DNA of 64,000 nt from Streptococcus sanguinis (GTDB lineage Bacteria; Bacillota; Bacilli; Lactobacillales; Streptococcaceae). The position numbers were made by a program, and so were the translations under genes. The notes under the pieces were generated by a model, which was not told the DNA's origin, searched no databases, and was given only the letters and a program-made list of their open reading frames with translations. How positions within the stretch are numbered: position 1 is the first letter of the stretch; each line of letters opens with the position of its first letter. The DNA lies in assembly GCF_900475275.1 (NCBI RefSeq), contig NZ_LS483364.1:1798001-1862000 (forward strand), given 5' to 3'. Shown here piece by piece: positions 1 to 64,000 of the stretch.

Positions 1-2352
1 TTGCTCATGAATCTGCGCTTTCATCATCAGACGAGTTACATCGAATTCAATAGAGCCAATCATGTCGTTGAACATACGGAAGCTTTCTGCTTGATATTCG
101 ACAACTGGGTTATTTTGTGCATAACCGCGCAGTCCAACAGCATTGCGCAGCTGGTCAAGGGCGTCGATATGGTCAGTCCACTTGCTGTCCACCACGCGCA
201 GAATCAAGACCTTCTGGAATTCACGCACAGCTTCTTCATCTCGCAGCTTAGCAATCTGACTGTCATAGACTTCCAATGCACGTTCAAACAGATAATCTTT
301 GATTTCTTGATCAGACTTGCCTTCCAAATCACTGTCAGAAATGGAATCTTCTGAAACCAAGTTATACTTAGCAAAGTTTAAAATCGCTTCAATCTTATCA
401 TCCTGATCAGAGTGGCTGCTACCATCAACGATACGGTTGATCGTCCGTTTAATCATAGCATGGATTTCAGGACTGAGGTCACGGTCAGCAGTAATGACAT
501 CGTGGCGCTCAGCATAGATAATTTCCCGCTGCTCACGCATTACGTCATCATACTGCAAGACTTGTTTCCGTGTATCGTAGTTATTTCCTTCGACACGCTT
601 CTGAGCTGCCTCTACCTGACGGGTCAGCATGCCAGACTTGATAACAGAATCTTCGTCACTAAGGTTCATTCGATCCAAGAGGGCTTTAATGCGCTCTGAA
701 CCAAAGCGGCGCATCAGCTCATCTTCCAGTGATAGATAGAACTGTGACTCACCTGGATCACCCTGACGACCTGAACGTCCACGCAGCTGATTATCAATCC
801 GGCGGCTTTCATGGCGCTCTGTACCGATAACGCAGAGTCCCCCCAGTTCGCGAACACCTTCACCCAACTTGATGTCGGTTCCCCGTCCGGCCATATTGGT
901 CGCAATAGTAACCGCACCACGTTGGCCGGCGTTCATGATAATTTGTGCTTCTTTATAGTGGTTTTTCGCATTGAGGACTTCGTGAGGAACCCCAGCTTCT
1001 ACCAATTTCTTAGAAATATAATCACTGGTTTCAACCGCAACGGTACCGACCAGAACTGGCTGGCCTTTTTCATGACGCTCTTTAACATCCTGAACAACTG
1101 CCTTAAACTTAGAATCAATACTTGGGTAAAGCAGGTCAGAATGGTCAATACGCGCTACCGGACGGTTGGTTGGAATCGGAATAACACGAATGTTATATGT
1201 TTCGCGGAACTCTTCTTCCTCCGTCTTAGCTGTACCTGTCATACCGGACAGCTTCTTATACATACGGAAGAGGTTCTGATAAGTAATGGAAGCAGAAGTC
1301 TTTGTTTCTTCCTGAATCGGCACACCTTCTTTAGCTTCAATCGCTTGGTGGAGACCGTCAGAGTAACGACGTCCTTCCATTGTCCGACCGGTAAACTGAT
1401 CGACAATCAGAATTTCATGATCTTCACTGACCACATAGTCAATGTCAAGGAGCATGATGTAGTTAGCTCGCAGGGCATTGTCGATAAAGTGAGTCAGGGC
1501 AACATTTTCAATATCATAGAGATTGTCCAGCTTGAAGTAGCTTTCTGCCTTGTCAATCCCTGAATCAGACAGACCAATCGTCTTAGACTGAACATCGATG
1601 ATGTAGTCGTCCTTATCCAGAGATTTGACATAGTGGTCAGCCATATGATAAAGCTGGTTGGTATCTGAAGAAACCGGTCCTGAAACAATCAGCGGTGTCC
1701 GAGCTTCGTCAATCAGGATTGAGTCCACCTCATCGACCAAGGCATAATTGAGTGGGCGCTGTACCATGTTTTCAGCTCGAACTACCATGTTATCACGCAG
1801 GTAGTCAAAGCCAATCTCAGCATTGGTTGAATAGGTAATATCACAAGCGTATGCTTCTTTTTTCTCAGATGGAGACTTAGCTGCCAGATTGATACCAACA
1901 GAAAGGCCCAGCCAAGAATAGAGTTCACCCATTTCGGTCGCGTCACGCTCAGTCAGGTATTCATTGACTGTGACAACGTGCACACCTTTTCCTGCAAGGG
2001 CATTTAGGTAAACTGGCATCGTCGCTGTCAAGGTTTTTCCTTCACCGGTACGCATCTCTGGAACGTCACCATGATGGAGAACAATCCCTCCCATAACCTG
2101 AACCTTATAAGGGAAAAGGCCCAACACTCGCTTAGCTCCTTCACGGACAACCGCAAAAGCTTCAAATAAGAGCTGATCTAGAGTTTCACCATCAGCATAG
2201 CGTTTCTTGAATTCTTCTGTTTTTGCCTGAAGTTCTTCATCAGACAAGGCAGCCATCTCGTCTTCATAAGCCAAGACCTTGTCAGCCATTTTTTCTAATT
2301 TTCTTAATTCACCTTTATCATTTTCAATGATAGTCTTTAAAATATTCGCCAT
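1..2352 (-). CDS. secA: SecA preprotein translocase ATPase (3' end outside window)
   Basis: This is the ATPase motor that drives unfolded preproteins through the SecYEG channel at the membrane. The first 784 codons are present and the C-terminus runs off the left edge. The protein starts [18 protein letters not shown]. The Walker A motif MRTGEGKT lies near 2055-2033, and a DEAD-like Walker B ([16 protein letters not shown]) near 1735-1685. The start is fixed by AAGGA a few bases upstream and a good promoter. It is a housekeeping gene, separated from the propanediol genes by a terminator, and marks the edge of the metabolic island. Confidence 0.96.
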
Positions 2353-2402
2353 TTTTTTCCTTACTATATAATAATCTTTCTGATTTTTAGAATGTTCTTT
2401 TC

Positions 2403-2431
2403 ATTATAGCATGTTTTCCTATATCTTTCAA
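2403..2431 (-). promoter_or_regulatory. secA promoter
   Basis: On the minus strand TTGAAA (2431-2426) and TATAAT (2408-2403) are separated by 17 bases. This is a near-consensus vegetative promoter about 50 bases upstream of the secA start. Confidence 0.8.
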
Positions 2432-2502
2432 GAATGAAAAAAGCAAAAAAGCTCCATCAGACTGTGCTTACAGAACTGGGAGATAGCAGGAGATTAGAGG
2501 AT

Positions 2503-2539
2503 AAAAAAAGAAAAGGCAGAGGTTTTACTCTGTCTTTTC
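2503..2539 (-). terminator. Intrinsic terminator after the acetate kinase gene
   Basis: On the minus strand a 12-base-pair stem with one mismatch (arms 2539-2528 and 2521-2510, loop of 6) is followed directly by seven U (2509-2503). It ends the pdu-side operon before secA. The rest of 2353-2637 holds only this and the secA promoter. Confidence 0.85.
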
Positions 2540-2637
2540 GAGTCCAAACAGCACAAGGATAAACAAGTGTTTTTTTGATAAAGAGACCTTTTTCCGATAG
2601 TGTCTATCACTCCTTGGACACTCTACCGCTCTTCTGG

Positions 2638-3837
2638 CTACTTAAATTCCAGCAAGCGCATGGTGTCTTGGGCAATCATCAATTCTTCGTTGGTTGGAAG
2701 AATGAGAATTTTAGCCTGCGACTGAGAATTTTGAATAAAGAGCTGACCTTGCTCGTTAGCTGCCTGATTTAAAGAAAGTCCTAAGCAATTGAGCTTTTGA
2801 ACGACCAAGCTACGGATCAAGGCTGAATTCTCCCCGATTCCAGCGGTAAAGACCAAGGCATCCAGACCATCTAAATCTGTGATGTAGCTTGCAATAGTCT
2901 GAGCGATACGGTTGACAAACATATTAACTGCTAGACTAGCTTTTTCATCGCCTCTGTCACAAGCCTCCAAAACATCTCTTAAATCATTGCTAAGCTGGGA
3001 GATCGCTAGCAGACCGGATTCTTTATTGAGGACATCACTTAATTGCTGAGCTGATAATTTTTCCTGTTCTAGCAGGAAAGGGAGAATCATAGGGTCAATA
3101 TCACCTGAGCGGGAGCCCATCATCAGGCCAGCCAAGGGGGTGAATCCCATCGAAGTATTGACAGACTGACCATTTTTAATGGCGCAGATACTAGCACCAT
3201 TGCCCAAATGGCAATTGATAATCTTCAAATGCTCCGCAGCTTCTCCTTGCCCTTCCCAAATCTCCTGTACCTTTTGAGCAATATACTTGTGACTCGTTCC
3301 ATGGAAACCATACTTTCTCAAACCGTATTTATGATAGTAATCCCAGGAAAGAGGATAAAGATAATAAGCTTCTGAAAGGCTTTGATGAAAAGCTGTATCA
3401 AACACAGCCACTTGTCCTGTCTCCGGCAAAGCCTTTTGGAAAGCTCGAATCCCTACCAAGTTGACAGGGTTATGACTAGGAGCCAAGAAAGACAGCTTCT
3501 CAATGATGGATAGCACTTGCTCATCTATCAAAGCAGAATCATCAAAGGATTCTCCGCCATGAGCTACGCGATGACCGACTCCATCTATCTCGTCCAGAGA
3601 AGCAATCAGCTTCCGCTCCAAAAGAAAGTTCAGCAAGTAATCCACGGCAAATTGATGCGAAGGAATAACCAACAGTTCCTTTTCTTTTTGACCTTCAAAT
3701 TCAATTTTAAAAATACCTTCCTTTAAGCCAATCTTTTCAAAAATCCCTTTCACCAAAAGGCTTTCGTCGGGCATACTGAGCAGTTGAAATTTCAATGACG
3801 AACTGCCCGCATTAATCGCAAAAATTTTTTTAGACAT
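2638..3837 (-). CDS. ackA: Acetate/propionate kinase
   Basis: This cytoplasmic kinase converts acetyl-phosphate or propionyl-phosphate plus ADP to the acid plus ATP. The protein has 399 residues and starts MSKKIFAINAGSSSLKFQ, the family N-terminus with its N-A-G-S-S-S phosphate loop. HGTSHKY and GNGASICA motifs follow. An upstream in-frame ATG at 3906 is rejected because AGGAGA sits just before 3837. Being last in the pdu cluster, it is the likely PduW-equivalent, recovering ATP from the acyl-phosphate made by PduL. The sequence does not separate a dedicated propionate kinase from the housekeeping AckA. A second copy elsewhere in the genome would favour the dedicated role. Confidence 0.92.
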   Translation of the reverse strand: MSKKIFAINAGSSSLKFQLLSMPDESLLVKGIFEKIGLKEGIFKIEFEGQKEKELLVIPSHQFAVDYLLNFLLERKLIASLDEIDGVGHRVAHGGESFDDSALIDEQVLSIIEKLSFLAPSHNPVNLVGIRAFQKALPETGQVAVFDTAFHQSLSEAYYLYPLSWDYYHKYGLRKYGFHGTSHKYIAQKVQEIWEGQGEAAEHLKIINCHLGNGASICAIKNGQSVNTSMGFTPLAGLMMGSRSGDIDPMILPFLLEQEKLSAQQLSDVLNKESGLLAISQLSNDLRDVLEACDRGDEKASLAVNMFVNRIAQTIASYITDLDGLDALVFTAGIGENSALIRSLVVQKLNCLGLSLNQAANEQGQLFIQNSQSQAKILILPTNEELMIAQDTMRLLEFK

Positions 3838-3921
3838 ATTTTTCTCCTGAGCAATGAAAACAGTGATTTTTTCAAATAACGTTTTTTGAAAACTGAAATT
3901 TTCCATTGCTACTTGTTAGAT

Positions 3922-3957
3922 AAATAAGCTAGCTTCAACTGGTCGGCTAGCTTATTT
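3922..3957 (-). terminator. Strong hairpin between aquaporin gene and ackA
   Basis: There is a perfect 12-base-pair inverted repeat (3922-3933 with 3946-3957) with a 12-base loop. On the minus strand the 3' side is only weakly U-rich, so this may be a partial terminator or an mRNA end-protecting hairpin that lets ackA be expressed at its own level. Confidence 0.55.
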
Positions 3958-3970
3958 ACTATTTTATATA

Positions 3971-4684
3971 TTACATAACATTGACTGCCAAGACAGCCAA
4001 GACAGCGCCGATAGTCGGTCCTACAATTGGCACCCAAGCATAAGCCCAGTTTGCATCTCCTTTATTCGGAACTGGCAAGAGGGCATAAGCAAGGCGCGGA
4101 CCGAAGTCCCGAGCTGGGTTGAGGGCAAAACCTGTCGTCGAACCCAAAGACAAGCCGACCGCCATAATGAGGAAGCCAACTAAGAGTGGAGTGAGTCCAG
4201 GCGTGATTTCGCCGTGCGTTATCATCAAAAGTGCAAAGATGAAGAAGAAAGTCGCAACGATCTCGCTGAGCAAATTAAATGCTGGATTCTGGATGGCTGG
4301 TCCAGTAGCAAATACGCCAACTGAGTTGCCTTCTTCTGCCTTGGTTTCTTTGAAATGGGGATAATAGAAGAGCACTACAATAGCCGCTCCGACAAAAGCC
4401 CCTAGAATCTGAGCGATGATATAGCCCACCACTTGTTCCCAAGGGAAGATGCCACCCACCGCAAAGGCAATAGTGACAGCTGGGTTAAGGTGACCGCCAG
4501 TATTATAAAATCCTGCCGTATAGACACCCAAGGTCACTGCCAAGCCCCAGCCAAATACAACGGTAAACCAGTTGGGAGAGAAACCTTTTGCGAGACTCTT
4601 ATTAAGACTGATAGACGCTCCGATTCCATTCCCAAAAACCATCAGAACCATGGTGCCTAAAAATTCACCTAGATATTTTTCCAT
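3971..4684 (-). CDS. pduF: Aquaglyceroporin, likely propanediol diffusion facilitator
   Basis: This membrane channel of the MIP family has 237 residues with about six hydrophobic segments. The two pore signatures are present as HLNPAVT near residue 66 and LNPARDFGPR near residue 190. An aspartate after the second NPA (NPARD) is typical of glycerol facilitators rather than water-only channels. It lies inside the pdu cluster between the GlcG-like gene and the kinase, so uptake of 1,2-propanediol or glycerol is the likely role. A GlpF assignment is equally compatible with the sequence alone. Confidence 0.85.
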   Translation of the reverse strand: MEKYLGEFLGTMVLMVFGNGIGASISLNKSLAKGFSPNWFTVVFGWGLAVTLGVYTAGFYNTGGHLNPAVTIAFAVGGIFPWEQVVGYIIAQILGAFVGAAIVVLFYYPHFKETKAEEGNSVGVFATGPAIQNPAFNLLSEIVATFFFIFALLMITHGEITPGLTPLLVGFLIMAVGLSLGSTTGFALNPARDFGPRLAYALLPVPNKGDANWAYAWVPIVGPTIGAVLAVLAVNVM

Positions 4685-4724
4685 ACTCCATACTCCTTCA
4701 TTTCGAAATACTTTATACTCTCTC

Positions 4725-4755
4725 CTCTATATTGCTTCTACAGCGCAATATAGAG
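4725..4755. repeat. Perfect inverted repeat upstream of pduF
   Basis: The arms 4725-4735 and 4745-4755 pair over 11 bases (CTCTATATTGC and its complement) around a 9-base loop. It sits in the 188-base gap upstream of pduF. There is no U-run on either side. It may be an operator, a processing hairpin or a weak attenuator. I see no clear promoter in the gap. Confidence 0.5.
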
Positions 4756-4872
4756 TCTAAGAAAGTATAAGAGAAATATGCTCGTGAAATAGGAGAAAAT
4801 CCCTAGCTCCAAAGCATGGATTGCAAGCGGTATTCTCTCCTCTGATATTATTTAATTTGCTAGATTGCTTCT

Positions 4873-5406
4873 CTACAGTCCTACAGCATACTCAGCAATG
4901 GACTGGTCTTCTTCAGAACTTCCTCCGCTGACGCCGATACCGCCAATCATCTCTGACTGGCAATAAATAGGAATGCCACCAGCTAAACTAACAACCTTAT
5001 TGTCAGTCATCGTTTCCAGCTGGTAGAGCCACTGGCCAGGCTGAGTTAAAGGTGCTAAATCCTTGGACTGCATCCTCATGCCAACAGCTGTGTAAGCTTT
5101 CTTATAAGCCATATCGTTACTCACTAACAAGGCATTTTCCATACGATAGGTCATCACGACTTGTGCTGCTGGATCAACCACCGTTATCACAACAGCTAGT
5201 CCCAGCTCTTCAGCCTTGCGTCTGGCCCTTGTTACCAATTCCCAGGCATCCTGATAGATATTTGTGAAAAGAACAGGCTCTTTATCCAGTAAGGTTTGGC
5301 ATCTGGCAAGAACTTTTTGGATAATGCTGTCCTGCAATTCTGAGTTTCCTTCCCAGCTTGATAGTTCTGGACTGCTGAGCTCGTCTTTCTCTCTATCTCT
5401 AGCCAT
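4873..5406 (-). CDS. GlcG/HbpS-like protein, similar to the PduO C-terminal domain
   Basis: This 177-residue protein matches the GlcG family, also found as the C-terminal, haem- or cobalamin-binding domain of some PduO proteins. Visible motifs are AVVITVVDPAAQ, KKAYTAVGM and the glycine-rich tail SEMIGGIGVSGGSSEEDQ. ATG at 5406 with AGAGG 8 bases upstream is preferred over the GTG at 5415. About 40 extra residues precede the domain. They are polar and then form a helix-like stretch (QDSIIQKVLARCQTLL) that could be a shell-targeting or partner-binding segment. Here the domain is separate from the two PduO adenosyltransferases of the window. Its exact function is unknown. Confidence 0.75.
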   Translation of the reverse strand: MARDREKDELSSPELSSWEGNSELQDSIIQKVLARCQTLLDKEPVLFTNIYQDAWELVTRARRKAEELGLAVVITVVDPAAQVVMTYRMENALLVSNDMAYKKAYTAVGMRMQSKDLAPLTQPGQWLYQLETMTDNKVVSLAGGIPIYCQSEMIGGIGVSGGSSEEDQSIAEYAVGL

Positions 5407-5464
5407 CCATTTCACCTCTTTTCAGTAGTTGATACGGACATCTTTTTGAATTGATCGGAACAAG

Positions 5465-5845
5465 TCAAAAAGATGCTTCTAACAGGTCAGATTTTTTAAA
5501 CGGGACTCCCTTGACCAAACGCGCTGCATTTGAGCCAAATAGGCGCAAAACGTGGTCTGGTATAGCGGAATAATCTTTGATGCGATAGATAAATTTTTCA
5601 AGCGGCAAGTTACGATAATGGAGGACTGCATCTCGTCCGTCACAGGCAATCCCTACTAACAGCTGGGATTGATTGGCAGCCACATGCGCTAGTGATACAG
5701 GATCGCTAAGTTCATCTGGGCTGATTAGACTAAATGGGATACCTTCCTCTTCGATACCGTAGCCGATTTGTGCCACCTTATCCGCAGGAGCATTGTCCGT
5801 AGCTATCAGCCTAATGGTGGGCTTTCTAGTATAAGCTAATTCCAT
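5465..5845 (-). CDS. pduH: Diol dehydratase reactivase small subunit
   Basis: Small subunit of the chaperone-like factor that swaps inactivated cobalamin out of diol dehydratase, working with PduG in an ATP-dependent cycle. The 126 residues start MELAYTRKPTIRLIATDN and contain YGIEEEGIPF and the GIACDGRDAVLHY segment typical of the family. The ATG at 5845 lies inside the 3' end of pduG, giving a 20-base overlap and probable translational coupling. An in-frame GTG or ATG further upstream is not supported by a ribosome site. Confidence 0.88.
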   Translation of the reverse strand: MELAYTRKPTIRLIATDNAPADKVAQIGYGIEEEGIPFSLISPDELSDPVSLAHVAANQSQLLVGIACDGRDAVLHYRNLPLEKFIYRIKDYSAIPDHVLRLFGSNAARLVKGVPFKKSDLLEASF

Positions 5846-7682
5846 AGTCGGCCCCCCATTTCTCTCTGACATAGGTCAAAATCAGTCCGGTCGCTACTGC
5901 ATTTCGAGGCCCTACCAAGCCACGCACATTACCTCGACCAGCTACAATGGCATGCTGAGAGAGGGCTTCAGTCACTAGCTGAGGTATTTCAAAGTCCAAA
6001 GCTGAGCCACCCACGATGACAACGAAAGGAATGTCTCGAATATTCTGAGTAGGACTGACACGCTTGAGAGCCCGAACTGCATTGGTAACAAAGACTCTTT
6101 CCTTGGCAGACTGTCGAACGAGTTTGATTTTTTCGATAGAGTAGTCTCCGTCATCAATAGGAACAAATTCATCATTTTCCTTGACGATGACGACTCTGGC
6201 AAACAAATCTCCAGACAGCGGCTTGTCAAAAAATTGAACAGTGCCGTCTTCATGCCGGATATGGAAAAGACTTTCTACCTTAGCCAAAGGATATCGTTTG
6301 ATGTCCTCTGCCAGATGATGATTTTCCAGTCCCAACTCCGAATTGATCAGCATGGTTACCATATCACCGGCACCGGCTAGATGGACAGCCAAGATTTGAC
6401 CCCTGCTATCGATAATGGAAGCATCTGTCGAGCCTGCTCCTAAGTCCAAAATAGCCAAGGGGCGATCCGTCCCTGGTGTAGTCAGAGCCCCGAGGATAGC
6501 TGATTCAGCTTCTGCTCCACCGATTTCTACGGTAATACCCAGCTCTCGTTCGACTTCTTGGGCAATGATGGACATTTGCAGCTTGTCAGAATTTACCATA
6601 GAGGCAATGCCGACAGCCTGCTCCATAGAAAATTCTCCAGCCACACCACCGCGCACAGAAATCGGAGCAAATGTATTGACGGCCAGTAAGTCACGGATAT
6701 AAATATCAGAAGGCTCTTTCTCGGTCAGGTTAGCCATAGTTTGGCGCACTTTCTCCAGCATGCCACCAACATTGGTCCCTGCTTCTCCGACAACATTGCT
6801 AATCTCGCCGGCGTAGACGATTTTTTCCATAATCTCATCGGCGCCCTTGGAAATATCCACCTTTAAGGTATGCTCCTTGCCGATAATTTGGATACTGCCT
6901 GCTGGAATCGTCCGAGCCTGAACGTCACCTGCTGGTGTCTTAATTACGACAGCCGAGCGGTTGCCAATGAGGGCACGGGCAATGGGAACGATGCTTTTCG
7001 TCTCTTCTGCGCTCAAGCCGAAGACCGTCGCAATGCCATAGGGATTGGATAATTGGGAAATCACCTTTCCTTGCTCTACCACTTCAACAGCAGCTTGCAT
7101 GCCCAAAGGAACCTTGTCGATAAAGAGAATCTCATCCACGATTGGAATCTTCTGGCTAATGCGGTTGTTGACCAGAACCCCATCATCCGCCTGCAAAATG
7201 GCAGCGGTAATCTGATAGCCCTTGGCTAGATAGGCATTGATCAGCTGGGCAACCAAGTCAAAATCAATAATCTTCGGCACTACCACGATGTATTTCCCAT
7301 CAATCGGATGATGAACCAAGTCGAGAATATCCACTGTCAGTCCAATCCCCAATCCCAGACCGCCAGGAGTACGGGGATTATGACCTATCATGGTAGACTC
7401 AGTAATGACCGTCTCTGTGATGGTTTCCATGGCAACATCGCCGATAACAGGCGTCGCTTCATTGATCCGAATCAAATCAACTTGTCCCAACTCAAGCGGT
7501 GTTTGCTCCATCAATTTTCTCAGAGATTGATAAATCCCGTGGACATTTTCCTTGGTCCCCTTGATACCTGTTGTATCCGCAATGGCTGAGGCAAGAAAGT
7601 GAATGCTTCCATCATCTTGCACTTCAGCTAAGGCAGACTCGGTCGAAGAATTTCCTATGTCTACTCCAATGATTCGTTTCAC
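5826..7682 (-). CDS. pduG: Diol dehydratase reactivase large ATPase subunit
   Basis: ATPase subunit of the diol dehydratase reactivating factor. The 618 residues start with the actin-fold phosphate motif MKRIIGVDIGNSSTE. Further family segments are NPRTPGGLGLGIGLTVDI and LAILDLGAGSTDASII (second phosphate motif), then VVGGSALDFEIP near the C-terminus. The start is GTG at 7682, preceded by GGAGGTG; the nearer ATG is immediately followed by a stop. Its place after pduCDE and its overlap with pduH match the canonical order. Confidence 0.94.
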   Translation of the reverse strand: MKRIIGVDIGNSSTESALAEVQDDGSIHFLASAIADTTGIKGTKENVHGIYQSLRKLMEQTPLELGQVDLIRINEATPVIGDVAMETITETVITESTMIGHNPRTPGGLGLGIGLTVDILDLVHHPIDGKYIVVVPKIIDFDLVAQLINAYLAKGYQITAAILQADDGVLVNNRISQKIPIVDEILFIDKVPLGMQAAVEVVEQGKVISQLSNPYGIATVFGLSAEETKSIVPIARALIGNRSAVVIKTPAGDVQARTIPAGSIQIIGKEHTLKVDISKGADEIMEKIVYAGEISNVVGEAGTNVGGMLEKVRQTMANLTEKEPSDIYIRDLLAVNTFAPISVRGGVAGEFSMEQAVGIASMVNSDKLQMSIIAQEVERELGITVEIGGAEAESAILGALTTPGTDRPLAILDLGAGSTDASIIDSRGQILAVHLAGAGDMVTMLINSELGLENHHLAEDIKRYPLAKVESLFHIRHEDGTVQFFDKPLSGDLFARVVIVKENDEFVPIDDGDYSIEKIKLVRQSAKERVFVTNAVRALKRVSPTQNIRDIPFVVIVGGSALDFEIPQLVTEALSQHAIVAGRGNVRGLVGPRNAVATGLILTYVREKWGADYGISLY

Positions 7683-7704
7683 ATTTTCACCTCCACCAAG
7701 ATTA

Positions 7705-7766
7705 GGCTATTTTGAGCAGCATTTATAAAAGAAGTGGCTATAATCTTTTTTCAACCCAAAATAGCC
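7705..7766 (-). other. Long-range hairpin between pduE and pduG
   Basis: A perfect 10-base-pair pairing (7705-7714 with 7757-7766) encloses 42 bases in the 98-base gap. There is no U-run. It may mark a processing or stability point separating the abundant dehydratase subunits from the catalytic-amount reactivase. Confidence 0.4.
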
Positions 7767-7780
7767 TTGGTAAAACCGGA

Positions 7781-8296
7781 TTAGTTGTCACCTTTCAACT
7801 TCTTGCGGCGCTCATAATTTTCAGCGGCTTCTCTGACAAAGCCTGCACAGATAACAGCTCCATATTGGTTTTCCAATTCATTGGCAATGTCCAATAATTC
7901 CTGCTTGGAAGACCGGTAAGGACGCAGGGCATTGTAGATTTCCAGCACACGCGCATCCGGAACCTTGGTCAGTTCCGCAGCCCGAGAAAAGTTATACTGG
8001 ATTGCTTCGCGGCCGGCATTCTTAGCAATTTCGCCTTGCTTAATCAAAATCTCTGGCTTAATCCGCAAATCCTCTGCAGTTACATAGCCAGACAAGATAT
8101 TTTCCAGTGTAATATCTTCGAATTTCTTATCCTGACCAACCTTTATCCAGTCTGGGTGTTTTTTAGAAATAGGATAATCAGCCGCTGTCGCTTCATCAGA
8201 ACTGACAGGACGATTGGCTGCTCCTTGATTAGTTGAGCCGCTGTCGCTTAGCTCGGCTAATATTTGTTTTACTAATGTTTCTACTGATTCACTCAT
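7781..8296 (-). CDS. pduE: B12-dependent propanediol dehydratase small subunit
   Basis: Small subunit of AdoCbl-dependent 1,2-propanediol (glycerol) dehydratase. The 171 residues include LTLENILSG-like (ITLENILSGYVTAEDLRI) and NFSRAAELTKVPD segments that identify the subunit. The N-terminus MSESVETLVKQILAELSDSG is a short amphipathic helix followed by a Ser/Thr/Ala-rich linker, the usual form of a microcompartment targeting peptide. It is third in the pduCDE run. Confidence 0.94.
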   Translation of the reverse strand: MSESVETLVKQILAELSDSGSTNQGAANRPVSSDEATAADYPISKKHPDWIKVGQDKKFEDITLENILSGYVTAEDLRIKPEILIKQGEIAKNAGREAIQYNFSRAAELTKVPDARVLEIYNALRPYRSSKQELLDIANELENQYGAVICAGFVREAAENYERRKKLKGDN

Positions 8297-8326
8297 TCTG
8301 ATTTCTCCTTGTAGACATCATATGCA

Positions 8327-8995
8327 TCAAATCACCTGACATTCATCAGCTGGTTTTCCTCTTTTAACCAGTTTCGTTTCCTTGATATGCAGCAAGGCTG
8401 AGTAAGCCTGATACTTAGGACGAGCCATTTGGTCGTTAAGGGTTGGCACCGGATTTGGTGTTTCACCCTTGGCATACTTAGCAGCATTTTTACCAATCAA
8501 ACGATAGGTTTCAGGAGTTAACAAAGGTGCCTGCGGGAAGAGTTCCAGATTACTGAGCGGTGGCAAATCACGTTGGTGAATAACCGTTGTTCCCTTAGAC
8601 TGAACACCGATAGAAATGCCAGAACCAGACAGGTGGTCTCCTTCTACTGCTACAAAGGCAACGTCAGAAGAACGATAGACCTTGACAATGCGAGCCTTGA
8701 GCCCTTCTTCTTCGATACCAGCCACCAGCTGACGCAGTACTTCCGTATGAGGAATGTCCACCATCGTCTTCACCTGCTGTTCCCCAAAGGCAGGTCCAAC
8801 TGCAATAACGACTTCATCCGTTGACTGGCTAGGCTTAGCCACACCAACTGTACGGATGACAGCTTTTTCATTGGACACAGGCTTTGTAACAGGCTTTTCG
8901 CTTGTTTCAGCAACTGTTTCGTTGGTATTGACGCTCATCTCTTTCATCACTTCTGCAATAATGGAGCGCAGTAAAGTTTCATTTATCTCTGTCAT
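8327..8995 (-). CDS. pduD: B12-dependent propanediol dehydratase medium subunit
   Basis: Medium (beta) subunit of the diol dehydratase, 222 residues. Recognisable segments are [53 protein letters not shown] and [13 protein letters not shown]. The first 20 residues, [20 protein letters not shown], form an amphipathic helix followed by about 40 residues of low-complexity linker, matching the encapsulation peptide of known PduD proteins. Only 11 bases separate it from pduC. Confidence 0.95.
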
Positions 8996-9006
8996 CTTAG
9001 CTCCTC

Positions 9007-10668
9007 CTATACATCACGCGGGTCAATCGCTTTAGGAATGTCTTTGACTTTTTCCCATTCTTCGCCGACCAGACGATGGCCTGTACCGACACCAACATAG
9101 TCATTCGGTGAATTCACCGCTGAAATAACATTCCAATCCTGATCAAAGATAGCAGATGTTTGCAGGAAATCCCCTGCTACACGTTGCTTGAACAAATTGA
9201 GCAGCTCATTGGCAACTTCTGGGAAGCCATTATTAGCCAAGGCTTTGATCAAATCAGCCCCTTGAACTCCGCGTTCCAGAATACCTTGAGCAGCCTTGAT
9301 GTCTTCAACCTTATCCCGCTCTGGCATATCTTTAGAGCCATGAGCATAGGTCGCTGCTTCGACTTCTTCGTCGGTAATCGGCGGCAGGCCCAAGCCTTTG
9401 AAAAGAGCTTGCATAACGCGTGCTGCCTTGTTCCGAACCTTCACAACTTCCTCTTCTCGTACAGGACGAAGACCACCGTCTACCCGTAGGTCACGTTGCA
9501 GGACATTGTAGTCGTCAAAGTCTTCCGCATCCCAGTTAGAGCCGGCAAACATATTGTCATAGTTTGGCGTAGCAGAGTAGCCAGAGTTGATAAAGTCTGT
9601 ACCTGGCGCAAACTGCATCAAAGTCCGAACAGAGCGACGTAAGTCTGAGTGAGTAAAGGTTTGGTCATTTGATGAAGCACATTCCAAGTCAAGCATGCTG
9701 GCAATCAAGTTTTCAGCAACGACCGCCCGAATACCACTCGGAACAGCTGCTGGAATACCTATACAGCTAACTGAACCATTCTGCGTTCCTTGAACACCAG
9801 CCGCTTTCGTGACATAAAGACAGCGAGCTTCTAGATAGAGCATGGACTTGCCTTCGGCTTGTCCCATCTGTACTTCAGACCCTGTACCAGAAGTGAAGCG
9901 CATCTTGAGTCCCCGAGAAGCATAGGCTGAAGCCAGAAATGCTTTAGACCAAGGTGTATCATCTCCATCGGTGAAGACATCTTCTGTACCATAAACAGAG
10001 ATGGTCTCAGCATAGGCCGTAAAGCCACGCATACCAAATTCTAGTTCTGTCGCTTCTTCCAAGGAGCACTGAGTCAGTACCCCAGGACGGCCCACTTGGG
10101 AGCCAATCATCAGAGACAGGGCATTAAAAGGAGCGTAACGCACTACGGCAACCGTTGTTTCCTGCTCTGCAAAACCACGCAGAGCTCCTTCAGCTGCATC
10201 TGCAGCAATCTGAACTGGATTATCATTGACGTTAGTGACGTGGGCTTGCGTAGCTGTTTGCTTACGGGTCCGCATCTTTTGCAGACACATCATGATTTCC
10301 ACGACATTCATCTGATTGACTACTTCAATGATTTTAGCCGGAGTCATGGCCTTGGTTAGCTTGATGATTTCTGTCCGAGGCACATTCGGTGTCAATATTT
10401 TATTGGCAATCTCTCGTGAGTCCATCTGAATAACTTCTTCAGCGCAGCTCAAGTCAATCCCGTAGTTGGCAATGAACTGGTCAATCAGGTCAAATTCTTC
10501 TTTTGGTTTGCCGTCTAACTCAACTACTTTCCCATTTTGAATTTTGATGCTGGGTTTAGGGTCATTGGGGCTTTCCATAGCCACTAAACCTTCTTCAACC
10601 CATTCTTTTACAAATCCATCTTGGTTGATAGGGCGTTCGCTTAATACTTCAAAACGTTTGGATCTCAT
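9007..10668 (-). CDS. pduC: B12-dependent propanediol dehydratase large subunit
   Basis: Catalytic large subunit. With AdoCbl it converts 1,2-propanediol to propionaldehyde, and usually glycerol to 3-hydroxypropionaldehyde. The 553 residues match family length. Family segments include [19 protein letters not shown] at the start, [38 protein letters not shown] and [10 protein letters not shown] near the end. GGAGG lies before ATG 10668. It is followed closely by pduD and pduE, so the complete heteromer is encoded. Substrate preference cannot be read from sequence by eye. Confidence 0.96.
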
Positions 10669-10689
10669 ACCGTTTCCTCCCTCTCACTC

Positions 10690-11394
10690 TTAAATGTAAG
10701 ATGGCTGTGAGTTGGTTGGCTCGTCACCCATACTGCCTAAAAGTGCCAGTCCAACTTCACGCGCTGAGATAACTGATTGTCTAACTGCTCCAGAATCCCC
10801 ACTGATAAAGAGGATGGCTTCGTTTGAGTGGCTGGTACCACCATTTCCTGGAGAAGCATAGCCGACAACAGTAACGTTGGCAGCCTTAACAGCTGTATCC
10901 GCCATAACAACACCAATGGCTGCAGGTGCTCCGACAATCAATCCAAAAGCACGGCCATATTCAGCACCAAAGGCAGTCTGACAAGCATAGCTAGCACGCG
11001 CAGTATATTGGAGTTCAATGTGCCCTGCATCATTAGCATAAACATCGCCAAAGGTTCGATCCACTTCCTTCAAGGTTACTTCCACAGCTCGTCTGACATC
11101 TGATACATCTTCACCACCGAAGATAATCAAGCTTCCATGTCCAGCACCGCCCTTAGTATCACGAGGCAGTTCGATTTTAACAATTTCTGTATTGGTTGCT
11201 TTGACTGCTTCATCTGCGGCCATGATATGAGGACCTGCACCAGTACGAGCACCGACTACACCAATTGAGCGATAGCTCTTTTCTAGCTTCATAGCATCCA
11301 GCACCTGCTGGTCCACATTGGCAATGACAAGTCCAATTGTATCGCCTATCGGATTAACACCGACAAATTCTGTAATATTGCATTTGTTTTCCAT
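10690..11394 (-). CDS. pduB: Tandem-domain microcompartment shell protein PduB
   Basis: Trimer-forming shell protein with two BMC domains (roughly residues 45-120 and 145-220). Typical segments are SIGVVGARTGAGPHIMAADEA and, in the second domain, FGLIVGAPAAIGVVMADTAVK and GYASPGNGGTSHSNEA. The 234 residues are shorter than the enterobacterial protein, which has a longer N-terminal extension that in other species tethers cargo. It is the only Pdu-type shell protein in the window; pduA, J, K, N, T and U are absent, so the shell must be shared with the Eut proteins. It leads the pdu operon after a 438-base leader. Confidence 0.93.
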   Translation of the reverse strand: MENKCNITEFVGVNPIGDTIGLVIANVDQQVLDAMKLEKSYRSIGVVGARTGAGPHIMAADEAVKATNTEIVKIELPRDTKGGAGHGSLIIFGGEDVSDVRRAVEVTLKEVDRTFGDVYANDAGHIELQYTARASYACQTAFGAEYGRAFGLIVGAPAAIGVVMADTAVKAANVTVVGYASPGNGGTSHSNEAILFISGDSGAVRQSVISAREVGLALLGSMGDEPTNSQPSYI

Positions 11395-11422
11395 AAGACA
11401 GCTCCTTTCGCTGACATATATT

Positions 11423-11437
11423 TTGAAGCGCTTACAA
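11423..11437 (-). promoter_or_regulatory. CcpA cre-like site in the pduB leader
   Basis: The minus strand reads TTGTAAGCGCTTCAA, near the cre consensus WTGNAANCGNWNNCW with a mismatch at position 14. It lies downstream of the likely promoter and about 30 bases before the pduB start, a position where CcpA acts as a roadblock. Confidence 0.6.
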
Positions 11438-11450
11438 TTTTAGGGGGTAA

Positions 11451-11499
11451 GGAAATCAGATAAGAGGAGCACCATAACTATACGCCTCTTTCTGATTCC
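11451..11499. other. Large hairpin in the pduB leader
   Basis: The arms 11451-11467 and 11485-11499 pair over about 15 bases with two bulges. On the plus strand it is followed by a long U-rich run (11501-11516), so it reads as a plus-strand intrinsic terminator. On the minus strand it forms a hairpin in the pduB leader without a U-run. Confidence 0.6.
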
Positions 11500-11524
11500 A
11501 TTTTTTTACTTTTTTGGGGTCAAA

Positions 11525-11557
11525 AGAATAGATTATTCTAAGGTTTTCTGTTAGAAT
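11525..11557. repeat. Two overlapping inverted repeats in the pduB leader
   Basis: AGAATA/TATTCT (11525-11539, loop 3) and ATTCTAA/TTAGAAT (11535-11557, loop 9) share bases, so only one can form at a time. They could be an RNA switch or an operator for a DNA-binding regulator just downstream of the probable promoter. Confidence 0.45.
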
Positions 11558-11571
11558 GAATATGGTTGTTT

Positions 11572-11601
11572 TTTATAAAGGAAAAAATTCTGCATTCTCA
11601 A
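11572..11601 (-). promoter_or_regulatory. Probable pdu operon promoter
   Basis: On the minus strand TTGAGA (11601-11596) and TATAAA (11577-11572) are 18 bases apart. The predicted start is near 11565, giving a leader of about 170 bases before pduB. Confidence 0.55.
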
Positions 11602-11655
11602 AAAGAGCCTAACCAACTTTTTAGGAATGCCAAGCTAAGCCTACAAGAAATATAC

Positions 11656-11757
11656 TTGACAGGCCTTTCCCTTCAGAAATAACAATCGCAGAGACAGATA
11701 ACAGATGATAAACTTTTCGCAGGGTTGCTCATCTTCTATCTGTTTTTTTATTTTCCA
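11656..11757 (+). ncRNA. Possible very short plus-strand transcript
   Basis: TTGACA (11656-11661) and TAACAA (11680-11685) are 18 bases apart. The predicted start near 11692 is followed at once by an imperfect hairpin (arms 11694-11708 and 11731-11745) and seven U (11745-11751). The product would be only about 60 bases. It may be a real small RNA or a chance promoter next to a terminator. Confidence 0.3.
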
Positions 11758-11764
11758 TCATTAC

Positions 11765-11801
11765 AGAATGGCAGGACAGCAGGCCGCTGTCCTGCCATTC
11801 T
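11765..11801 (-). terminator. Perfect 15-base-pair hairpin after eutQ
   Basis: The arms 11765-11779 and 11787-11801 pair without mismatch around a 7-base loop, 32 bases beyond the eutQ stop. The U-tract is poor on both strands, but the stem is very strong. It probably ends or protects the 3' end of the long eut message. Confidence 0.6.
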
Positions 11802-11832
11802 AGTAAATCTGATAGTTCAATCTTCCAACAAA

Positions 11833-12282
11833 CTAGCCTTGCCAGTCAGCCGGATAGGTCACATAGATAAAGCGGGCCTTATCTCTAACAGAGAATTGAA
11901 TGTCGCTGCCTTTAGGGATAAAGAGTACTTCGCCAGGACCAGCTGTCATGACTTCGTCACCAACGATAATATCAAGACGCCCTTCAATGACATAATCCAC
12001 TTCATCATAGTCCAGATGCCAAGGGAAAGTTGTCTTTTCCATGGTCATCAGACCCAAGCCCAATCGTGGGCTTTCGTCTAAAGTCAGCAAGTCTCGTGTA
12101 TAAACTTGATGACTCGCATCACCTGTATCCAAGCGATCTTCTGGACGAACATCTAGACCTGGCAGGGCGATAGAAGCCACTCCTGCCTTACTGACTTTCT
12201 TCCCGCCATCTTTAGTGGCTAATTCTTCCAATAAAATCTTACGAACCAATGTTTCTAGGTCAGAACGATTAATATCTGCCAT
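11833..12282 (-). CDS. eutQ: Ethanolamine utilization protein EutQ (cupin)
   Basis: This 149-residue EutQ has a C-terminal cupin barrel (WHLDYDEVDYVIEGRLDIIVG, then GPGEVLFIPKGSDIQFS). The Salmonella EutQ has been reported to have acetate kinase activity; whether this one does is inference. The N-terminus MADINRSDLETLVRKILLEE is an amphipathic helix followed by a charged linker, consistent with delivery into the compartment. It is the last gene of the eut run, 17 bases after eutH. Confidence 0.9.
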   Translation of the reverse strand: MADINRSDLETLVRKILLEELATKDGGKKVSKAGVASIALPGLDVRPEDRLDTGDASHQVYTRDLLTLDESPRLGLGLMTMEKTTFPWHLDYDEVDYVIEGRLDIIVGDEVMTAGPGEVLFIPKGSDIQFSVRDKARFIYVTYPADWQG

Positions 12283-12299
12283 ACTTCATACCTCCAAGT

Positions 12300-13394
12300 C
12301 TAAGCTTCCTTTTTCGTTAAGAAGAAAGCCAGTAATACCGCTGTGATACCGCCGACAAATTTACCAATCATCATCGGCACAATCATTTCCGGTTTTTGAC
12401 CGGCTGTGAAGCCTAGGTGATCTCCGATAACAAAGGAAGCAGATACAGCAAAGGCTACGTTGATAATCTTACCGCGTTTGTCCATATCCTTCATCATCTG
12501 GAACATGGCAATGTTATTAGCCAGAGAAGCTACCAAACCAGCTGCACCAACTTCGTTCATCCCTAGGGATTTTCCGATAGCAGAAAGTGGTTTGTTGGCT
12601 ACCTTGGTAAAGACAGCTACCAGACCAAAGGCTCCAGCCAAGGTTACAGCAATCGTTCCGACAACTTCAAAGGCTTCTTTCAGTGTCTCAGCACCTTTTG
12701 GATAGATGCTAATGAGCCATTCATTTCCAGTCAGAAGCTGCGCTGCACCAAAGGCCAAACCAAGCGTTGCCAAGATAACAATAATCTGACCAAACACTTC
12801 AAAACCTTTAATCATGGCATTAGGTGCCAAAAGCAATCCTATGAAAATCAGAGCAGATACAATGATAATCGGGATAAGATTGACAACCAAGGTTCCAAAA
12901 GGCAGACCTGGCACGAAAATTCCTCCGAGGAGACAGCCAATCGGAACAGTCACCAAACCGTATAGGATTCCACGAGCCAAAAGCGGACGGTCATCTTTTT
13001 CGATAATACCCAAGGCAACTGGAATCGTAAAGACGATGGTTGGCCCCATCATAGAGCCCAGTACAAAGGCAGCAAAATTTCCTACTGCTGGATCCTGAGC
13101 CAGACTGAGAGCCAGAGGAGCTCCTCCCATATCATTGGCAATGAAGGTTGTCGCAAAGATAGACGGGTCAGCGCCCACCAAGCCATACAAAGGCACGACA
13201 ATCGGTTTCAAGACATCCGCCAAGAGGGGAGCGATTACCATAATCCCAGCCATAGACAGAGCCAAAGCTCCCATAGCCATGATACCTTCTTCAAATTTTT
13301 CACTTAGTCCTAGTTTGCCACCGATACATTTATCCACTGCACCGATCAGCATGAATAGAACCATGATATAAATGATAATTTCATTGATACTCAT
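12300..13394 (-). CDS. eutH: Ethanolamine permease EutH
   Basis: Integral membrane protein of 364 residues with roughly ten hydrophobic segments, matching EutH, which moves ethanolamine across the cytoplasmic membrane and matters mainly at low pH or low substrate. Family segments are MSINEIIIYIMVLFMLIGAV at the start, ATTFIANDMGGAPLA, FVLGSMMGPTIVFTIPVALG and FVIGDHLGFTAGQ. It lies 16 bases after eutN in the eut operon. Confidence 0.95.
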   Translation of the reverse strand: MSINEIIIYIMVLFMLIGAVDKCIGGKLGLSEKFEEGIMAMGALALSMAGIMVIAPLLADVLKPIVVPLYGLVGADPSIFATTFIANDMGGAPLALSLAQDPAVGNFAAFVLGSMMGPTIVFTIPVALGIIEKDDRPLLARGILYGLVTVPIGCLLGGIFVPGLPFGTLVVNLIPIIIVSALIFIGLLLAPNAMIKGFEVFGQIIVILATLGLAFGAAQLLTGNEWLISIYPKGAETLKEAFEVVGTIAVTLAGAFGLVAVFTKVANKPLSAIGKSLGMNEVGAAGLVASLANNIAMFQMMKDMDKRGKIINVAFAVSASFVIGDHLGFTAGQKPEMIVPMMIGKFVGGITAVLLAFFLTKKEA

Positions 13395-13410
13395 AACATT
13401 ACCTTAGTTT

Positions 13411-13692
13411 CTAATATTCTTCATCACTGTGATAGTCAACCTTGTCAATGATAGCCACAACGACCATATCCACAGGGATATTCGTCTTATTTAGGCTCAT
13501 ACGGGCAGAACTGCCAGTGGTTACCATTACTTGGTCTCCTTCGCCTGCACCGATGCAGTCGGCCACAATAAGCAGAGCTGGGTCACTTTGATGTTCATTT
13601 AGCTGCCGTTCGACCACTAAAAATTTCAAACCATTTAAATTTTCGTCTTTTCTAGTCGCCCAAAGGCTTCCTTTTACTTTACCAACAAACAT
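13411..13692 (-). CDS. eutN: Microcompartment vertex protein EutN
   Basis: Pentamer-forming shell vertex protein of the EutN/CcmL family, 93 residues, closing the icosahedral corners of the compartment. Segments MFVGKVKGSLWATRKDENL, DCIGAGEGDQVMVTTGSSAR and VAIIDKVD are diagnostic. It is the only vertex protein in the window, so it must serve both the ethanolamine and propanediol functions. Confidence 0.95.
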   Translation of the reverse strand: MFVGKVKGSLWATRKDENLNGLKFLVVERQLNEHQSDPALLIVADCIGAGEGDQVMVTTGSSARMSLNKTNIPVDMVVVAIIDKVDYHSDEEY

Positions 13693-13706
13693 CTCTACCC
13701 ACTCCT

Positions 13707-14354
13707 TTATTCTATGATTTCTATTTTTTGACGTTTTAGATAATCTCTCGCCAAGGCTGTCACAATCATTCCTTTTTCTATCTTAAAGCTTCCATTTTCA
13801 GGTAAGCCCATTTCTCTCAGCCTCTTCTCTGTAAGCAAAACCGGCTTGCTCGGAGCCTTAGTCTTCTGGCTGACTTCTTCTGCCACCGCCCGTTTTACTT
13901 CCGGGCGAGGCTCTTCAGCCTGATCGCTTTCTAGGAGTGCTAAGAGTTGGCCTTCTTTATAAAATTGCAGACCGTAGCGAATCAGCTTTTCTCGCTGTCC
14001 CTGCAGTTCCTGATACAAGTACACTTTAGAAGATTGCTTGTACTGCTGAATAGCAAAGACGCTGTCTGATACGAGGACTTTTTTGCCTTTCAAAAGACTC
14101 TTTAAAATGACTGCTTCCTCTACCGCTAAAGGGCAAAGGGATGAGAGTCTCAGAAAAGCATCAAAGCCAAGTGTCTCGACAACAACAATCTCTGCTGTGC
14201 AAGAATCTTTTACAATTTGAAAGCCTTCCCCTTCTAATAAGTCAGGAATCTTATCGCCTCCAATGACGTATACTGAGGGTTTCTGAGGCTTTTTCTTCAA
14301 CTTTTCCATCAGGCGGTCTGTAATCAAATCTACTAAATGATCTAGATTTTCCAT
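13707..14354 (-). CDS. Microcompartment-associated protein of unknown function
   Basis: I do not recognise a biochemical activity in this 215-residue protein. It resembles conserved hypothetical proteins of Gram-positive eut loci. The N-terminus MENLDHLVDLITDRLMEKLK is a textbook amphipathic targeting helix followed by a Lys/Pro linker. The middle has alternating hydrophobic strands (SVYVIGGDKIPDL, EIVVVETLGF, GKKVLVSDSVF) suggesting a small Rossmann-like fold. A charged linker near residues 140-170 leads to a C-terminal segment (LLTEKRLREMG, ALARDYLKRQKIEII) that resembles the N-terminal region of EutT/PduM-type proteins. It sits between pduL and eutN. Confidence 0.7.
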   Translation of the reverse strand: MENLDHLVDLITDRLMEKLKKKPQKPSVYVIGGDKIPDLLEGEGFQIVKDSCTAEIVVVETLGFDAFLRLSSLCPLAVEEAVILKSLLKGKKVLVSDSVFAIQQYKQSSKVYLYQELQGQREKLIRYGLQFYKEGQLLALLESDQAEEPRPEVKRAVAEEVSQKTKAPSKPVLLTEKRLREMGLPENGSFKIEKGMIVTALARDYLKRQKIEIIE

Positions 14355-14385
14355 TCTTTACCTACCTTTTATTTGCTCATAGGAC

Positions 14386-15012
14386 TTATTTTTTAATAAT
14401 CCGTCCGCGTGTTCCTTTTTTGAAACCACAAGCATTGGCTTCATCGTAGTCAATATGCATATAGGTCGCAAATTTAGGACTAACACGGATGACCACATCA
14501 TCAAATATCAGCGGACGAGCTCCTTCTACTCTGACTTGTACAATCTCGTGATTTTTTACATTCAGACGTTCGGCATCTTCCGGTGTCATATGAACATGAC
14601 GCTTAGCTACAATCAGGCCCTTATCCAGACAAACTGCCTTGTCCCCATGAGCCAAGATGACACCCGGTGTTCCTTCGATATCGCCGCTTTCGCGAATGGG
14701 AGCCTTGGTGCCCAGCTGCAAACAATCGGTCAGGGAAACTTCTACCTGAGAATGTTTGCGAACAGGTCCCAGAATAACCACATTGTGAAAAGCGCCTTTT
14801 GGACCGACAACTGTCAGTCTTTCTTGACTAGCGAACTGGCCTGGCTGTGATAGGTCTTTTGCTTTTGTTAATTGATAGTTGGGACCAAACAAGGCTTCCA
14901 AATCTTCCTGACTCAAATGGACATGACGTCCGCTCGCTTCTACCTCAAATGACCCCTGCAATTCTTCCTGAACTTTATCAATTACTTTATTTACCAAATT
15001 TTCTAAAGTCAT
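14386..15012 (-). CDS. pduL: Phosphotransacylase PduL
   Basis: This enzyme converts acetyl- or propionyl-CoA plus phosphate to the acyl-phosphate, recycling CoA inside the compartment. The 208 residues contain two PduL beta-barrel signatures: EASGRHVHLSQEDLEALFG with RHVH near residue 30, and VAKRHVHMTPEDAERL near residue 138; the histidines bind the metal ions. The N-terminus MTLENLVNKVIDKVQEEL is an encapsulation peptide. This locus has pduL and no eutD-type phosphotransacetylase, so one enzyme probably serves both aldehyde pathways. Confidence 0.95.
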   Translation of the reverse strand: MTLENLVNKVIDKVQEELQGSFEVEASGRHVHLSQEDLEALFGPNYQLTKAKDLSQPGQFASQERLTVVGPKGAFHNVVILGPVRKHSQVEVSLTDCLQLGTKAPIRESGDIEGTPGVILAHGDKAVCLDKGLIVAKRHVHMTPEDAERLNVKNHEIVQVRVEGARPLIFDDVVIRVSPKFATYMHIDYDEANACGFKKGTRGRIIKK

Positions 15013-15035
15013 TGCTGTTCTTCTTTCTCTTGTTA

Positions 15036-15677
15036 TTAGCTTGCTATCAACCAGAGCAAGACTTCAATTGATTTTAATAATTGAGAAACCTTACAAGCAA
15101 ATTGATCTCTGTCACCATCAGCAGCCTGCTCCAATTCTTTGCGCAGGAGGGTCGTTTCGATATATGTTTCATAGCAATTCAACTGCCAAGTCGGTTCTTG
15201 GTAACTCATCATAACCGTCTCTTGATCGAGCTGTCGACTGACCCGAATGGCCTGCAATTCTGCATTGCTAGGCAGGTCTGTCTGGTAATCAGAAATATCA
15301 TCCAGAATATGCTGGCCAACGATTTGTTCTACTATGTTCAATAGTTGGCCAACTTGCTCACACTTTTCATACTGAAATGCCTGATGCAGTTCTCTCTGGT
15401 TCTTCAAAAAGCAAGTATAAAGTTTAGTCAGTCTAAATAGTCGTGGATACACAGCAGAGTCCTCAAGGTTTGTAATCGGCACCCTGATAGCATCAGCAGC
15501 TGAAGCTGTTTTCCCTTTGGTCTGACCTGAACAGATAATTCGAATATGGTGATCATTGAGAAAACCTCTGGCTGCTGGCGTCAGTTTTTCATCTTTGTTT
15601 AATTCAAAGACACCGTTATCAGCGAGAACGGATTCTCTATAAAGCTTTCTAATCTTAGCTTCTGTAAAAACTGACAT
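15036..15677 (-). CDS. eutT: Cobalamin adenosyltransferase EutT
   Basis: EutT-type ATP:co(I)rrinoid adenosyltransferase, 213 residues, making AdoCbl for ethanolamine ammonia-lyase. The N-terminal part (MSVFTEAKIRKLYRES, LTPAARGFLNDHHIRI) matches EutT, followed by a helical domain with YPRLFRLTKLYTCFL. A Cys-rich metal motif of enterobacterial EutT is not obvious; I see only scattered cysteines. Two further PduO-type adenosyltransferases occur in this window, so EutT is probably specialised for the compartment. Confidence 0.87.
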   Translation of the reverse strand: MSVFTEAKIRKLYRESVLADNGVFELNKDEKLTPAARGFLNDHHIRIICSGQTKGKTASAADAIRVPITNLEDSAVYPRLFRLTKLYTCFLKNQRELHQAFQYEKCEQVGQLLNIVEQIVGQHILDDISDYQTDLPSNAELQAIRVSRQLDQETVMMSYQEPTWQLNCYETYIETTLLRKELEQAADGDRDQFACKVSQLLKSIEVLLWLIAS

Positions 15678-15700
15678 GTATTCACATCCTTCTACTCCGT

Positions 15701-15797
15701 TGATACTCTGTGAAAATCAATCTGATACTCTCCGAAAATCAACATTTCTGTCTAGTATCGAGCTGCTGCTCATAAGCTTCATTTTCACTGAGTATTC
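15701..15797. repeat. Streptococcal-type intergenic repeat remnant
   Basis: Two direct copies of TGATACTCTNNGAAAATCAA (15701-15720, 15723-15742) face an inverted partial copy (ATTTTCACTGAGTATTC, 15781-15797). The motif resembles TACTC..GAAAATC ends of small interspersed repeats of streptococci. It lies in the 196-base gap between eutM and eutT. Confidence 0.45.
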
Positions 15798-15810
15798 TAT
15801 TTGCATCAGA

Positions 15811-15845
15811 GGCCTGTATCAAGCCTGAACACTACAATACAGGCC
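15811..15845 (-). other. Hairpin downstream of the tandem eutM genes
   Basis: A perfect 9-base-pair stem (15811-15819 with 15837-15845) lies 29 bases beyond the second eutM stop. It lacks a U-run on the minus strand. It may stabilise the 3' end of the abundant shell-protein message or reduce read-through to eutT. Confidence 0.45.
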
Positions 15846-15873
15846 CTTTCAGCAAATATTTATCTGTCCCAGA

Positions 15874-16149
15874 TTATTTGGGCAGAATGACTTCCACTTC
15901 AGCATGTGGACGTGGAATTACGTGAACTGAAATCAATTCACCAACATTTTCAGCTGCAGCTGCTCCAGCATCTGTCGCTGCTTTGACTGCGCCGACATCA
16001 CCACGAACTAAAACTGTTACCAATCCAGCGCCGACTTGTTCTTTACCAATCAAAGTTACGTTAGCGGCTTTGACCATTGCATCAGCTGCTTCAATTGCGC
16101 CGACGAGTCCTTTTGTTTCTACCATTCCTAATGCATTTGCGTTTGCCAT
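15874..16149 (-). CDS. eutM: Hexameric shell protein EutM, copy 2
   Basis: Major BMC-domain hexamer of the shell facet, 91 residues, starting [20 protein letters not shown] with [16 protein letters not shown] and the pore-region [10 protein letters not shown] motif. ATG at 16149 follows GGAGG. The protein differs from the neighbouring copy at only residues 13 and 34 and at the C-terminal tail (K instead of HQE). The DNA is also nearly identical, which points to recent duplication or gene conversion. It would serve as the EutM/PduA function for both pathways. Confidence 0.96.
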
Positions 16150-16204
16150 GTTTATTTCCTCCAATTATTTTCTTATTTTTAAATTTATACAAAAGTCTGT
16201 AATC

Positions 16205-16486
16205 TTATTCTTGATGAGGCAAGATTACTTCTACTTCAGCATGTGGACGTGGGATTACGTGAACTGAAATCAATTCACCAACGTTTTCAGCTGCAGCTGC
16301 TCCAGCATCTGTCGCTGCTTTTACTGCGCCGACATCACCACGAACCAAGACTGTTACCAATCCAGCGCCGACTTGTTCTTTACCAACTAAAGTTACGTTA
16401 GCGGCTTTGACCATTGCATCAGCTGCTTCAATTGCGCCGACAAGTCCTCTTGTTTCTACCATTCCTAATGCATTTGCGTTTGCCAT
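16205..16486 (-). CDS. eutM: Hexameric shell protein EutM, copy 1
   Basis: First of two tandem EutM/PduA-type shell hexamer genes, 93 residues, [20 protein letters not shown] at the start and [17 protein letters not shown] at the end. The start ATG 16486 has GGAGG about 8 bases upstream. With the downstream copy it forms a direct repeat with a period of about 335 bases. Doubling the gene is a simple way to raise the dose of the most abundant shell subunit; the two conservative substitutions and different tails might also allow mixed hexamers. Confidence 0.96.
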
Positions 16487-16520
16487 GATTGTATCCTCCA
16501 ATTATAATGTTTAATATTGA

Positions 16521-17999
16521 CTATTTTAGTTTTTCCAATACGCGTTGAACCAACAAGGTTACCAGTTCTTCTTCGTTTGATCCGTCAACTGCTACTGATT
16601 TTGGTTCTTCCACTGCCATATTTTCTGCTTGTCGCAGGTCTGACAGTTCTGATGTACCGTAAGCTACACGACGGATATTGAAGAGATTGAGCGGGCTGAC
16701 ATTATCAGATGTCGCGCTGCCACCCACTGCTCCACAACCCAAAGTAAAGGCTGGGAAGAGACCAGTCGTTGCACCGACACCACCCAGAGCTGCTGGCGTA
16801 TTGATCAGCAGACGAGATACTGGTTTTTTCAGTGCAAATTCACGAATAATTTCTTCGTTTTGACTGTGGATAGCAAGAGTGTGGCCTGCACCTTCATGAT
16901 GCAAGATCTTAATACTCAGCTCACAAGCTTCCAACCAGTCCTTGACAGTGTAGAAGCCTAAGACTGGAGCCAGTTTTTCCATAGAATATGGATACTGCTT
17001 GCCGACGCCTGTTTCTTCTGCAATCAAAACCCGAGCATCAGCTGGAACTGAAATACCAGCTAACTCAGCAATCACTTGCGGTGTTTTACCAACCATCTTC
17101 GGATTCATCGCACCACTCGGTTGGATAATGAAGGCACCCAGTTTCTTAGCATCTTCTGCTGGAACAAAGTAAGCACCTTGTTTCTTGAACTCTGCTACAA
17201 CCTTTTCCTTCATATCTTCTTCGACGATGATAGACTGCTCAGATGCACAAATCACACCATTGTCAAAAGTCTTAGAATCCAAAATCTGACGAACTGCTTT
17301 TGGCACATCTGCTGTTCTTTCGATGAAGGCTGGACCATTACCAGGACCTACACCGATTGCTGGTGTACCAGATGAGTATGCTGCTTTGACCATGGCATTT
17401 CCGCCAGTCGCTAAAATCAGATTTGTATCCTTGTGTCGCATCAACTCATTTGTAGCAGCGATGGATACCCGATGAATCGCACTGATGGCTCCATCCGGAC
17501 ATCCAGCTGATTTAGCAGCTTTCTTGATGATTTCCACTGTTTCCTCAATACTCTTAAGAGCATTTGGGTGAGGAGAGAAGACGATACTGTTTCCTGCCTT
17601 CAAAGCGATCAAAGCCTTATACATAACTGTTGATGTCGGGTTGGTTGATGGAATCAAGCCAGCGATGACGCCGACTGGAACTCCAACTTCCAAGACTTTC
17701 TTTTCCTTGTCTTCGCGAAGAACCCCGACAGTTTTCATATCCTTGATTTCTTCAAGAATACCTTTGGAAGCAAGAGCATTTTTCAACACCTTGTCTTCCC
17801 AGCGGCCAAAGCCAGTTTCCTGAGCCGCCATTTTAGCTAGGCGTTCACGCTCATCATAACAAGCTTTCGCTACTACTTTTACAATGGTATCAATTTGCTC
17901 TTGGCTCATTTTAGCAAGTTCTGCTTGGGCTTTCTTTGCATCCCGAATCAAATTCCTTACTTCCTGAATCGATACCAAATCTTTATCTTCTAAAAACAT
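16521..17999 (-). CDS. eutE: CoA-acylating aldehyde dehydrogenase EutE
   Basis: This enzyme oxidises acetaldehyde (and probably propionaldehyde, since no pduP is present) to the acyl-CoA with NAD. The 492 residues contain [20 protein letters not shown] and the catalytic cysteine in [12 protein letters not shown]. The last 18 residues, [18 protein letters not shown], form an amphipathic helix after a Val/Glu/Ser linker: an encapsulation peptide at the C-terminus instead of the N-terminal one of Salmonella EutE. ATG 17999 is chosen because AGGAG lies 9 bases upstream; an in-frame TTG at 18005 is too close to it. Confidence 0.94.
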
Positions 18000-18005
18000 C
18001 CGCAA

Positions 18006-18569
18006 TTACTCCTCTCCTATTGTTTCCATCAAAGTCTCAACTAGAAGTTTCTTGTTGGCAAATTTGATTTCTTTCTTGCTGAGACGGATACCTTCTTGAT
18101 GATAGGCAAGGCTGCGTAGTTCGACGACTTTTAGTTTTTCCAGTTCTTCTCTGGTGTAGGTCCTTGTCTCTCCTTCAAGCTTCTCTGCTGGTTTAGCCTT
18201 AGTTTCCTTTACAGGCTGAGGCTTTTCTTCGATTTTTTCTGAAGGGATTGTTTCCGCCGTAGAAGCAATCTCTTTTTTAGCTGTTTTGCTGTTTCTCTTT
18301 GGTACAAAGAGAAGGTCTGTCTGGTTATCCAACCTAGAAATTACATGGCTGGCCAGATAGTAAGGTTTATCCTGTACCAACTCAACTGCCGCATCAACCG
18401 CTGAGCGGACTGCACTGACATCGCCTATCAATTGAACCGTGTTCAAACCAGCTTTGACCGTTTCAATATTAAGCAATGATACATTGGCAGCCTTCAAAGC
18501 CGCATCTGCCGCAACTACAGCACCTAGATAACCTTTTACTTCAATTAAACCTAGTGCTCTATCTGCCAT
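18006..18569 (-). CDS. eutK: EutK-like shell protein with C-terminal helical domain
   Basis: A BMC domain (about residues 1-92: MADRALGLIEVKGYLGAVVA, SLLNIETVKAGLNTVQLIGD) is fused to a 50-residue Lys/Glu/Pro linker and a terminal domain of about 45 residues (YTREELEKLKVVELRSLAY, then KKEIKFANKKLLVETLM). That tail looks like a SAP/Rho-N-type helix-extended-helix fold, often nucleic-acid binding. Enterobacterial EutK also carries a C-terminal helix-turn-helix-like domain, but of different sequence. The gene lies between eutL and eutE. Its architecture and place support a minor shell subunit that contacts RNA or DNA, or a protein partner; the function is not established. Confidence 0.85.
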   Translation of the reverse strand: MADRALGLIEVKGYLGAVVAADAALKAANVSLLNIETVKAGLNTVQLIGDVSAVRSAVDAAVELVQDKPYYLASHVISRLDNQTDLLFVPKRNSKTAKKEIASTAETIPSEKIEEKPQPVKETKAKPAEKLEGETRTYTREELEKLKVVELRSLAYHQEGIRLSKKEIKFANKKLLVETLMETIGEE

Positions 18570-18584
18570 TTAATCAACTCCTAA

Positions 18585-19244
18585 TCAATAACTTTTAGGA
18601 TCATTTGCTACTGCGATGACTGCATTCGCAAATGCGTCGCAGGCAGCTCGGCATGCTGACTGTGATCCGACTAGAAGTCCGCCGGCAAAGTTGGTTTCAC
18701 TCGGTGGTCCATAGAAGGCACCAACTTGCACATCTGCCGCTTTCAAAGCCGCATCCAGTGCCACCATAGCTTCACCCGGTGGAGCAATCAAGTAAGCAAT
18801 TGCTGTTCCTTCTTCTGCATTAGCACCCTCTGACAGGTAAGAGCCCGCACGAGAGATACAATGAGCAAAATAAGGAATGCTGTCATCATCATTGGCACTG
18901 TAGAAGCTAGCCCCATTTTCGATTTCATAGACTGCTACATCCAGACCGCTGCGAACTTCTTCTGGGTTTGGACCAGCCAAGATACCGATGACTTCACCAG
19001 CCAGCTTAGTTGAAGCGTTTCCTGCACCAGCATACATACTGCGAGCATAGACTACTTCGACATCTGCAGCCTTGGTAGCTTCATCCAAGGCTACATAAGT
19101 GACATCATCACAGTCAGAAGTGATAATTCCCAGGCTTCTGTGATGTGGTTTAAGCTCCAAAGAAGCTGCCAAACCTGCATCCACGTTTGAAATCAGAAGG
19201 GCACTTAATACATTTGCGCCTAATCGATCATTTTTCAAAGCCAC
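18585..19244 (-). CDS. eutL: Tandem-domain shell protein EutL
   Basis: Trimer-forming, two-domain BMC shell protein with a gated central pore, 219 residues. Family segments are MALKNDRLGANVLSALLISN, LGIITSDCDDVTYVALDEA, ARSMYAGAGNASTKLAGE and FYGPPSETNFAGGLL. Length and order (between eutC and the EutK-like gene) match other eut loci. Confidence 0.96.
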   Translation of the reverse strand: MALKNDRLGANVLSALLISNVDAGLAASLELKPHHRSLGIITSDCDDVTYVALDEATKAADVEVVYARSMYAGAGNASTKLAGEVIGILAGPNPEEVRSGLDVAVYEIENGASFYSANDDDSIPYFAHCISRAGSYLSEGANAEEGTAIAYLIAPPGEAMVALDAALKAADVQVGAFYGPPSETNFAGGLLVGSQSACRAACDAFANAVIAVANDPKSY

Positions 19245-19253
19245 TACCTCCTA

Positions 19254-20174
19254 TTATTTCAAATCAATTCCTGATTTCTTATTATCAAGAATCTTCTTAA
19301 TGATTTCTGCTACATAGGCTCCAGCTTCAACGGCTGGTGTTCCGCCTTTATGAATATTGGAAACAACGGTCCGTTTCGCTTCTGGCATACCAACTGTTGG
19401 CTTGTAAGCCAGATAAGCACTCATAGACTCAGCTGTTACCAGACCCGGACGCTCACCGACCAGCATACAGATAACTTCTGCACCAGTCAGCTCTGCGATT
19501 TGGTCCATAGCTGCAACCCGAGCATGCTTGATAAAGAGCACTTCACCAAATTCCAGTCCGAACATTTTCAGACCTTGCTTCAGAGCTGGCAAGAAGTCTT
19601 TGACATTAGCCTCGATAGCTGATGAGCTAAGACCGTCACCAACGACAATCTGAACCTTGGCATTAGGTTTGCATTTTTCTTTGATAATCGCCTGCTGATC
19701 TTCAGGGAAGACCCGGCCAAAATCTGGACGTGTCAAGTATTCATCTTTAGTAGTCGCCTTAGTCTGTACAGGAATGAAGCCCATTTCCTTGATAAAGTCA
19801 TCTGAGACATAGGAGAAGACCGCATCCTGAGCTGCCGCATGGTCTGCACGGAAACGCAAAACACTTTGTGTCTTGTAGCGATCACCTGCCCGCCATAATC
19901 CCAGACGTGCCGGAGTAAATTTCTTAATCTTCCGGTAAGCTTCTTCATTGATGGCATTTGGAACCAAGAACTGCTCCTGAATATCTACTTCTGTTATATC
20001 CGGAATAATGCCATCTTCAATTACTGAAGTGTCTTGTTTGACTTCTTCCTGCAGAGAAACCACAGGTTTTTCTGCTTTGTTCTGGTCAGTCGCTGCTGTT
20101 TCTTTAAAAGCTGAGTCGCCGCCCATCTCATTTAACAATGAGCGAATCATTTCTTTTAATTGCAATTCATCCAC
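19254..20174 (-). CDS. eutC: Ethanolamine ammonia-lyase small subunit
   Basis: Small subunit of AdoCbl-dependent ethanolamine ammonia-lyase, which makes acetaldehyde and ammonia. The 306 residues have the catalytic-domain segments [51 protein letters not shown] and [18 protein letters not shown]. The first 20 residues, [20 protein letters not shown], form an amphipathic helix, followed by a 70-residue linker: the known EutC targeting signal layout. It lies 16 bases after eutB. Confidence 0.96.
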
Positions 20175-20190
20175 AATGATTTCCTCCTTG

Positions 20191-21561
20191 CTAATTTGAT
20201 TTCATAAAGATGGAGCCGTCTCCGCCGATTTCTGTCAGGTGACCATCTTCCATCAAGCCCATTTTTTCCATCCACTCTTCAAATTCCTTGATCGGACGTT
20301 TATTGAGAAGTGAACGCATGGTTGCTGTTTCATGGTAACCAGTTGTTTGATAGTTAAGCATGATATCGTCACCATGAGGAATCGCCATGATGTAGTTAAC
20401 ATTGGCTGCTCCGAGAAGAACCAAGAGATTTTCAGCGTCGTTTTGGTCAGCCTTCATGTGATTAGTGTAGCAGATATCACAACCCATTGAGATACCAGTC
20501 AGTTTGCCCATGAAGTGGTCTTCCAAACCAGCACGGATAACCTGCTTAGAATCGTAGAGATACTCAGGTCCGATGAATCCAACAACGGTATTTACCAAGA
20601 ATGGATCGAAGCGTTTAGCAAAACCATAACAACGAGCTTCCATAGTCACTTGGTCTGCTCCATGGTGAGCATCAGATGAAAGTTCAGAACCTTGACCTGT
20701 TTCAAAGTACATGACATTCGGTCCAGCAGCTGTTCCCACTTTCAGAGCTGTATCCCAAGCTTCTTGAATGATTTTAGCATCAAAACCAAAAGCTTCATTT
20801 CCTTTTTCAGATCCGGCGATAGATTGGAAGACCAATCCTGTCGGAGCACCTTGATTCATGGCTTCGATCTGAGTAGTAACGTGAGCCAGCACACAGTGCT
20901 GAGTTGGAATCTTGTACTCTTCGATGAAGTCGTTAAACTTATGCAAGACACGTTTGGTACTTTCTACTGAGTCATCCACTGGGTTCAATCCTAAGAGAGC
21001 ATCCCCACATCCATAAGCAAAACCTTCCATAGTAGAAGCCATGATACCGTCTGGATCATCTGTGGTATGGTTTGGTTGAAGACGAGAAGAGAAGGTTCCC
21101 GGCATACCAATCGTTGTATTGGCATGTTTGGTAATGACAATCTTATTGGCAGCTACAATCAAGTCCAAGTTGGTCATCAACTTAGCAACTGCTGCTACCA
21201 TTTCAGAAGTCAACCCACGAGACAGCCACTGAATATCTACGTTCTTAGTCTTGTTATCCAAGATCCATTCACGCAGCTCTTCTACTGTCCAGTTCTTAAT
21301 CTTTTCGTAAGTACGAAGATTGACGTCGTCGATGATAATCCGTGTTACCTCATCTTCTTCATAAGGCACTACCGGATTATTGAACAAATCAGACAGTTTT
21401 AGCTGAGCTAGTACAACCTTAGCAGCGACACGCTCTTCGGCAGATTCTGCTGCTACTCCGGCTAGCTGATCCCCGGATTTGTACTCATTGGCTTTGGCCA
21501 GCACTTCTTTTACGGATTTAAATTCGTAAAGCCGACCAAACAATTTTGTTTTCAAAATCAT
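20191..21561 (-). CDS. eutB: Ethanolamine ammonia-lyase large subunit
   Basis: Catalytic TIM-barrel subunit of ethanolamine ammonia-lyase, 456 residues. Recognisable family segments are [80 protein letters not shown] and [17 protein letters not shown]. It follows eutA and overlaps nothing; a GGAGG-type site precedes ATG 21561. Confidence 0.97.
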
Positions 21562-21592
21562 GGATTACTTCCTCCTTTGTGTAAATAAAAGT

Positions 21593-23026
21593 TTAATTAA
21601 ACACCAATGTTTTCACGACAATCGGTAAGACCGATCCTTCAATGACTGGATTACCAATATCGATATAGTCGCCATTTTGAACATCCACTGAGTCAATGCA
21701 AACAAATGGATAATCCTTAGGCAACTGAGCAAAGAGACATTGACCTAGAACCTTGGCCATATCTTCTCTGACCACCACTAGCAACGGAATTTTCTTTTCA
21801 ATGCTTTCTCTCATTCCCTTGACAATAGCCTCTGCGTATTCCAAAACCCGGGCGAAGCTTGGGCTTTTTTCTCCATTGATTGCCAAAGCCACCTGCTGGA
21901 CTTCATTTTCCAGTGTGAACCAGGCCACCTTGTCCTTGATAATCTGCTGCAGCCCCTCCTTGTCCTCATGCTCATCAGAAGCTGCCAGCTTGAGAACTGG
22001 AATGTTCTTAATAGGAAGGATATCGGAGATGTAGGTAATGGTGCTGCCGCTGACATCGGTCGTATGGCTGCCCGCTCCAACAACGGTTGCCCGGATGGTC
22101 TCAGCTGACTGGATGACTTTCTTTTGATCAAAAATCTTGGATTTGCTCAGCGCCCTGCCTAGCAAGATACCGATATCCCCATAGCGGAAATCATCCGCCG
22201 AGGTCGTTTCCAAGTATATTCCATCAGCTACACCACCAGAGAAAGATACGCAGTGGAGATCATAGTTCAACTTGAGACCGTGGTTGGTCTGTAGAAGCTC
22301 ATAGTAAGGACTGTGATTGTCAATTCCTACAGACTGTTCTAATACGGAGACCATTTCTTGAATCAGTCGATCCAAATCAGCTCGATGGACCGTTTCACCA
22401 ACTGCCAGCTGAAGCCCCTGCTCTGCAATGATAGTCTGCAGTTTTGGAGCAATATAGCTAATCCGCTGGGTCTGCGGATCCATCTTTATCAGCCGACCTC
22501 CGATATCAAAACACCCTGTATCAATCACATCTCCTTCTCGGAAGACTGCCAGATTGGAAGTCCCCCCACCAATATCAATATTGACTACTGATGTATGATG
22601 CTCTTGAGAATACTGATGGCTGCAGGCCCCTTTACCAGCAATGATGCTCTCAAGGTCTGGACCGGCCGTCGCAACGACAAAGTCACCAGCATAGCCACTC
22701 AGTGCTTGAAGCACCTGACTGGCATTTTCCTTGCGAGCCGTCTCACCAGTAATGATGACTGCCCCCATCTGAATATCTTTTTTCTGAATGCCTGCTTTCG
22801 CATACTCATTCAGAACAAAGTTTTTGATCTTATCCACCTCGATCAAAAGTTGATCCGAAATTGGTGTGAAGATAATTTCACTTTTATAAAGAACTTTTTT
22901 ATCTGTAATATAGACACGAGGAATAGTAAACACAGAAGCAATATTCTCGATGGTAAGCTCTGACAAGATCAGCTGTGTAGTGGCTGTCCCGATATCGAGC
23001 CCCACACTCAAAATTTTATCTGACAT
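21593..23026 (-). CDS. eutA: Ethanolamine ammonia-lyase reactivase EutA
   Basis: ATPase that reactivates ethanolamine ammonia-lyase by exchanging damaged cobalamin. The 477 residues start MSDKILSVGLDIGTATTQLI with the actin-like phosphate loop DIGTATTQ, and the second one is VVNIDIGGGTSNLAVF. ATG 23026 with GGAGG 9 bases upstream is preferred over the longer in-frame start at 23080, which would run through the leader terminator. It is the first gene of the long eutA-eutQ message and is preceded by an EutV-type antitermination leader. Confidence 0.94.
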   Translation of the reverse strand: MSDKILSVGLDIGTATTQLILSELTIENIASVFTIPRVYITDKKVLYKSEIIFTPISDQLLIEVDKIKNFVLNEYAKAGIQKKDIQMGAVIITGETARKENASQVLQALSGYAGDFVVATAGPDLESIIAGKGACSHQYSQEHHTSVVNIDIGGGTSNLAVFREGDVIDTGCFDIGGRLIKMDPQTQRISYIAPKLQTIIAEQGLQLAVGETVHRADLDRLIQEMVSVLEQSVGIDNHSPYYELLQTNHGLKLNYDLHCVSFSGGVADGIYLETTSADDFRYGDIGILLGRALSKSKIFDQKKVIQSAETIRATVVGAGSHTTDVSGSTITYISDILPIKNIPVLKLAASDEHEDKEGLQQIIKDKVAWFTLENEVQQVALAINGEKSPSFARVLEYAEAIVKGMRESIEKKIPLLVVVREDMAKVLGQCLFAQLPKDYPFVCIDSVDVQNGDYIDIGNPVIEGSVLPIVVKTLVFN

Positions 23027-23040
23027 ACTAAAAACCTCCA

Positions 23041-23130
23041 AAAAAAGACGCTCAAAGCAATGCAAACAAACGGAGTTCATTTACATTCTTCAAGCGTCAT
23101 TGCTTTTTTCGACTGACATCATTGTTAGTC
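23041..23130 (-). promoter_or_regulatory. EutV dual-hairpin antitermination leader of eutA
   Basis: On the minus strand the first hairpin (23130-23111) has hexaloop AATGAT. The second (23105-23092) has stem AAGC/GCTT and hexaloop AATGAC. Both loops have A at position 1 and G at position 4, the ANTAR recognition pattern. A 15-base-pair terminator stem with one bulge (arms 23098-23084 and 23062-23047) followed by U-tract begins inside the second loop, so binding of EutV there would exclude the terminator. Confidence 0.85.
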
Positions 23131-23139
23131 TGGTAGTAT

Positions 23140-24575
23140 TTATTTTTTAAAACGAATGGTCGTTGTCGTCCCCTCACAGTCTGAGTGGATAGACAAGGTT
23201 CCAAACAACTTTCCTTGGACAAAACGCTCCACCAAGAGTAGACCCAGATGATTTTCAAAGGTGTGCTCTCGATTGTAACCGCTACCATTATCCAGTACTT
23301 TTAAAGTTATTATATCATTTTTAAATCCAACCTGCAAACGGATTTGCGGTTTTTCTGGATTTTTTTGTCCTTAAAAGCATGTTCATAGCTGTTCTGCAGT
23401 AATTCATTGACGATTAGCGCCAGTGAAGTGGCTCGGCTGCTGTCGAGACAGAGTTCCGGTTCCAGGCTGTAGGTCAGGGTTATTTCCCTATGCCCGGAAA
23501 AACAGCGCTGAACATTATCGATAACTCTCTTCAGCAGATGCTCAATCTGAATGCTGTCATCCTGCTGAGAAGACAGGAGTTCGTGGGTCGCCGCTATAGA
23601 GAGCACACGATTCATACTGTCATTAAGAGCTTTTTTGGTGTCTGCTCCTAAACTTTGCTGAGCCTGTAGTCGCAGCAAGGAAACAACGGTTTGCAAGTTA
23701 TTCTTTACCCGATGGTTCATTTCACGAATGGTAGTTGTATGGGTTAAGAGCTGCGCTTCCTTTTCCTTGATGTCTGTAATATCCTTACAGATCATGACCA
23801 CATTTTCACTTTCAGCCAGCAAATAGCGTTTGACCAAAAAGCAATATGTTCCATAATGTACCTCAACTTGGTGAGGTTTTTCTTGAGGGGCTTGCGGTCC
23901 CAGTTGCTGGATTTCTTCAAAAGTCAGACTGTCTAAGACCAGATTGCTGTAGTGCATTCCCTCAATCGAGTCCATATAGCCCAGCTTATGGCGATAAGAA
24001 TCGGCAGCTGCTTGATTGAAATACTTGAGATAGCCCTGCTGGTCAAAGACCAGACAAGCTTCGTCAATATGATCAAATAAAACAAACTGCTCTTGCGCTG
24101 AAATCTCAGGAGTGCTTCGCAACCCAAAACCGTCGTCCTCTTTATCCAAAGAAAAGTGGTCCGGTAAAGTCTGAGGAGCATTTTTTTCGATAATCAGCGT
24201 TCCGATGACGCGCTCTTCTCTCACTATCGGAAAGACCGTCTGGTGAATGGCTAAGCCCTCCTGCGATCTGGCCGAAAGCCCAATCGAGGGAGCGCCCGTC
24301 TCCAAGGTTCGGATAACACCTGGCTCATTTTCCAGATAAGCCATAGCACCTACGACCGAGTTTTCGTACAAGCTGAGCTTGCTTTCCGGTTTTTTGTGAA
24401 AGATGACAATGGCATGTTCCGAAAAGATATTCTTTACGTCAATGAAGACATCTTCATTAGCATAAGCTGAGTTTTTCAATAATTCGTCAGCCTGTTGGAC
24501 AAGATGCTCGATATCAGCCTCATCCAAATTTGTCTGTTCCCGACAAAGCTGCTTTATCTTATCTTTATACATCAT
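23140..24575 (-). CDS. eutW: Sensor histidine kinase EutW, interrupted by a frameshift
   Basis: Ethanolamine-sensing kinase that phosphorylates EutV. The N-terminal GAF/PAS-like sensor covers about residues 1-270. The HisKA_2-type H-box REMNHRVKNNLQ follows near residue 285, and the ATPase N-box is LIVNELLQNSYEHAF. The frame is then lost at a run of seven A (23366-23360): it reads on to a stop at 23310. The other frame continues from about 23360 with LDNGSGYNREH and GLLLVERF and ends at 23140. One extra A would give a normal 478-residue kinase. It overlaps the eutV stop by one base (TAATG). The break may be a sequence error, a true mutation, or slippage. Confidence 0.88.
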
Positions 24576-25150
24576 TACACATCATCTTGGAGCACCAGCA
24601 ATTTGGCAATCTCAATCATCGGCACTCTCTTTTGCATACTAATTGTCCGAATGCGCTTGAAAGCTTCTGGCTCTGACAAATGATCACGAGCCATCAGCAA
24701 GCCTTTAGCCTTTTCAATCACAATCCGATCGTCTATTTTTTTAGACAGTTTGACCATTTCATTGGACATCTGCTGAAGCTGGCGGCCCTTCTCAATGCAG
24801 ATCTCTACCATTGGAATCAAGGACTTGGCATCCAAAGGTTTAACCAAGTAAGCACTAATCCCATTGGTTTTAGCTTTTTGAACATAGTGTTCATCGCTGT
24901 AGGCTGACAGTAGAATCACACTGTAGGCTAAAGCGTCTTCGAGTATCTTTTTACCCGCTGTCAGGCCATCCAGAAGCGGAAGCTTGATGTCCATCATGAC
25001 CAAGTCACAACGATATTTCTGACACAAATCAATAGCCTCAAAGCCATCGGATGCCTCAGCCACCACTTCATAATCAGCTGCCTCTAATATATTTCGGATA
25101 TCTAATCTTACAATTGGATCATCATCAACAATTAGTATTCTGCCTTTCAT
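24575..25150 (-). CDS. eutV: Antiterminator response regulator EutV
   Basis: RNA-binding response regulator, 191 residues. The receiver domain has the acidic pocket VDDDP and phospho-acceptor Asp54 in LVMMDIKLP. The C-terminal ANTAR domain (about residues 125-185) is seen in MVKLSKKIDDRIVIEKAKGLLMARDHLSEPEAFKRIRTIS, here naming only its ends: it runs from the KKIDDR region to the IAKLLV region. When phosphorylated by EutW, such proteins bind paired hairpins in leader RNAs and prevent termination. It lies 24 bases after eutS and is translationally coupled to eutW. Confidence 0.95.
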   Translation of the reverse strand: MKGRILIVDDDPIVRLDIRNILEAADYEVVAEASDGFEAIDLCQKYRCDLVMMDIKLPLLDGLTAGKKILEDALAYSVILLSAYSDEHYVQKAKTNGISAYLVKPLDAKSLIPMVEICIEKGRQLQQMSNEMVKLSKKIDDRIVIEKAKGLLMARDHLSEPEAFKRIRTISMQKRVPMIEIAKLLVLQDDV

Positions 25151-25174
25151 ACTTCCCCTCGACAGTTTGATTTT

Positions 25175-25519
25175 TTATGTCCGTGTTACGACAGTGCTGG
25201 AGAAGCCCAAAATCTCTTCCAGACCTTGTAAAACGGCAATGAGAGCTGCCTCAACAGAAGAAACGTCACCTGTCATCACGACAGAGCCGCTGAAACGATC
25301 CACAAAACCAACTTGAACATCCGCAGCCTTGGTCGCAATATCAACCGCAATGATAGCCGCTTCACTCGGAGTGATCGTCAAGATTCCAATCGCATCCTTG
25401 ATTTCTGCCTGCAATCCTAATTTTTCAAAAATGACTTCATCAGGATTGGCGATAAGGTGCGCCAAGGTCACTTGTTTCCCAGGAACGTATTCCTGTATCA
25501 TTCTTTGTTTTTCTTCCAA
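25175..25519 (-). CDS. eutS: Shell protein EutS
   Basis: Circularly permuted BMC-domain hexamer, bent so as to form shell edges. Segments are [20 protein letters not shown] and [20 protein letters not shown], typical of EutS/PduU. The start is most likely TTG at 25519, with AGAAGG 9 bases upstream, giving 114 residues; ATG at residue 7 is a less favoured alternative. It opens the eutS-eutV-eutW transcript. Confidence 0.93.
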
Positions 25520-25577
25520 TTTAGTAAACCTTCTTCATGATTTTAAACCTTCAGAAGTGTACTGCATGCTCTTAAAC

Positions 25578-25606
25578 ATTATACAATAATTTTGGCATAA
25601 CAGCAA
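25578..25606 (-). promoter_or_regulatory. Promoter of eutS-eutV-eutW
   Basis: On the minus strand TTGCTG (25606-25601) and TATAAT (25583-25578) are 17 bases apart. The leader of about 50 bases has no paired hexaloop hairpins and no terminator, so the regulator genes appear to be made without needing EutV. A weak cre-like sequence overlaps the eutG stop around 25616-25630. Confidence 0.75.
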
Positions 25607-25615
25607 TTCAGAGGA

Positions 25616-26758
25616 TTAAAACGCTTTCTCTAATACTTTAAGCAGTTCTTCTGCCGTAGGGACGCGAGGGTTAGTCGGAGTACAGCCATCATGTAGAGCA
25701 GCTTCTGAAATTTCTACCTTGTACTGAGCAAAAGCATCTGCTTTCACACCATATTCTCTTAGAGAAGTTGGCATCTCCAGCTTTCTTTGCAGTTTCTTGA
25801 TGGCTTCAACCAGCTGTCTTACTCCTGATACAGGGCTTGAAGCACTGCATCCCAGTAGTTTGGCAATATCCTGATAGCGGCTTGCTACAGTCTTGTCTAT
25901 CGCCTGCCGGTTCCGGTTGTTGAATTCGATACCAGCATTATATTGAATGACATGGGGCATTAAAATACTGTTTAAACGACCATGAGGCACATGAAACTTA
26001 GCTCCTGCCGCATGTGCCAGACTGTGATTGATACCCAAAGAAGCTGTGTTAAAGGCCATACCAGCCAGAGTGGATGCTGCATGCATCTTTTCACGCGCTT
26101 CTACATCCTGACCATTTTTGTAGGCTTTAGGCAGGTATTCAAAGACCAGCTTGATTGCCTTTTCAGCCAAGGCATCAGAGAAGTCCGTAGCCTTGGTCGA
26201 TACATAAGCTTCAATGGCATGGGTCAGTACATCCATTCCAGTGTCAGCCGTGATGTTACCAGGAAGTGACAGAACCAAATCCGCATCTAAGATCGCAACA
26301 TCCGGAAGGATTTCTTTGGTCACTAAAGGATATTTGGTACCTCTCTCTGCATCCGTGATGACAGAAAAGGACGTTACTTCAGATCCAGTTCCGCTTGTCG
26401 TCGGAATGGCGATGAGAATGGCCTCTGAGAAAGCACCCTGTTTCTTGGCAAAATAATACATAGCCTTGGAAGCATCAATAGCAGAGCCGCCACCAATAGA
26501 AAGCACAATGCTGATTGGCTTGTCTCCTGCACTCTTGATACCAGCCACAACCGTTTCGATTGGCGGATCAGGCACAATATCCGTGAAAACAACAATATCA
26601 TTGCTGTCATCAAAGTTGGCTAAAATGGCATCCAACGTGCCAGATGTCTTCAAAAAAGGATCGGCAACGACTAGAATATGCTCGTTTTTATAATGGCTTA
26701 ATTGCTGCAGAGCGCCCTTGCCCACATGCAATTCAGTCTTATAGGAAATCTTATACAT
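25616..26758 (-). CDS. eutG: Iron-type alcohol dehydrogenase EutG
   Basis: Reduces acetaldehyde (or propionaldehyde) to the alcohol, regenerating NAD for EutE. The 380 residues have the NAD-binding [27 protein letters not shown], and the metal-ligand region HSLAHAAGAKFHVPHG with the expected histidines. No pduQ occurs in the window, so this enzyme probably serves both substrates. It is transcribed from its own promoter with a cre in the spacer and an EutV leader. Confidence 0.93.
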   Translation of the reverse strand: MYKISYKTELHVGKGALQQLSHYKNEHILVVADPFLKTSGTLDAILANFDDSNDIVVFTDIVPDPPIETVVAGIKSAGDKPISIVLSIGGGSAIDASKAMYYFAKKQGAFSEAILIAIPTTSGTGSEVTSFSVITDAERGTKYPLVTKEILPDVAILDADLVLSLPGNITADTGMDVLTHAIEAYVSTKATDFSDALAEKAIKLVFEYLPKAYKNGQDVEAREKMHAASTLAGMAFNTASLGINHSLAHAAGAKFHVPHGRLNSILMPHVIQYNAGIEFNNRNRQAIDKTVASRYQDIAKLLGCSASSPVSGVRQLVEAIKKLQRKLEMPTSLREYGVKADAFAQYKVEISEAALHDGCTPTNPRVPTAEELLKVLEKAF

Positions 26759-26791
26759 CTTTTCTCCTTTCTGTTATATCTATTTTTAAAC

Positions 26792-26889
26792 AAAAAGAAA
26801 CTATATGAAAATAAGACTGCTCTCCTACACACGTCACAGCATTTTCATATAGCTTCATTGCTTATTTATCTTCAGTACCCCTTTGTACT
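26792..26889 (-). promoter_or_regulatory. EutV dual-hairpin antitermination leader of eutG
   Basis: On the minus strand hairpin 1 (26889-26874) is AGTAC/GTACT around hexaloop AAAGGG. Hairpin 2 (26862-26851) is AGC/GCT around AATGAA. Both loops have A1 and G4. The terminator stem of 16 positions (26856-26841 with 26812-26797, ending in U5) begins within hairpin 2, so the two structures exclude each other. Confidence 0.88.
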
Positions 26890-26896
26890 ATATTGA

Positions 26897-26925
26897 ATTA
26901 TAACACAAAAGCGCTTTCATGGCAA
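26897..26925 (-). promoter_or_regulatory. eutG promoter with embedded cre site
   Basis: TTGCCA (26925-26920) and TATAAT (26902-26897) are separated by 17 bases on the minus strand. The spacer carries TGAAAGCGCTTTTG, a near-perfect CcpA cre, so carbon catabolite repression would block polymerase directly. Confidence 0.85.
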
Positions 26926-27026
26926 TAAAAAAGTCATTAATATAAGAAGTTTTTAGTGCCGCTTCTCCTTACAAAGCCAAGCTTATTTGAAGAATTAAAT
27001 TTTTATTAAAATTTAGTTCATTTTCC

Positions 27027-27055
27027 TTGTAATTCCCTGTGAAAGGTGTTACAAT
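27027..27055 (+). promoter_or_regulatory. Plus-strand promoter of the riboswitch RNA
   Basis: TTGTAA (27027-27032) and TACAAT (27050-27055) are 17 bases apart on the plus strand. The predicted start is near 27062, about 20 bases before the riboswitch core. Confidence 0.7.
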
Positions 27056-27061
27056 CTAGTT

Positions 27062-27396
27062 ACTAGGAAATTGATTTTAGTACTTTTAAGGATATGGAAG
27101 TCTGGTGCAAATCCAGCGCGGTCCCGCCACTGTGATAAGCTTTTCAGCTTTAAGTCAGGTCTTTATTCTTAAATTTTAGTAGATTTCATGCCTCGATGTA
27201 AGGTAGTGATGTCAGTTTGGAACAAACACTTTAGCTTAGTTTCCATTATTGACTCTACGTTTAAGTACGTTAATTTTCTAAAGATGAGATTTCACTTGTC
27301 TTTCTGCAAAGGAGCAGAGTCAATAATTGGAAAGCTAGTGCTAATCAACGAAGCTTAGCATAAAGATACAATGATGTATAGGCGGCTTTCTTTTTT
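27062..27396 (+). ncRNA. Stand-alone adenosylcobalamin riboswitch RNA with EutV-binding hairpins (EutX/Rli55-like)
   Basis: The cobalamin aptamer core (TCTGGTGCAAATCCAG, then CGGTCCCGCCACTGTGA, then AAGTCAGGTC) lies at about 27085-27173, closed by TTTAAG/CTTAAA. Downstream are TCTGC-AAAGGA-GCAGA (27303-27318) and ATAC-AATGAT-GTAT (27366-27379). Both are hexaloops with A1 and G4, as in the eut leaders. The end is a stem GGAAAGC region/GCTTTC (27330-27335 with 27385-27390) followed by six U. No plus-strand gene follows for 10 kb, so this is an independent small RNA opposite in direction to its neighbours. In Enterococcus and Listeria such RNAs sequester EutV when B12 is absent. Confidence 0.85.
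27240..27333 (+). promoter_or_regulatory. Long switch helix inside the riboswitch RNA
   Basis: Bases 27240-27256 pair with 27316-27333 over 17 base pairs with one bulged U (27327). The 3' arm overlaps the 3' half of the AAAGGA hairpin and the 5' arm of the terminal stem. The long helix and those hairpins are therefore alternatives. Confidence 0.7.
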
Positions 27397-27409
27397 AGAA
27401 GATTAAAAT

Positions 27410-27461
27410 AAGTTCTGTCCTTCCAAGACTCAGTAGGAGTCTATTTGGAAAGACAGAACTT
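27410..27461. terminator. Bidirectional terminator between the riboswitch RNA and pduO
   Basis: A three-part stem (27410-27419 with 27452-27461, 27421-27426 with 27445-27450, 27427-27431 with 27437-27441) is followed by U-run on the plus strand and a weaker one on the minus strand. It ends the pduO transcript and backs up the small-RNA terminator. Confidence 0.8.
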
Positions 27462-27477
27462 TTTCTGTTTCTTTTTG

Positions 27478-28077
27478 TCACTGGCGTTTGCTTGCCCAAC
27501 GCTCAACATCCGCCTTGGTGATATTGTGGAAGACCTTGGCACCTCTTTCATAGGCGATGTCTTCTTGGTTTTTAGTAAAGTTGATTACTCGAGCCAAGGC
27601 AAAGAAGTAATCTGATAAACGGTTGACAAAAATCAGGACATTATTGTTAATTTCTGTAGTCCACATGGCTCCTACGATATGACGCTCTGCCCGTCTTGCA
27701 ATGGTCCGAGCCACATGAATCATGGAAGCAATCTCGTCACCGCCTGGCAGGATAAATCTTTCCAGAGCTGGTGGAATTTCTGCGTAGGTATCAATCCTCT
27801 CCTCAATCCAGTCAATCAGCTGCTGATCGACCTTATAAGGGTAAACTCCCTTTGGTGTAGAGAGGTCTGAACCACAGTCAAAGAGATAATGCTGCAGCTG
27901 GAGCAACTCATCTCTCAGCTTATCATCCTTGTCCAGCTTGGTAATAGTATAACCAATCCAAGAGTTAAGCTCATCAATGGTTCCGTAAGCATTAACCCGT
28001 TCTGCATCCTTGGCGACACTTTGACCGCCAACTAGCTTGGTCAAGCCCTTGTCACCTGTTTTTGTATAGAGTTGCAT
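27478..28077 (-). CDS. pduO: PduO-type ATP:cob(I)alamin adenosyltransferase
   Basis: Transfers the adenosyl group of ATP to cob(I)alamin. The 199 residues start MQLYTKTGDKGLTKLVGGQ (ATP-binding motif). Family segments follow: VNAYGTIDELNSWIGY, QHYLFDCGSDLSTPKG, FILPGGDEIASMIHVARTIA and NVLIFVNRLSDYFFALARV. It is the last gene of the operon that starts with the phosphatase lipoprotein. A second, diverged copy lies at 58967-59542. The separate GlcG-like domain at 4873 may correspond to the C-terminal half of longer PduO proteins. Confidence 0.94.
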   Translation of the reverse strand: MQLYTKTGDKGLTKLVGGQSVAKDAERVNAYGTIDELNSWIGYTITKLDKDDKLRDELLQLQHYLFDCGSDLSTPKGVYPYKVDQQLIDWIEERIDTYAEIPPALERFILPGGDEIASMIHVARTIARRAERHIVGAMWTTEINNNVLIFVNRLSDYFFALARVINFTKNQEDIAYERGAKVFHNITKADVERWASKRQ

Positions 28078-28089
28078 ATTTTTCCTCCT

Positions 28090-29157
28090 TTAAGTCACAT
28101 TTTTGCGAATATCAACATAATCTTCTTCTTTCAAGCTGCCTTCAGCAAAGGTTGGCATGTGCTCCATGGTATAGACAGCATTTTCCAGCAGAAAGAAAGC
28201 CAAAGGACAGCCCGAGCCTTCACCTAGCCGCATATCCAGCAAAAGCATAGGCTCCAGTCCTAGAAAGTCACTAACCAGTTTGTAAGCAGGCTCCGTCGAA
28301 GCATGGGAAGCAAAGGTATAGTCCAAGACATGAGGAGTCAGCTGATGGGCAATCAGCAGCCCCGTCAGAGAAATAAGACCGTCCACTACACATGGCAGCT
28401 GATAGCTGGCACAGGCGAGATGAGTGCCTGCCATAGCCAGCATATCTAGCCCACCAAGCTTAGCGGTCAGATCCAGAATATCTCCATAAGGAGCGTGACA
28501 ATCCAGACACTGCTGGATAACGGCAGTTTTATGAGCCTTCATATCCTGAGTCAGACCAGCTCCATAGCCTGTGACGTCTTCTGCTTTAAGACCGAGAACT
28601 GCAGCAATAACAGCAGCTGAGGTGGTGGTGTTGCCAATCCCCATTTCTCCAGTTCCAAAGAGACGGTAGCCGTCTTTGATCAAGGCCTCTGTCTTCTTGT
28701 AGCCGACTAGAATTGCCGTTATGGCCTGCTCGCGAGTCATGGCCTGCTCCTCAAGCATATTGCGCGTCCCATGACAGACCTTGTCCTTATTTTCCTCAAA
28801 GATATCCTTCTTGCAGCCAATGTCTACCAGGCAGATGTCTGAACCAGCATGTTTGGAAATAGCACACAAGCCTGATTTCCCTGCTAGAATATTGCGAGCA
28901 ACAGTATAGGTCGTTTCCTGAGGATTGGCAGAAACGCCTTCAGCCACGATGCCATTATCCGCTACGTAGACAAGGACAATCTTCTTCTCCAAATCAATGG
29001 GACCAGAAAACATGGCATGCAAGCGAGCATAGATGGTCTCGAGCTTCCCTAAGGAGCCTGGCGGCTTTCCTAGCTGATCACAGTAGCGCTGGCCTTCTTG
29101 AAGCTTGTCTTTATCTATCGGAAGAATCTGCTCAATAATTTTTTCTAAGTCTTTCAA
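28090..29157 (-). CDS. cobT: Nicotinate-nucleotide:dimethylbenzimidazole phosphoribosyltransferase
   Basis: Activates the lower-ligand base for cobalamin assembly by forming its alpha-ribotide. The protein has 355 residues with GKPPGSLGKLETIYARL, YVADNGIVAEGVS, FGTGEMGIGNTTTSAAVIA and the catalytic Glu region RLGEGSGCPLAF. The best start is TTG at 29157, one base after the pduX stop, with GGAGGAG upstream; longer versions run into pduX out of frame. No dimethylbenzimidazole synthesis gene is visible in the window. Confidence 0.92.
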   Translation of the reverse strand: MKDLEKIIEQILPIDKDKLQEGQRYCDQLGKPPGSLGKLETIYARLHAMFSGPIDLEKKIVLVYVADNGIVAEGVSANPQETTYTVARNILAGKSGLCAISKHAGSDICLVDIGCKKDIFEENKDKVCHGTRNMLEEQAMTREQAITAILVGYKKTEALIKDGYRLFGTGEMGIGNTTTSAAVIAAVLGLKAEDVTGYGAGLTQDMKAHKTAVIQQCLDCHAPYGDILDLTAKLGGLDMLAMAGTHLACASYQLPCVVDGLISLTGLLIAHQLTPHVLDYTFASHASTEPAYKLVSDFLGLEPMLLLDMRLGEGSGCPLAFFLLENAVYTMEHMPTFAEGSLKEEDYVDIRKNVT

Positions 29158-29158
29158 A

Positions 29159-30025
29159 CTAGTCTGTCTCCTCCCTGACCGGCTGCACCCCTTCAAAAAT
29201 AATCCTGCTCAAGGTCCGAGTCTGATAATAAGCCCCACTAGCTGAGCGAGCTAGTTCAGCCTCTAGCTTGGGCAAGACTTCTAGCTGTTCCCTGCTCAGC
29301 AGCAGACCAACTAATGTGCCACTATGGGCAACATTGAGCCCTAAGCATTGGTATTTTTTTACCAAAGCCAGTAATTCTTTCAGATAGGGCTTGGGCAGCC
29401 GTTGGTTGTTCAACAAAGCACTGTAGCTAGCCAAATGGCCAATCTTTTCTATGCTTTTCTCCTTACAAGCCGCCTGAAAGAGAGGAAGCAAGTGCTTAGA
29501 CTCCTCAGCCGGATAGCTAGGACTGTCCTTCATCCGAACCAAGTCAAGAGTTGTCACCATCTCCACAGGCTCCAAGATATAAACATAGAGCTCCGGTCGC
29601 CAGTCTGTCTGCCAGACCACTTGACCAGTCAGGGGATTAATGACCGTCCAGTCCGCAAAAGCCACCGAGTCAGTAGGCTCAATCTTGGCACAGAGACGCG
29701 TCAAATCCGCTGCTTTTAGAAGCTGCTTCTGCCCCAGAGAGGCCGCCTGCAGGCAGCTAATCATATCAGCCGTGCTGCTGGAATAGCCCTTGCTGATAGG
29801 CAGGTCTGACTCCTGAACAAAAGAGAAAACATTGGCCGCAGGCAGGAGCTCCAAAGCTCGCTGTACCTTTTCACCTTGGGCTTGCCTTGCGAGAGAAGAA
29901 GTTCCGTCCAATCTCACTCGACTGCGCTTCTCAATCCCATAGGAGAGCAGAACCTCCTGCTCTCCTACTAAACCTTGAAATAACTCACCACAGGAACCTG
30001 GACAAGACACGATTGCCTTAGTCAT
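29159..30025 (-). CDS. pduX: L-threonine kinase PduX
   Basis: GHMP-family kinase making L-threonine phosphate, precursor of the aminopropanol arm of cobalamin. The 288 residues start TKAIVSCPGSCGELFQGL, and the phosphate-binding motif PISKGYSSSTADM lies near residue 85. LNVAHSGTLVGLLL near the C-terminus is the third GHMP motif. It overlaps the 3' end of cobD by 8 bases, and its product is the substrate of CobD. Confidence 0.93.
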   Translation of the reverse strand: MTKAIVSCPGSCGELFQGLVGEQEVLLSYGIEKRSRVRLDGTSSLARQAQGEKVQRALELLPAANVFSFVQESDLPISKGYSSSTADMISCLQAASLGQKQLLKAADLTRLCAKIEPTDSVAFADWTVINPLTGQVVWQTDWRPELYVYILEPVEMVTTLDLVRMKDSPSYPAEESKHLLPLFQAACKEKSIEKIGHLASYSALLNNQRLPKPYLKELLALVKKYQCLGLNVAHSGTLVGLLLSREQLEVLPKLEAELARSASGAYYQTRTLSRIIFEGVQPVREETD

Positions 30026-31112
30026 AAGGAGCCTCTTTCGCCAAGACCTCTGTCAGGCAAGCCAGAAGCTGTTCATTTTCCTGATGGCTGCGGATAGCTA
30101 TGCGGTAATGTCGGTCTGTCAGATCATGATAATTTTGACAGGAACGGATAAAAATCTTTCTCTGCCGAAGCTCCTGACGCAGGTCCAGCCGACCTAGATA
30201 CTCAAAGAAGATATAATTGACACTAGGCTTGACCAGCCGAATCTGTGAAAATGCAGTCAGTCCTTGAAAAAGGAAATCTCTTTCTACTCGAAGCCACTGC
30301 TTGGTAGCTTGCTGATAGGCCTGATCCTCCAAAAGGACAGGCAGGGCGTGATCCGCCATAGCATTGACCGACCAAGGAGCGCGGCTCCCCTCTATCTCAT
30401 CAAAGCAAGTTGGATGACAGCTGAGAGCATAGCCCAATCTCAGACCAGGAATAGCATAAAACTTAGTCAGAGACCGCACCACTACTGCATTTGGATAGGT
30501 AGCTAGACAGGAGACAAAGCTATAGTCCTCCTCATCGTCCAGAAAGTCCATAAAAGCCTCATCCAGTATCAAAAAGATTTGCCGCTCCTGCAGCTTCTCA
30601 GCTAGCTTTTCTAGATCAGTGCGCCGAATCAAGGTACCCGTTGGATTATTAGGATTGCAGATGAGTACAGCGTCTCCTGCAGTCAGTGAATCCAAGGCTG
30701 GCATCATATCAGCTAGATTCCATTCATAGGATGGGAAAGGGAGGCTAAAGCGCTCCACCTTGGCCTGTACTTGCCAAAAGGCTTTTTCATATTCCATGAA
30801 AGTAGGGCTCAGAGTCAGGACAGTCTTTGGGCGCAAGAAGCGGGCCAGCTCATAAAAGACTTCTACCGCACCATTTGCCAGCAGGACATTGTCCTTTTCT
30901 AGGCCATGATGATGTGCCAAAAGCTCTCTGGAGCGACTGTAGCTGATGTCTGGATAATGAACCAGCCAATCAATGGACTCGGTCAAACAAGCCTTCAGCC
31001 GCGGAGAAATCCCCAAAGGGTTGATATTGGCACTGAAATCCAGACAGTCTTCTAGAGAAAAACCAAATTCCTCAGCCAAAGCTGCCGCATTTCCACCGTG
31101 CTCTACTTTCAT
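30018..31112 (-). CDS. cobD: L-threonine-phosphate decarboxylase
   Basis: PLP enzyme producing (R)-1-amino-2-propanol phosphate for the nucleotide loop of cobalamin. The 364 residues start MKVEHGGNAAALAEEFG. They contain DFSANINPLGISP, LICNPNNPTGTLI and the PLP-lysine region VVRSLTKFYAIPGLRLGY. It follows eutP by 63 bases and is coupled to pduX. Confidence 0.93.
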   Translation of the reverse strand: MKVEHGGNAAALAEEFGFSLEDCLDFSANINPLGISPRLKACLTESIDWLVHYPDISYSRSRELLAHHHGLEKDNVLLANGAVEVFYELARFLRPKTVLTLSPTFMEYEKAFWQVQAKVERFSLPFPSYEWNLADMMPALDSLTAGDAVLICNPNNPTGTLIRRTDLEKLAEKLQERQIFLILDEAFMDFLDDEEDYSFVSCLATYPNAVVVRSLTKFYAIPGLRLGYALSCHPTCFDEIEGSRAPWSVNAMADHALPVLLEDQAYQQATKQWLRVERDFLFQGLTAFSQIRLVKPSVNYIFFEYLGRLDLRQELRQRKIFIRSCQNYHDLTDRHYRIAIRSHQENEQLLACLTEVLAKEAPYD

Positions 31113-31175
31113 AAATAGACATTCCTTCCTCGTTTCCTTGTTAGAATCTAGTATACCATATTCGGCTTTTCGTCC

Positions 31176-31619
31176 CTAGTCTGCCTCCAGATAAGCCTGG
31201 AGACGGTCAATTCCTTCGTTTTCCGTCGCTGATATTTCAAAAATTTCCTTGGCTCCAGCCGCTTTCAGCTGCCGCCGTGCTTTTTCGATTTGCTCTGGCT
31301 GTTTAGCCATATCAATCTTGGTGACAATGCCAATCACTTCTTTATTGAAGAGGGAAGAAAAGCCTTGAGGAAAGGTCTGCATCTGATTGGAAGCCGCCAC
31401 CAAGAGACCAATCACATCAGCTTCTGTTGCTGTCACGTTCAGAGCATTATAATACTTACGATGCTGGAGAAATTCTCCAGGCGTGTCAATGATGGCATCA
31501 TAGAACTCAATAGCCTGAGTCTTAAAGTAGCTTAGCTCCAAGCCTTTCAGTCGCTGGGTCAGAGTAGTCTTACCCACTCCGACTGGACCGACAAACATGA
31601 TTTTTTTCATATTTTGCAT
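31176..31619 (-). CDS. eutP: Small GTPase-like protein EutP/PduV
   Basis: P-loop protein of the EutP/PduV family, 147 residues. Walker A is GPVGVGKTTL near residue 12, DTPGE corresponds to the G3 motif near residue 47, and TKID to the G4 motif. Salmonella EutP has been reported to have acetate kinase activity, and PduV is linked to compartment movement; neither can be decided here. The start is at 31619, or at the ATG three codons later. It follows the lipoprotein gene by 30 bases. Confidence 0.9.
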   Translation of the reverse strand: MQNMKKIMFVGPVGVGKTTLTQRLKGLELSYFKTQAIEFYDAIIDTPGEFLQHRKYYNALNVTATEADVIGLLVAASNQMQTFPQGFSSLFNKEVIGIVTKIDMAKQPEQIEKARRQLKAAGAKEIFEISATENEGIDRLQAYLEAD

Positions 31620-31649
31620 CCATTCCTCTCTATGACAGGGAACTGCCTG

Positions 31650-32966
31650 CTATCTGCTTAGCTGGGCTTCCTTACTATCTAGTTTGATAGTTTCCCTGCC
31701 GTTGAGCAGTACACCTTTATTTTCATCGCGGCCTTGCAGGTAGTAAAGTGCATCTTCCTGGCCATAAGTTTCAATTGCCTTAGTTTGCAAAAGACCGATT
31801 CCCTTGCTAGGATCTCTCAAGAGATTAAAGATGATCCCCATTTGCAGTTTAGGGAAGTCCTTGAGCATAGCATAGTCGCCATTACTGTCACCGGCAATCA
31901 GGATTGGTTCTTGATTGTCATGATTGACAGCAATCAGTTTCTTAATAGTCTCTGTCTTGCCCTCACCCTGAGTCTGAGCATAGTTGGTATCGTATTCCGG
32001 CCGAATCACACCCTTATCATCCTTTTTCAGGCGCATACCAGTAACATTTTCTTTAGGAATATTGTAGCCATACTTAGAATTGCTAGCATAAGGGATAATC
32101 ACATCGATATAAGACGCTGAGCAGATATAGACATCAATGCCGTTAGCCATCAGAGTCTTGTAGAGATTTTGCATTTCCTTGACCGAGCGAACACCGCGCT
32201 TGAAGGTCACAGTGATTTGGCCTGACTCACCTTTCAAGCCTTCTGGACTTTCCCAAGTTTCAGAAGTCAGCTTGTCTTGGAGAGCTTGGTCAATAGACTT
32301 TTCAGATAGAGCTTGAACTTCTTCAGAAGTCATACCTGCATAGAGGTAGGTCACCCATGGATAGCTGATGTCAGAGCTGAAGGTGTCACCAATCGCTTCG
32401 TAAAGATAGCGGAGTTTAGCAGCAAAGTCTTGGTATTCATCGGTCTTTTTGACTTCTTCCAGAGACTTGTCTCCTTGCATTCCCTTATAGCTATTGTAAA
32501 TAACCGTGTAGTCAGAAAGCAGGTCAGCCGCAATCTTGTCAATGTTCACTGGTTCACCATCTTTGTTATGGAAATCTTCAACAAAATCGTCGCTCGGTAT
32601 ATTGGTCCGCACTGCTTGGTCAAATTCTTCCGGCGTCATCTTAAAGGCCAGATTTTCAATTTGATAGGTAAAGGTTGCTTCGCCAATGTCGTTGATGACT
32701 GTCGTATTGTCCCAGTCAAAGACGGCATAAGGTTTTTTATTTTTATCATAGCTAGAGCTGGTGTTCCCATTCTCCTTGATGAGCTTAGTCAGGCGGGCAT
32801 AAAGCTTGTCTTCCCAGACGCCCTTATCCAAAGTCTTAGCCTTGTCCTTATCCGTTGTCTCTGTCTTAGCCGAGGATGACTCCGTTGTCGTCTTATTCTT
32901 CCCCGCTTGACAAGCTCCCAGAAGCAAAGCCAAACTACAAAGCAGCACAATTCCTTTTGTCCGCAT
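31650..32966 (-). CDS. Surface HAD-family phosphatase lipoprotein, PchP-like
   Basis: A lipoprotein signal (MRTKGIVLLCSLALLLGAC, Cys19) puts this 438-residue protein on the outer face of the membrane. HAD motif I is FDWDNTT (residues 83-89), motif II is in VYICSAS, and motif IV is IAGDSNGDYAML. DxDNTT resembles motif I of Pseudomonas phosphorylcholine phosphatase PchP, which also acts on phosphoethanolamine. The start 32966 has GGAGGA upstream; the longer in-frame version reads through the leader RNA. It heads the eutP-cobD-pduX-cobT-pduO operon behind a consensus promoter, a cre and an EutV-type leader. Release of ethanolamine outside the cell is a plausible role, but unproven. Confidence 0.8.
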   Translation of the reverse strand: MRTKGIVLLCSLALLLGACQAGKNKTTTESSSAKTETTDKDKAKTLDKGVWEDKLYARLTKLIKENGNTSSSYDKNKKPYAVFDWDNTTVINDIGEATFTYQIENLAFKMTPEEFDQAVRTNIPSDDFVEDFHNKDGEPVNIDKIAADLLSDYTVIYNSYKGMQGDKSLEEVKKTDEYQDFAAKLRYLYEAIGDTFSSDISYPWVTYLYAGMTSEEVQALSEKSIDQALQDKLTSETWESPEGLKGESGQITVTFKRGVRSVKEMQNLYKTLMANGIDVYICSASYIDVIIPYASNSKYGYNIPKENVTGMRLKKDDKGVIRPEYDTNYAQTQGEGKTETIKKLIAVNHDNQEPILIAGDSNGDYAMLKDFPKLQMGIIFNLLRDPSKGIGLLQTKAIETYGQEDALYYLQGRDENKGVLLNGRETIKLDSKEAQLSR

Positions 32967-32999
32967 AGAAACAATCCTCCATAAAAAATAATAGTGCGC

Positions 33000-33076
33000 A
33001 AAAAAATGGCATAGAAAACCCCTTTGATTCTGAAACACTCGCTTCATTGCGATCAAATCAGGCTTCCTTGCCATTT
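33000..33076 (-). promoter_or_regulatory. Putative EutV dual-hairpin leader of the phosphatase-eutP operon
   Basis: On the minus strand GGC-AAGGAA-GCC (33072-33061) and TCGC-AATGAA-GCGA (33052-33039) are hexaloops with A1 and G4, 8 bases apart. A terminator pairing AAATGGCA (33076-33069) with TGCCATTT (33011-33004) and ending in seven U includes the first arm of hairpin 1, so the two exclude each other. The enclosed loop is long (57 bases), which lowers confidence. Confidence 0.65.
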
Positions 33077-33092
33077 TCTATACTGTTATTAT

Positions 33093-33136
33093 ATTATAAA
33101 CTATCTGGCAGACTTTGTCAATGAAGCGCTTTCAGA
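33093..33136 (-). promoter_or_regulatory. Consensus promoter with upstream cre for the phosphatase-eutP operon
   Basis: TTGACA (33121-33116) and TATAAT (33098-33093) are 17 bases apart, a perfect vegetative promoter. Directly upstream and touching the -35 is TGAAAGCGCTTCA (about 33134-33122), a CcpA cre-like site. Confidence 0.85.
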
Positions 33137-33141
33137 TTTAT

Positions 33142-33179
33142 AAAAAAATAAAGGCAGAGAAAAATTATTTCTCTACCTT
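33142..33179 (-). terminator. Terminator of the membrane-protein island
   Basis: The arms 33151-33162 and 33168-33179 form a 12-position stem with one mismatch and a 5-base loop. On the minus strand it is followed by a T-rich run (33150-33142). It separates the island from the promoter of the phosphatase operon. The stretch 33180-33272 shows nothing else I can name. Confidence 0.75.
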
Positions 33180-33272
33180 AGCAAACTTCTAGAATATAAA
33201 CGCTATAACTGTTTAACTACATAGGAGATATTCGGAACACCACTCAACTTTTTGTCAGTTACTAAAAACACC

Positions 33273-34004
33273 TCAAATCAGTTCATCACTTTTCGGATGC
33301 TTCCTTATATAAATAGCTGCATAAACCGCATCTACCATGACAGCTGGCAAAGTCAAGGTCAACAAAATTCCCAATAAAACACCAAAAGCAATCTGAATAT
33401 AACCCGTTAGGAGGGAGGGAATGATTGTTGCCCCAGCAAAAGCTATAGCAAAATTATTCCACCATGTTTTCTTTCTATCTCCCTCTTTTACTTGATTAAA
33501 AGCCCAGACTTTCCCCTGATTTTTTGGGAGATAATACCAAGCATAGAGGCCACAAGCAAAGATAAAAAGGAACATCATCAATATTACATAAAATGGAGTG
33601 AGAGGGGATTGATATATTCCCTCTATACTTTTTGAATCTCCTACTATTGCAAACATCAACATTCCGATAAAATTGATCCAAACTAATGCGCTCCAAGTAA
33701 GCAAAGCAATCAGAATATAGGTTAAAAATTTAAATCGATTGATTAGAAACTTAGAAAAAGCAAATAAAATACTTACCACATTAAGAATGATGCAAGTCAA
33801 AAATAGAATTTTAATCCATCCCTGACGACTTCCTGTTTCACCTATAAGGGCCCAGTAAAAGAAGAATGAGCAAAATGGTAAATTTATCCATGGATAAATC
33901 TTAATGTATCCTAAACTGACACCATCTGTAATCAAAGGACCATGGTATCTTTCTCTTTCTATATTAGTGATATTTACTTTATCTTTTCTATTTATCTTTA
34001 CCAT
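33273..34004 (-). CDS. Multi-pass membrane protein of unknown function
   Basis: A 243-residue protein with about six hydrophobic segments, the first near residue 45, ending in a short charged tail. I do not recognise the family. ATG 34004 overlaps the stop of a 30-codon upstream reading frame (TAATG) and has no ribosome site of its own, so its translation is probably coupled. An in-frame TTG at 34016 is less likely. It is the last member of an AT-rich set of small membrane-protein genes; an immunity-type role is inferred from the neighbours only. Confidence 0.7.
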   Translation of the reverse strand: MVKINRKDKVNITNIERERYHGPLITDGVSLGYIKIYPWINLPFCSFFFYWALIGETGSRQGWIKILFLTCIILNVVSILFAFSKFLINRFKFLTYILIALLTWSALVWINFIGMLMFAIVGDSKSIEGIYQSPLTPFYVILMMFLFIFACGLYAWYYLPKNQGKVWAFNQVKEGDRKKTWWNNFAIAFAGATIIPSLLTGYIQIAFGVLLGILLTLTLPAVMVDAVYAAIYIRKHPKSDELI

Positions 34005-34096
34005 TAAAGAAACCAACTAAACACTTTCTGACGTAATTTAATGTATGAATCAAGGAATTCATTTAATTTCCTAAATTCTTTCAAAGACATAGACAT
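34004..34096 (-). CDS. 30-residue peptide ORF coupled to the membrane protein gene
   Basis: Starts MSMSLKEFRKLNEFLDSYIK and ends LRQKVFSWFL. A good ribosome site (GGAAGGTGAT) lies 6-8 bases before ATG 34096, and the stop overlaps the next start. The peptide is amphipathic, with a net positive charge and a Trp near the end. Its C-terminal part aligns with two untranslated-looking tails upstream of the next two genes (QKVFGW). It may be a remnant of a larger protein, a leader for coupling, or a small active peptide. Confidence 0.5.
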   Translation of the reverse strand: MSMSLKEFRKLNEFLDSYIKLRQKVFSWFL

Positions 34097-34116
34097 TTAT
34101 CTTATCACCTTCCAGT

Positions 34117-34767
34117 TTATAATTTTTCTATTTTTTCAAAAATAATATCTTGCTTTTCGTAACTTTCTCTGAGCGGCAACATACCTAAAATCAACGAAAA
34201 GAAGCCCAATAACAAGAGACAGCTAATGATTAGAATGGAACCCTCTGTTCCATTATCAATGAATGTATAAAATCCAAAACATCCTAAAAACACAGCGAAA
34301 ACAAAAGGGAGAAGTCTGTACAGTTTTAACTGACGCCGTGACCTTGAGCGTTTGAATGTTATTTGATACTTTGATTCTTTATTTGAAAGCTTTTGATAAA
34401 CCCTATAACGACCCCCTAAAACAATGAACCAAAAAATAACATAAGCTAAAACGATAAATAGGACAAATAATCCTAATTTAAAGGGAAAATTATGACTAAT
34501 GTCATAACTTATAAAAGAATTAGTCACGAGCCTATAACCAGCTCCACCTATTGCTATACCAAGCGTTTTACTCATAGTTGGAGACAAACCCTCAAAACTC
34601 GTATCTCTTTTATCTAACTTTAACATTTTCGCAGTGATTTCATTAGGAAGAGAGCCCCAGAAATAAGTTTTAGGACTAACGGTCGTCATATCCAAAAGAT
34701 ATTTTTCGCCCTCTACTTCCACAATTTTATGAAAAGTTTTATTTGTTTCTTTAAATTTTAGTTCCAT
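34117..34767 (-). CDS. DUF443-like five-span membrane protein, first paralogue
   Basis: A 216-residue protein with an N-terminal soluble stretch (MELKFKETNKTFHKIVEVEG, then LPNEITAKMLKLDKRDTSFEG) and about five membrane spans. It is a clear paralogue of the next gene: shared LP.E.T..M..L, GYRL and DNG.EG segments. The layout recalls the staphylococcal tandem five-transmembrane (DUF443) family, a member of which (TsaI) is the immunity protein for a type VII-secreted membrane toxin. The start is the ATG matching the paralogue start; another ATG lies three codons earlier. Confidence 0.68.
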   Translation of the reverse strand: MELKFKETNKTFHKIVEVEGEKYLLDMTTVSPKTYFWGSLPNEITAKMLKLDKRDTSFEGLSPTMSKTLGIAIGGAGYRLVTNSFISYDISHNFPFKLGLFVLFIVLAYVIFWFIVLGGRYRVYQKLSNKESKYQITFKRSRSRRQLKLYRLLPFVFAVFLGCFGFYTFIDNGTEGSILIISCLLLLGFFSLILGMLPLRESYEKQDIIFEKIEKL

Positions 34768-34769
34768 GC

Positions 34770-34859
34770 TCACCATCCAAACACTTTCTGGATTAACTCA
34801 ATTACTGAATCAAAATCTTTCCCTACGTCTTTATATATTCTTCTCCCTACTCTACACTT
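34770..34859 (-). pseudogene. Decayed coding tail ending QKVFGW, copy 2
   Basis: The frame directly before the gene reads YKDVGKDFDSVIELIQKVFGW and a TGA at 34772-34770. It is open only back to a TAG near 34862 and has no start codon. It aligns with the tails at 35506-35592 and 34004-34096. It looks like the C-terminal remnant of a lost protein that preceded the membrane gene. Confidence 0.5.
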
Positions 34860-34862
34860 CTA

Positions 34863-35504
34863 TTACAACTCTTCAATTTTATTTAATGATAGTGTCTTAT
34901 AATACGAGGGAACTTGTGGCATTCTCATCATTACAAAATAGAACCAAGATATTATTCCATTAATAACCAACAAAGCTCCTTCTGAGCCATTATCAGTTCC
35001 CATAAAAAAAGCTAAACAAATAATATTAATTACAAATATGAAATACCAAACAATCATTCGTTTGCCTTTTGGTTCAAAAACGAACCTATAACGTCTGCTA
35101 TTTTTAGGGATTCTTGATTTATACTTTCGTATTGCAACTTTTTCATAACAGATAGCCATAAGATATGACAAAATCATAGAGAAAGCAAATACACCTAATT
35201 TCAAAGAAAGTTGTTGAATTATACCCAAACCAATAAATGCCTCTTTCATGAGTCTATAAGAGATACCCACAAGTGGCTGAACTAAGATGGCTACAGTAGA
35301 AATTCCTAATGGTGTCTTAGATTTTATTTCAAAACTCTCATTAGATGAAGATAACTCAATCATATCCACTGTAACTTCTTTAGGAAGCAATCCAAAAAAA
35401 TATGACTTGCCTCTTATAGAAGTAGGATCTAAGATATATTGTTTATTTTCAAAGTTAACAATACGGAACACCGCTATATTCGAATATTTAAATTTTAATT
35501 CCAA
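34863..35504 (-). CDS. DUF443-like five-span membrane protein, second paralogue
   Basis: A 213-residue paralogue of the preceding entry. It begins (M/L)ELKFKYSNIAVFRIVNFEN, then LPKEVTVDMIELSSSNESFE, GISYRLMKEAF, and a late GTDNGSEGALLVINGI that matches the sister protein's DNGTEGSILIIS. The most consistent start is TTG 35504, aligned to the sister ATG and preceded by GGTGG. The longer in-frame version would translate the upstream tail in the wrong frame. About five membrane spans; immunity-type role inferred. Confidence 0.68.
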   Translation of the reverse strand: MELKFKYSNIAVFRIVNFENKQYILDPTSIRGKSYFFGLLPKEVTVDMIELSSSNESFEIKSKTPLGISTVAILVQPLVGISYRLMKEAFIGLGIIQQLSLKLGVFAFSMILSYLMAICYEKVAIRKYKSRIPKNSRRYRFVFEPKGKRMIVWYFIFVINIICLAFFMGTDNGSEGALLVINGIISWFYFVMMRMPQVPSYYKTLSLNKIEEL

Positions 35505-35505
35505 A

Positions 35506-35592
35506 TTACCACCCAAACACTTTTTGAACTGATTTGATACCTGAATTAAAAGCTTTTCCAACGTCTGCAATACTCTTAATGAGATTATCAAC
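35506..35592 (-). pseudogene. Decayed coding tail ending QKVFGW, copy 1
   Basis: The frame reads NLIKSIADVGKAFNSGIK and then SVQKVFGW before TAA (35508-35506). It is closed upstream by TGA (35595-35593) and has no start codon. It shares DVGKxF and QKVFGW with copy 2. The stop lies one base before the TTG of the following gene, the same junction as in the other copies. Confidence 0.5.
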
Positions 35593-35675
35593 TCATATTA
35601 AAGCCATTGTCAGTAAGTCAGAAATTGAAATATAAGAGTGATTTTCCCGTATTTTACTAATTGTATTTTTTAAAA

Positions 35676-36272
35676 TTATTCATCAGCCGACTCCCTTAAT
35701 TTTCTTCTCATTTCTTTCAAAGCCTTTCTTTTTTCAAAGATTTTCAAATTAGGAATCATTATTGAACCAAATATCAAGAACAAACAGCCAGCGATTAAAA
35801 GTCCTATGGAAGAAAATTTGACAAACCAGAAGAAAGAAAACACAGTTGCCGCAATTATAAGCAGTAAGAAAATGATAGCCATTTTAATTGCTTTTTGAAC
35901 TTTCTGACACATTTCTTCCAACTCTTTCTGGTTGAGTTCGATTGTCTGAGCTTCAAGACTATCAATGTACTTTTGCTTTTTTCCAAAAAAACGACTCACT
36001 AAAAAGATAATATAAATTGATAAGGAGAGCAAGGAAATAACTGCAATCATATTTATCCCTTGTGTCGTATGGCTTCTATACAATCTATCAATTGAGATAC
36101 CTACTAAAGAAATCGCAACTGTATATTTCGAGATCTTTGCAGCTATCTTATTAGTCTTTTCTGCCCCTTCACTTGGCATATTCTCTATATTTCTTATAGC
36201 AATTTTATTGGTTTCCATATCATAATAATAGACTTTACCATTTTCGTGAAAAAGCATGATATTGGTCTTCAT
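35676..36272 (-). CDS. Membrane protein of unknown function
   Basis: A 198-residue protein starting MKTNIMLFHENGKVYYYDM. It has an N-terminal soluble part, two membrane spans around residues 45-95, a charged helical segment (about 100-125) and two more spans, then a basic tail. The topology (short soluble lead, paired spans) echoes the DUF443-like neighbours, but I cannot align it with them. ATG 36272 directly abuts the stop of the broken upstream gene, with GGAG inside that remnant, so the two were once coupled. Confidence 0.7.
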   Translation of the reverse strand: MKTNIMLFHENGKVYYYDMETNKIAIRNIENMPSEGAEKTNKIAAKISKYTVAISLVGISIDRLYRSHTTQGINMIAVISLLSLSIYIIFLVSRFFGKKQKYIDSLEAQTIELNQKELEEMCQKVQKAIKMAIIFLLLIIAATVFSFFWFVKFSSIGLLIAGCLFLIFGSIMIPNLKIFEKRKALKEMRRKLRESADE

Positions 36273-36463
36273 TTATTCTACTCCACTCTTCTTTATATCT
36301 ACTTCTTGTTTTCTCCAGCCTGTGAAAACTCTAGTATAGTTTAACAAAAGCGGCTGAAAAAATACAATATTGATACCCAATAAAGAAATTATAGCATAAG
36401 CTGTTGGCAACTTGAATAGTCTATAATAATCATATTTAAAAAGTCGTATTATCTTTTATTCAT
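36273..36463 (-). pseudogene. Internally deleted paralogue of the 36638-37279 membrane protein
   Basis: ATG 36463 has AGGAG 9 bases upstream and reads M-N-K-R, then TAA, then Y-D-F-L-N-M, matching MKKRYYEFLN of the neighbour with a Tyr codon changed to a stop. After about 17 codons the sequence jumps, in another frame, to a tail (LLGINIVFFQPLLLNYTRVF, then TGWRKQ) that matches the neighbour's LLGYAQVFTGWRNQ end. The middle, about 150 codons, is missing. The 174 bases between it and the intact gene hold nothing recognisable. Confidence 0.75.
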
Positions 36464-36637
36464 TTCGCAACTCCTGTATTGATATTTTTGTTTCTTCTAA
36501 ACTTCTCAGCATTAATTACTCTTATCCATTTTAAATCATTCTTGATAAACAATCTAGTTCTAGAGGATACGTTCATATTTCCAGCTTCCCTCTTAATAAA
36601 AAAAGGGAAATCGTTTCTTCGACAATCCCCTTTAATT

Positions 36638-37279
36638 CTACCATTTTTCAGGCACTTGATTTCTCCAGCCTGTGAAAACTTGTGCATAGCCCAATAGATA
36701 CAAGGGCGTCAATGCGATGCTCAAGCCTACCAAGGCAATAATCATATAAAGTCCTGACAGCATAAACAAGCGAGTGATGACTGCTACTGCAGCTGACAAG
36801 CAGCACAGGACGATGGCGTGAATCTGCAAAATGTTGATCTTTTGTTTCTGTTCAAAATATCTCAATTTTGAAACGATCACCATCTGATAGAGCAAATTAA
36901 TCAACTGATAAGACAAGCTGAGTATGATAAAAATCATAAAAAATGCTAAGTGGTTCTCACCAAAAAAGATGGAGCCCCAAAAAAGCAATTCAAAATGCAG
37001 AAATAGGTAAGAGCTGGTCGGAATGAGCTGCAAGGCTTTAATATCAAAAAACTTTTGGAAGAGTAAAAAGGCCAGGAACAAAATAAGCGTGTGAACGATA
37101 GTAAAATTCATGACTATCATGCTCAGATGATGCATCTCACCACGTAAGAAAATAGCAACGATAAATACCAGTGAGATGAAAAATAACTCAACTAAACCAG
37201 CCTTATAAAAATCTAAGTTTTTGATTGGATTACAATCCGTAACAAGAACATTCAAAAATTCATAATATCTCTTTTTCAT
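36638..37279 (-). CDS. Six-span membrane protein of unknown function
   Basis: A 213-residue, strongly hydrophobic protein with about six spans, starting MKKRYYEFLNVLVTDCNPIK and ending VFTGWRNQVPEKW. GGGAG lies 8 bases before ATG 37279. It is the first intact gene of the AT-rich island, behind an extended -10 promoter, and is the parent of the broken copy at 36273-36463. The family is not recognised. Confidence 0.7.
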   Translation of the reverse strand: MKKRYYEFLNVLVTDCNPIKNLDFYKAGLVELFFISLVFIVAIFLRGEMHHLSMIVMNFTIVHTLILFLAFLLFQKFFDIKALQLIPTSSYLFLHFELLFWGSIFFGENHLAFFMIFIILSLSYQLINLLYQMVIVSKLRYFEQKQKINILQIHAIVLCCLSAAVAVITRLFMLSGLYMIIALVGLSIALTPLYLLGYAQVFTGWRNQVPEKW

Positions 37280-37358
37280 TTTGTAAACTCCCATTGTTTA
37301 ACTTTATAAAATTTCCCCTAAACTTTGCGAAATTTTCTATAAAAAAATTCCACATTTC

Positions 37359-37367
37359 ATTATATCA
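37359..37367 (-). promoter_or_regulatory. Extended -10 promoter of the membrane-protein island
   Basis: The minus strand reads TGATATAAT (37367-37359), an extended -10. No good -35 is visible 17 bases upstream, which extended -10 promoters tolerate. It points into the island. Confidence 0.55.
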
Positions 37368-37464
37368 TACAGTATATAGGCTAAGGAAGTCTTATAAAAC
37401 TATAGGTATAGTTCTATAGGATAATTCCCTTTCTCAATCATTCGCCAAGTTGGCATTTTTCCGC

Positions 37465-37470
37465 TATAAT
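37465..37470 (+). promoter_or_regulatory. -10 element of queG
   Basis: TATAAT on the plus strand ends only 7 bases before ATG 37478, so the predicted transcript would start at or next to the start codon. No strong -35 is present. Confidence 0.45.
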
Positions 37471-37477
37471 AGTAAGG

Positions 37478-38620
37478 ATGAACATCAAAGAAGAAATTAT
37501 TAACTTAGCAAAAGACATTGGGATTTCTAAGATTGGCTTTACAACAGCGGATGATTTTGACTATCTGGAGAAGTCGCTGCGCTTGGCTGTAGAAGAAGGA
37601 CGAAATTCTGGATTTGAGCATAAAAGCATCGAGGAGCGGATCAAGCCCAAGCTCAGTCTAGCCTCGGCCAAGACCATTATCTCTATCGCAGTCGCCTACC
37701 CCCACAAGCTCAAGCAGCAACCTCAGAAAACGGCCTACAAGCGAGGGAAATTCACCCCTAATAGCTGGGGGCTGGACTACCACTATGTCCTGCAGGACAA
37801 GCTGGACCGGCTTGCCAAGGGAATTGAGGAACTGACCGCTGATTTTGAGTACAAGGGCATGGTGGACACAGGTGCCTTGGTTGATACCGCCGTAGCTCAA
37901 AGAGCAGGAATCGGCTTTATCGGGAAGAACGGCTTGGTCATCTCCAAGGAATTTGGCTCCTATATGTTTTTGGGAGAGCTCATCACCAATCTGGACATCG
38001 AGCCTGATCAGCCCGTCGACTACGGCTGCGGAGACTGCAACCGCTGTGTGACAGCCTGCCCCACTTCCTGCCTGATTGGTGACGGCAGCATGAATGCCAA
38101 GCGCTGTCTATCCTTTCAGACTCAGGACAAGGGCGTCATGGATCTGGAATTTCGCAAGAAGATTAAAACGGTCATCTATGGCTGCGATATCTGCCAAATC
38201 TGCTGCCCTTACAATAAAGGCTTGGATAATCCGCTCGCAACAGAGATTGATCCCGACCTTTCTCATCCCGAGCTCCTGCCTTTCTTGGAGCTTTCCAACG
38301 GTCAGTTTAAGGAGAAATTCGGTCATGTAGCCGGCAGCTGGCGGGGAAAAAACATCCTGCAGCGCAATGCCATTATCGCTCTGGCAAATGCCAATGATCG
38401 CTCTGCCATTCCCAAAATGCTGGAAATTATCGACAAGGGGCAAAATCCGATTCATGTCACTACAGCTATCTGGGCTCTGCGTCAGCTGGTGCGTGAGGTC
38501 CATCCAGAAATGATAGAACTGGTCATGAACGTCAAAAATCCAACGCCGCAAATCCAAGAAGAGCAAGGCCGTTTCCTAAAGAAATTTGGCCTAGAAGAAA
38601 AAATTGTGATAGAAAACTAA
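37478..38620 (+). CDS. queG: Epoxyqueuosine reductase QueG
   Basis: Carries out the last step of queuosine synthesis in tRNA. The 380-residue protein shows two [4Fe-4S] clusters of ferredoxin type: CGDCNRCVTACPTSC (about residues 185-200) and CDICQICCPYN (about 238-248). A C-terminal HEAT-like part follows. Queuosine synthesis enzymes of this type also bind cobalamin, which makes its closeness to the B12 genes interesting but possibly accidental. It is the only protein gene on the plus strand. Confidence 0.93.
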   Translation: MNIKEEIINLAKDIGISKIGFTTADDFDYLEKSLRLAVEEGRNSGFEHKSIEERIKPKLSLASAKTIISIAVAYPHKLKQQPQKTAYKRGKFTPNSWGLDYHYVLQDKLDRLAKGIEELTADFEYKGMVDTGALVDTAVAQRAGIGFIGKNGLVISKEFGSYMFLGELITNLDIEPDQPVDYGCGDCNRCVTACPTSCLIGDGSMNAKRCLSFQTQDKGVMDLEFRKKIKTVIYGCDICQICCPYNKGLDNPLATEIDPDLSHPELLPFLELSNGQFKEKFGHVAGSWRGKNILQRNAIIALANANDRSAIPKMLEIIDKGQNPIHVTTAIWALRQLVREVHPEMIELVMNVKNPTPQIQEEQGRFLKKFGLEEKIVIEN

Positions 38621-38650
38621 ACCGCTGAGACCTAAATATCCCAGCGGTTT
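38619..38650. terminator. Terminator between queG and the flavin reductase gene
   Basis: AAACCGCTG (38619-38627) pairs with CAGCGGTTT (38642-38650), followed by CTTTATTTTT. It serves queG and, on the other strand, the convergent gene. Confidence 0.8.
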
Positions 38651-38652
38651 CT

Positions 38653-39228
38653 TTATTTTTCTTCCTGTTTGCGGATTTCTTTGATAATAGAGCCCATCTT
38701 GACTGACTCGTCGCTGAAATAGCGGTAAAGCCGTCCATCACCGTCTCCCATGTAGCTGATAGGAGAAAAACGGTCACTGCGGAAAGCGTCATTTTCATCA
38801 ATCAAATCCTCATCAACCACGCGCCGAGTGACACGGGCGATGACATTGGTCAAGGCACCGCATTCTACCATATCCAGCACTTGACACTCAATGGATACAG
38901 GGCATTGGTCTACAAGCGGAGCATCCACGGTCTCGCCGATTGTGTAGCTAAGACCAGTCAGGGCAAACTTGTCCTTGCGGCTGTTGAAGCCAGCAATTTC
39001 AGACTCTTTGGTCAGATCCTTCTCTGGGACATTGACTGTGAATTGCTGGTGCTTGGTAATCTCTGTAATGGCATTTCCCTTGGTACGCATGGCAATAACC
39101 ATCATGCTGCCCAAGGAATAAACCGAGCTTGAAGTCGAAATATTATAGCCGTGCACATCGTCCTTATAGCCTAAAAAGAAGACTGGAAAGCCGAAGTAAA
39201 GTTTTCTCGTTTCAAAAGTACGTTTCAT
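38653..39228 (-). CDS. Flavin reductase-like FMN-binding protein
   Basis: A 191-residue protein of the flavin reductase split-barrel family (FPVFFLGYKDDVHGYNIST, VIAMRTKGNAITEI, ECQVLDMVECGALTNVIARV). Such proteins reduce or bind FMN; some support corrinoid reduction before adenosylation, but the substrate here is unknown. It stands alone between two terminators, just downstream of the Nik-like operon. Confidence 0.8.
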   Translation of the reverse strand: MKRTFETRKLYFGFPVFFLGYKDDVHGYNISTSSSVYSLGSMMVIAMRTKGNAITEITKHQQFTVNVPEKDLTKESEIAGFNSRKDKFALTGLSYTIGETVDAPLVDQCPVSIECQVLDMVECGALTNVIARVTRRVVDEDLIDENDAFRSDRFSPISYMGDGDGRLYRYFSDESVKMGSIIKEIRKQEEK

Positions 39229-39259
39229 ATATGTTCCTTTATTTTTAATTTTAAAATAG

Positions 39260-39289
39260 TTTAGCTGGCTGGGGCATGTGTCAGCTAAA
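39260..39289 (-). terminator. Terminator overlapping the nikE stop
   Basis: TTTAGCTG (39260-39267) pairs with CAGCTAAA (39282-39289), overlapping the stop codon of the ATPase gene. The minus-strand tail is CTATTTT. Confidence 0.6.
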
Positions 39290-39991
39290 ATGTCCCTTGT
39301 CGCCTATCAACTTCTCTGTCACGTGGTGATGAGCCTGGATAGGAAGCTCAAAGTCCTTTATCTCATCAACGATTTCCCCGTCTGCCATGACCAAAATCCG
39401 ATGGCAGAGAGCATAGCTCAGCTTGAAGTCATGCGAGATGAAAAGATAGGTCAGCTGGTATTTCTCCCACAAATCATATAAGAGGCGTAACAACCTTCCC
39501 TGAACAATGGGATCCAAACCGCTCAGAGCCTCATCAAAGATGAGAATATCTGGCTTTAAGAGCAGGCCACGGGCGATGCAAATCCGTTGGAGCTGGCCGC
39601 CACTGAGCTGGCGCGCAGGCTGATTTAGATAGCTTTTATCCAGACCGACGTCTTCTAGAATGGATTCTACCTCTTCTCTAGCCACATCTTTTGGCAGGGC
39701 CTCTGTCAAGACCTGCTCGACTGTAAAATGCGGATTGACCGAATGGAGTGAGTCTTGAAAGACCAGTAAAATTCTCACGCCAGACTTTTTGACTGAGTAG
39801 GGCAGGCCATCCAGTAAGACCTGGCCTTGACTGGGCTTTTCTAGACCGATCAGCAATTTAGCCAGCGTGCTCTTGCCACTGCCGCTCTCGCCCATCAGAC
39901 CGATCATTTCACCCTTCTGGACGGTGAAGTTACAGTCTTTGACAACCATTTTGTCCTCGAATTTTTTAAAAACATGTCTACATTCCAGCAT
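39281..39991 (-). CDS. nikE: Nickel/peptide ABC transporter ATPase, second subunit
   Basis: ATPase of the DppF/NikE type, 236 residues: Walker A GESGSGKSTLA, signature LSGGQLQRICIARGLLL, Walker B ILIFDEALSGLDP. It overlaps nikD by 14 bases and closes the operon NikA-B-C-D-E. Substrate inferred from NikA. Confidence 0.82.
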   Translation of the reverse strand: MLECRHVFKKFEDKMVVKDCNFTVQKGEMIGLMGESGSGKSTLAKLLIGLEKPSQGQVLLDGLPYSVKKSGVRILLVFQDSLHSVNPHFTVEQVLTEALPKDVAREEVESILEDVGLDKSYLNQPARQLSGGQLQRICIARGLLLKPDILIFDEALSGLDPIVQGRLLRLLYDLWEKYQLTYLFISHDFKLSYALCHRILVMADGEIVDEIKDFELPIQAHHHVTEKLIGDKGHFS

Positions 39992-40769
39992 CTTGTCTCA
40001 CCAACCGTTCGTATGGATTTCCTAAGATAAGGTCTTGGCTATAGGCCTGCGAAGGACTTTCGAGGAGCTTAGCAACCGGCCCTTCCTCCATGATAGCCCC
40101 CTGATACATGACAAGCATCTTGCCTCCCAGCTCCCGCGCCAAATGATAATCATGGGTCACTGTGATGAGGGTCTTGCCTTTAGCCAACTGCTCCTTTAAG
40201 ATGAGAATAATCTGCTCGCGATTATGGATATCCAGCGCCGAAGTAGGCTCGTCCAAAATGATGGTCTCTGGCTCCAGGCAAAGCAAGATAGCCAGCATGA
40301 CCCGCTGCAGCATACCGCCGCTGAGCTCAAAAGGATATTTCTTCAAAAGCTCTTCCGGCTCTCCCAGTCTGACTTCTTTCATAGAAGCTACTGCCTTAGT
40401 CAGACAAGCGCTCTTTGAAATCTTGCTATGGCTGCGCAGGGTTTCCCAAAAATGACTTTGAATGGTCTGAAAAGGATTGAACATAGCCATCGGATTTTGA
40501 GACATATAGGCCACTCGTCTCCCCCGCAGCTGCTGCCAGTCCTTGAGAGAATTGCGCTCTAGAGACATGGAGCCATAGTGAACTTCACCTTGCATGCTCA
40601 AGGATGAAGGCAGCTGGCCAATCAATATCTTGGTTAAGAGGCTTTTACCAGAACCACTCTCTCCAATGATGACCAGAGACTGCCCCGCCTCCACTTCAAA
40701 GCTGATGTCCTGCAGTATGGTCTTTCCCTCAATCTGGGCTGTCAGTTTCTTTACAGCTATTTTTTCCAT
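39978..40769 (-). CDS. nikD: Nickel/peptide ABC transporter ATPase, first subunit
   Basis: ATPase of the DppD/NikD type, 263 residues: Walker A GESGSGKSLLTK, signature LSGGMLQRVMLAILL, Walker B TIILDEPTSALD. A C-terminal substrate-site-like tail (AYSQDLILGNPYERLV) is typical of peptide and nickel importers. It overlaps both neighbours. Confidence 0.82.
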   Translation of the reverse strand: MEKIAVKKLTAQIEGKTILQDISFEVEAGQSLVIIGESGSGKSLLTKILIGQLPSSLSMQGEVHYGSMSLERNSLKDWQQLRGRRVAYMSQNPMAMFNPFQTIQSHFWETLRSHSKISKSACLTKAVASMKEVRLGEPEELLKKYPFELSGGMLQRVMLAILLCLEPETIILDEPTSALDIHNREQIILILKEQLAKGKTLITVTHDYHLARELGGKMLVMYQGAIMEEGPVAKLLESPSQAYSQDLILGNPYERLVRQDAGM

Positions 40770-41563
40770 ATCTGTTTCCAGCCTTTCTCTTCAAAGCATT
40801 CGGCAAATAGATTAAAGGCGACCACAGTCAGAAAGATAGCCAGTCCGGGCGCCAGCATCATCCAAGTTGCCGTTTGAAAATGGCTTCTAGCATCATGCAG
40901 CATCATGCCCCACTCGGTAATGTTGGGCTGGACACCGATTCCCAGAAAGGAAAAGCCAGAAATCATGAGAATGATATTCCCAATATTCATCAGCACAATA
41001 ATCAAAATGGGCTTGTAGATAAAGGGCAGGATATGGGTTTTGAGGATATGAATCTGGGAGAGTCCCATGGTCTGGGCAGAAATGACATAGGCTTCCTCCT
41101 TGGCACTCTTGACCAGATTGGCTGTTACCCTTGCATAGTAGACCCACTCTATGATGACAATGGCTAGAATCATATTGGTCATTCCCTGTCCCAATATCCC
41201 AACAGTAGCTAGCGATAGCAGGAAGCTAGGAAAGGCGGAAATAACATTTGCAAACCATAAGAAGGTCGCTTCAGCCTTTCCTTGGTACCATCCGATCAGC
41301 AAGCCAACTGTGACACCGATGACCACTTCTAGCAGACTGATGGTCAGGGATAAAAAGAGAGAATAACGAGCCCCGTGCAGCAGACGAGACAAAACGTCTC
41401 TGCCTAACTGATCGGTTCCCAATAGATGAACAGCGTCAGGTGCCATTAGTTTATTTGAAATCTCCACGTGCTGGGGGTCGAAACTCGATAGATAGGGAGC
41501 AAAGAGAGCGCAGATGAAGAGGGCCAGCAAAATGACACTTGAAAAAATAAATCGTTTAGACAT
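40757..41563 (-). CDS. nikC: Nickel/peptide ABC transporter permease, second subunit
   Basis: Permease of the DppC/NikC type, 268 residues, about five to six spans. The EAA-type loop (TMGLSQIHILKTHILPFIYKP) contacts the ATPases. N-terminal sequence LLGTDQLGRDVLSRLLHGAR is the usual signature of this class. It overlaps nikB by 8 bases. Confidence 0.84.
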   Translation of the reverse strand: MSKRFIFSSVILLALFICALFAPYLSSFDPQHVEISNKLMAPDAVHLLGTDQLGRDVLSRLLHGARYSLFLSLTISLLEVVIGVTVGLLIGWYQGKAEATFLWFANVISAFPSFLLSLATVGILGQGMTNMILAIVIIEWVYYARVTANLVKSAKEEAYVISAQTMGLSQIHILKTHILPFIYKPILIIVLMNIGNIILMISGFSFLGIGVQPNITEWGMMLHDARSHFQTATWMMLAPGLAIFLTVVAFNLFAECFEEKGWKQIWKK

Positions 41564-42497
41564 TGCTCCTCCTTTTTCTGACTCTAGGGTCTATCCAGAG
41601 CGGCAGCTGCTGGGTTAGAATATTATTTCCCAAGAATAATAGGCCAAATAAAAGCATACAGCACTGGATGATGGGCAGGTCCACAGACTGGAGCGCATCT
41701 ACAAAGAGGGAGCCGACACCATTCCAGGAGAAGACTTCTTCGACAATCAAGGAGCCTGTCAGGAGATAGACCAAGGTCAGGCTCAGACCTGTCGCAATGG
41801 CTGGCAGGGAATTTCTCAAGAGATGATTCTTGACCAGGAAGAACTTACTGACTCCGCGCAGGAGGGCATTTTCGACATGGACACTGTTCATCTGCTCCAG
41901 CACAGCCTTACGGATCAAAGCGGTATATTGGCCAATCAATGACATGCTTAGGGTCAGACTAGGAAGAATCAAGCTGCTAAGGTCCTGCTTGCCCGAAACG
42001 GGCAGCCATCTGAGCTGAACAGCAAAAATCACAATCAGCATGTAGCCTAGCCAAAAGCTGGGCATGGAAACGCTGGAAAAGGATAGAAAGCGAGTGACCT
42101 TATCAAAGAGAGAACCTTTGTAGACTGCACTAAAAATCCCCAAAGGAATGGACGTAAGCAAAATAAGAGCAAAGGATGTCAAGCCCAGAGAAAGGGTCGA
42201 CTGGAAACGCTCCAGCACCAAGGGCAGGACAGGAACCTTTAATAGATAAGACGTCCCAAAATCCCCACCAAGGGCCTTAGTCAGCCAAGCTAGATACTGC
42301 TGGGGCCAAGGTTGATTGAGGCCCAGATAGTCTCTGGCTTTTTCCAAGGATTGAGGAGTCACTTGAATCTTAGATACCCTTAAATAATTTTCTGCTTGAT
42401 CCGCCGAGGATAGCTTGGCCAAGAGAAAGGTCAATACTGATATCATCAACAGAGCAGCTAAGAAAGAAACTATTTTTTTAAATAAATCTTTTTTCAT
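41556..42497 (-). CDS. nikB: Nickel/peptide ABC transporter permease, first subunit
   Basis: Permease of the DppB/NikB type, 313 residues, starting MKKDLFKKIVSFLAALLMIS. It has an LGLNQPWPQQYLAWLTKALG periplasmic segment and the EAA loop region ALLRGVSKFFLVKNHLLRNS. ATG 42497 is chosen over longer in-frame starts that would cross the hairpin upstream. Confidence 0.84.
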   Translation of the reverse strand: MKKDLFKKIVSFLAALLMISVLTFLLAKLSSADQAENYLRVSKIQVTPQSLEKARDYLGLNQPWPQQYLAWLTKALGGDFGTSYLLKVPVLPLVLERFQSTLSLGLTSFALILLTSIPLGIFSAVYKGSLFDKVTRFLSFSSVSMPSFWLGYMLIVIFAVQLRWLPVSGKQDLSSLILPSLTLSMSLIGQYTALIRKAVLEQMNSVHVENALLRGVSKFFLVKNHLLRNSLPAIATGLSLTLVYLLTGSLIVEEVFSWNGVGSLFVDALQSVDLPIIQCCMLLFGLLFLGNNILTQQLPLWIDPRVRKRRSNV

Positions 42498-42519
42498 AGT
42501 CCTTAAAAGAAAAGGGGCG

Positions 42520-42545
42520 GCTGCTAAGCTTTTCAACTTAGCAGC
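42520..42545 (-). other. Hairpin between nikA and nikB
   Basis: GCTGCTAAG (42520-42528) pairs with CTTAGCAGC (42537-42545), and on the minus strand it is followed by CGCCCCTTTTCTTTT. It probably trims read-through so the binding protein is made in excess over the permease. Confidence 0.6.
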
Positions 42546-42588
42546 ACTACTCCCTTTATATTAAAATTTGCAGTTATGAAGCCAGCTT

Positions 42589-44196
42589 TTATTTTTTCTC
42601 AATATAGCGCAGTGGGAAAGCATTTTCTTCTGGGGCAAAGCGCATACCATCGAGTTCTCCCTTGCGGTAGACGGAAACAACGGATTGGTAAGTGATTGGA
42701 ATATAGATAGCTTCATCGTGGAGCATGGTGAGGACTTTCTTGTAGCCTTCATCGACTTTTGCCTCATCTGGTTCGACCAGAGTCGCCTTGATAATTTTAT
42801 CAATTTCTGGCTTAGATGGCAGAGCTTCTAGGGAAACATTTTCTGGGTGGCCATGGTCTGCTGGTGAAGTCAGAGCTGTCATCCAAGCATGCGGATCCCA
42901 AGGTGCCCCCCAAGAGAAGGTCAACATCAAATCAAAGTCGCCCGTCTTAATATTTTCCCAGTAGTCATCTTCTTCCATAGCTTTAAGCTGAACGTCGATT
43001 CCGATTTTCTTCCATTCGCCCTGGAAGTACTCAACCAAGTCCTTGTCTGTCGCCTTAGAAGAGATATAAGGAACATTTAGGCTTAATTTCTTGCCATCTT
43101 TTTCACGGATACCGTCAGAACCTTTCTTCCAGCCTGCTTGATCCAGCATCTTTTCAGCCTGCTTGATGTCGTAGTCATAGGGAGTTAGATTGGCATCAGA
43201 GTGTGGGGTAGACTTAGAGAAGATGGTATCAGCTGGTGTTTCTGTGCCGCGGAAAATGTCTTTCGCGATAGACTTCTTATCAACTGCATGGTTCATCGCC
43301 TGACGGACAGTCTTGTCTTTGAAAATTTCCTGCTTGGCATTCAAGAGCATGAGGCGGCTGGACATTGGCTGAGATACGTCTGTCGTGTACTTGTCATCCT
43401 TGGCATACTTAGCAAAGTTATCCAAACCGATAACGCCATTCCCATAGATCAAGTCAACATTGCCAGACTCAAACTCAAGAGCACGGGTTTGTGGGTCTGG
43501 AATAATCTTGACTGTTACTTCTTTCAGTTTAGGCTTTTCACCCCAGTAATTTTCGTTACGGGTAAAGGTGATGTACTCGTTTTGCTTCTTGTCTTTGACA
43601 ACCCATTGACCGGTTCCGATTGGTTTTTTGAGGTTGTCCTTGGTCGTGTCATCTCCGTCAGGGAAGGCAGCATCAGCTATGAAGCGGATTGGACGAATCA
43701 TTGATAAATCATAGAGAGTCGCACTGTAGGCTTGTTTGAGTTTAATCTCAAAGGTATGGTCATCTACAACTCGATAGCTTTCCAGCTGATTGGTGAAGTC
43801 AAACCAAGTGTGGTTTTTCTTATTTTCCTCTGAAAATACGGTATCGAAATTCCGTTTGACATTTTCTGCGTTAAAGTCAGAGTCGTCTGAGAATTTTGCC
43901 TTTCTCAGCTTGAAGGTATAGGTTTTACCATCTTCGCTGATATCCCAGCTTTCAGCCAAGGCTGGCTCGATTTTACCATTGTCACCGTAGCGGACTAGGC
44001 CTTCATAGACCATATCCTGAATGACAAATTGATCTGGATTGTAGCGGTGAGGATTGACATCCCCAAAGTCTTCTCCCCAGACCATAGTGAGTTTGTCTTT
44101 CTCATTGGCTTGTTTGGAAGAATTTGAGTTTTGCTGGCAGGCTACCAAGAATAAAGGCAGCAAGAGGACAACTAATAAAAATAGTTTTTTTCTCAT
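42589..44196 (-). CDS. nikA: NikA-like substrate-binding lipoprotein
   Basis: Extracellular binding lipoprotein (LLPLFLVACQQ lipobox), 535 residues. It closely follows NikA of Escherichia coli: VNPHRYNPDQFVIQDMVYEG, PIGTGQWVVKDKKQNEY, RNENYWGEKPKLKEV, IPDPQTRALEFESGNVDLIYG, LHDEAIYIPI. These NikA-like features set it apart from the second binding protein of the window. Nickel, or cobalt for B12 synthesis, is the likely cargo, carried as a chelate. No urease or hydrogenase genes are visible nearby. Confidence 0.85.
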   Translation of the reverse strand: MRKKLFLLVVLLLPLFLVACQQNSNSSKQANEKDKLTMVWGEDFGDVNPHRYNPDQFVIQDMVYEGLVRYGDNGKIEPALAESWDISEDGKTYTFKLRKAKFSDDSDFNAENVKRNFDTVFSEENKKNHTWFDFTNQLESYRVVDDHTFEIKLKQAYSATLYDLSMIRPIRFIADAAFPDGDDTTKDNLKKPIGTGQWVVKDKKQNEYITFTRNENYWGEKPKLKEVTVKIIPDPQTRALEFESGNVDLIYGNGVIGLDNFAKYAKDDKYTTDVSQPMSSRLMLLNAKQEIFKDKTVRQAMNHAVDKKSIAKDIFRGTETPADTIFSKSTPHSDANLTPYDYDIKQAEKMLDQAGWKKGSDGIREKDGKKLSLNVPYISSKATDKDLVEYFQGEWKKIGIDVQLKAMEEDDYWENIKTGDFDLMLTFSWGAPWDPHAWMTALTSPADHGHPENVSLEALPSKPEIDKIIKATLVEPDEAKVDEGYKKVLTMLHDEAIYIPITYQSVVSVYRKGELDGMRFAPEENAFPLRYIEKK

Positions 44197-44281
44197 TTTT
44201 ATTGAATCACTTTCTTGTATTCATATTTTTTATGATTTCAGTCCCAAGAGATAGAGGCTGCAGTTTATATTTTTTTGATGA

Positions 44282-45091
44282 TCAATTCATGCGGTTGTAC
44301 TTGCTGTTGAGAGCATCTCCAAACTTGGTAAAGAGGAGAATGGTCAGAATCAGCAAAAGACAAGGGAAGACCACAATCCAAGGGGCTTCTTGGATGTAAA
44401 TTCGGCCGTCATTGATCATGGCTCCCCACTCAGGCGATGGTGCCTGAGCTCCCAACCCGACAAAGCTGAGGCCAGCGATTTCCATGATAATGGTGCTAAT
44501 ATCAAAGCTCATGGTTGTCAGAATCTGAGGAAAAAGACTGGGGAAATAATAGTTTTTCAGAGTCGTCCAAAAACTATTGCCATACATTTTCGAGGACTGG
44601 ATATAGGGTTCATTTTTCAGCTGCATGGTCATAGAGCGCATCAGGTAGGCATACTTGGTCCAGGCCGTCAAGCAGATAGCGATGAGGGTTTGCTGGAGAC
44701 CGATGCCCAAGATACTGACGATGGCAATGACCAAAATGATAGAGGGGAAAGACTGAAAAGCCGTGATAACCAGCAAGATGAACTGGTCGAATTTCCCGCC
44801 GATGAAGGCGCTGGTTACCCCAATAAAGGAGCCTACCGTCGCAATTAGCATCAGAATCATCAGGGCTGGCAGGACTGTTTCCGCACCTCCGCTCACTGCA
44901 CGCGCAAAGACAGACCGTCCTAGAGCGTCCGTTCCGAACCACTCACTGCTGCTCGGCCCTTGCAGGGCTTGGCCCAAATTGACCTTGGTTAAACTATCAC
45001 CCAAGAGATGAGGGGCCAAGGAGGATAGGATCAGAGCCAGGACGATGAGGCCGCCCAAGGCCAGGAGTTTTCGATTGATTTTCTTATCCAT
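44282..45091 (-). CDS. Second ABC importer, permease (DppC type)
   Basis: A 269-residue permease, with the signature EWFGTDALGRSVFARAVSGG and the EAA loop SSKMYGNSFWTTLKNYYFPS. It overlaps its partner permease by 8 bases and is the last gene of a six-gene operon distinct from the NikA operon, though adjacent to it. Confidence 0.82.
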   Translation of the reverse strand: MDKKINRKLLALGGLIVLALILSSLAPHLLGDSLTKVNLGQALQGPSSSEWFGTDALGRSVFARAVSGGAETVLPALMILMLIATVGSFIGVTSAFIGGKFDQFILLVITAFQSFPSIILVIAIVSILGIGLQQTLIAICLTAWTKYAYLMRSMTMQLKNEPYIQSSKMYGNSFWTTLKNYYFPSLFPQILTTMSFDISTIIMEIAGLSFVGLGAQAPSPEWGAMINDGRIYIQEAPWIVVFPCLLLILTILLFTKFGDALNSKYNRMN

Positions 45092-46079
45092 ACGAACCCT
45101 CCTTGCTTGCTTTTAATTTCTTCGTGCGCGGCAGCAGTTTGGGATTTTCCTGAGCCAGTCGGACGCGAGGATTGAGCCAAATCGTAAGCAGCTGAAAGAC
45201 TAGATTTACAGTCAAGACTCCCGCTGTGATAAAGAGGACCGCCCCCTGAATGAGGGGATAATCCCGCTTGGCGACGACTCCTATCAGCATCTTGCCGATG
45301 CCCGGCCAGGAAAAGAGATGCTCAATAATAGCCACACCGCCCAAGAGCGAGCCCAGAGAAAGGCTGACCAAGGTCAGAAGAAAGGGCAGGACATTGTAAA
45401 TCACGTCATGCAACAGGATATGCCCCTCTCGAATCCCCCGACCACGCGCACCTTCGACTTCTGGCGAATGCAGCACTTCAATCAAAGCAGTCCGCAGCTG
45501 TGGGATATAGCGAGTGGACATGATCATGGCCAGTGTCATGACTGGCAAGACTAGACCCAGCTCATTAGCCGTTGCCTGAATGGGAAGCCAGTGCAGCTGA
45601 ACAGAAAAGATCAGAATCAGGATAATCCCCATAACAAAGCTAGGAATGGCATTCAGAAAAGCCAGACCTGCCATCAAGAAGCGGTCAACCGGCTTTCCAG
45701 CATGGTAGGATGTGTAGAGAGCTGTCGGCAGGGAAATTCCCAGAGTCGCTAGCAGGGTATAAAAAGCTAGGTAGACTGTATTGGGAAAATAGAAAATCAG
45801 CTGCTCCCAGACCGAAGCTCCGGAATTATAGGTCACACCAAAGTCGCCATGGACAATCCTGCCCAGCCAGGCCAGATATTGCTCCATAAAGCTGCCATTC
45901 AGACCCATCTCTGCCCGCTTGATTTCCAGCAGTTCCTTGGTAAAAGGAATACCCTGAGCGTTGAGAATGCTCTCAGCCGGATCTCCCGGTGCTAGATAAA
46001 CCAGTAAAAAGGAGATAAAGCTGACGCAGAGCAGGATGAGGACGAATTGCAGAATAGTTTTGATAATAAATTTAATCAT
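45084..46079 (-). CDS. Second ABC importer, permease (DppB type)
   Basis: A 331-residue permease with LGLNGSFMEQ-like segment (EMGLNGSFMEQYLAWLGRIV), GDFGVTYNSG and the EAA loop ARGRGIREGHILLHDVIYNV. About six spans. It overlaps both neighbours. Substrate unknown; the class imports peptides, nickel chelates or opine metallophores. Confidence 0.82.
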   Translation of the reverse strand: MIKFIIKTILQFVLILLCVSFISFLLVYLAPGDPAESILNAQGIPFTKELLEIKRAEMGLNGSFMEQYLAWLGRIVHGDFGVTYNSGASVWEQLIFYFPNTVYLAFYTLLATLGISLPTALYTSYHAGKPVDRFLMAGLAFLNAIPSFVMGIILILIFSVQLHWLPIQATANELGLVLPVMTLAMIMSTRYIPQLRTALIEVLHSPEVEGARGRGIREGHILLHDVIYNVLPFLLTLVSLSLGSLLGGVAIIEHLFSWPGIGKMLIGVVAKRDYPLIQGAVLFITAGVLTVNLVFQLLTIWLNPRVRLAQENPKLLPRTKKLKASKEGSYG

Positions 46080-47055
46080 GCGCCTCCCTTTCAGATGTCT
46101 GGTAGCTTTCAGGCTTCTTGCTAGCTACGGCCAGCAGCACTTCGCCTTGGTGGACGACCAAGGTCGCCTTCTGGTAGAGGACCAGACCGTCTTCCTTGGC
46201 AGTCACCTTTTCTAAAATATTGCCATAAATATCACAGATTTCGCCGATGACCTGACCAGCCTGTACTGTTTGATTAGGCCGAACAAAGCACATCCAGCAG
46301 CCCGACCTCTGACAGGTCAGATAGTAGCTGTCGTCAAAGATCAGTGGCGCCTGCTTATAATAGGGCATGGTCCCTTCAAAAAGATAGCGGGCGACTTGCT
46401 TGACTGACTCTTTCATGGCCAGTACATCCTCTGGCAGACAGGTGCCGTTTTCTCCCCGCTCCAGCAGGATACTAGGCAGTCCATAATCTACCGAGGCAGC
46501 GTGATAAAGATTGCCACAGTCCTGAGATTGGTAGATAATCGGTGTCCCAGAAGCCTGCAGCATCTGATAGGACTTTTCGACCACCTCGGGATTGGCCCGT
46601 AGAGAGTAGTAACCATGCGGTGTCAGCAGTTCTTCCCGATTGCCACTGTGCAGGTCAATCAGGAAATCACTGACGCTAAAGACCTGACTCTCAATCACAG
46701 ACCGAATCTGATAGCTGAGGCTGGAAACTGGCTCCTGGTCTTGAAAAATCCTGTTTAGATTAAGGCCATCCTCAGGTACAAGCGTCGTCTCCCGAGCCCA
46801 GAAGCCACTGATATTGACTGCATGCAGGAGGAGGACAGAGCCCTGAAAGTTAAAGTCCCACTCATGCGCCAAATCCATCAGTGCCTTGACACCGACATAC
46901 TCGCAGCCATGGACTGCCGCACAGATAGTCAGCAAGGGCTGGGAGGCCTGTCCTTTGAGCAGAGTGTACTGGATAGCCAGATTATCCGTGATGGACAGAC
47001 TACCTTGGTAGCTGCTGCAGGGGGCCATAGAGTCTAGTTCTTGCTTAATCCTCAT
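46072..47055 (-). CDS. AstE/AspA-family zinc amidohydrolase in an ABC importer operon
   Basis: A 327-residue protein of the succinylglutamate desuccinylase/aspartoacylase family. The zinc site is HGCEYVG (His and Glu) near residue 48 and the distal His lies in FLIDLHSGN; the catalytic Glu region is LLERGENGT. A C-terminal beta-rich part with GEICDIYGNILEKV follows. ATG 47055 has GGAGG 6 bases upstream and overlaps the ATPase stop by 11 bases; the longer frame is rejected. Being inside the importer operon, it may cleave the imported compound. The family acts on N-acyl amino acids. Confidence 0.78.
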   Translation of the reverse strand: MRIKQELDSMAPCSSYQGSLSITDNLAIQYTLLKGQASQPLLTICAAVHGCEYVGVKALMDLAHEWDFNFQGSVLLLHAVNISGFWARETTLVPEDGLNLNRIFQDQEPVSSLSYQIRSVIESQVFSVSDFLIDLHSGNREELLTPHGYYSLRANPEVVEKSYQMLQASGTPIIYQSQDCGNLYHAASVDYGLPSILLERGENGTCLPEDVLAMKESVKQVARYLFEGTMPYYKQAPLIFDDSYYLTCQRSGCWMCFVRPNQTVQAGQVIGEICDIYGNILEKVTAKEDGLVLYQKATLVVHQGEVLLAVASKKPESYQTSEREAHD

Positions 47056-47815
47056 CTTTATCCTCCCTGTACTGACTGAGCAAGAGCTTGGTATAGTCAC
47101 TCTTGGGAGCAGAGACGACCTCTCGCATGCTGCCCTTTTCCTGCACGATTCCGTCCTTGAGGACGACCAAATCTTCCGCAAAATTGCTGACCAGTGCGAT
47201 GTCATGTGAGATGAAGAGAAAGGAGGTCTGCGAGCGTTCCTTGATATTTGCCAGCAGCTGCATGACTTCATACTGAACGGTCACATCCAGAGCACTGGTG
47301 ATTTCATCGCAGATGAGCACATCAGGATTAATCAGCAGGGCACGGGCGATGGCCGCCCGCTGGCATTCTCCTCCGCTCAGCTGATGCGGCAGCCTCTGGG
47401 CAAGCTCAGGTGTCAGACCGACCGAGGTCAACAAGTCACAGATAGCTTGCTTCCTATCTGACTGCTGCTGATAGAGAGAGAAGTTTCGACAGACCTCTTC
47501 TAGGCTCTGCTGAATGCTGCGCTTGGGATGAAAAGTCGACTGGGGCTGCTGGGCAATATACTGGACCCGAGCATAGTATTCCCTATCCTTGTAGTCATAG
47601 ACTGGTTTGCCCAGTAGGGTCAGCTTCCCTTGGTCCGGCTTTAAAAAGCGGCAGATGAGTTTGGCAATGGTACTCTTACCAGAGCCTGACTCTCCGACCA
47701 GCCCTAAAGCCTGTCCCTTTTCCAAGCTAATGTCAATATCAAATACACCGATTCTCCGCTCACCTATCTGACTGTACTCGTAGGTCAGTTGGCGACCAAC
47801 CAATACTTGATTCAT
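47045..47815 (-). CDS. Second ABC importer, ATPase (DppF type)
   Basis: A 256-residue ATPase: Walker A GESGSGKSTIAK, signature LSGGECQRAAIARALLI, Walker B VLICDEITSALDV. It overlaps the neighbouring ATPase and the amidohydrolase gene. Confidence 0.84.
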   Translation of the reverse strand: MNQVLVGRQLTYEYSQIGERRIGVFDIDISLEKGQALGLVGESGSGKSTIAKLICRFLKPDQGKLTLLGKPVYDYKDREYYARVQYIAQQPQSTFHPKRSIQQSLEEVCRNFSLYQQQSDRKQAICDLLTSVGLTPELAQRLPHQLSGGECQRAAIARALLINPDVLICDEITSALDVTVQYEVMQLLANIKERSQTSFLFISHDIALVSNFAEDLVVLKDGIVQEKGSMREVVSAPKSDYTKLLLSQYREDKDED

Positions 47816-48594
47816 AGCTGCCCCCCTTCTCTAAATGCTGCTAGCTTAGGCACGGCCTTCAGCAATTTCTGGGTGTAGGCCTGCTCAGGATGGCGAAGAA
47901 CTTGATGGGCTGGACCACTTTCGACAATCTGCCCTTCTTTCATGACGACTACTTTTTGCGCTAGATGCTCAGCCACACTGATATCATGTGTAACAAAGAG
48001 AATGGCCATTTTTTCCTCCTGATGAAGCTTGCTCAAGAGATCAAGCAGCTTCATTTTCGACAGGACATCCAGAGCGCTAGTCGGCTCATCAGCCAGCAGC
48101 AGTTTGGGCTTGCTGGCTAAAGCCAGCGCTACACCGACTAGCTGCATCATACCACCGCTGAGCTCGAAAGGATACTTATTGACGACTTTTTCAGGCAGCA
48201 GTCCCACCATCTCTAGGCATTCTTCCAAGGGACGGAGATTTGCTGCTTGCTGGCCCTGATTTTTCACCAAGTCCTGATAATGCTTTTTGATCTTACGGCG
48301 GTTATTGAAGCTGAGACTGGCATGCTGACTAATCCAGGCCACTTCTCGGCCCACAAAAGGCAGATAAATGCGATGGTCCTGGGGATGAATTTCCTGCCCC
48401 TCAAAGGTAATACTGCCCTCTGTCACTGTCAGCCCCCTAAGAGGGAGGCCCAGCAGCATCTTGAGCAGGGTAGACTTGCCACTGCCACTCTCGCCCACAA
48501 TCGAAAGGGACTCCCCCTCAGCAAGAGAGAGGGAGACCCGATCGAGAATGACTTTATCTGCTGACTGCACCAGCAGATCTTTCATTTCCAGCAT
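47812..48594 (-). CDS. Second ABC importer, ATPase (DppD type)
   Basis: A 260-residue ATPase: Walker A GESGSGKSTLLK, signature LSGGMMQLVGVALALA, Walker B LLLADEPTSALDV. It begins 3 bases after the binding-protein stop. Confidence 0.84.
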   Translation of the reverse strand: MLEMKDLLVQSADKVILDRVSLSLAEGESLSIVGESGSGKSTLLKMLLGLPLRGLTVTEGSITFEGQEIHPQDHRIYLPFVGREVAWISQHASLSFNNRRKIKKHYQDLVKNQGQQAANLRPLEECLEMVGLLPEKVVNKYPFELSGGMMQLVGVALALASKPKLLLADEPTSALDVLSKMKLLDLLSKLHQEEKMAILFVTHDISVAEHLAQKVVVMKEGQIVESGPAHQVLRHPEQAYTQKLLKAVPKLAAFREGGQL

Positions 48595-48597
48595 GTT

Positions 48598-50133
48598 TTA
48601 TTCCTTTGATAGTTTGTTGCTGACGTGATAGTAATCTGTCGGATGGGATTCCAAACCAGAGACGGACTTGTCCATCACCAGAGCGACCTTGAAGAAGCCG
48701 ATGATGGTAAAGCCGTAGTCCTTATCCATGATTTCTTGGATTTCCTTGCTGAGCTGATTGCGCTTAGCTGGATCAGTTTCAGTCGCTAACTCTTCGATTT
48801 TCTTGTCCGCTTCTGGATTGCTGTAGTGACCGATATTGGCTGTACCATTGGTCTTAACGGCACTGTTGAAGAAGGCATATGGATCACCGATAGGAGCTGC
48901 TACCACCGCGTAAGGTGTGAAGGCATAGTCCTTTTCACTGGCAACGGCACTGACTTCAACTTTCTTAATAGTCGCTTCGATTCCGACTTCCTTGAGCTGT
49001 TGCTGGCTTGCTTCTACAGCCAGCGGCATTTCAGGCAGACGAGTAAAGGACAGCAGCTCAATGCTGACTTTTTGACCGTCTTTTTCACGGTAGCCATCGC
49101 CGTCAGTATCCTTGTAGCCAGCTTCATCCAAGAGTTTTTTAGCTTTTTCTACGTCAAATTCATGGACGCTCTTTTGCAGGGCAAAGGCAAATCCTTTAGG
49201 GAAAGGGCCAACAGCTGGCACAGCTGAGCCTTTAAAGAGGGATTCAGAGTAGGTCTTCTTGTCAACCAAGGTATCTAAAGCCTGACGGAATTTGTCATCT
49301 GCTACGTAAGGATTTTCAAAGTTATAGTAGTATGCTAGGTAGCGAGAACCCTCTACTTCAGAAATTTTGTAGTTCTTATCGGAAGCATAGGTACTTAGAT
49401 TTGCATAAGGCAGGCCATAGACGGCATCGACTTCCTTAGACTTGAGGGCTGCAGAAATAGCTGTCGGATCAGAGAAGTATTTAATCTTCAGATTAGCAAC
49501 TTTTGGCTTACCATCCCAGTAGTCGTCATAAGCCTTGAGCTCTGCTCCGCTCTCAGGAGTGTACTTGGTCACCATGTAAGGTCCAGTTCCGACTGGAGCC
49601 TTGTCAGATGCGCTCTTGCCAGTCGTATCCACAATAGCGGAGTAGGGCTCTGCCAAGAGATTCGCCATGATCGGTTGCACAGCCTTTGTCTTGATGGTCA
49701 CAGTTTGACCTTCCGCAGAAATGCTGTCAATGCCCATATCTGATGCTGCCCGCTCGCTTGTCTTAATCAAGCGTTCCAGAGAAGCTTTGACCTTTTCACC
49801 GGTCATTTTTTCGCCATTTTGGAAAGTCACCTTATCCTTGAGGGTAATTTTCCACTCTAGGTCTGAGACTGCTTCGATTTTCTCAGCCAGCCAAGGTTTT
49901 ACCTCAAGTTTGTCGTCCATCTTAAAGAGGGTTTCTCCCACTCCGTAACGGACCGTGAACCAGCCATTGTATTCCGCTGCTGGATCCACATTTGCTGGAA
50001 ACTGGGTGTAGCCAATGGTTACAGTCTTACTGCCACTATCGCCAGCAGGTTCGCTGGTTTTGCTAGGGTTTACACAGGAGGCTAGGGCTAGGCCTGCCAA
50101 GGCTAAAACCATTATTTTTTTAAAATGTTTCAT
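48598..50133 (-). CDS. Second ABC importer, family 5 binding lipoprotein
   Basis: A 511-residue extracellular solute-binding lipoprotein (LAGLALASCVN lipobox). Family 5 segments are present (APVGTGPYMVTKYTPESGAE, DDYWDGKPKVANLKIKYFSD, AKKLLDEAGYKDTDGDGYRE). It lacks the NikA-type signatures of the other binding protein, so a different cargo is likely. In the 175-base gap upstream (50134-50308) I see no convincing promoter. Confidence 0.84.
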   Translation of the reverse strand: MKHFKKIMVLALAGLALASCVNPSKTSEPAGDSGSKTVTIGYTQFPANVDPAAEYNGWFTVRYGVGETLFKMDDKLEVKPWLAEKIEAVSDLEWKITLKDKVTFQNGEKMTGEKVKASLERLIKTSERAASDMGIDSISAEGQTVTIKTKAVQPIMANLLAEPYSAIVDTTGKSASDKAPVGTGPYMVTKYTPESGAELKAYDDYWDGKPKVANLKIKYFSDPTAISAALKSKEVDAVYGLPYANLSTYASDKNYKISEVEGSRYLAYYYNFENPYVADDKFRQALDTLVDKKTYSESLFKGSAVPAVGPFPKGFAFALQKSVHEFDVEKAKKLLDEAGYKDTDGDGYREKDGQKVSIELLSFTRLPEMPLAVEASQQQLKEVGIEATIKKVEVSAVASEKDYAFTPYAVVAAPIGDPYAFFNSAVKTNGTANIGHYSNPEADKKIEELATETDPAKRNQLSKEIQEIMDKDYGFTIIGFFKVALVMDKSVSGLESHPTDYYHVSNKLSKE

Positions 50134-50308
50134 AAATATTCAAATTCCTTTTCTATTTTGTAAACTACTTTAAGACGGTCTGTCCTAGTCAAATCTAAAT
50201 ACGCTTCGCTCTCTGTCTAAGGTGGTTCTATATCCTGAAGATGAGAGAGCAGACGAGTGAAAAACAAATGATTGCTCATCCTCTTTCCTCCTTGGGGATG
50301 TGCTTGTC

Positions 50309-51412
50309 TTAATCTTTTCCTTCCAGATAGCTTCGAGCATCTTCGACAAAGGCAGTTGGCAAAGCCAAGTCAGCCTGCAGCTCATCGCGATAAGCTCGGA
50401 TTACTTCTGCCTCTCGGCCGGAGACAACCTTTTCAGCCCAGTCTGGGTCTAGGAGCAGGGCCTTGCCGAGGGCAAAGAGCGGAATCCCCGCATCCAATAC
50501 TCGCTGGGCATCCTGCTTGGTCTTTATCTGACCGACACCAATCAGGGGTACTCTACCATTAATTTTTCTGATAATTTTCTGAATCACTGGCTCCGAGTCC
50601 TGAGAATCTCTGATGGACGAGCGCCAGACATCAGAGGTCGAAATATGTAGATAGTCCACCTGATGATAGATAAGCTGCTCCAGCAACTGCAGGGTATCAT
50701 AAAGCTGGATACCTGGCTCTTCAATCTCTTCTGGAGAAAAGCGGTAGCCAATCAGGAATGGGCGGTCAGCCTCTTCTTTAACTAGTTGCTTGGCTCTTTT
50801 CAGCAAGGTCTTTGGAAAGCGTAGGCGGTTGTTAAGACTGCCGCCCCACTTGTCCTGACGGACATTTGAATGAGGAGAGACAAACTGCTGAATCAGGTAG
50901 GTATTGGCTCCATGAAGCTCTACTCCATCAAAGCCAGCCCGAATCGCCCGTCTGATAGCTGACAGAAAGTCCTCTATCACCTGCTCCACCTCAGCGTTCT
51001 TGAGCGCCCTTGGCTCTGCCAAATAATCGCGCGGAGCCTTGACAGCGCTGGGTGCTACTGGCTGACCGTCAATCAAATCAGGCAGAACCATACGACCACC
51101 ATGATAGAGCTGGACAATAGCCAGAGCCCCTTGGTCCTTGATGGCCTTGGCCAGACGGCTAAGCCCCTCTACCTTATCGTCCTCGGCGCCGCTGAAGCTC
51201 TCCGCAAAGGACTTGCCTAGAGGATGGACATAGGTACTGCCAGTGATGACCATACCAACCGACCTAGACCGGCGGGCAAAAAAGTCGATATCTGCCTGAG
51301 ATACATAGCCACCGGGCTCACTAGCGCAGATGGTCATAGGCGCCAAGACAACGCGATTGCGCATGGTCTGGCCATTTTTAAAAGTAAATTTATCCTGAAT
51401 CTGTGTATTCAT
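50309..51412 (-). CDS. Old-yellow-enzyme-type flavin oxidoreductase
   Basis: A 367-residue NADH-dependent flavin oxidoreductase of the OYE family: NRVVLAPMTICASEPGGYVS, IVQLYHGGRM, GFDGVELHGANTYLIQQFVS and PLIGVGQIKTKQDAQRVLD. ATG 51412 has AGAGGTGA upstream; a longer in-frame version overlaps cobC and is rejected. The natural substrate is unknown. It is the last gene that could belong to the cob operon. Confidence 0.84.
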   Translation of the reverse strand: MNTQIQDKFTFKNGQTMRNRVVLAPMTICASEPGGYVSQADIDFFARRSRSVGMVITGSTYVHPLGKSFAESFSGAEDDKVEGLSRLAKAIKDQGALAIVQLYHGGRMVLPDLIDGQPVAPSAVKAPRDYLAEPRALKNAEVEQVIEDFLSAIRRAIRAGFDGVELHGANTYLIQQFVSPHSNVRQDKWGGSLNNRLRFPKTLLKRAKQLVKEEADRPFLIGYRFSPEEIEEPGIQLYDTLQLLEQLIYHQVDYLHISTSDVWRSSIRDSQDSEPVIQKIIRKINGRVPLIGVGQIKTKQDAQRVLDAGIPLFALGKALLLDPDWAEKVVSGREAEVIRAYRDELQADLALPTAFVEDARSYLEGKD

Positions 51413-51467
51413 CTGGTCACCTCTTTCCCAAGATAAATCCTGTTGTTTGTTTTTAAATAATAAATCC

Positions 51468-52040
51468 TTAGAGTAAGGTCGCCTGCCAAGTCTGGTCGCG
51501 CTCTTCCAAGAGCAGCACTCGTCCTTGGGGGACATCAATGTTCCAAAAAACAGCCTCTGGGTCAACCAAATGTTGGTAAATCAAGCGAAGGACTCCCAAA
51601 TGAGCGACTAGAGCCATTGACTCCTCCCTGCTATCCAGCAAGCGGTCTGTTGCTGCCCAGACTCTAGTCTTAAAGTCAGCAAAAACTTCTGCCTCAGGAG
51701 GCGTGACCTCAAAGGGAGCCTCCAACCAAGCCTGCCAGACTTCTGGAAAGGCTGCCGGAATCTCATCAGCTGTCAAGCCCTCCCATTGTCCAAAGCCCCG
51801 CTCGTCAAAGTCGGCTATGGGCTGGACTTTCCTTTCTGGAAAAGCCAGCTGGGCTGTTTCCTGCGTCCGCCTGAGACCACTGGTGTAAATCACATCAACT
51901 GGGTACTCCTGCATCAGTAGCGCCAGCTGCTTGGCGTCCGCTTGGCCTTGCCCGTTGATAGAGACGTCATGGCTGCCGTAGAAACAGCGCCTGCGGTTGT
52001 AGTCTGTCTGACCATGCCGCATCAGATACCATCTTTTCAT
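51468..52040 (-). CDS. cobC: Alpha-ribazole phosphatase CobC
   Basis: Histidine phosphatase removing the 5'-phosphate in nucleotide-loop assembly. The 190 residues start MKRWYLMRHGQTDYNRRR with the catalytic RHG motif near residue 8; ERGFGQWEGLTADEIP and VAHLGVLRLI carry the other catalytic residues. It overlaps cobS by 4 bases, which supports the cob role over a general phosphoglycerate mutase. Confidence 0.9.
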   Translation of the reverse strand: MKRWYLMRHGQTDYNRRRCFYGSHDVSINGQGQADAKQLALLMQEYPVDVIYTSGLRRTQETAQLAFPERKVQPIADFDERGFGQWEGLTADEIPAAFPEVWQAWLEAPFEVTPPEAEVFADFKTRVWAATDRLLDSREESMALVAHLGVLRLIYQHLVDPEAVFWNIDVPQGRVLLLEERDQTWQATLL

Positions 52041-52765
52041 CCTAGTACCACCAATCCTAAGAGATAGAGAAGCTGGGCAATTTCGACATAGGCCCCTATC
52101 GTATCGCCTGTGTGACCGTCAATTTTATTATAAACGAAACGACGATAGCCGATTGCTCCCAGAAATACCAAGCCGTAAGCCAGAAGACCTCTCCAGCTGA
52201 AAACCAGCAGAGACAGGAGCAAAGGCAAAAGCTGGGAAAGCAGGATATGACTAGTCTTGCTGCCACTGAAGAAATTCCCCGAGCCGCCGCCTTCTCTGGC
52301 ATAGGTCATCCGGTAGAGCTGTAAGCTGAGACCGGCCTTGCCAATCATGGTCAGACTGGCCACGATAAACCAGCGAGGCTCTGGCAGATAAGGGTAGAGA
52401 ACCAGCATCAGAGCATAGTAGAGAATGAGTGCCAGTACGCCATTGCTGCCAATCCGGCTGTCCTTCATAATCTCCATCATCCGCTCCTTCTTACGAGAGG
52501 AGAAGAGACCGTCTGCCGTATCCGCCAGAGCGTCTAAGTGAAAACCACCTGTCAGCAGAACATCGAAAGCAAGGGTCAGAACCCAAGCAATCATTCCTGG
52601 CAGAACTAGGCTCGTCAGAAAATAAAATCCTCCTGAAATCAAACCCAGCAAGAGACCAAAGAGGGTCAGAAAAGGAAGCCCCCGTCGCAGATAGGAAATA
52701 TCCACTGCCTTTGGAATCACAATCCGGCTAAAAAATTGAGTATAGATAATCAATGCCTTTATCAT
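52037..52765 (-). CDS. cobS: Cobalamin synthase CobS
   Basis: Membrane enzyme joining AdoCbl-GDP and alpha-ribazole. The 242 residues have about six spans and the family motif GGFHLDALADTADGLFSSR with its acidic cluster near residue 75, followed by MKDSRIGSNGVLALI. It overlaps both cobU and cobC by 4 bases. Confidence 0.95.
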   Translation of the reverse strand: MIKALIIYTQFFSRIVIPKAVDISYLRRGLPFLTLFGLLLGLISGGFYFLTSLVLPGMIAWVLTLAFDVLLTGGFHLDALADTADGLFSSRKKERMMEIMKDSRIGSNGVLALILYYALMLVLYPYLPEPRWFIVASLTMIGKAGLSLQLYRMTYAREGGGSGNFFSGSKTSHILLSQLLPLLLSLLVFSWRGLLAYGLVFLGAIGYRRFVYNKIDGHTGDTIGAYVEIAQLLYLLGLVVLG

Positions 52766-53346
52766 TTCAACTGCTGAGCGAGGCCGCAGATGACTAGATA
52801 AGCCTCACTCGCCTCCTTTGCAATCAGTTGGTTGATCTTGCCCTGCACATCACGAAAGAAGCGTCCTAATCTGGTCTCTGGAACAATGCCCAGTCCAACC
52901 TCGTCCGTTACAATCCAGCACTCAGCATCAGTCTGACGGATTGTAGACAAGAGCTCTTGCCATTCTTCTTCCAAGAGCTGCAGCAGGAAAGACTGCTCCT
53001 GACGGCTGAGAAAATTTTCTTCCGTCAGCTCCAGCTTGTCTGGAAAATGCTGGGCAATCAAATCAAAGAGGCGATTGCTGGTCAGAAGGGTGGCACAATC
53101 CAGCAGATAAACTGGATGTGACTGCTCTCGCAGCCAGTCCGCCAGCCCTGCATACTGCTCCTGAGTTGTCCAGGAAGCAGGCCGCCGTTCTTGGTGCAGC
53201 CGAATCCGCTCCTGCCATTCTGGATCTTCTCCTCGGGGCAGGCCAGTCGCAATATAGCAAACTCGCTCTCGGTCCGCTAGTCGCTCCTCCGCAAATGCCG
53301 ACTTACCGCTTCTGGCACCGCCTGTCACTAACACAATCTTAGCCAT
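52762..53346 (-). CDS. cobU: Adenosylcobinamide kinase/guanylyltransferase CobU
   Basis: Phosphorylates and then guanylylates adenosylcobinamide. The 194 residues include the P-loop [14 protein letters not shown] near residue 8, the [20 protein letters not shown] segment and the late [19 protein letters not shown]. It overlaps hemL by 8 bases. Confidence 0.95.
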
Positions 53347-54637
53347 TTGCTTCTTCTTTCATTGGTTGAAATGCCTGCTCAAAGGCCGCCAAGGTCTGGT
53401 CTAGGTCCTCTCTAGTATGGGCACTGGACATAAAATTGGTTTCATACTGAGATGGCGCCAGATAAATGCCCTCTTCCAGCAAGAGACCGTGCAGTCTTGC
53501 AAACTGAGCATGGTCAGCCGCCTTAGAATCCTCAAAATTGCGGACTGGCTTCTGACTGAAGAAGAAGCCAAACATGGTACCTTTTGACACGACTTGCAAA
53601 TCAATACTGTACTTGTCTGCTAGATTTCGCAAGCCATCACAGAGGTAGCTTGTTTTCTCTTCAATCTCAGCAAAGAGCTCCGGTGTCAGCTGTTTCAGGG
53701 TTTCATAACCAGCCGTCATGGCGACTGGATTGCCCGACAAGGTACCAGCCTGATAGATACTGCCTAGAGGCGCTACCTGATCCATATAGATGGCCTTGCC
53801 GCCAAAGGCTGCGACTGGGAAGCCGCCACCGATAACCTTGCCCAAGCAGACCAGATCCGGCTCTGTCTGATAGAGGCCAACTGCCCCCTGATAATGAGCT
53901 CGGAAACCACTCATAACCTCATCCACGATGAAGAGAGAGCCGTATTCCTGAGTGAGGGAGCGAATAGTACTGATAAAGTCCGCATCCGCTGGAATCAAGC
54001 CCATATTGCCAGCAACTGCTTCTAAAATGACACAGGCGATATCGTCACCGTGCTTTTCGAAGCAAGTCTTGAGAGCATCTGTATCATTGTAAGGTAAGGC
54101 CAGAGTTTCCCCAGCTACCTGAGCAATGACTCCGGCAGAATCAGCAATCCCAAAGCTGGCCAAGCCTGAACCAGCCTGAACCAAAAAGGAATCGCTGTGA
54201 CCGTGATAGCAGCCGATAAATTTGACAATTTTAGAGCGCTTGGTCACCCCACGCGCTACCCGAATGGCGCTCATGGTCGCTTCCGTTCCTGAATTGACCA
54301 TCCGCATTCTTTCCATGAAAGGCAGACGCTCCTGCACCAGCTGGCCGAGAGCAATCTCTCTCGGACTCGGAGCACCAAAACTGGTCCCCTCCCAAATAGC
54401 TTCCTCAACTGCTGGCAACACATCCTTAGGAGCATGCCCCAAAATCATAGGTCCCCAAGACAGGACGTAGTCAATATAGCGGTTGCCATCGACATCATGC
54501 AGATAGGCTCCGCTGGCTTTTTCGATAAAAAGCGGATGGCCGCCCACAGCCTTAAAAGCCCTAACAGGACTGTTGACCCCGCCTGGAAAGAGCTTTTGAG
54601 CCTCTGTGAAATATTGGTTGGAATGTTCTCTCTTCAA
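53339..54637 (-). CDS. hemL: Glutamate-1-semialdehyde 2,1-aminomutase HemL
   Basis: PLP enzyme of the C5 pathway making 5-aminolevulinate. The 432 residues contain [30 protein letters not shown] and the PLP-lysine region [18 protein letters not shown]. Here it feeds uroporphyrinogen III to cobalamin; no downstream haem genes are present in the window. Confidence 0.95.
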
Positions 54638-54679
54638 GTTCGTCCTCCTTATTTAGAAAACTGCTGTTTTCCGCAGTCT

Positions 54680-55651
54680 CTATCCTTCTTTCAGATAGCC
54701 AGCCGCATCTTTGGCAAAATAAGTGATAATCAAGTCTGCACCAGCCCGCTTCATACTGGTCAAAGTTTCCATGACAATGGCTTTTTCATTGATCCAGCCC
54801 TGCTGAGCTGCTGCCTTGACCATGGCGTATTCTCCACTGACATTATAGGTCACCAGAGGCAGCCGGGTTTCCTGGCGTAGCTCTCTGAGGATATCCAGAA
54901 AGGCCAGAGCCGGCTTAACCATAAGAAAGTCTGCTCCCTGCTCCTCATCACTCTTAGCTTCTCTAAGAGCTTCCAAGCGATTGGCCGGATCCATCTGATA
55001 GGTCTTGCGGTTGCCAAAGGCCGGAGCACTCTCGCCAGCATCTCGGAAAGGTCCATAAAAACTAGAGGCAAACTTAATCGCATAGGACATGATGGGAATG
55101 TCTTCAAAGCCCGCCGCATCAAGCCCCTGACGGATAGCCGCCACAAAACCGTCCATGGCATTGGAAGGCGCAATGACATCTGCTCCAGCCCTGGCTTGGC
55201 TGACAGCAACTTCTGTCAGTCTAGTCAGAGACAGATCATTGTCCACTTCCTCCCCTCGCAAAATACCGCAATGGCCGTGACTGGTAAACTCACAGAGACA
55301 GGTGTCTGCAATGACGACCGTCTCAGGGAAATGCTTCTTGATCAAACGGATAGCTTCCTGCACAATGCCATTTTCAGCTGAAGCTTGGCTGCCTATTTCG
55401 TCCTTTTCTGACGGAATGCCAAAGACGATAAAAGCCCGAATGCCCAAGTTCACACATTCCTGAACTTCTGGCAGCAAATCCTCGAGGGAGAACTGATAAA
55501 CTCCCGGCATGGAGGCAACTTCTTGCTTTTCAGTCAAGCCTTCCTTGACAAACAAGGGTTGGATAAAATCATCCACAGACAGCTTGGTTTCTCTAACCAG
55601 CTGCCGCAGACCGCTGCTTCTTCTCAGCCTGCGATGTCTATAAAATTCCAT
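54680..55651 (-). CDS. hemB: Porphobilinogen synthase HemB
   Basis: Condenses two 5-aminolevulinate to porphobilinogen. The 323 residues show the zinc cysteine cluster [16 protein letters not shown] (about residues 118-133), the Schiff-base lysine regions [18 protein letters not shown] and [12 protein letters not shown], and NVSGEYAMV. It overlaps hemD by 14 bases. Confidence 0.96.
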
Positions 55652-56363
55652 GCTTCTTCTCTTCTTTCTTGATTATTTCCTTGACCATTTCCTCAACAGA
55701 AGGACTCTGGGGCTGGTAATCTACCCTATAGCCGGACTCCTCAACCGCCTGAGCCGTTGTCTGGCCAATCACTGCAATCTGATGGCTGGACGCTAGATGG
55801 GGCTTAATAGCACAAAAACTCTGCCAAGCCGATGGACTGGCAAAGGTCCAAATCACATCCTCCTGAGACAGATAGGTCTCGAGCTGGTCCTGACCAGCTG
55901 GATTTGAGGTCGTTTCGTACATAGGCCAAGCCCAGACATCATGACCTGCTTCTTTTAACTTCTCAGCCAGACTGGGATTGGACAAGCTGCTCTGGGGCAG
56001 CAAAATCTTCTGCGTCGGCAGAGCCAAATCCAGCCACTCCTGAATAAAGTCAAGACCATAGTGGCTACTGGCCTGAAAATCACAGTCTCGGCCTAGCTTG
56101 TCCAGCGCCTGACTGGTCTGCGGCCCAATGGTCGCAATCTGGTAGTCCGCTTTCAGATAGGGACTGAAAGCCTCTACTGCGACAGCACTGGTAAAAAAGA
56201 CCCAGTCGGCTTCTGGTAGAACTGCTTGGATAGCTTCTGGCAAGGGCAGAGACTGACAGCGGATGAGAGGGACATGGTGCGTCTCAAATCCTGCCTGTCT
56301 GATCTTTTCTAGCCAGGCAGAGTCCGGCGCCTGCTCTCTGGTAAAGATTATTTTTTTAACCAT
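55638..56363 (-). CDS. hemD: Uroporphyrinogen III synthase HemD
   Basis: Closes and inverts ring D to give uroporphyrinogen III. This fold is poorly conserved, but the 241-residue protein has [36 protein letters not shown] and [12 protein letters not shown] segments typical of HemD, and lies between hemC and hemB. It overlaps hemC by 16 bases. Confidence 0.88.
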
Positions 56364-57268
56364 GGCATTCCCACTGCTCCCTTATCGGCTAACTGACGCA
56401 CAGCCTGCTCTGCCAATTGCTGGCCATCCTGCCCTTGAAGGCTGACAAAGACACATTGGCCGTCCTCCTTGGCCAACATGGCCTCTAATTGGTAGTCCTG
56501 ACCGTTTTTCTGGACAAAAGCAGCGATAGGGAAGGTACAGTCTGCATTCATCTGAGCCAAAACTGCCCGCTCAACTGCTACTTCAGCAGCTGTCTTCTCA
56601 TCCTGAACAGTTGCCAAGAGACTCCGCAGTTCCTCATCCTCTTCCCGGCATTCCACTGCCAAAGCGCCCTGAGAAATAGCCGGCAGACAAAGACTGGTCT
56701 CTAAAGGCTGAATGTAAAGACGGCTTTGGTCCAGCCAGCCCAAACGTTTAAGTCCAGCCATAGCCAAGACAATTGCGTCGTACTCGCCTTCTTCCAGCTT
56801 CTTGATACGTGTATCAATGTTGCCCCGCAGTGGCTTGAATGCCAAATCCGGTCTCTGAGCCTGCAACTGAACCTGCCGGCGAATGCTGCTGGTTCCTATA
56901 AGAGCGCCCTTAGGCAGGTCCGCCAGCGTCTGGCCAGCTTGACGGAAAATCAAGCAGTCCCGAACATCTTCTCGCCGACTAATCGCACCGAGCGCACAGC
57001 CCTCAGCTAGCTTGGCCGGCATGTCCTTGAGACTATGGACTGCCATATCAATCTCACCAGCCAAGAGGGCTCGCTCGATTTCCTTGACAAAGACTCCCTT
57101 GCCACCAATTTCCTGGAGGCTGACATGTGTTAGACGATCTCCTTTTGTCGTATAGGGAACGAGGACAAAGTCCCGCTCTGGATGGAGCTTCTTGAGCTGG
57201 TCCACTAACTGTTGGGTCTGGGTCATGGCCAGCTTACTCTTGCGGGTTCCTACCTTAATGACCTTCAT
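56348..57268 (-). CDS. hemC: Hydroxymethylbilane synthase HemC
   Basis: Polymerises four porphobilinogens on a dipyrromethane cofactor. The 306 residues start MKVIKVGTRKSKLAMTQTQQ and include AVHSLKDMPA, GTSSIRRQVQLQAQRPDL and the cofactor cysteine in NADCTFPIAAF. ATG 57268 with AAAGGGG upstream overlaps the hemA end by 14 bases; the longer frame start at 57307 is rejected. Confidence 0.95.
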   Translation of the reverse strand: MKVIKVGTRKSKLAMTQTQQLVDQLKKLHPERDFVLVPYTTKGDRLTHVSLQEIGGKGVFVKEIERALLAGEIDMAVHSLKDMPAKLAEGCALGAISRREDVRDCLIFRQAGQTLADLPKGALIGTSSIRRQVQLQAQRPDLAFKPLRGNIDTRIKKLEEGEYDAIVLAMAGLKRLGWLDQSRLYIQPLETSLCLPAISQGALAVECREEDEELRSLLATVQDEKTAAEVAVERAVLAQMNADCTFPIAAFVQKNGQDYQLEAMLAKEDGQCVFVSLQGQDGQQLAEQAVRQLADKGAVGMPWLKK

Positions 57269-58508
57269 CTTTTCCCCTTTCTCTATGCAAGCCAAATATC
57301 TTGGCAATCAAGGCAATGTCATAGTCTGAATGCTCTCCGACTGACAGCTCTTTGAGCTGCAAGATTGGCTCCTTCAAGACTTGGTTGATAATACTCTTCA
57401 TGTGCTTGGAAATCTGCTTTTGCTCCCGCTCTGTCAAATCTGGAATCTTACGATTAAGGCTTTCCATGGCCGAAGCTTGAGCTTCCAAAGCCTTATCCCT
57501 GATTTCCTGAATCAGAGGAATAATGCCCAGCTGCTGACGCCAATCAGCAAACTTGACCAGCTCCTCATCAATCTCCAAGGCAATCCGACCGGCAATCTCC
57601 TGCCGCTCTGCCTTATATTGCTCCAGTTGATTGGTCAGATTTTCGATATTATAGAGCTTCAGAGATGAGCTCGGATGGCAGGAACGCGGCAGACAGAGGT
57701 CAAACACGACCGCATCCACCTTAAGCATAGAGGGAAAGATAATGTATTCTTCCGTTTTAACTGCCGAAAAAACCACATCCGCATCCGCCAGCACTGCCTC
57801 CAACTCATCCCAGCCATGGGCAGATACCCTGTCCTCTGTCAGAAAAGGCTGGGCCTTGCTGACTGTCCGATTGAGCAGCATAACTGACTTGAAAGGCCGC
57901 TGTAGAGCATACTTAGTCACCAGCTGACCAATCTCTCCCAAACCGATAACAGCTACCTTTTTAGTGCTGTAATCCAGCCCCAGTCGGTCCAATTCTTGGA
58001 TAGCCGTCAGGCCGATAGAAATAGGCCGGTCATTGATCCGATAAGTATCATGCATGCACTTAGCAAAGGTCAGCGCCTGCTTGAAAGCCTGATTGAGGAC
58101 AATTCCAGTCGTACCAGCATCTTGCGCTGTCAGGAAAGCCTGCTTGAGCTGGCCCAAGACCTGACTTTCACCAACAATCTTGGATTCCAATCCGATAGAG
58201 ACCCGCAGCAGATGCCGCAAGGCCTCATCCCCTTCACGAAAGACTAAATACTCTTCCAGCTCCTTGACAGGAATCTGAAACCAGTCCGCCAAAAAATGCT
58301 TGGAATAGTAGCGGCCAGTATGCAGCTGGTCCACCACCAGATAGAGCTCGGTCCGATTGCAGGTGGACAGGATGATATTTTCCAAGATACTTTTTTCTCT
58401 TTTCAGGAGCTTTAGGGCTTTCAGCCCCTCCTGATCTGAGAAATGCGCTTTTTCCAAAATTGGCAGCGGCGTTTCCCGATGGGTCAAACCCACATATAAT
58501 AGGTGCAT
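57255..58508 (-). CDS. hemA: Glutamyl-tRNA reductase HemA
   Basis: First enzyme of the C5 pathway. The 417 residues start MHLLYVGLTHRETPLPILEK, with the catalytic cysteine in LSTCNRTELYLVV near residue 50 and the NADPH-binding KKVAVIGLGEIGQLV near residue 180. It follows the precorrin-2 dehydrogenase gene by 15 bases. Confidence 0.95.
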   Translation of the reverse strand: MHLLYVGLTHRETPLPILEKAHFSDQEGLKALKLLKREKSILENIILSTCNRTELYLVVDQLHTGRYYSKHFLADWFQIPVKELEEYLVFREGDEALRHLLRVSIGLESKIVGESQVLGQLKQAFLTAQDAGTTGIVLNQAFKQALTFAKCMHDTYRINDRPISIGLTAIQELDRLGLDYSTKKVAVIGLGEIGQLVTKYALQRPFKSVMLLNRTVSKAQPFLTEDRVSAHGWDELEAVLADADVVFSAVKTEEYIIFPSMLKVDAVVFDLCLPRSCHPSSSLKLYNIENLTNQLEQYKAERQEIAGRIALEIDEELVKFADWRQQLGIIPLIQEIRDKALEAQASAMESLNRKIPDLTEREQKQISKHMKSIINQVLKEPILQLKELSVGEHSDYDIALIAKIFGLHRERGKDEGH

Positions 58509-58523
58509 GCTTCTTTCCTTCTT

Positions 58524-58955
58524 TTAAAGTTGGTCTAAAATTGCTTCTATCTTCTTGCGAATCTCCTTGGAGCGACTAGGCGAGAGACCGTTGGTCGAGA
58601 TCATGACAGACACATCCTTCTTTCGCGCAATGGCTACATTGTAGAAGTCAGAAAAGGTCTTGTCGCCCGTATTGTTTACCAGCTGACTGGGTGCAGCATC
58701 CTCCATAATCTGACGGTTAACTTCCGCCTGATCTGTACAGGCAAAGACTAGCTTTGCGCCTTCCAAATCGCCTGTCTGGTAGGGTCTAGCTAGCCACTGG
58801 ATCTCCGCCTGTGGAATATCAGCATGCAGAGTCGGACTGACTACTGTCACAGCAGCTTGCTCAGCCAGCAGGGTCTTAATCTTCCGCGCTGCGACCTTGC
58901 CGCCTCCCACTACCACGACTTTCTTCTCTCTGATATTAATCATGACTGGATACAT
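58524..58955 (-). CDS. Precorrin-2 dehydrogenase (CysG N-terminal/Met8-like)
   Basis: Oxidises precorrin-2 to sirohydrochlorin with NAD. The 143 residues are the Rossmann part only: MYPVMINIREKKVVVVGGGK (glycine-rich loop), AARKIKTLL, and FYNVAIARKKDVSVMISTNG with SPSRSKEIRKKIE. It is shorter than SirC/YlnF-type proteins, ending just after the dinucleotide domain and part of the dimer region. Confidence 0.88.
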   Translation of the reverse strand: MYPVMINIREKKVVVVGGGKVAARKIKTLLAEQAAVTVVSPTLHADIPQAEIQWLARPYQTGDLEGAKLVFACTDQAEVNRQIMEDAAPSQLVNNTGDKTFSDFYNVAIARKKDVSVMISTNGLSPSRSKEIRKKIEAILDQL

Positions 58956-58966
58956 GCTAGCTTCTC

Positions 58967-59542
58967 CTATTTCTTTTCCCGAAAGATTTTTGCGCTGCGT
59001 TTGTAGACCGTATCTGGCTCCTCGAGCCGGTCATTGACCAATCGAGCCAGTACAAAAAAGTAATCCGACAGACGGTTGATATAGATCAAGCCGATCTCAT
59101 TGACCGCTTCATCTGCCTCTATAACAGCTACCATACGCCGCTCCAGACGTCTGGTCATGGTGCGGGCCACATGCAGGAGACTGGCAATCCGATGGCCGCC
59201 CGGAATGATAAAGCGGTCGATTTTCGGAGGGATATGCATATACTCATCCATCCGCTCCTCCAGCCAGCTGACATTGGCTGGTTCTTGCTTGTAGGGGCGT
59301 AACTCCCGCGGCGTAGCCAAGTCGCTGCCGCAGTCAAATAGATGCTGCTGGATTTCCTCGCATTCCAGACGTAGGTCATCCAAGATAGGATAGTCGCGCA
59401 TCTCAGATACGACATAGCCTAGATGAGAGCATAGCTCATCCATCGTTCCATAAGCTTCGACTCGAATATGGGTCTTGGATACTCGATCCCCACCGTAGAG
59501 CCGAGTAAACCCTTTGTCTCCGTATTTCGTATAAATTCTCAT
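58967..59542 (-). CDS. Second PduO-type cobalamin adenosyltransferase
   Basis: A 191-residue paralogue of the protein at 27478: MRIYTKYGDKGFTRLYGGDR, VEAYGTMDELCSHLGYV, QHLFDCGSDLATPRELRPYK, RFIIPGGHRIASLLHVARTM and INRLSDYFFVLARLVNDR. It overlaps cbiP by 4 bases, so it likely adenosylates intermediates of de novo synthesis, as CobA/CobO do elsewhere. Confidence 0.92.
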   Translation of the reverse strand: MRIYTKYGDKGFTRLYGGDRVSKTHIRVEAYGTMDELCSHLGYVVSEMRDYPILDDLRLECEEIQQHLFDCGSDLATPRELRPYKQEPANVSWLEERMDEYMHIPPKIDRFIIPGGHRIASLLHVARTMTRRLERRMVAVIEADEAVNEIGLIYINRLSDYFFVLARLVNDRLEEPDTVYKRSAKIFREKK

Positions 59543-61038
59543 TTTTCTTCTCTGTTTATGATTTGATAAATCTGCTCCATGTCCAAAGACTGGCGCAGGA
59601 CGTCTGCTAACTTATCATACTCTCTGTCTTTAAAGTCTTTGATACTGACAAGCTGGTCCTCTAGCGGTTCTAAGCCCTTAGCCAGACGAAGTTCATTCAG
59701 GTACTGACGAGTCCATTCTAGATTGTCAAAGACCCCATGAAGGTAAGTTCCTTGCACCTGCCCGCCATAAGCCACAGCTCCATCTGGACGCTCGGTTGCC
59801 TCACCATTTTGCTCCTTGATGATGGAAAATGGCTCCAGACGATCCGCCAGCTGGGTTTCCCCCATGTGAATCTCGTAGCCCTCTAGTTCTTGTCCCTCAT
59901 GCAGGGCTCTGACCTGAGTCGTCCGCTTGACCGGCTGAAGCACCGTCTCGGTCTCTAAAATACCCAGCCCGCTAATCTCTTCTAAGTCAGACTCTAGGTG
60001 CAGCGGATCGCTAATCTTCTGTCCCAGCAGCTGATAGCCGCCACAGATACCAAAGATTCGCACGCCCTGCTCTAGACACTCGAGAATCTCAGCTTCAAGA
60101 CCAGACTCTCTCAGATAGTTCATGTCTTCGATGGTGTTTTTGCTGCCCGGCAGAATCAAGAGGTCCGGTCGACCAATCGCATCACCAGGCTGGACATAGC
60201 GGACAGAAACATCCGGCTGGATTTCCAGACTGTGAAAATCCGTAAAGTTGGACAGGCGCTTGAGGCTGACAACTGCGATATCCAGACTCTTTCTGCTATC
60301 AAAGCGCCGACTTTTCTGTACCAATGCCACACTGTCTTCGCTGTCAATATCCAGCTGGGCATAAGGCACGACTCCGATAACCGGCACCTGGGTCAGCTCC
60401 TCAATCATATCAATACCGGACTGCAGCAGGGCCACATCGCCACGGAATTTATTGATAATAACACCCTTGATCCGCTTGCGGTCCTCAGGCGGCATGAGCT
60501 CAATCGTTCCATAGATAGAGGCAAAGACGCCGCCCTTATCAATATCCGCCACTAAAATCACTGGCGCATCAACTAACTTGGCCATGCCCATATTGACAAT
60601 GTCTCGGTCATTGAGATTGATTTCAGCTGGACTGCCCGCACCCTCAATGACGATGATATCATTCTCAGCGCCTAGCTCCTCATAGACTTCCTTAATCTTA
60701 GGCAGGAGCTGCTGCTTGTATTCATGGTATTCGACAGCATCCATATCCCGCAGTACCCGGCCTAGAAAAACAACCTGGGACTTGCGGTCAGAGGTGGGCT
60801 TGAGCAGGACTGGATTCATGCGGACATCCGGCTCTTTGCCAGCTGCCTCAGCCTGAACGACCTGAGCCCGGCCCATTTCATCTCCTTTTTTGGTGATAAA
60901 GGAATTAAGCGCCATATTCTGCGACTTAAAAGGCACCACTTCTAGGCCATCCTGCTTGAAAATCCGGCAGAGCCCTGCCGCAATAATGCTCTTCCCAGCA
61001 TCTGAGGCAGTTCCCTGTACCATCAATGATTTGACCAT
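59539..61038 (-). CDS. cbiP: Cobyric acid synthase CbiP
   Basis: Amidates four side chains of the corrin ring using glutamine and ATP. The 499 residues start MVKSLMVQGTASDAGKSIIA (P-loop-like), with VPFKSQNMALNSFITKKGDEM, LVADIDKGGVFASIYGT and the amidotransferase cysteine in RIFGICGGYQLLG near residue 330. It overlaps cbiO by 16 bases. Confidence 0.95.
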   Translation of the reverse strand: MVKSLMVQGTASDAGKSIIAAGLCRIFKQDGLEVVPFKSQNMALNSFITKKGDEMGRAQVVQAEAAGKEPDVRMNPVLLKPTSDRKSQVVFLGRVLRDMDAVEYHEYKQQLLPKIKEVYEELGAENDIIVIEGAGSPAEINLNDRDIVNMGMAKLVDAPVILVADIDKGGVFASIYGTIELMPPEDRKRIKGVIINKFRGDVALLQSGIDMIEELTQVPVIGVVPYAQLDIDSEDSVALVQKSRRFDSRKSLDIAVVSLKRLSNFTDFHSLEIQPDVSVRYVQPGDAIGRPDLLILPGSKNTIEDMNYLRESGLEAEILECLEQGVRIFGICGGYQLLGQKISDPLHLESDLEEISGLGILETETVLQPVKRTTQVRALHEGQELEGYEIHMGETQLADRLEPFSIIKEQNGEATERPDGAVAYGGQVQGTYLHGVFDNLEWTRQYLNELRLAKGLEPLEDQLVSIKDFKDREYDKLADVLRQSLDMEQIYQIINREEK

Positions 61039-61838
61039 TTTACATTTCCTCCTAGCTGCTCAAAGAAAGCAGCTTCATTTTCTGCCAGTGGCGTCTGGAT
61101 AGTCTGATGAAGCTTGACAATCCAAGGCACAGCCAAGCCTGCCTCTACTAGCAGATTTCCCTGCTGGAAGAAATCAAACTTGCTGCCCTCCGCAATCAAA
61201 TGCCCCTTCTGCAGCAGGTAGGCATAGTCACAGCAGTCATACATCAGATCCATGTCATGGCTGGATACGATGATGTTGGTCCCAGCCTGGACCAGCTTTT
61301 TCATGGTCGCTGCCATCTGGTCCCGCCCTTTGGGATCCAATCCTGCCGTAGGCTCATCAAGCAGCAGATACTTGGGCTGCAGGGCCAGCATGCCAGCAAT
61401 AGCCACCCGCTTTTTCTGGCCATAGCTCAGATACTGCAGCGGTCTGTCCTGCAGATGAGAAATGTCCATCATCTCTAAAGCCGTCGCCACTCTGCTGGTT
61501 ATCTCGTCTTCTTCATAGCCTAAGTTTTCCAAGGCCATGCCAATATCGTCCTTCACAATGGTATAAAAGAGCTGCTGCTCTGGATTCTGAAAGACCATAT
61601 TGACATGCTGCCGATACTGGAACAAGGCCTTCTTAGAGTCGCCTACAGGCTGACCATCATATAAAACACTGCCCTTCTGCGGTTGGAGCAGTCGGGTGAT
61701 GATTTTCATGATGGTAGACTTACCTGAACCGTTGACTCCCAGAATGCCAGTAATCCGGCCCTCTTCGAAGTCCATAGAAATATCGTGCAGCGTTGGATTT
61801 TCGTCATACGAAAAAGAAATATTCTTTACTTGTAACAT
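61023..61838 (-). CDS. cbiO: Cobalt ECF transporter ATPase CbiO
   Basis: ATPase of the CbiMNQO cobalt importer. The 271 residues have Walker A GVNGSGKSTIMK, Q-loop FQNPEQQLF, signature LSYGQKKRVAIAG and Walker B YLLLDEPTAGLDPKG. It has its own promoter, 62 bases after cbiQ. Confidence 0.94.
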   Translation of the reverse strand: MLQVKNISFSYDENPTLHDISMDFEEGRITGILGVNGSGKSTIMKIITRLLQPQKGSVLYDGQPVGDSKKALFQYRQHVNMVFQNPEQQLFYTIVKDDIGMALENLGYEEDEITSRVATALEMMDISHLQDRPLQYLSYGQKKRVAIAGMLALQPKYLLLDEPTAGLDPKGRDQMAATMKKLVQAGTNIIVSSHDMDLMYDCCDYAYLLQKGHLIAEGSKFDFFQQGNLLVEAGLAVPWIVKLHQTIQTPLAENEAAFFEQLGGNVKWSNH

Positions 61839-61860
61839 CTATGTTTCCTATCTACTTTCC

Positions 61861-61901
61861 ATTATAGTATAAAAGCAGTCTTATTGTAAATGCGCTTTCA
61901 T
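61861..61901 (-). promoter_or_regulatory. Promoter with cre before cbiO
   Basis: TTTACA (61890-61885) and TATAAT (61866-61861) are 18 bases apart on the minus strand. ATGAAAGCGCATTTACA (61901-61885) is a cre-like site overlapping the -35, so CcpA would compete with polymerase for the cbiO-cbiP-hem-cob operon. Confidence 0.75.
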
Positions 61902-62575
61902 TATTCACTGTGCTCTGCATCAAATCTTAGCGTCAGTACTTCATTTAAATGCTGATTATCATCTAGCAATTTAACAAAAAGAGTATTGGCTAATCTGCCC
62001 CAAGCTTGGTGTTGCTTCCTTTTATTGTAAAAGGAGAATTTCAAGTCCAAGGTATCCCGAATGGTCACAAACTCATAGAAGACCAGGAAAATAAAGCGAT
62101 ACATGAGGACAATCAAGTCTAGCAGTACCCGTGGCACATGCATGGCTTTAAAAAGCCGCAGCATCTGAGCAAAAGGCACCGTCAGGACAAAGAAATAAGT
62201 CGAAACCAAAGATGAATAGATGCGCAAGAGGATAAAAATGGTCTGCTGAACAGAAGATTGGCTGATGCCCAGATAGCCCTGACCTAAAGGCAAGGCCAGC
62301 AAGAGCTGCTCCTGACTGTTCTGATAGGTCAAGACAAAGGTCAAGAGACTAATCAGGATAAAGATACTGGCATGCAGATACCACTTCAGATAGCGCAGCC
62401 ACGGAAGCCGAGCCACATAGCAAGTCAGAGGCGCCACCAAGACGATAAGTCCTAGCTGCAGACTCCTGACACCAGAAAAGCTGGCAGCTAACAAGAGCAG
62501 ATAGATGACAAATTTATAAGCAACCGGCAGATTTTTCAGCCGATTTTGATAGGCATATTTATCAATCGCAAACAA
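61901..62575 (-). CDS. cbiQ: Cobalt ECF transporter transmembrane subunit CbiQ
   Basis: Membrane subunit linking CbiO to the CbiMN core. The 224 residues begin FAIDKYAYQNRLKNLPVAYK, with several spans and the coupling-helix region MLRLFKAMHVPRVLLDLIVL near residue 135. TTG at 62575, with AAAGGAG 9 bases upstream, gives the usual length and N-terminus; the longer frame start at 62644 has no site. Confidence 0.88.
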   Translation of the reverse strand: MFAIDKYAYQNRLKNLPVAYKFVIYLLLLAASFSGVRSLQLGLIVLVAPLTCYVARLPWLRYLKWYLHASIFILISLLTFVLTYQNSQEQLLLALPLGQGYLGISQSSVQQTIFILLRIYSSLVSTYFFVLTVPFAQMLRLFKAMHVPRVLLDLIVLMYRFIFLVFYEFVTIRDTLDLKFSFYNKRKQHQAWGRLANTLFVKLLDDNQHLNEVLTLRFDAEHSE

Positions 62576-62692
62576 GTGGAGGTACTCCTTTCTAGCTTTG
62601 TTTTTACCATGCCCCCAGTACAGAGCAGCTCCGGTCCCAAACAAGCTGAATCGCTATCAAGAACCAGAGCTCTCTCATACTGTTGAAGGCTT

Positions 62693-62998
62693 TTATTTAT
62701 GTTCAGAGTTTTCCTTTTGTTGGCCTTGCTTTTTCCCTTTGTGGTAGCCAATGACATAGAAGATGATACCCGCTCCGATACTGCCTTGCAGGGTGAAGAG
62801 CAGACTTTCTACTTCCGGACCTGCTGGCTCAAAGATTGGTGAAAACCAAGGCTCATAGTCCTTTTGGATAGAGCTAATGGTTTTTTCAGCAGCGTCATCT
62901 GTTCCACTGTATTCCACACCCTTAGGTGCAAAGATAAAGGCAGCTAGAGTGACTGCTACTGCAGCCAAGATTAAAATGATATTCTTGTATTTTTTCAT
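62693..62998 (-). CDS. cbiN: Cobalt transporter auxiliary subunit CbiN
   Basis: Small two-span membrane protein of the cobalt transporter, 101 residues: an N-terminal span ([16 protein letters not shown]), an outer loop with [16 protein letters not shown] and [20 protein letters not shown], then a second span and a Lys-rich tail. It overlaps cbiM by 4 bases. Confidence 0.95.
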
Positions 62999-63729
62999 TT
63001 GAACAGACCTGCTCTTTCTTTGACATTTTCTGAGATTAAGTTATAGAGGACAACTGTCAGCAATCCTTCTACGATAGCGATTGGGATTTGAGTAGTCAAG
63101 AAGACACCCATGAATTTCAGTGCAGAACCAACAAAGCCACTGTTAGCATCAGGGAAGACCAAACCGAGCTGGATAGAAGTTGTCGCATAAGTCGCCAAGT
63201 CCGCAATCACAGCACAGATAAAGATTGAAACCGGTGTAGAAAGCTTGATAGATTTAGCAAACTTGTAGACGAAATAACCAACAAATGGACCAACCACTGC
63301 CATTGAGAATGCATTGGCACCCAAAGTTGTCAAGCCGCCGTGAGCCAAGAGAAGGGCTTGGAAGAGCAAGCAGATGGTTCCCAAAACGCTGATAACGGAC
63401 GGGCCAAACATAGCTGTCCCCAGACCAACCCCAGTCGGATGCGAACTAGATCCTGTAACAGACGGAATCTTCAAAGAAGACAGGATGAAGATAAAGGCAC
63501 CGGACAAGGCCAACATAGTCTTGGAATTTGGATCCTCTGCAACGATTTTCTTGATGCGCATCAATCCTACTATAAAGAAAGGCAGGAATACGGCGAACCA
63601 GAAGATACACCAAAAGAGTGGAAGATAGCCTTCCATGATATGCATAGCTGACACAGACTGGGTACTCAGTACCGCCAAAATAGCCAGCAAGGCAACAAAA
63701 GTTACTTTTTTATTTTTTAATAGTTTCAT
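62995..63729 (-). CDS. cbiM: Cobalt ECF transporter substrate-binding subunit CbiM
   Basis: Metal-binding membrane subunit of the cobalt importer. The 244-residue precursor has a signal peptide ending STQSVSA, so the mature protein begins MHIMEGYLP, the conserved metal-binding N-terminus of CbiM/NikM. Other motifs are [20 protein letters not shown] and [20 protein letters not shown] 63729 with AAAGGA is chosen over the longer frame. CbiM rather than NikM is favoured by the cbiN neighbour. Confidence 0.95.
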
Positions 63730-63798
63730 GTTTTTTTCCTTTTCTAAGAGCCTGAGCTCACAAGAATGAATCTTCATCCTTGAACATAGACTCTGATT

Positions 63799-64000
63799 TT
63801 AAAAAATCTTCTTTTTCACGAGGAAGGTAGTAAAATAAGGCAGCTTGGTTTCTGGTGTGATTCCATCGAGACCCAGCAGAGTCTGCTGCTTATCTGTCGA
63901 AGAATTGCTAACCATGAAAGTCTGCTGCAAGAGACCGAGCTTTTCGAGCAGAGGCAGGACAGTATCTAGGTGATTGGCCACCTTCATCAGCACAATCGAG
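63799..64000 (-). CDS. cbiL: C-terminus of a CbiL-like precorrin/cobalt-factor methyltransferase (truncated by window)
   Basis: The last 67 codons are seen: SIVLMKVANHLDTVLPLLEK, then LGLLQQTFMVSNSSTD and the end TTFLVKKKIF. This matches the C-terminal part of CbiL/CobI C20-methyltransferases. The gene continues beyond the right edge. It lies 69 bases upstream of cbiM, so the cbi operon extends outside the window. Confidence 0.7.
   Translation of the reverse strand, partial: SIVLMKVANHLDTVLPLLEKLGLLQQTFMVSNSSTDKQQTLLGLDGITPETKLPYFTTFLVKKKIF

Follow-up and report, generated by a model that had tools for sequence, protein, structure and literature searches.

The window, a 64,000-nucleotide stretch of Streptococcus sanguinis DNA (contig NZ_LS483364.1), contains a eut locus on the minus strand, in which an iron alcohol dehydrogenase gene in the eutG position is followed by eutS, eutV, eutW, eutA, eutB and eutC. 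The EutV encoded here is 100% identical to the EutV of S. sanguinis strains KO16 and BCC04. The neighbouring annotated genes all lie on the same strand, and the stretch between the eutG-position gene and an adenosyltransferase gene carries on the plus strand an AdoCbl riboswitch aptamer, three hexaloop hairpins designated P0, P1 and P2, and an intrinsic terminator (Table 1).

Table 1. Genes, RNA elements and likely EutV targets of the eut locus (window positions; hexaloops in square brackets)
Feature	Position	Strand	Evidence or remark
Likely EutV target before eutA: GACTAAC[AATGAT]GTCAGTC, 5 nt, AAGC[AATGAC]GCTT overlapping terminator	23092..23130	-	scan and fold
eutW, sensor histidine kinase	23310..24575	-	PF12282, PF07568
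eutV, response regulator with ANTAR domain	24575..25150	-	PF00072, PF03861
Iron alcohol dehydrogenase gene, eutG position, divergent from the RNA	25616..26758	-	profile matches
Likely EutV target, eutG/alcohol dehydrogenase leader: TAGTAC[AAAGGG]GTACTG, 10 nt, AGC[AATGAA]GCT overlapping terminator	26851..26890	-	scan and fold
Sigma-70-like promoter TTGTAA-17-TACAAT with extended TGT	27027..27055	+	9/12 match
AdoCbl riboswitch aptamer RF01482, last hairpin included	27069..27217	+	130.2 bits, E 7.1e-25, cut-off 50
Hairpin T, UGGAA/UUCCA, directly 3' of aptamer	27218..27245	+	paired in 91.8% of cells (22 sequences), without double change
Long-range stem UUAUUGACUCU/AGAGUCAAUAA around P0 and small hairpins	27246..27326	+	paired in 98.0% of cells over 9 counted pairs
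P0, single hexaloop hairpin TTCTGC[AAAGGA]GCAGAG	27302..27319	+	hexaloop scan
Possible closing helix GAAAGC (27330-27335)/GCUUUC (27385-27390) around P1-P2	27330..27390	+	arms complementary in 22/22
P1, hexaloop hairpin GTGCTAATC[AACGAA]GCTTAGCAT	27338..27361	+	5' half of predicted dual EutV site
P2, hexaloop hairpin ATAC[AATGAT]GTAT	27366..27379	+	3' half of predicted dual EutV site
Intrinsic terminator of the plus-strand RNA	27410..27466	+	stem 27410-27461, then U run
PduO-type cob(I)alamin adenosyltransferase gene, convergent with the RNA	27478..28077	-	TIGR00636, PF01923
Likely EutV target before eutP-cobD-cobT-adenosyltransferase genes: GGC[AAGGAA]GCC, 8 nt, TCGC[AATGAA]GCGA, then terminator	33039..33072	-	by eye and fold

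A predicted plus-strand RNA among minus-strand eut genes

At the sequence level the RNA has a free-standing layout, with its own promoter-like site and terminator and no identified gene on the same RNA, and the parts listed by the sequence-only reading (promoter, cobalamin aptamer and terminator on the plus strand, with no plus-strand gene for 10 kb) were recovered. The aptamer exceeds the RF01482 cut-off and is the single copy in this genome, and the next identified plus-strand gene is queG at 37478, with other plus-strand ORFs in between. The promoter TTGTAA-17-TACAAT is present, but its match is near chance for the region, where 7 such matches were found and 4.6 expected (sd 2.3); from its position the RNA would be expected to start near 27062. 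A loose script placed a promoter-like site 22-24 nt 5' of the aptamer GTACTTTT box in all 22 distinct streptococcal sequences described below, with scores of 8-11/12 and the best hexamer pair off by one base in three of them.

The region 27409-27475 folds with -27.5 kcal/mol (z -5.75), and the 27410-27461 terminator was not listed by a simple terminator scan. Terminator-like sites were found downstream in 22/22 streptococcal sequences by a loose script, their sequence being unrelated outside S. sanguinis. The RNA and the adenosyltransferase gene converge on this terminator and may share it, and minus-strand readthrough past it would yield RNA antisense to the plus-strand RNA. A 56-codon plus-strand frame at 27188-27358 overlaps the RNA.

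The same genome has EutV/EutW together with three leaders that carry dual hexaloops and are likely EutV targets; their folds gave z-scores of -4.6 (eutG), -4.9 (eutA) and -3.6 (eutP group). A stricter intergenic scan, with no mismatch allowed, did not recover the eutA-leader site, and the intergenic scan missed the site before the eutP group, which falls inside a called ORF (31650-33074, minus strand). The start of this ORF as called falls inside the EutV-type leader, and the ATG at 32966 (MRTKGIVLLCSLALLLGAC..., lipoprotein-like signal) is the likelier start; for the long form a HAD match was obtained that stays under the cut-off, and a Pfam search of the short form at E 0.001 found nothing. 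Sequences TGAAAGCGCTT that we take to be cre-like lie close to the eutG and eutP promoters, at 26906-26919 and 33121-33134 on the minus strand. The eut locus of S. sanguinis has been tied to CcpA regulation (PMC7674665).

Hexaloop hairpins and their conservation

By scan, the 190 nt that separate the aptamer from the terminator contain three hairpins whose hexaloop starts with A and has G as its fourth base (A1/G4), while 2000 dinucleotide shuffles of this region gave a mean of 0.2 and none reached 3. Two of them, P0 and P2, are the hairpins that the sequence-only reading had pointed out, P0 being its first loop, and the 47-base gap between them had been regarded as an odd spacing for a EutV site. 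This oddity disappears, as the stretch between P0 and P2, 46 nt by our coordinates, contains the third A1/G4 hexaloop hairpin P1, and the P1-P2 linker (27360-27365) measures 6 nt with the P1 core stem and 4 nt with the longest P1 stem. In the eut leaders of E. faecalis the linkers of dual hexaloops are reported to be 5-12 nt long (PMC3369931), which includes the 6-nt linker given by the core stem; a linker of 14 nt strongly cut induction in vivo, and 20 additional nucleotides abolished antitermination in vitro (PMC3369931, PMC8934654). We take P1-P2 as the dual EutV site and P0 as an extra single loop because the P1-P2 linker fits the reported range and longer linkers are reported to impair function. 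A dual site formed by P0 and P2 across the 47-nt gap was rejected on the same published data and because P1 intervenes. The predicted EutV site is not embedded in a terminator, P2 ending at 27379 and the terminator stem beginning at 27410. After the possible closing helix comes a U run, 27391-27396, which L019, L020, L022 and L023 do not have.

A DNA search of 284 Streptococcus genomes gave a match in 38, four of which (G128, G129, G132 and G170) have 22-nt matches only, outside the aptamer and the hexaloops. The region after the aptamer was cut from 29 loci (L002-L030; L031 was missed by the pattern and treated separately), and removal of 7 loci identical over the first 205 nt left 22 distinct sequences for alignment. 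The G4 of the loop is present in 22/22 for each of P0, P1 and P2, and A1 in 20/22, 22/22 and 19/22, respectively, the exceptions having G at position 1; 17 of the 22 sequences have A1 in all three loops. Six stem pairs of P1 are paired in 100% of cells and one pair shows 7 double changes, whereas the outermost pair of P2 is broken in 4/22. The P1 loop is closed by a C-G pair with one mismatch below it; in 21/22 sequences a C.C or U.C mismatch stands one step below the closing pair, and L021 has C-G there.

Further helices flank the hexaloops. The long-range stem has one pair with 9 double changes, and its inner end and the outer P0 pairs compete with each other. The 3' arm of hairpin T can alternatively lengthen the long-range stem, the extended form being favoured by RNAalifold, and the arm UUUCC that the two have in common would fit a switch. 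The possible closing helix shows one double change (L014) and one G-U in L019 and L020; its complementarity is partly by construction, as its 3' arm served to cut the sequences. A scan for conserved pairings between the aptamer and the downstream region, for which no background was computed, gave many U/A-rich candidates of 5-7 bp, e.g., 27159-27165 with 27279-27285, and none of them stood out.

Across the named helices 96.6% of cells are paired, compared with 29-41% when the partner is slid by 1-3 columns, and double-change cells number 20 against 6.8 in the shuffled alignments. None of 500 shuffles matched the observed paired cells, double-change cells or covariation score; two of the five covariation measures, pairs with a double change (218/500) and further pair types (371/500), were not above the shuffles. 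The covariation supports the helices without proving them, the sequences being related. Minimum-energy folds of single sequences did not form P1, gave only the two inner pairs of P0 and closed P2 with a 4-nt loop; the consensus fold of the 22 sequences forms P1, again with two pairs only in P0 and a 4-nt loop in P2. Because the folds do not produce them fully, the predicted hexaloop forms rest on conserved letters and on analogy with EutV sites.

The pattern of conservation bears on the possibility that the plus-strand RNA is mainly antisense to the adenosyltransferase gene or its terminator, as the convergence of the two units across 27410-27466 might lead one to suppose. What is conserved, however, is the aptamer and the hexaloops, while the terminator sequence differs outside S. 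sanguinis and the loci L025-L030 have no adenosyltransferase match within their 1.5-kb flanks. We therefore consider a mainly antisense function very improbable.

Occurrence with EutV and orientation of the aptamer

EutV (E up to 1e-40) was found in 34 of the 284 Streptococcus genomes and the aptamer in 34, one in each, and they are the same genomes; the two lists were matched by eye, and the filters of the aptamer search were stricter, with some weak matches lost. All three loops are present in 29 of these 34 genomes and the dual site in 32. In G030, G031 and G232 the dual site is kept and the P0 hexaloop is absent in a scan allowing A or G at position 1, G232 having G at position 1 of P1. 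In the corresponding loci (L031, L162 and L163, respectively) the P0 stem seems preserved with its loop swapped for others, and P1-P2 remain.

In 29 of the 34 genomes the aptamer lies opposite the eutV strand; it lies on the eutV strand in three (G031, at a distance of ~39 kb, G033 and G177) and on a separate contig in two (G030 and G260). For comparison with other genera, 80 named loci were fetched around EutV-like genes, and a strict aptamer pattern matched 52 of them. Among these the aptamer is opposite eutV in 16/16 Streptococcus loci, several being the same strains as in the 284-genome set, whereas it is on the eutV strand in 36/36 loci of other genera, including Listeria, Enterococcus, Paenibacillus, Vagococcus and Floricoccus, with L086 and L117 having no hexaloop in the scanned stretch and perhaps not being EutX. 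The other 28 loci had no strict-pattern match, and at least one of them (L109) does contain an aptamer, on the same strand. The reversal looks specific to Streptococcus because of this difference between 16/16 and 36/36, with the place beside eutG retained. The plasmid collection, searched as well, yielded no more than two Listeria records, which are chromosome-sized or large and are filed as plasmids.

The orientation had been singled out by the sequence-only reading as odd, which it is not: the reversed orientation of EutX in the S. sanguinis eut locus was already stated in a review citing Mellin et al. 2014 (PMC5821096), and most of the streptococcal genomes share it. The EutX described there is of the same species and orientation and very probably the same RNA; the passages of the review that concern it give the orientation and no anatomy. 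The window RNA belongs to the already known EutX, and the finding is less strange than it looked.

In the published EutX of E. faecalis, too, a dual hexaloop EutV site and an extra single G4 hexaloop come after an AdoCbl aptamer (PMC8934654), and its riboswitch lies upstream of eutG (PMC3369931), with EutV/EutW in the same locus. Unlike it, the S. sanguinis RNA runs against the eut genes, and compared with E. faecalis, known here from publications only, the streptococcal RNA has the P1 stem mismatch in 21/22 sequences, the possible GAAAGC/GCUUUC closing helix and no evident AdoCbl-dependent terminator. Inspection of Enterococcus loci by eye showed a single loop with G at position 1 in L087 and L095, GCAC[GAGGAA]GTGC and GCAC[GATGAT]GTGT, and with A1 in L088. 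The Rli55 of Listeria monocytogenes (L062) consists of the same kind of parts in the same locus, adjoining an alcohol dehydrogenase gene and eutV; it differs in lying on the eutV strand and in that a strong terminator comes immediately behind its aptamer.

Dual sites from other genera served to build a covariance model, starting with 31 sites, of which L083 and L094 were dropped as misregistered. The alignment of the remaining 29 put EutX and leader sites out of register, so that 15 EutX-type sites were kept and modelled. The best match of the model in the window is at P2 with E 0.25 and P1 misaligned, and the best match among the 15 other loci reached E 0.062, the motif being too short.

Control of a downstream gene in cis is the usual role of such aptamers, and the streptococcal set contains two genomes that could fit it. 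In G033 and G177 the aptamer precedes eutS by ~200 nt on the eutV strand, a search for a dual site found none, and EutV is 48% identical with one stop. In these loci (L164 and L165) the aptamer may act in cis and the EutV system may be decaying. In the window, the reading as an ordinary cis riboswitch for a plus-strand gene meets the queG distance of about 10 kb, a terminator that closes the RNA at 27466, conserved EutV-type hexaloops downstream of the aptamer and, among the identified genes, no coding region downstream on the same RNA. For the window RNA it is the least probable explanation that we considered.

A probable B12-controlled EutV sponge and its presumed AdoCbl-dependent step

We interpret the RNA as the S. 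sanguinis EutX/Rli55 sponge, in which an AdoCbl aptamer would control a predicted EutV-binding module made of P1-P2 and P0, and we assign this reading a probability of about 0.9 on the basis of sequence and analogy. The suggestion already made from the sequence, of a B12-controlled EutV sponge of the EutX/Rli55 type acting in trans, is supported by the anatomy, the synteny and the co-occurrence. The RNA is presumed to be transcribed, to bind EutV and to respond to AdoCbl in the same direction as its counterparts in E. faecalis and Listeria. At low AdoCbl, the full-length RNA would be made and would bind phosphorylated EutV, which would be kept from the three antitermination leaders, and the corresponding eut genes and the genes through adenosyltransferase would stay off. 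In the presence of AdoCbl the EutV-binding module would not be made or not presented, and EutV would be free. The presence of a EutV-type leader before the eutP, cobD, cobT and adenosyltransferase genes suggests a positive loop, in which EutV would raise the expression of genes aiding AdoCbl synthesis and AdoCbl would free EutV from the sponge.

How AdoCbl would switch the RNA off is less clear-cut than the identity of the parts. According to a review, E. faecalis and Listeria make a short RNA when AdoCbl is present, which stops where the aptamer does, the last aptamer hairpin being terminator-like (PMC5821096). When 24 chosen loci were scanned for terminators over the 145 nt that follow the aptamer core, strong terminator-like sites appeared in both Listeria loci (L062 and L084) and in 3/4 Paenibacillus loci (L089, L090 and L098), and none in the Paenibacillus locus L092 or in L085, L093 and L096. 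Enterococcus L087 and L088 have moderate sites and L095 none. In contrast to Listeria and most of the Paenibacillus loci, no strong terminator was found between the aptamer and P0 in 12/12 streptococcal sequences scanned; within the 145 nt, L002 (the window), L013, L014, L019, L022 and L163 have no terminator-like site, and L015, L016, L021, L024, L025 and L162 have weaker ones, the best in L025. The scan leaves termination possible, because the Enterococcus sites are also modest by the same scan.

Two options are left: the last aptamer hairpin or hairpin T may act as a weak terminator, or the full-length RNA may refold. An RNA that is EutX by origin could be made at full length and refolded by AdoCbl, hiding or exposing the hexaloops without early termination. 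The difference between the streptococcal and the Listeria and Paenibacillus loci and the UUUCC arm, common to hairpin T and the long-range stem, argue for it; the reported termination of E. faecalis at the last aptamer hairpin (PMC5821096) and the lack of an outstanding conserved pairing with the aptamer argue against it, and since one of the three Enterococcus loci gave no site and two only moderate ones, a missing call is poor evidence. We consider such refolding unlikely. Its more specific form, in which a constitutive full-length RNA would be refolded by AdoCbl via the arm of hairpin T and the long-range stem, with protein-binding competence as the output, is if anything less probable.

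Within the sponge reading, the absence of any strong B12-dependent terminator from the streptococcal sequences scanned is a testable question. The recognition of three loops removes the spacing puzzle and supports, on comparative grounds, the use of single hexaloops by EutV that was proposed in 2022. That the 34 genomes with the aptamer, out of 284, are also those with EutV shows how closely B12 sensing and the EutV system are associated in one genus.
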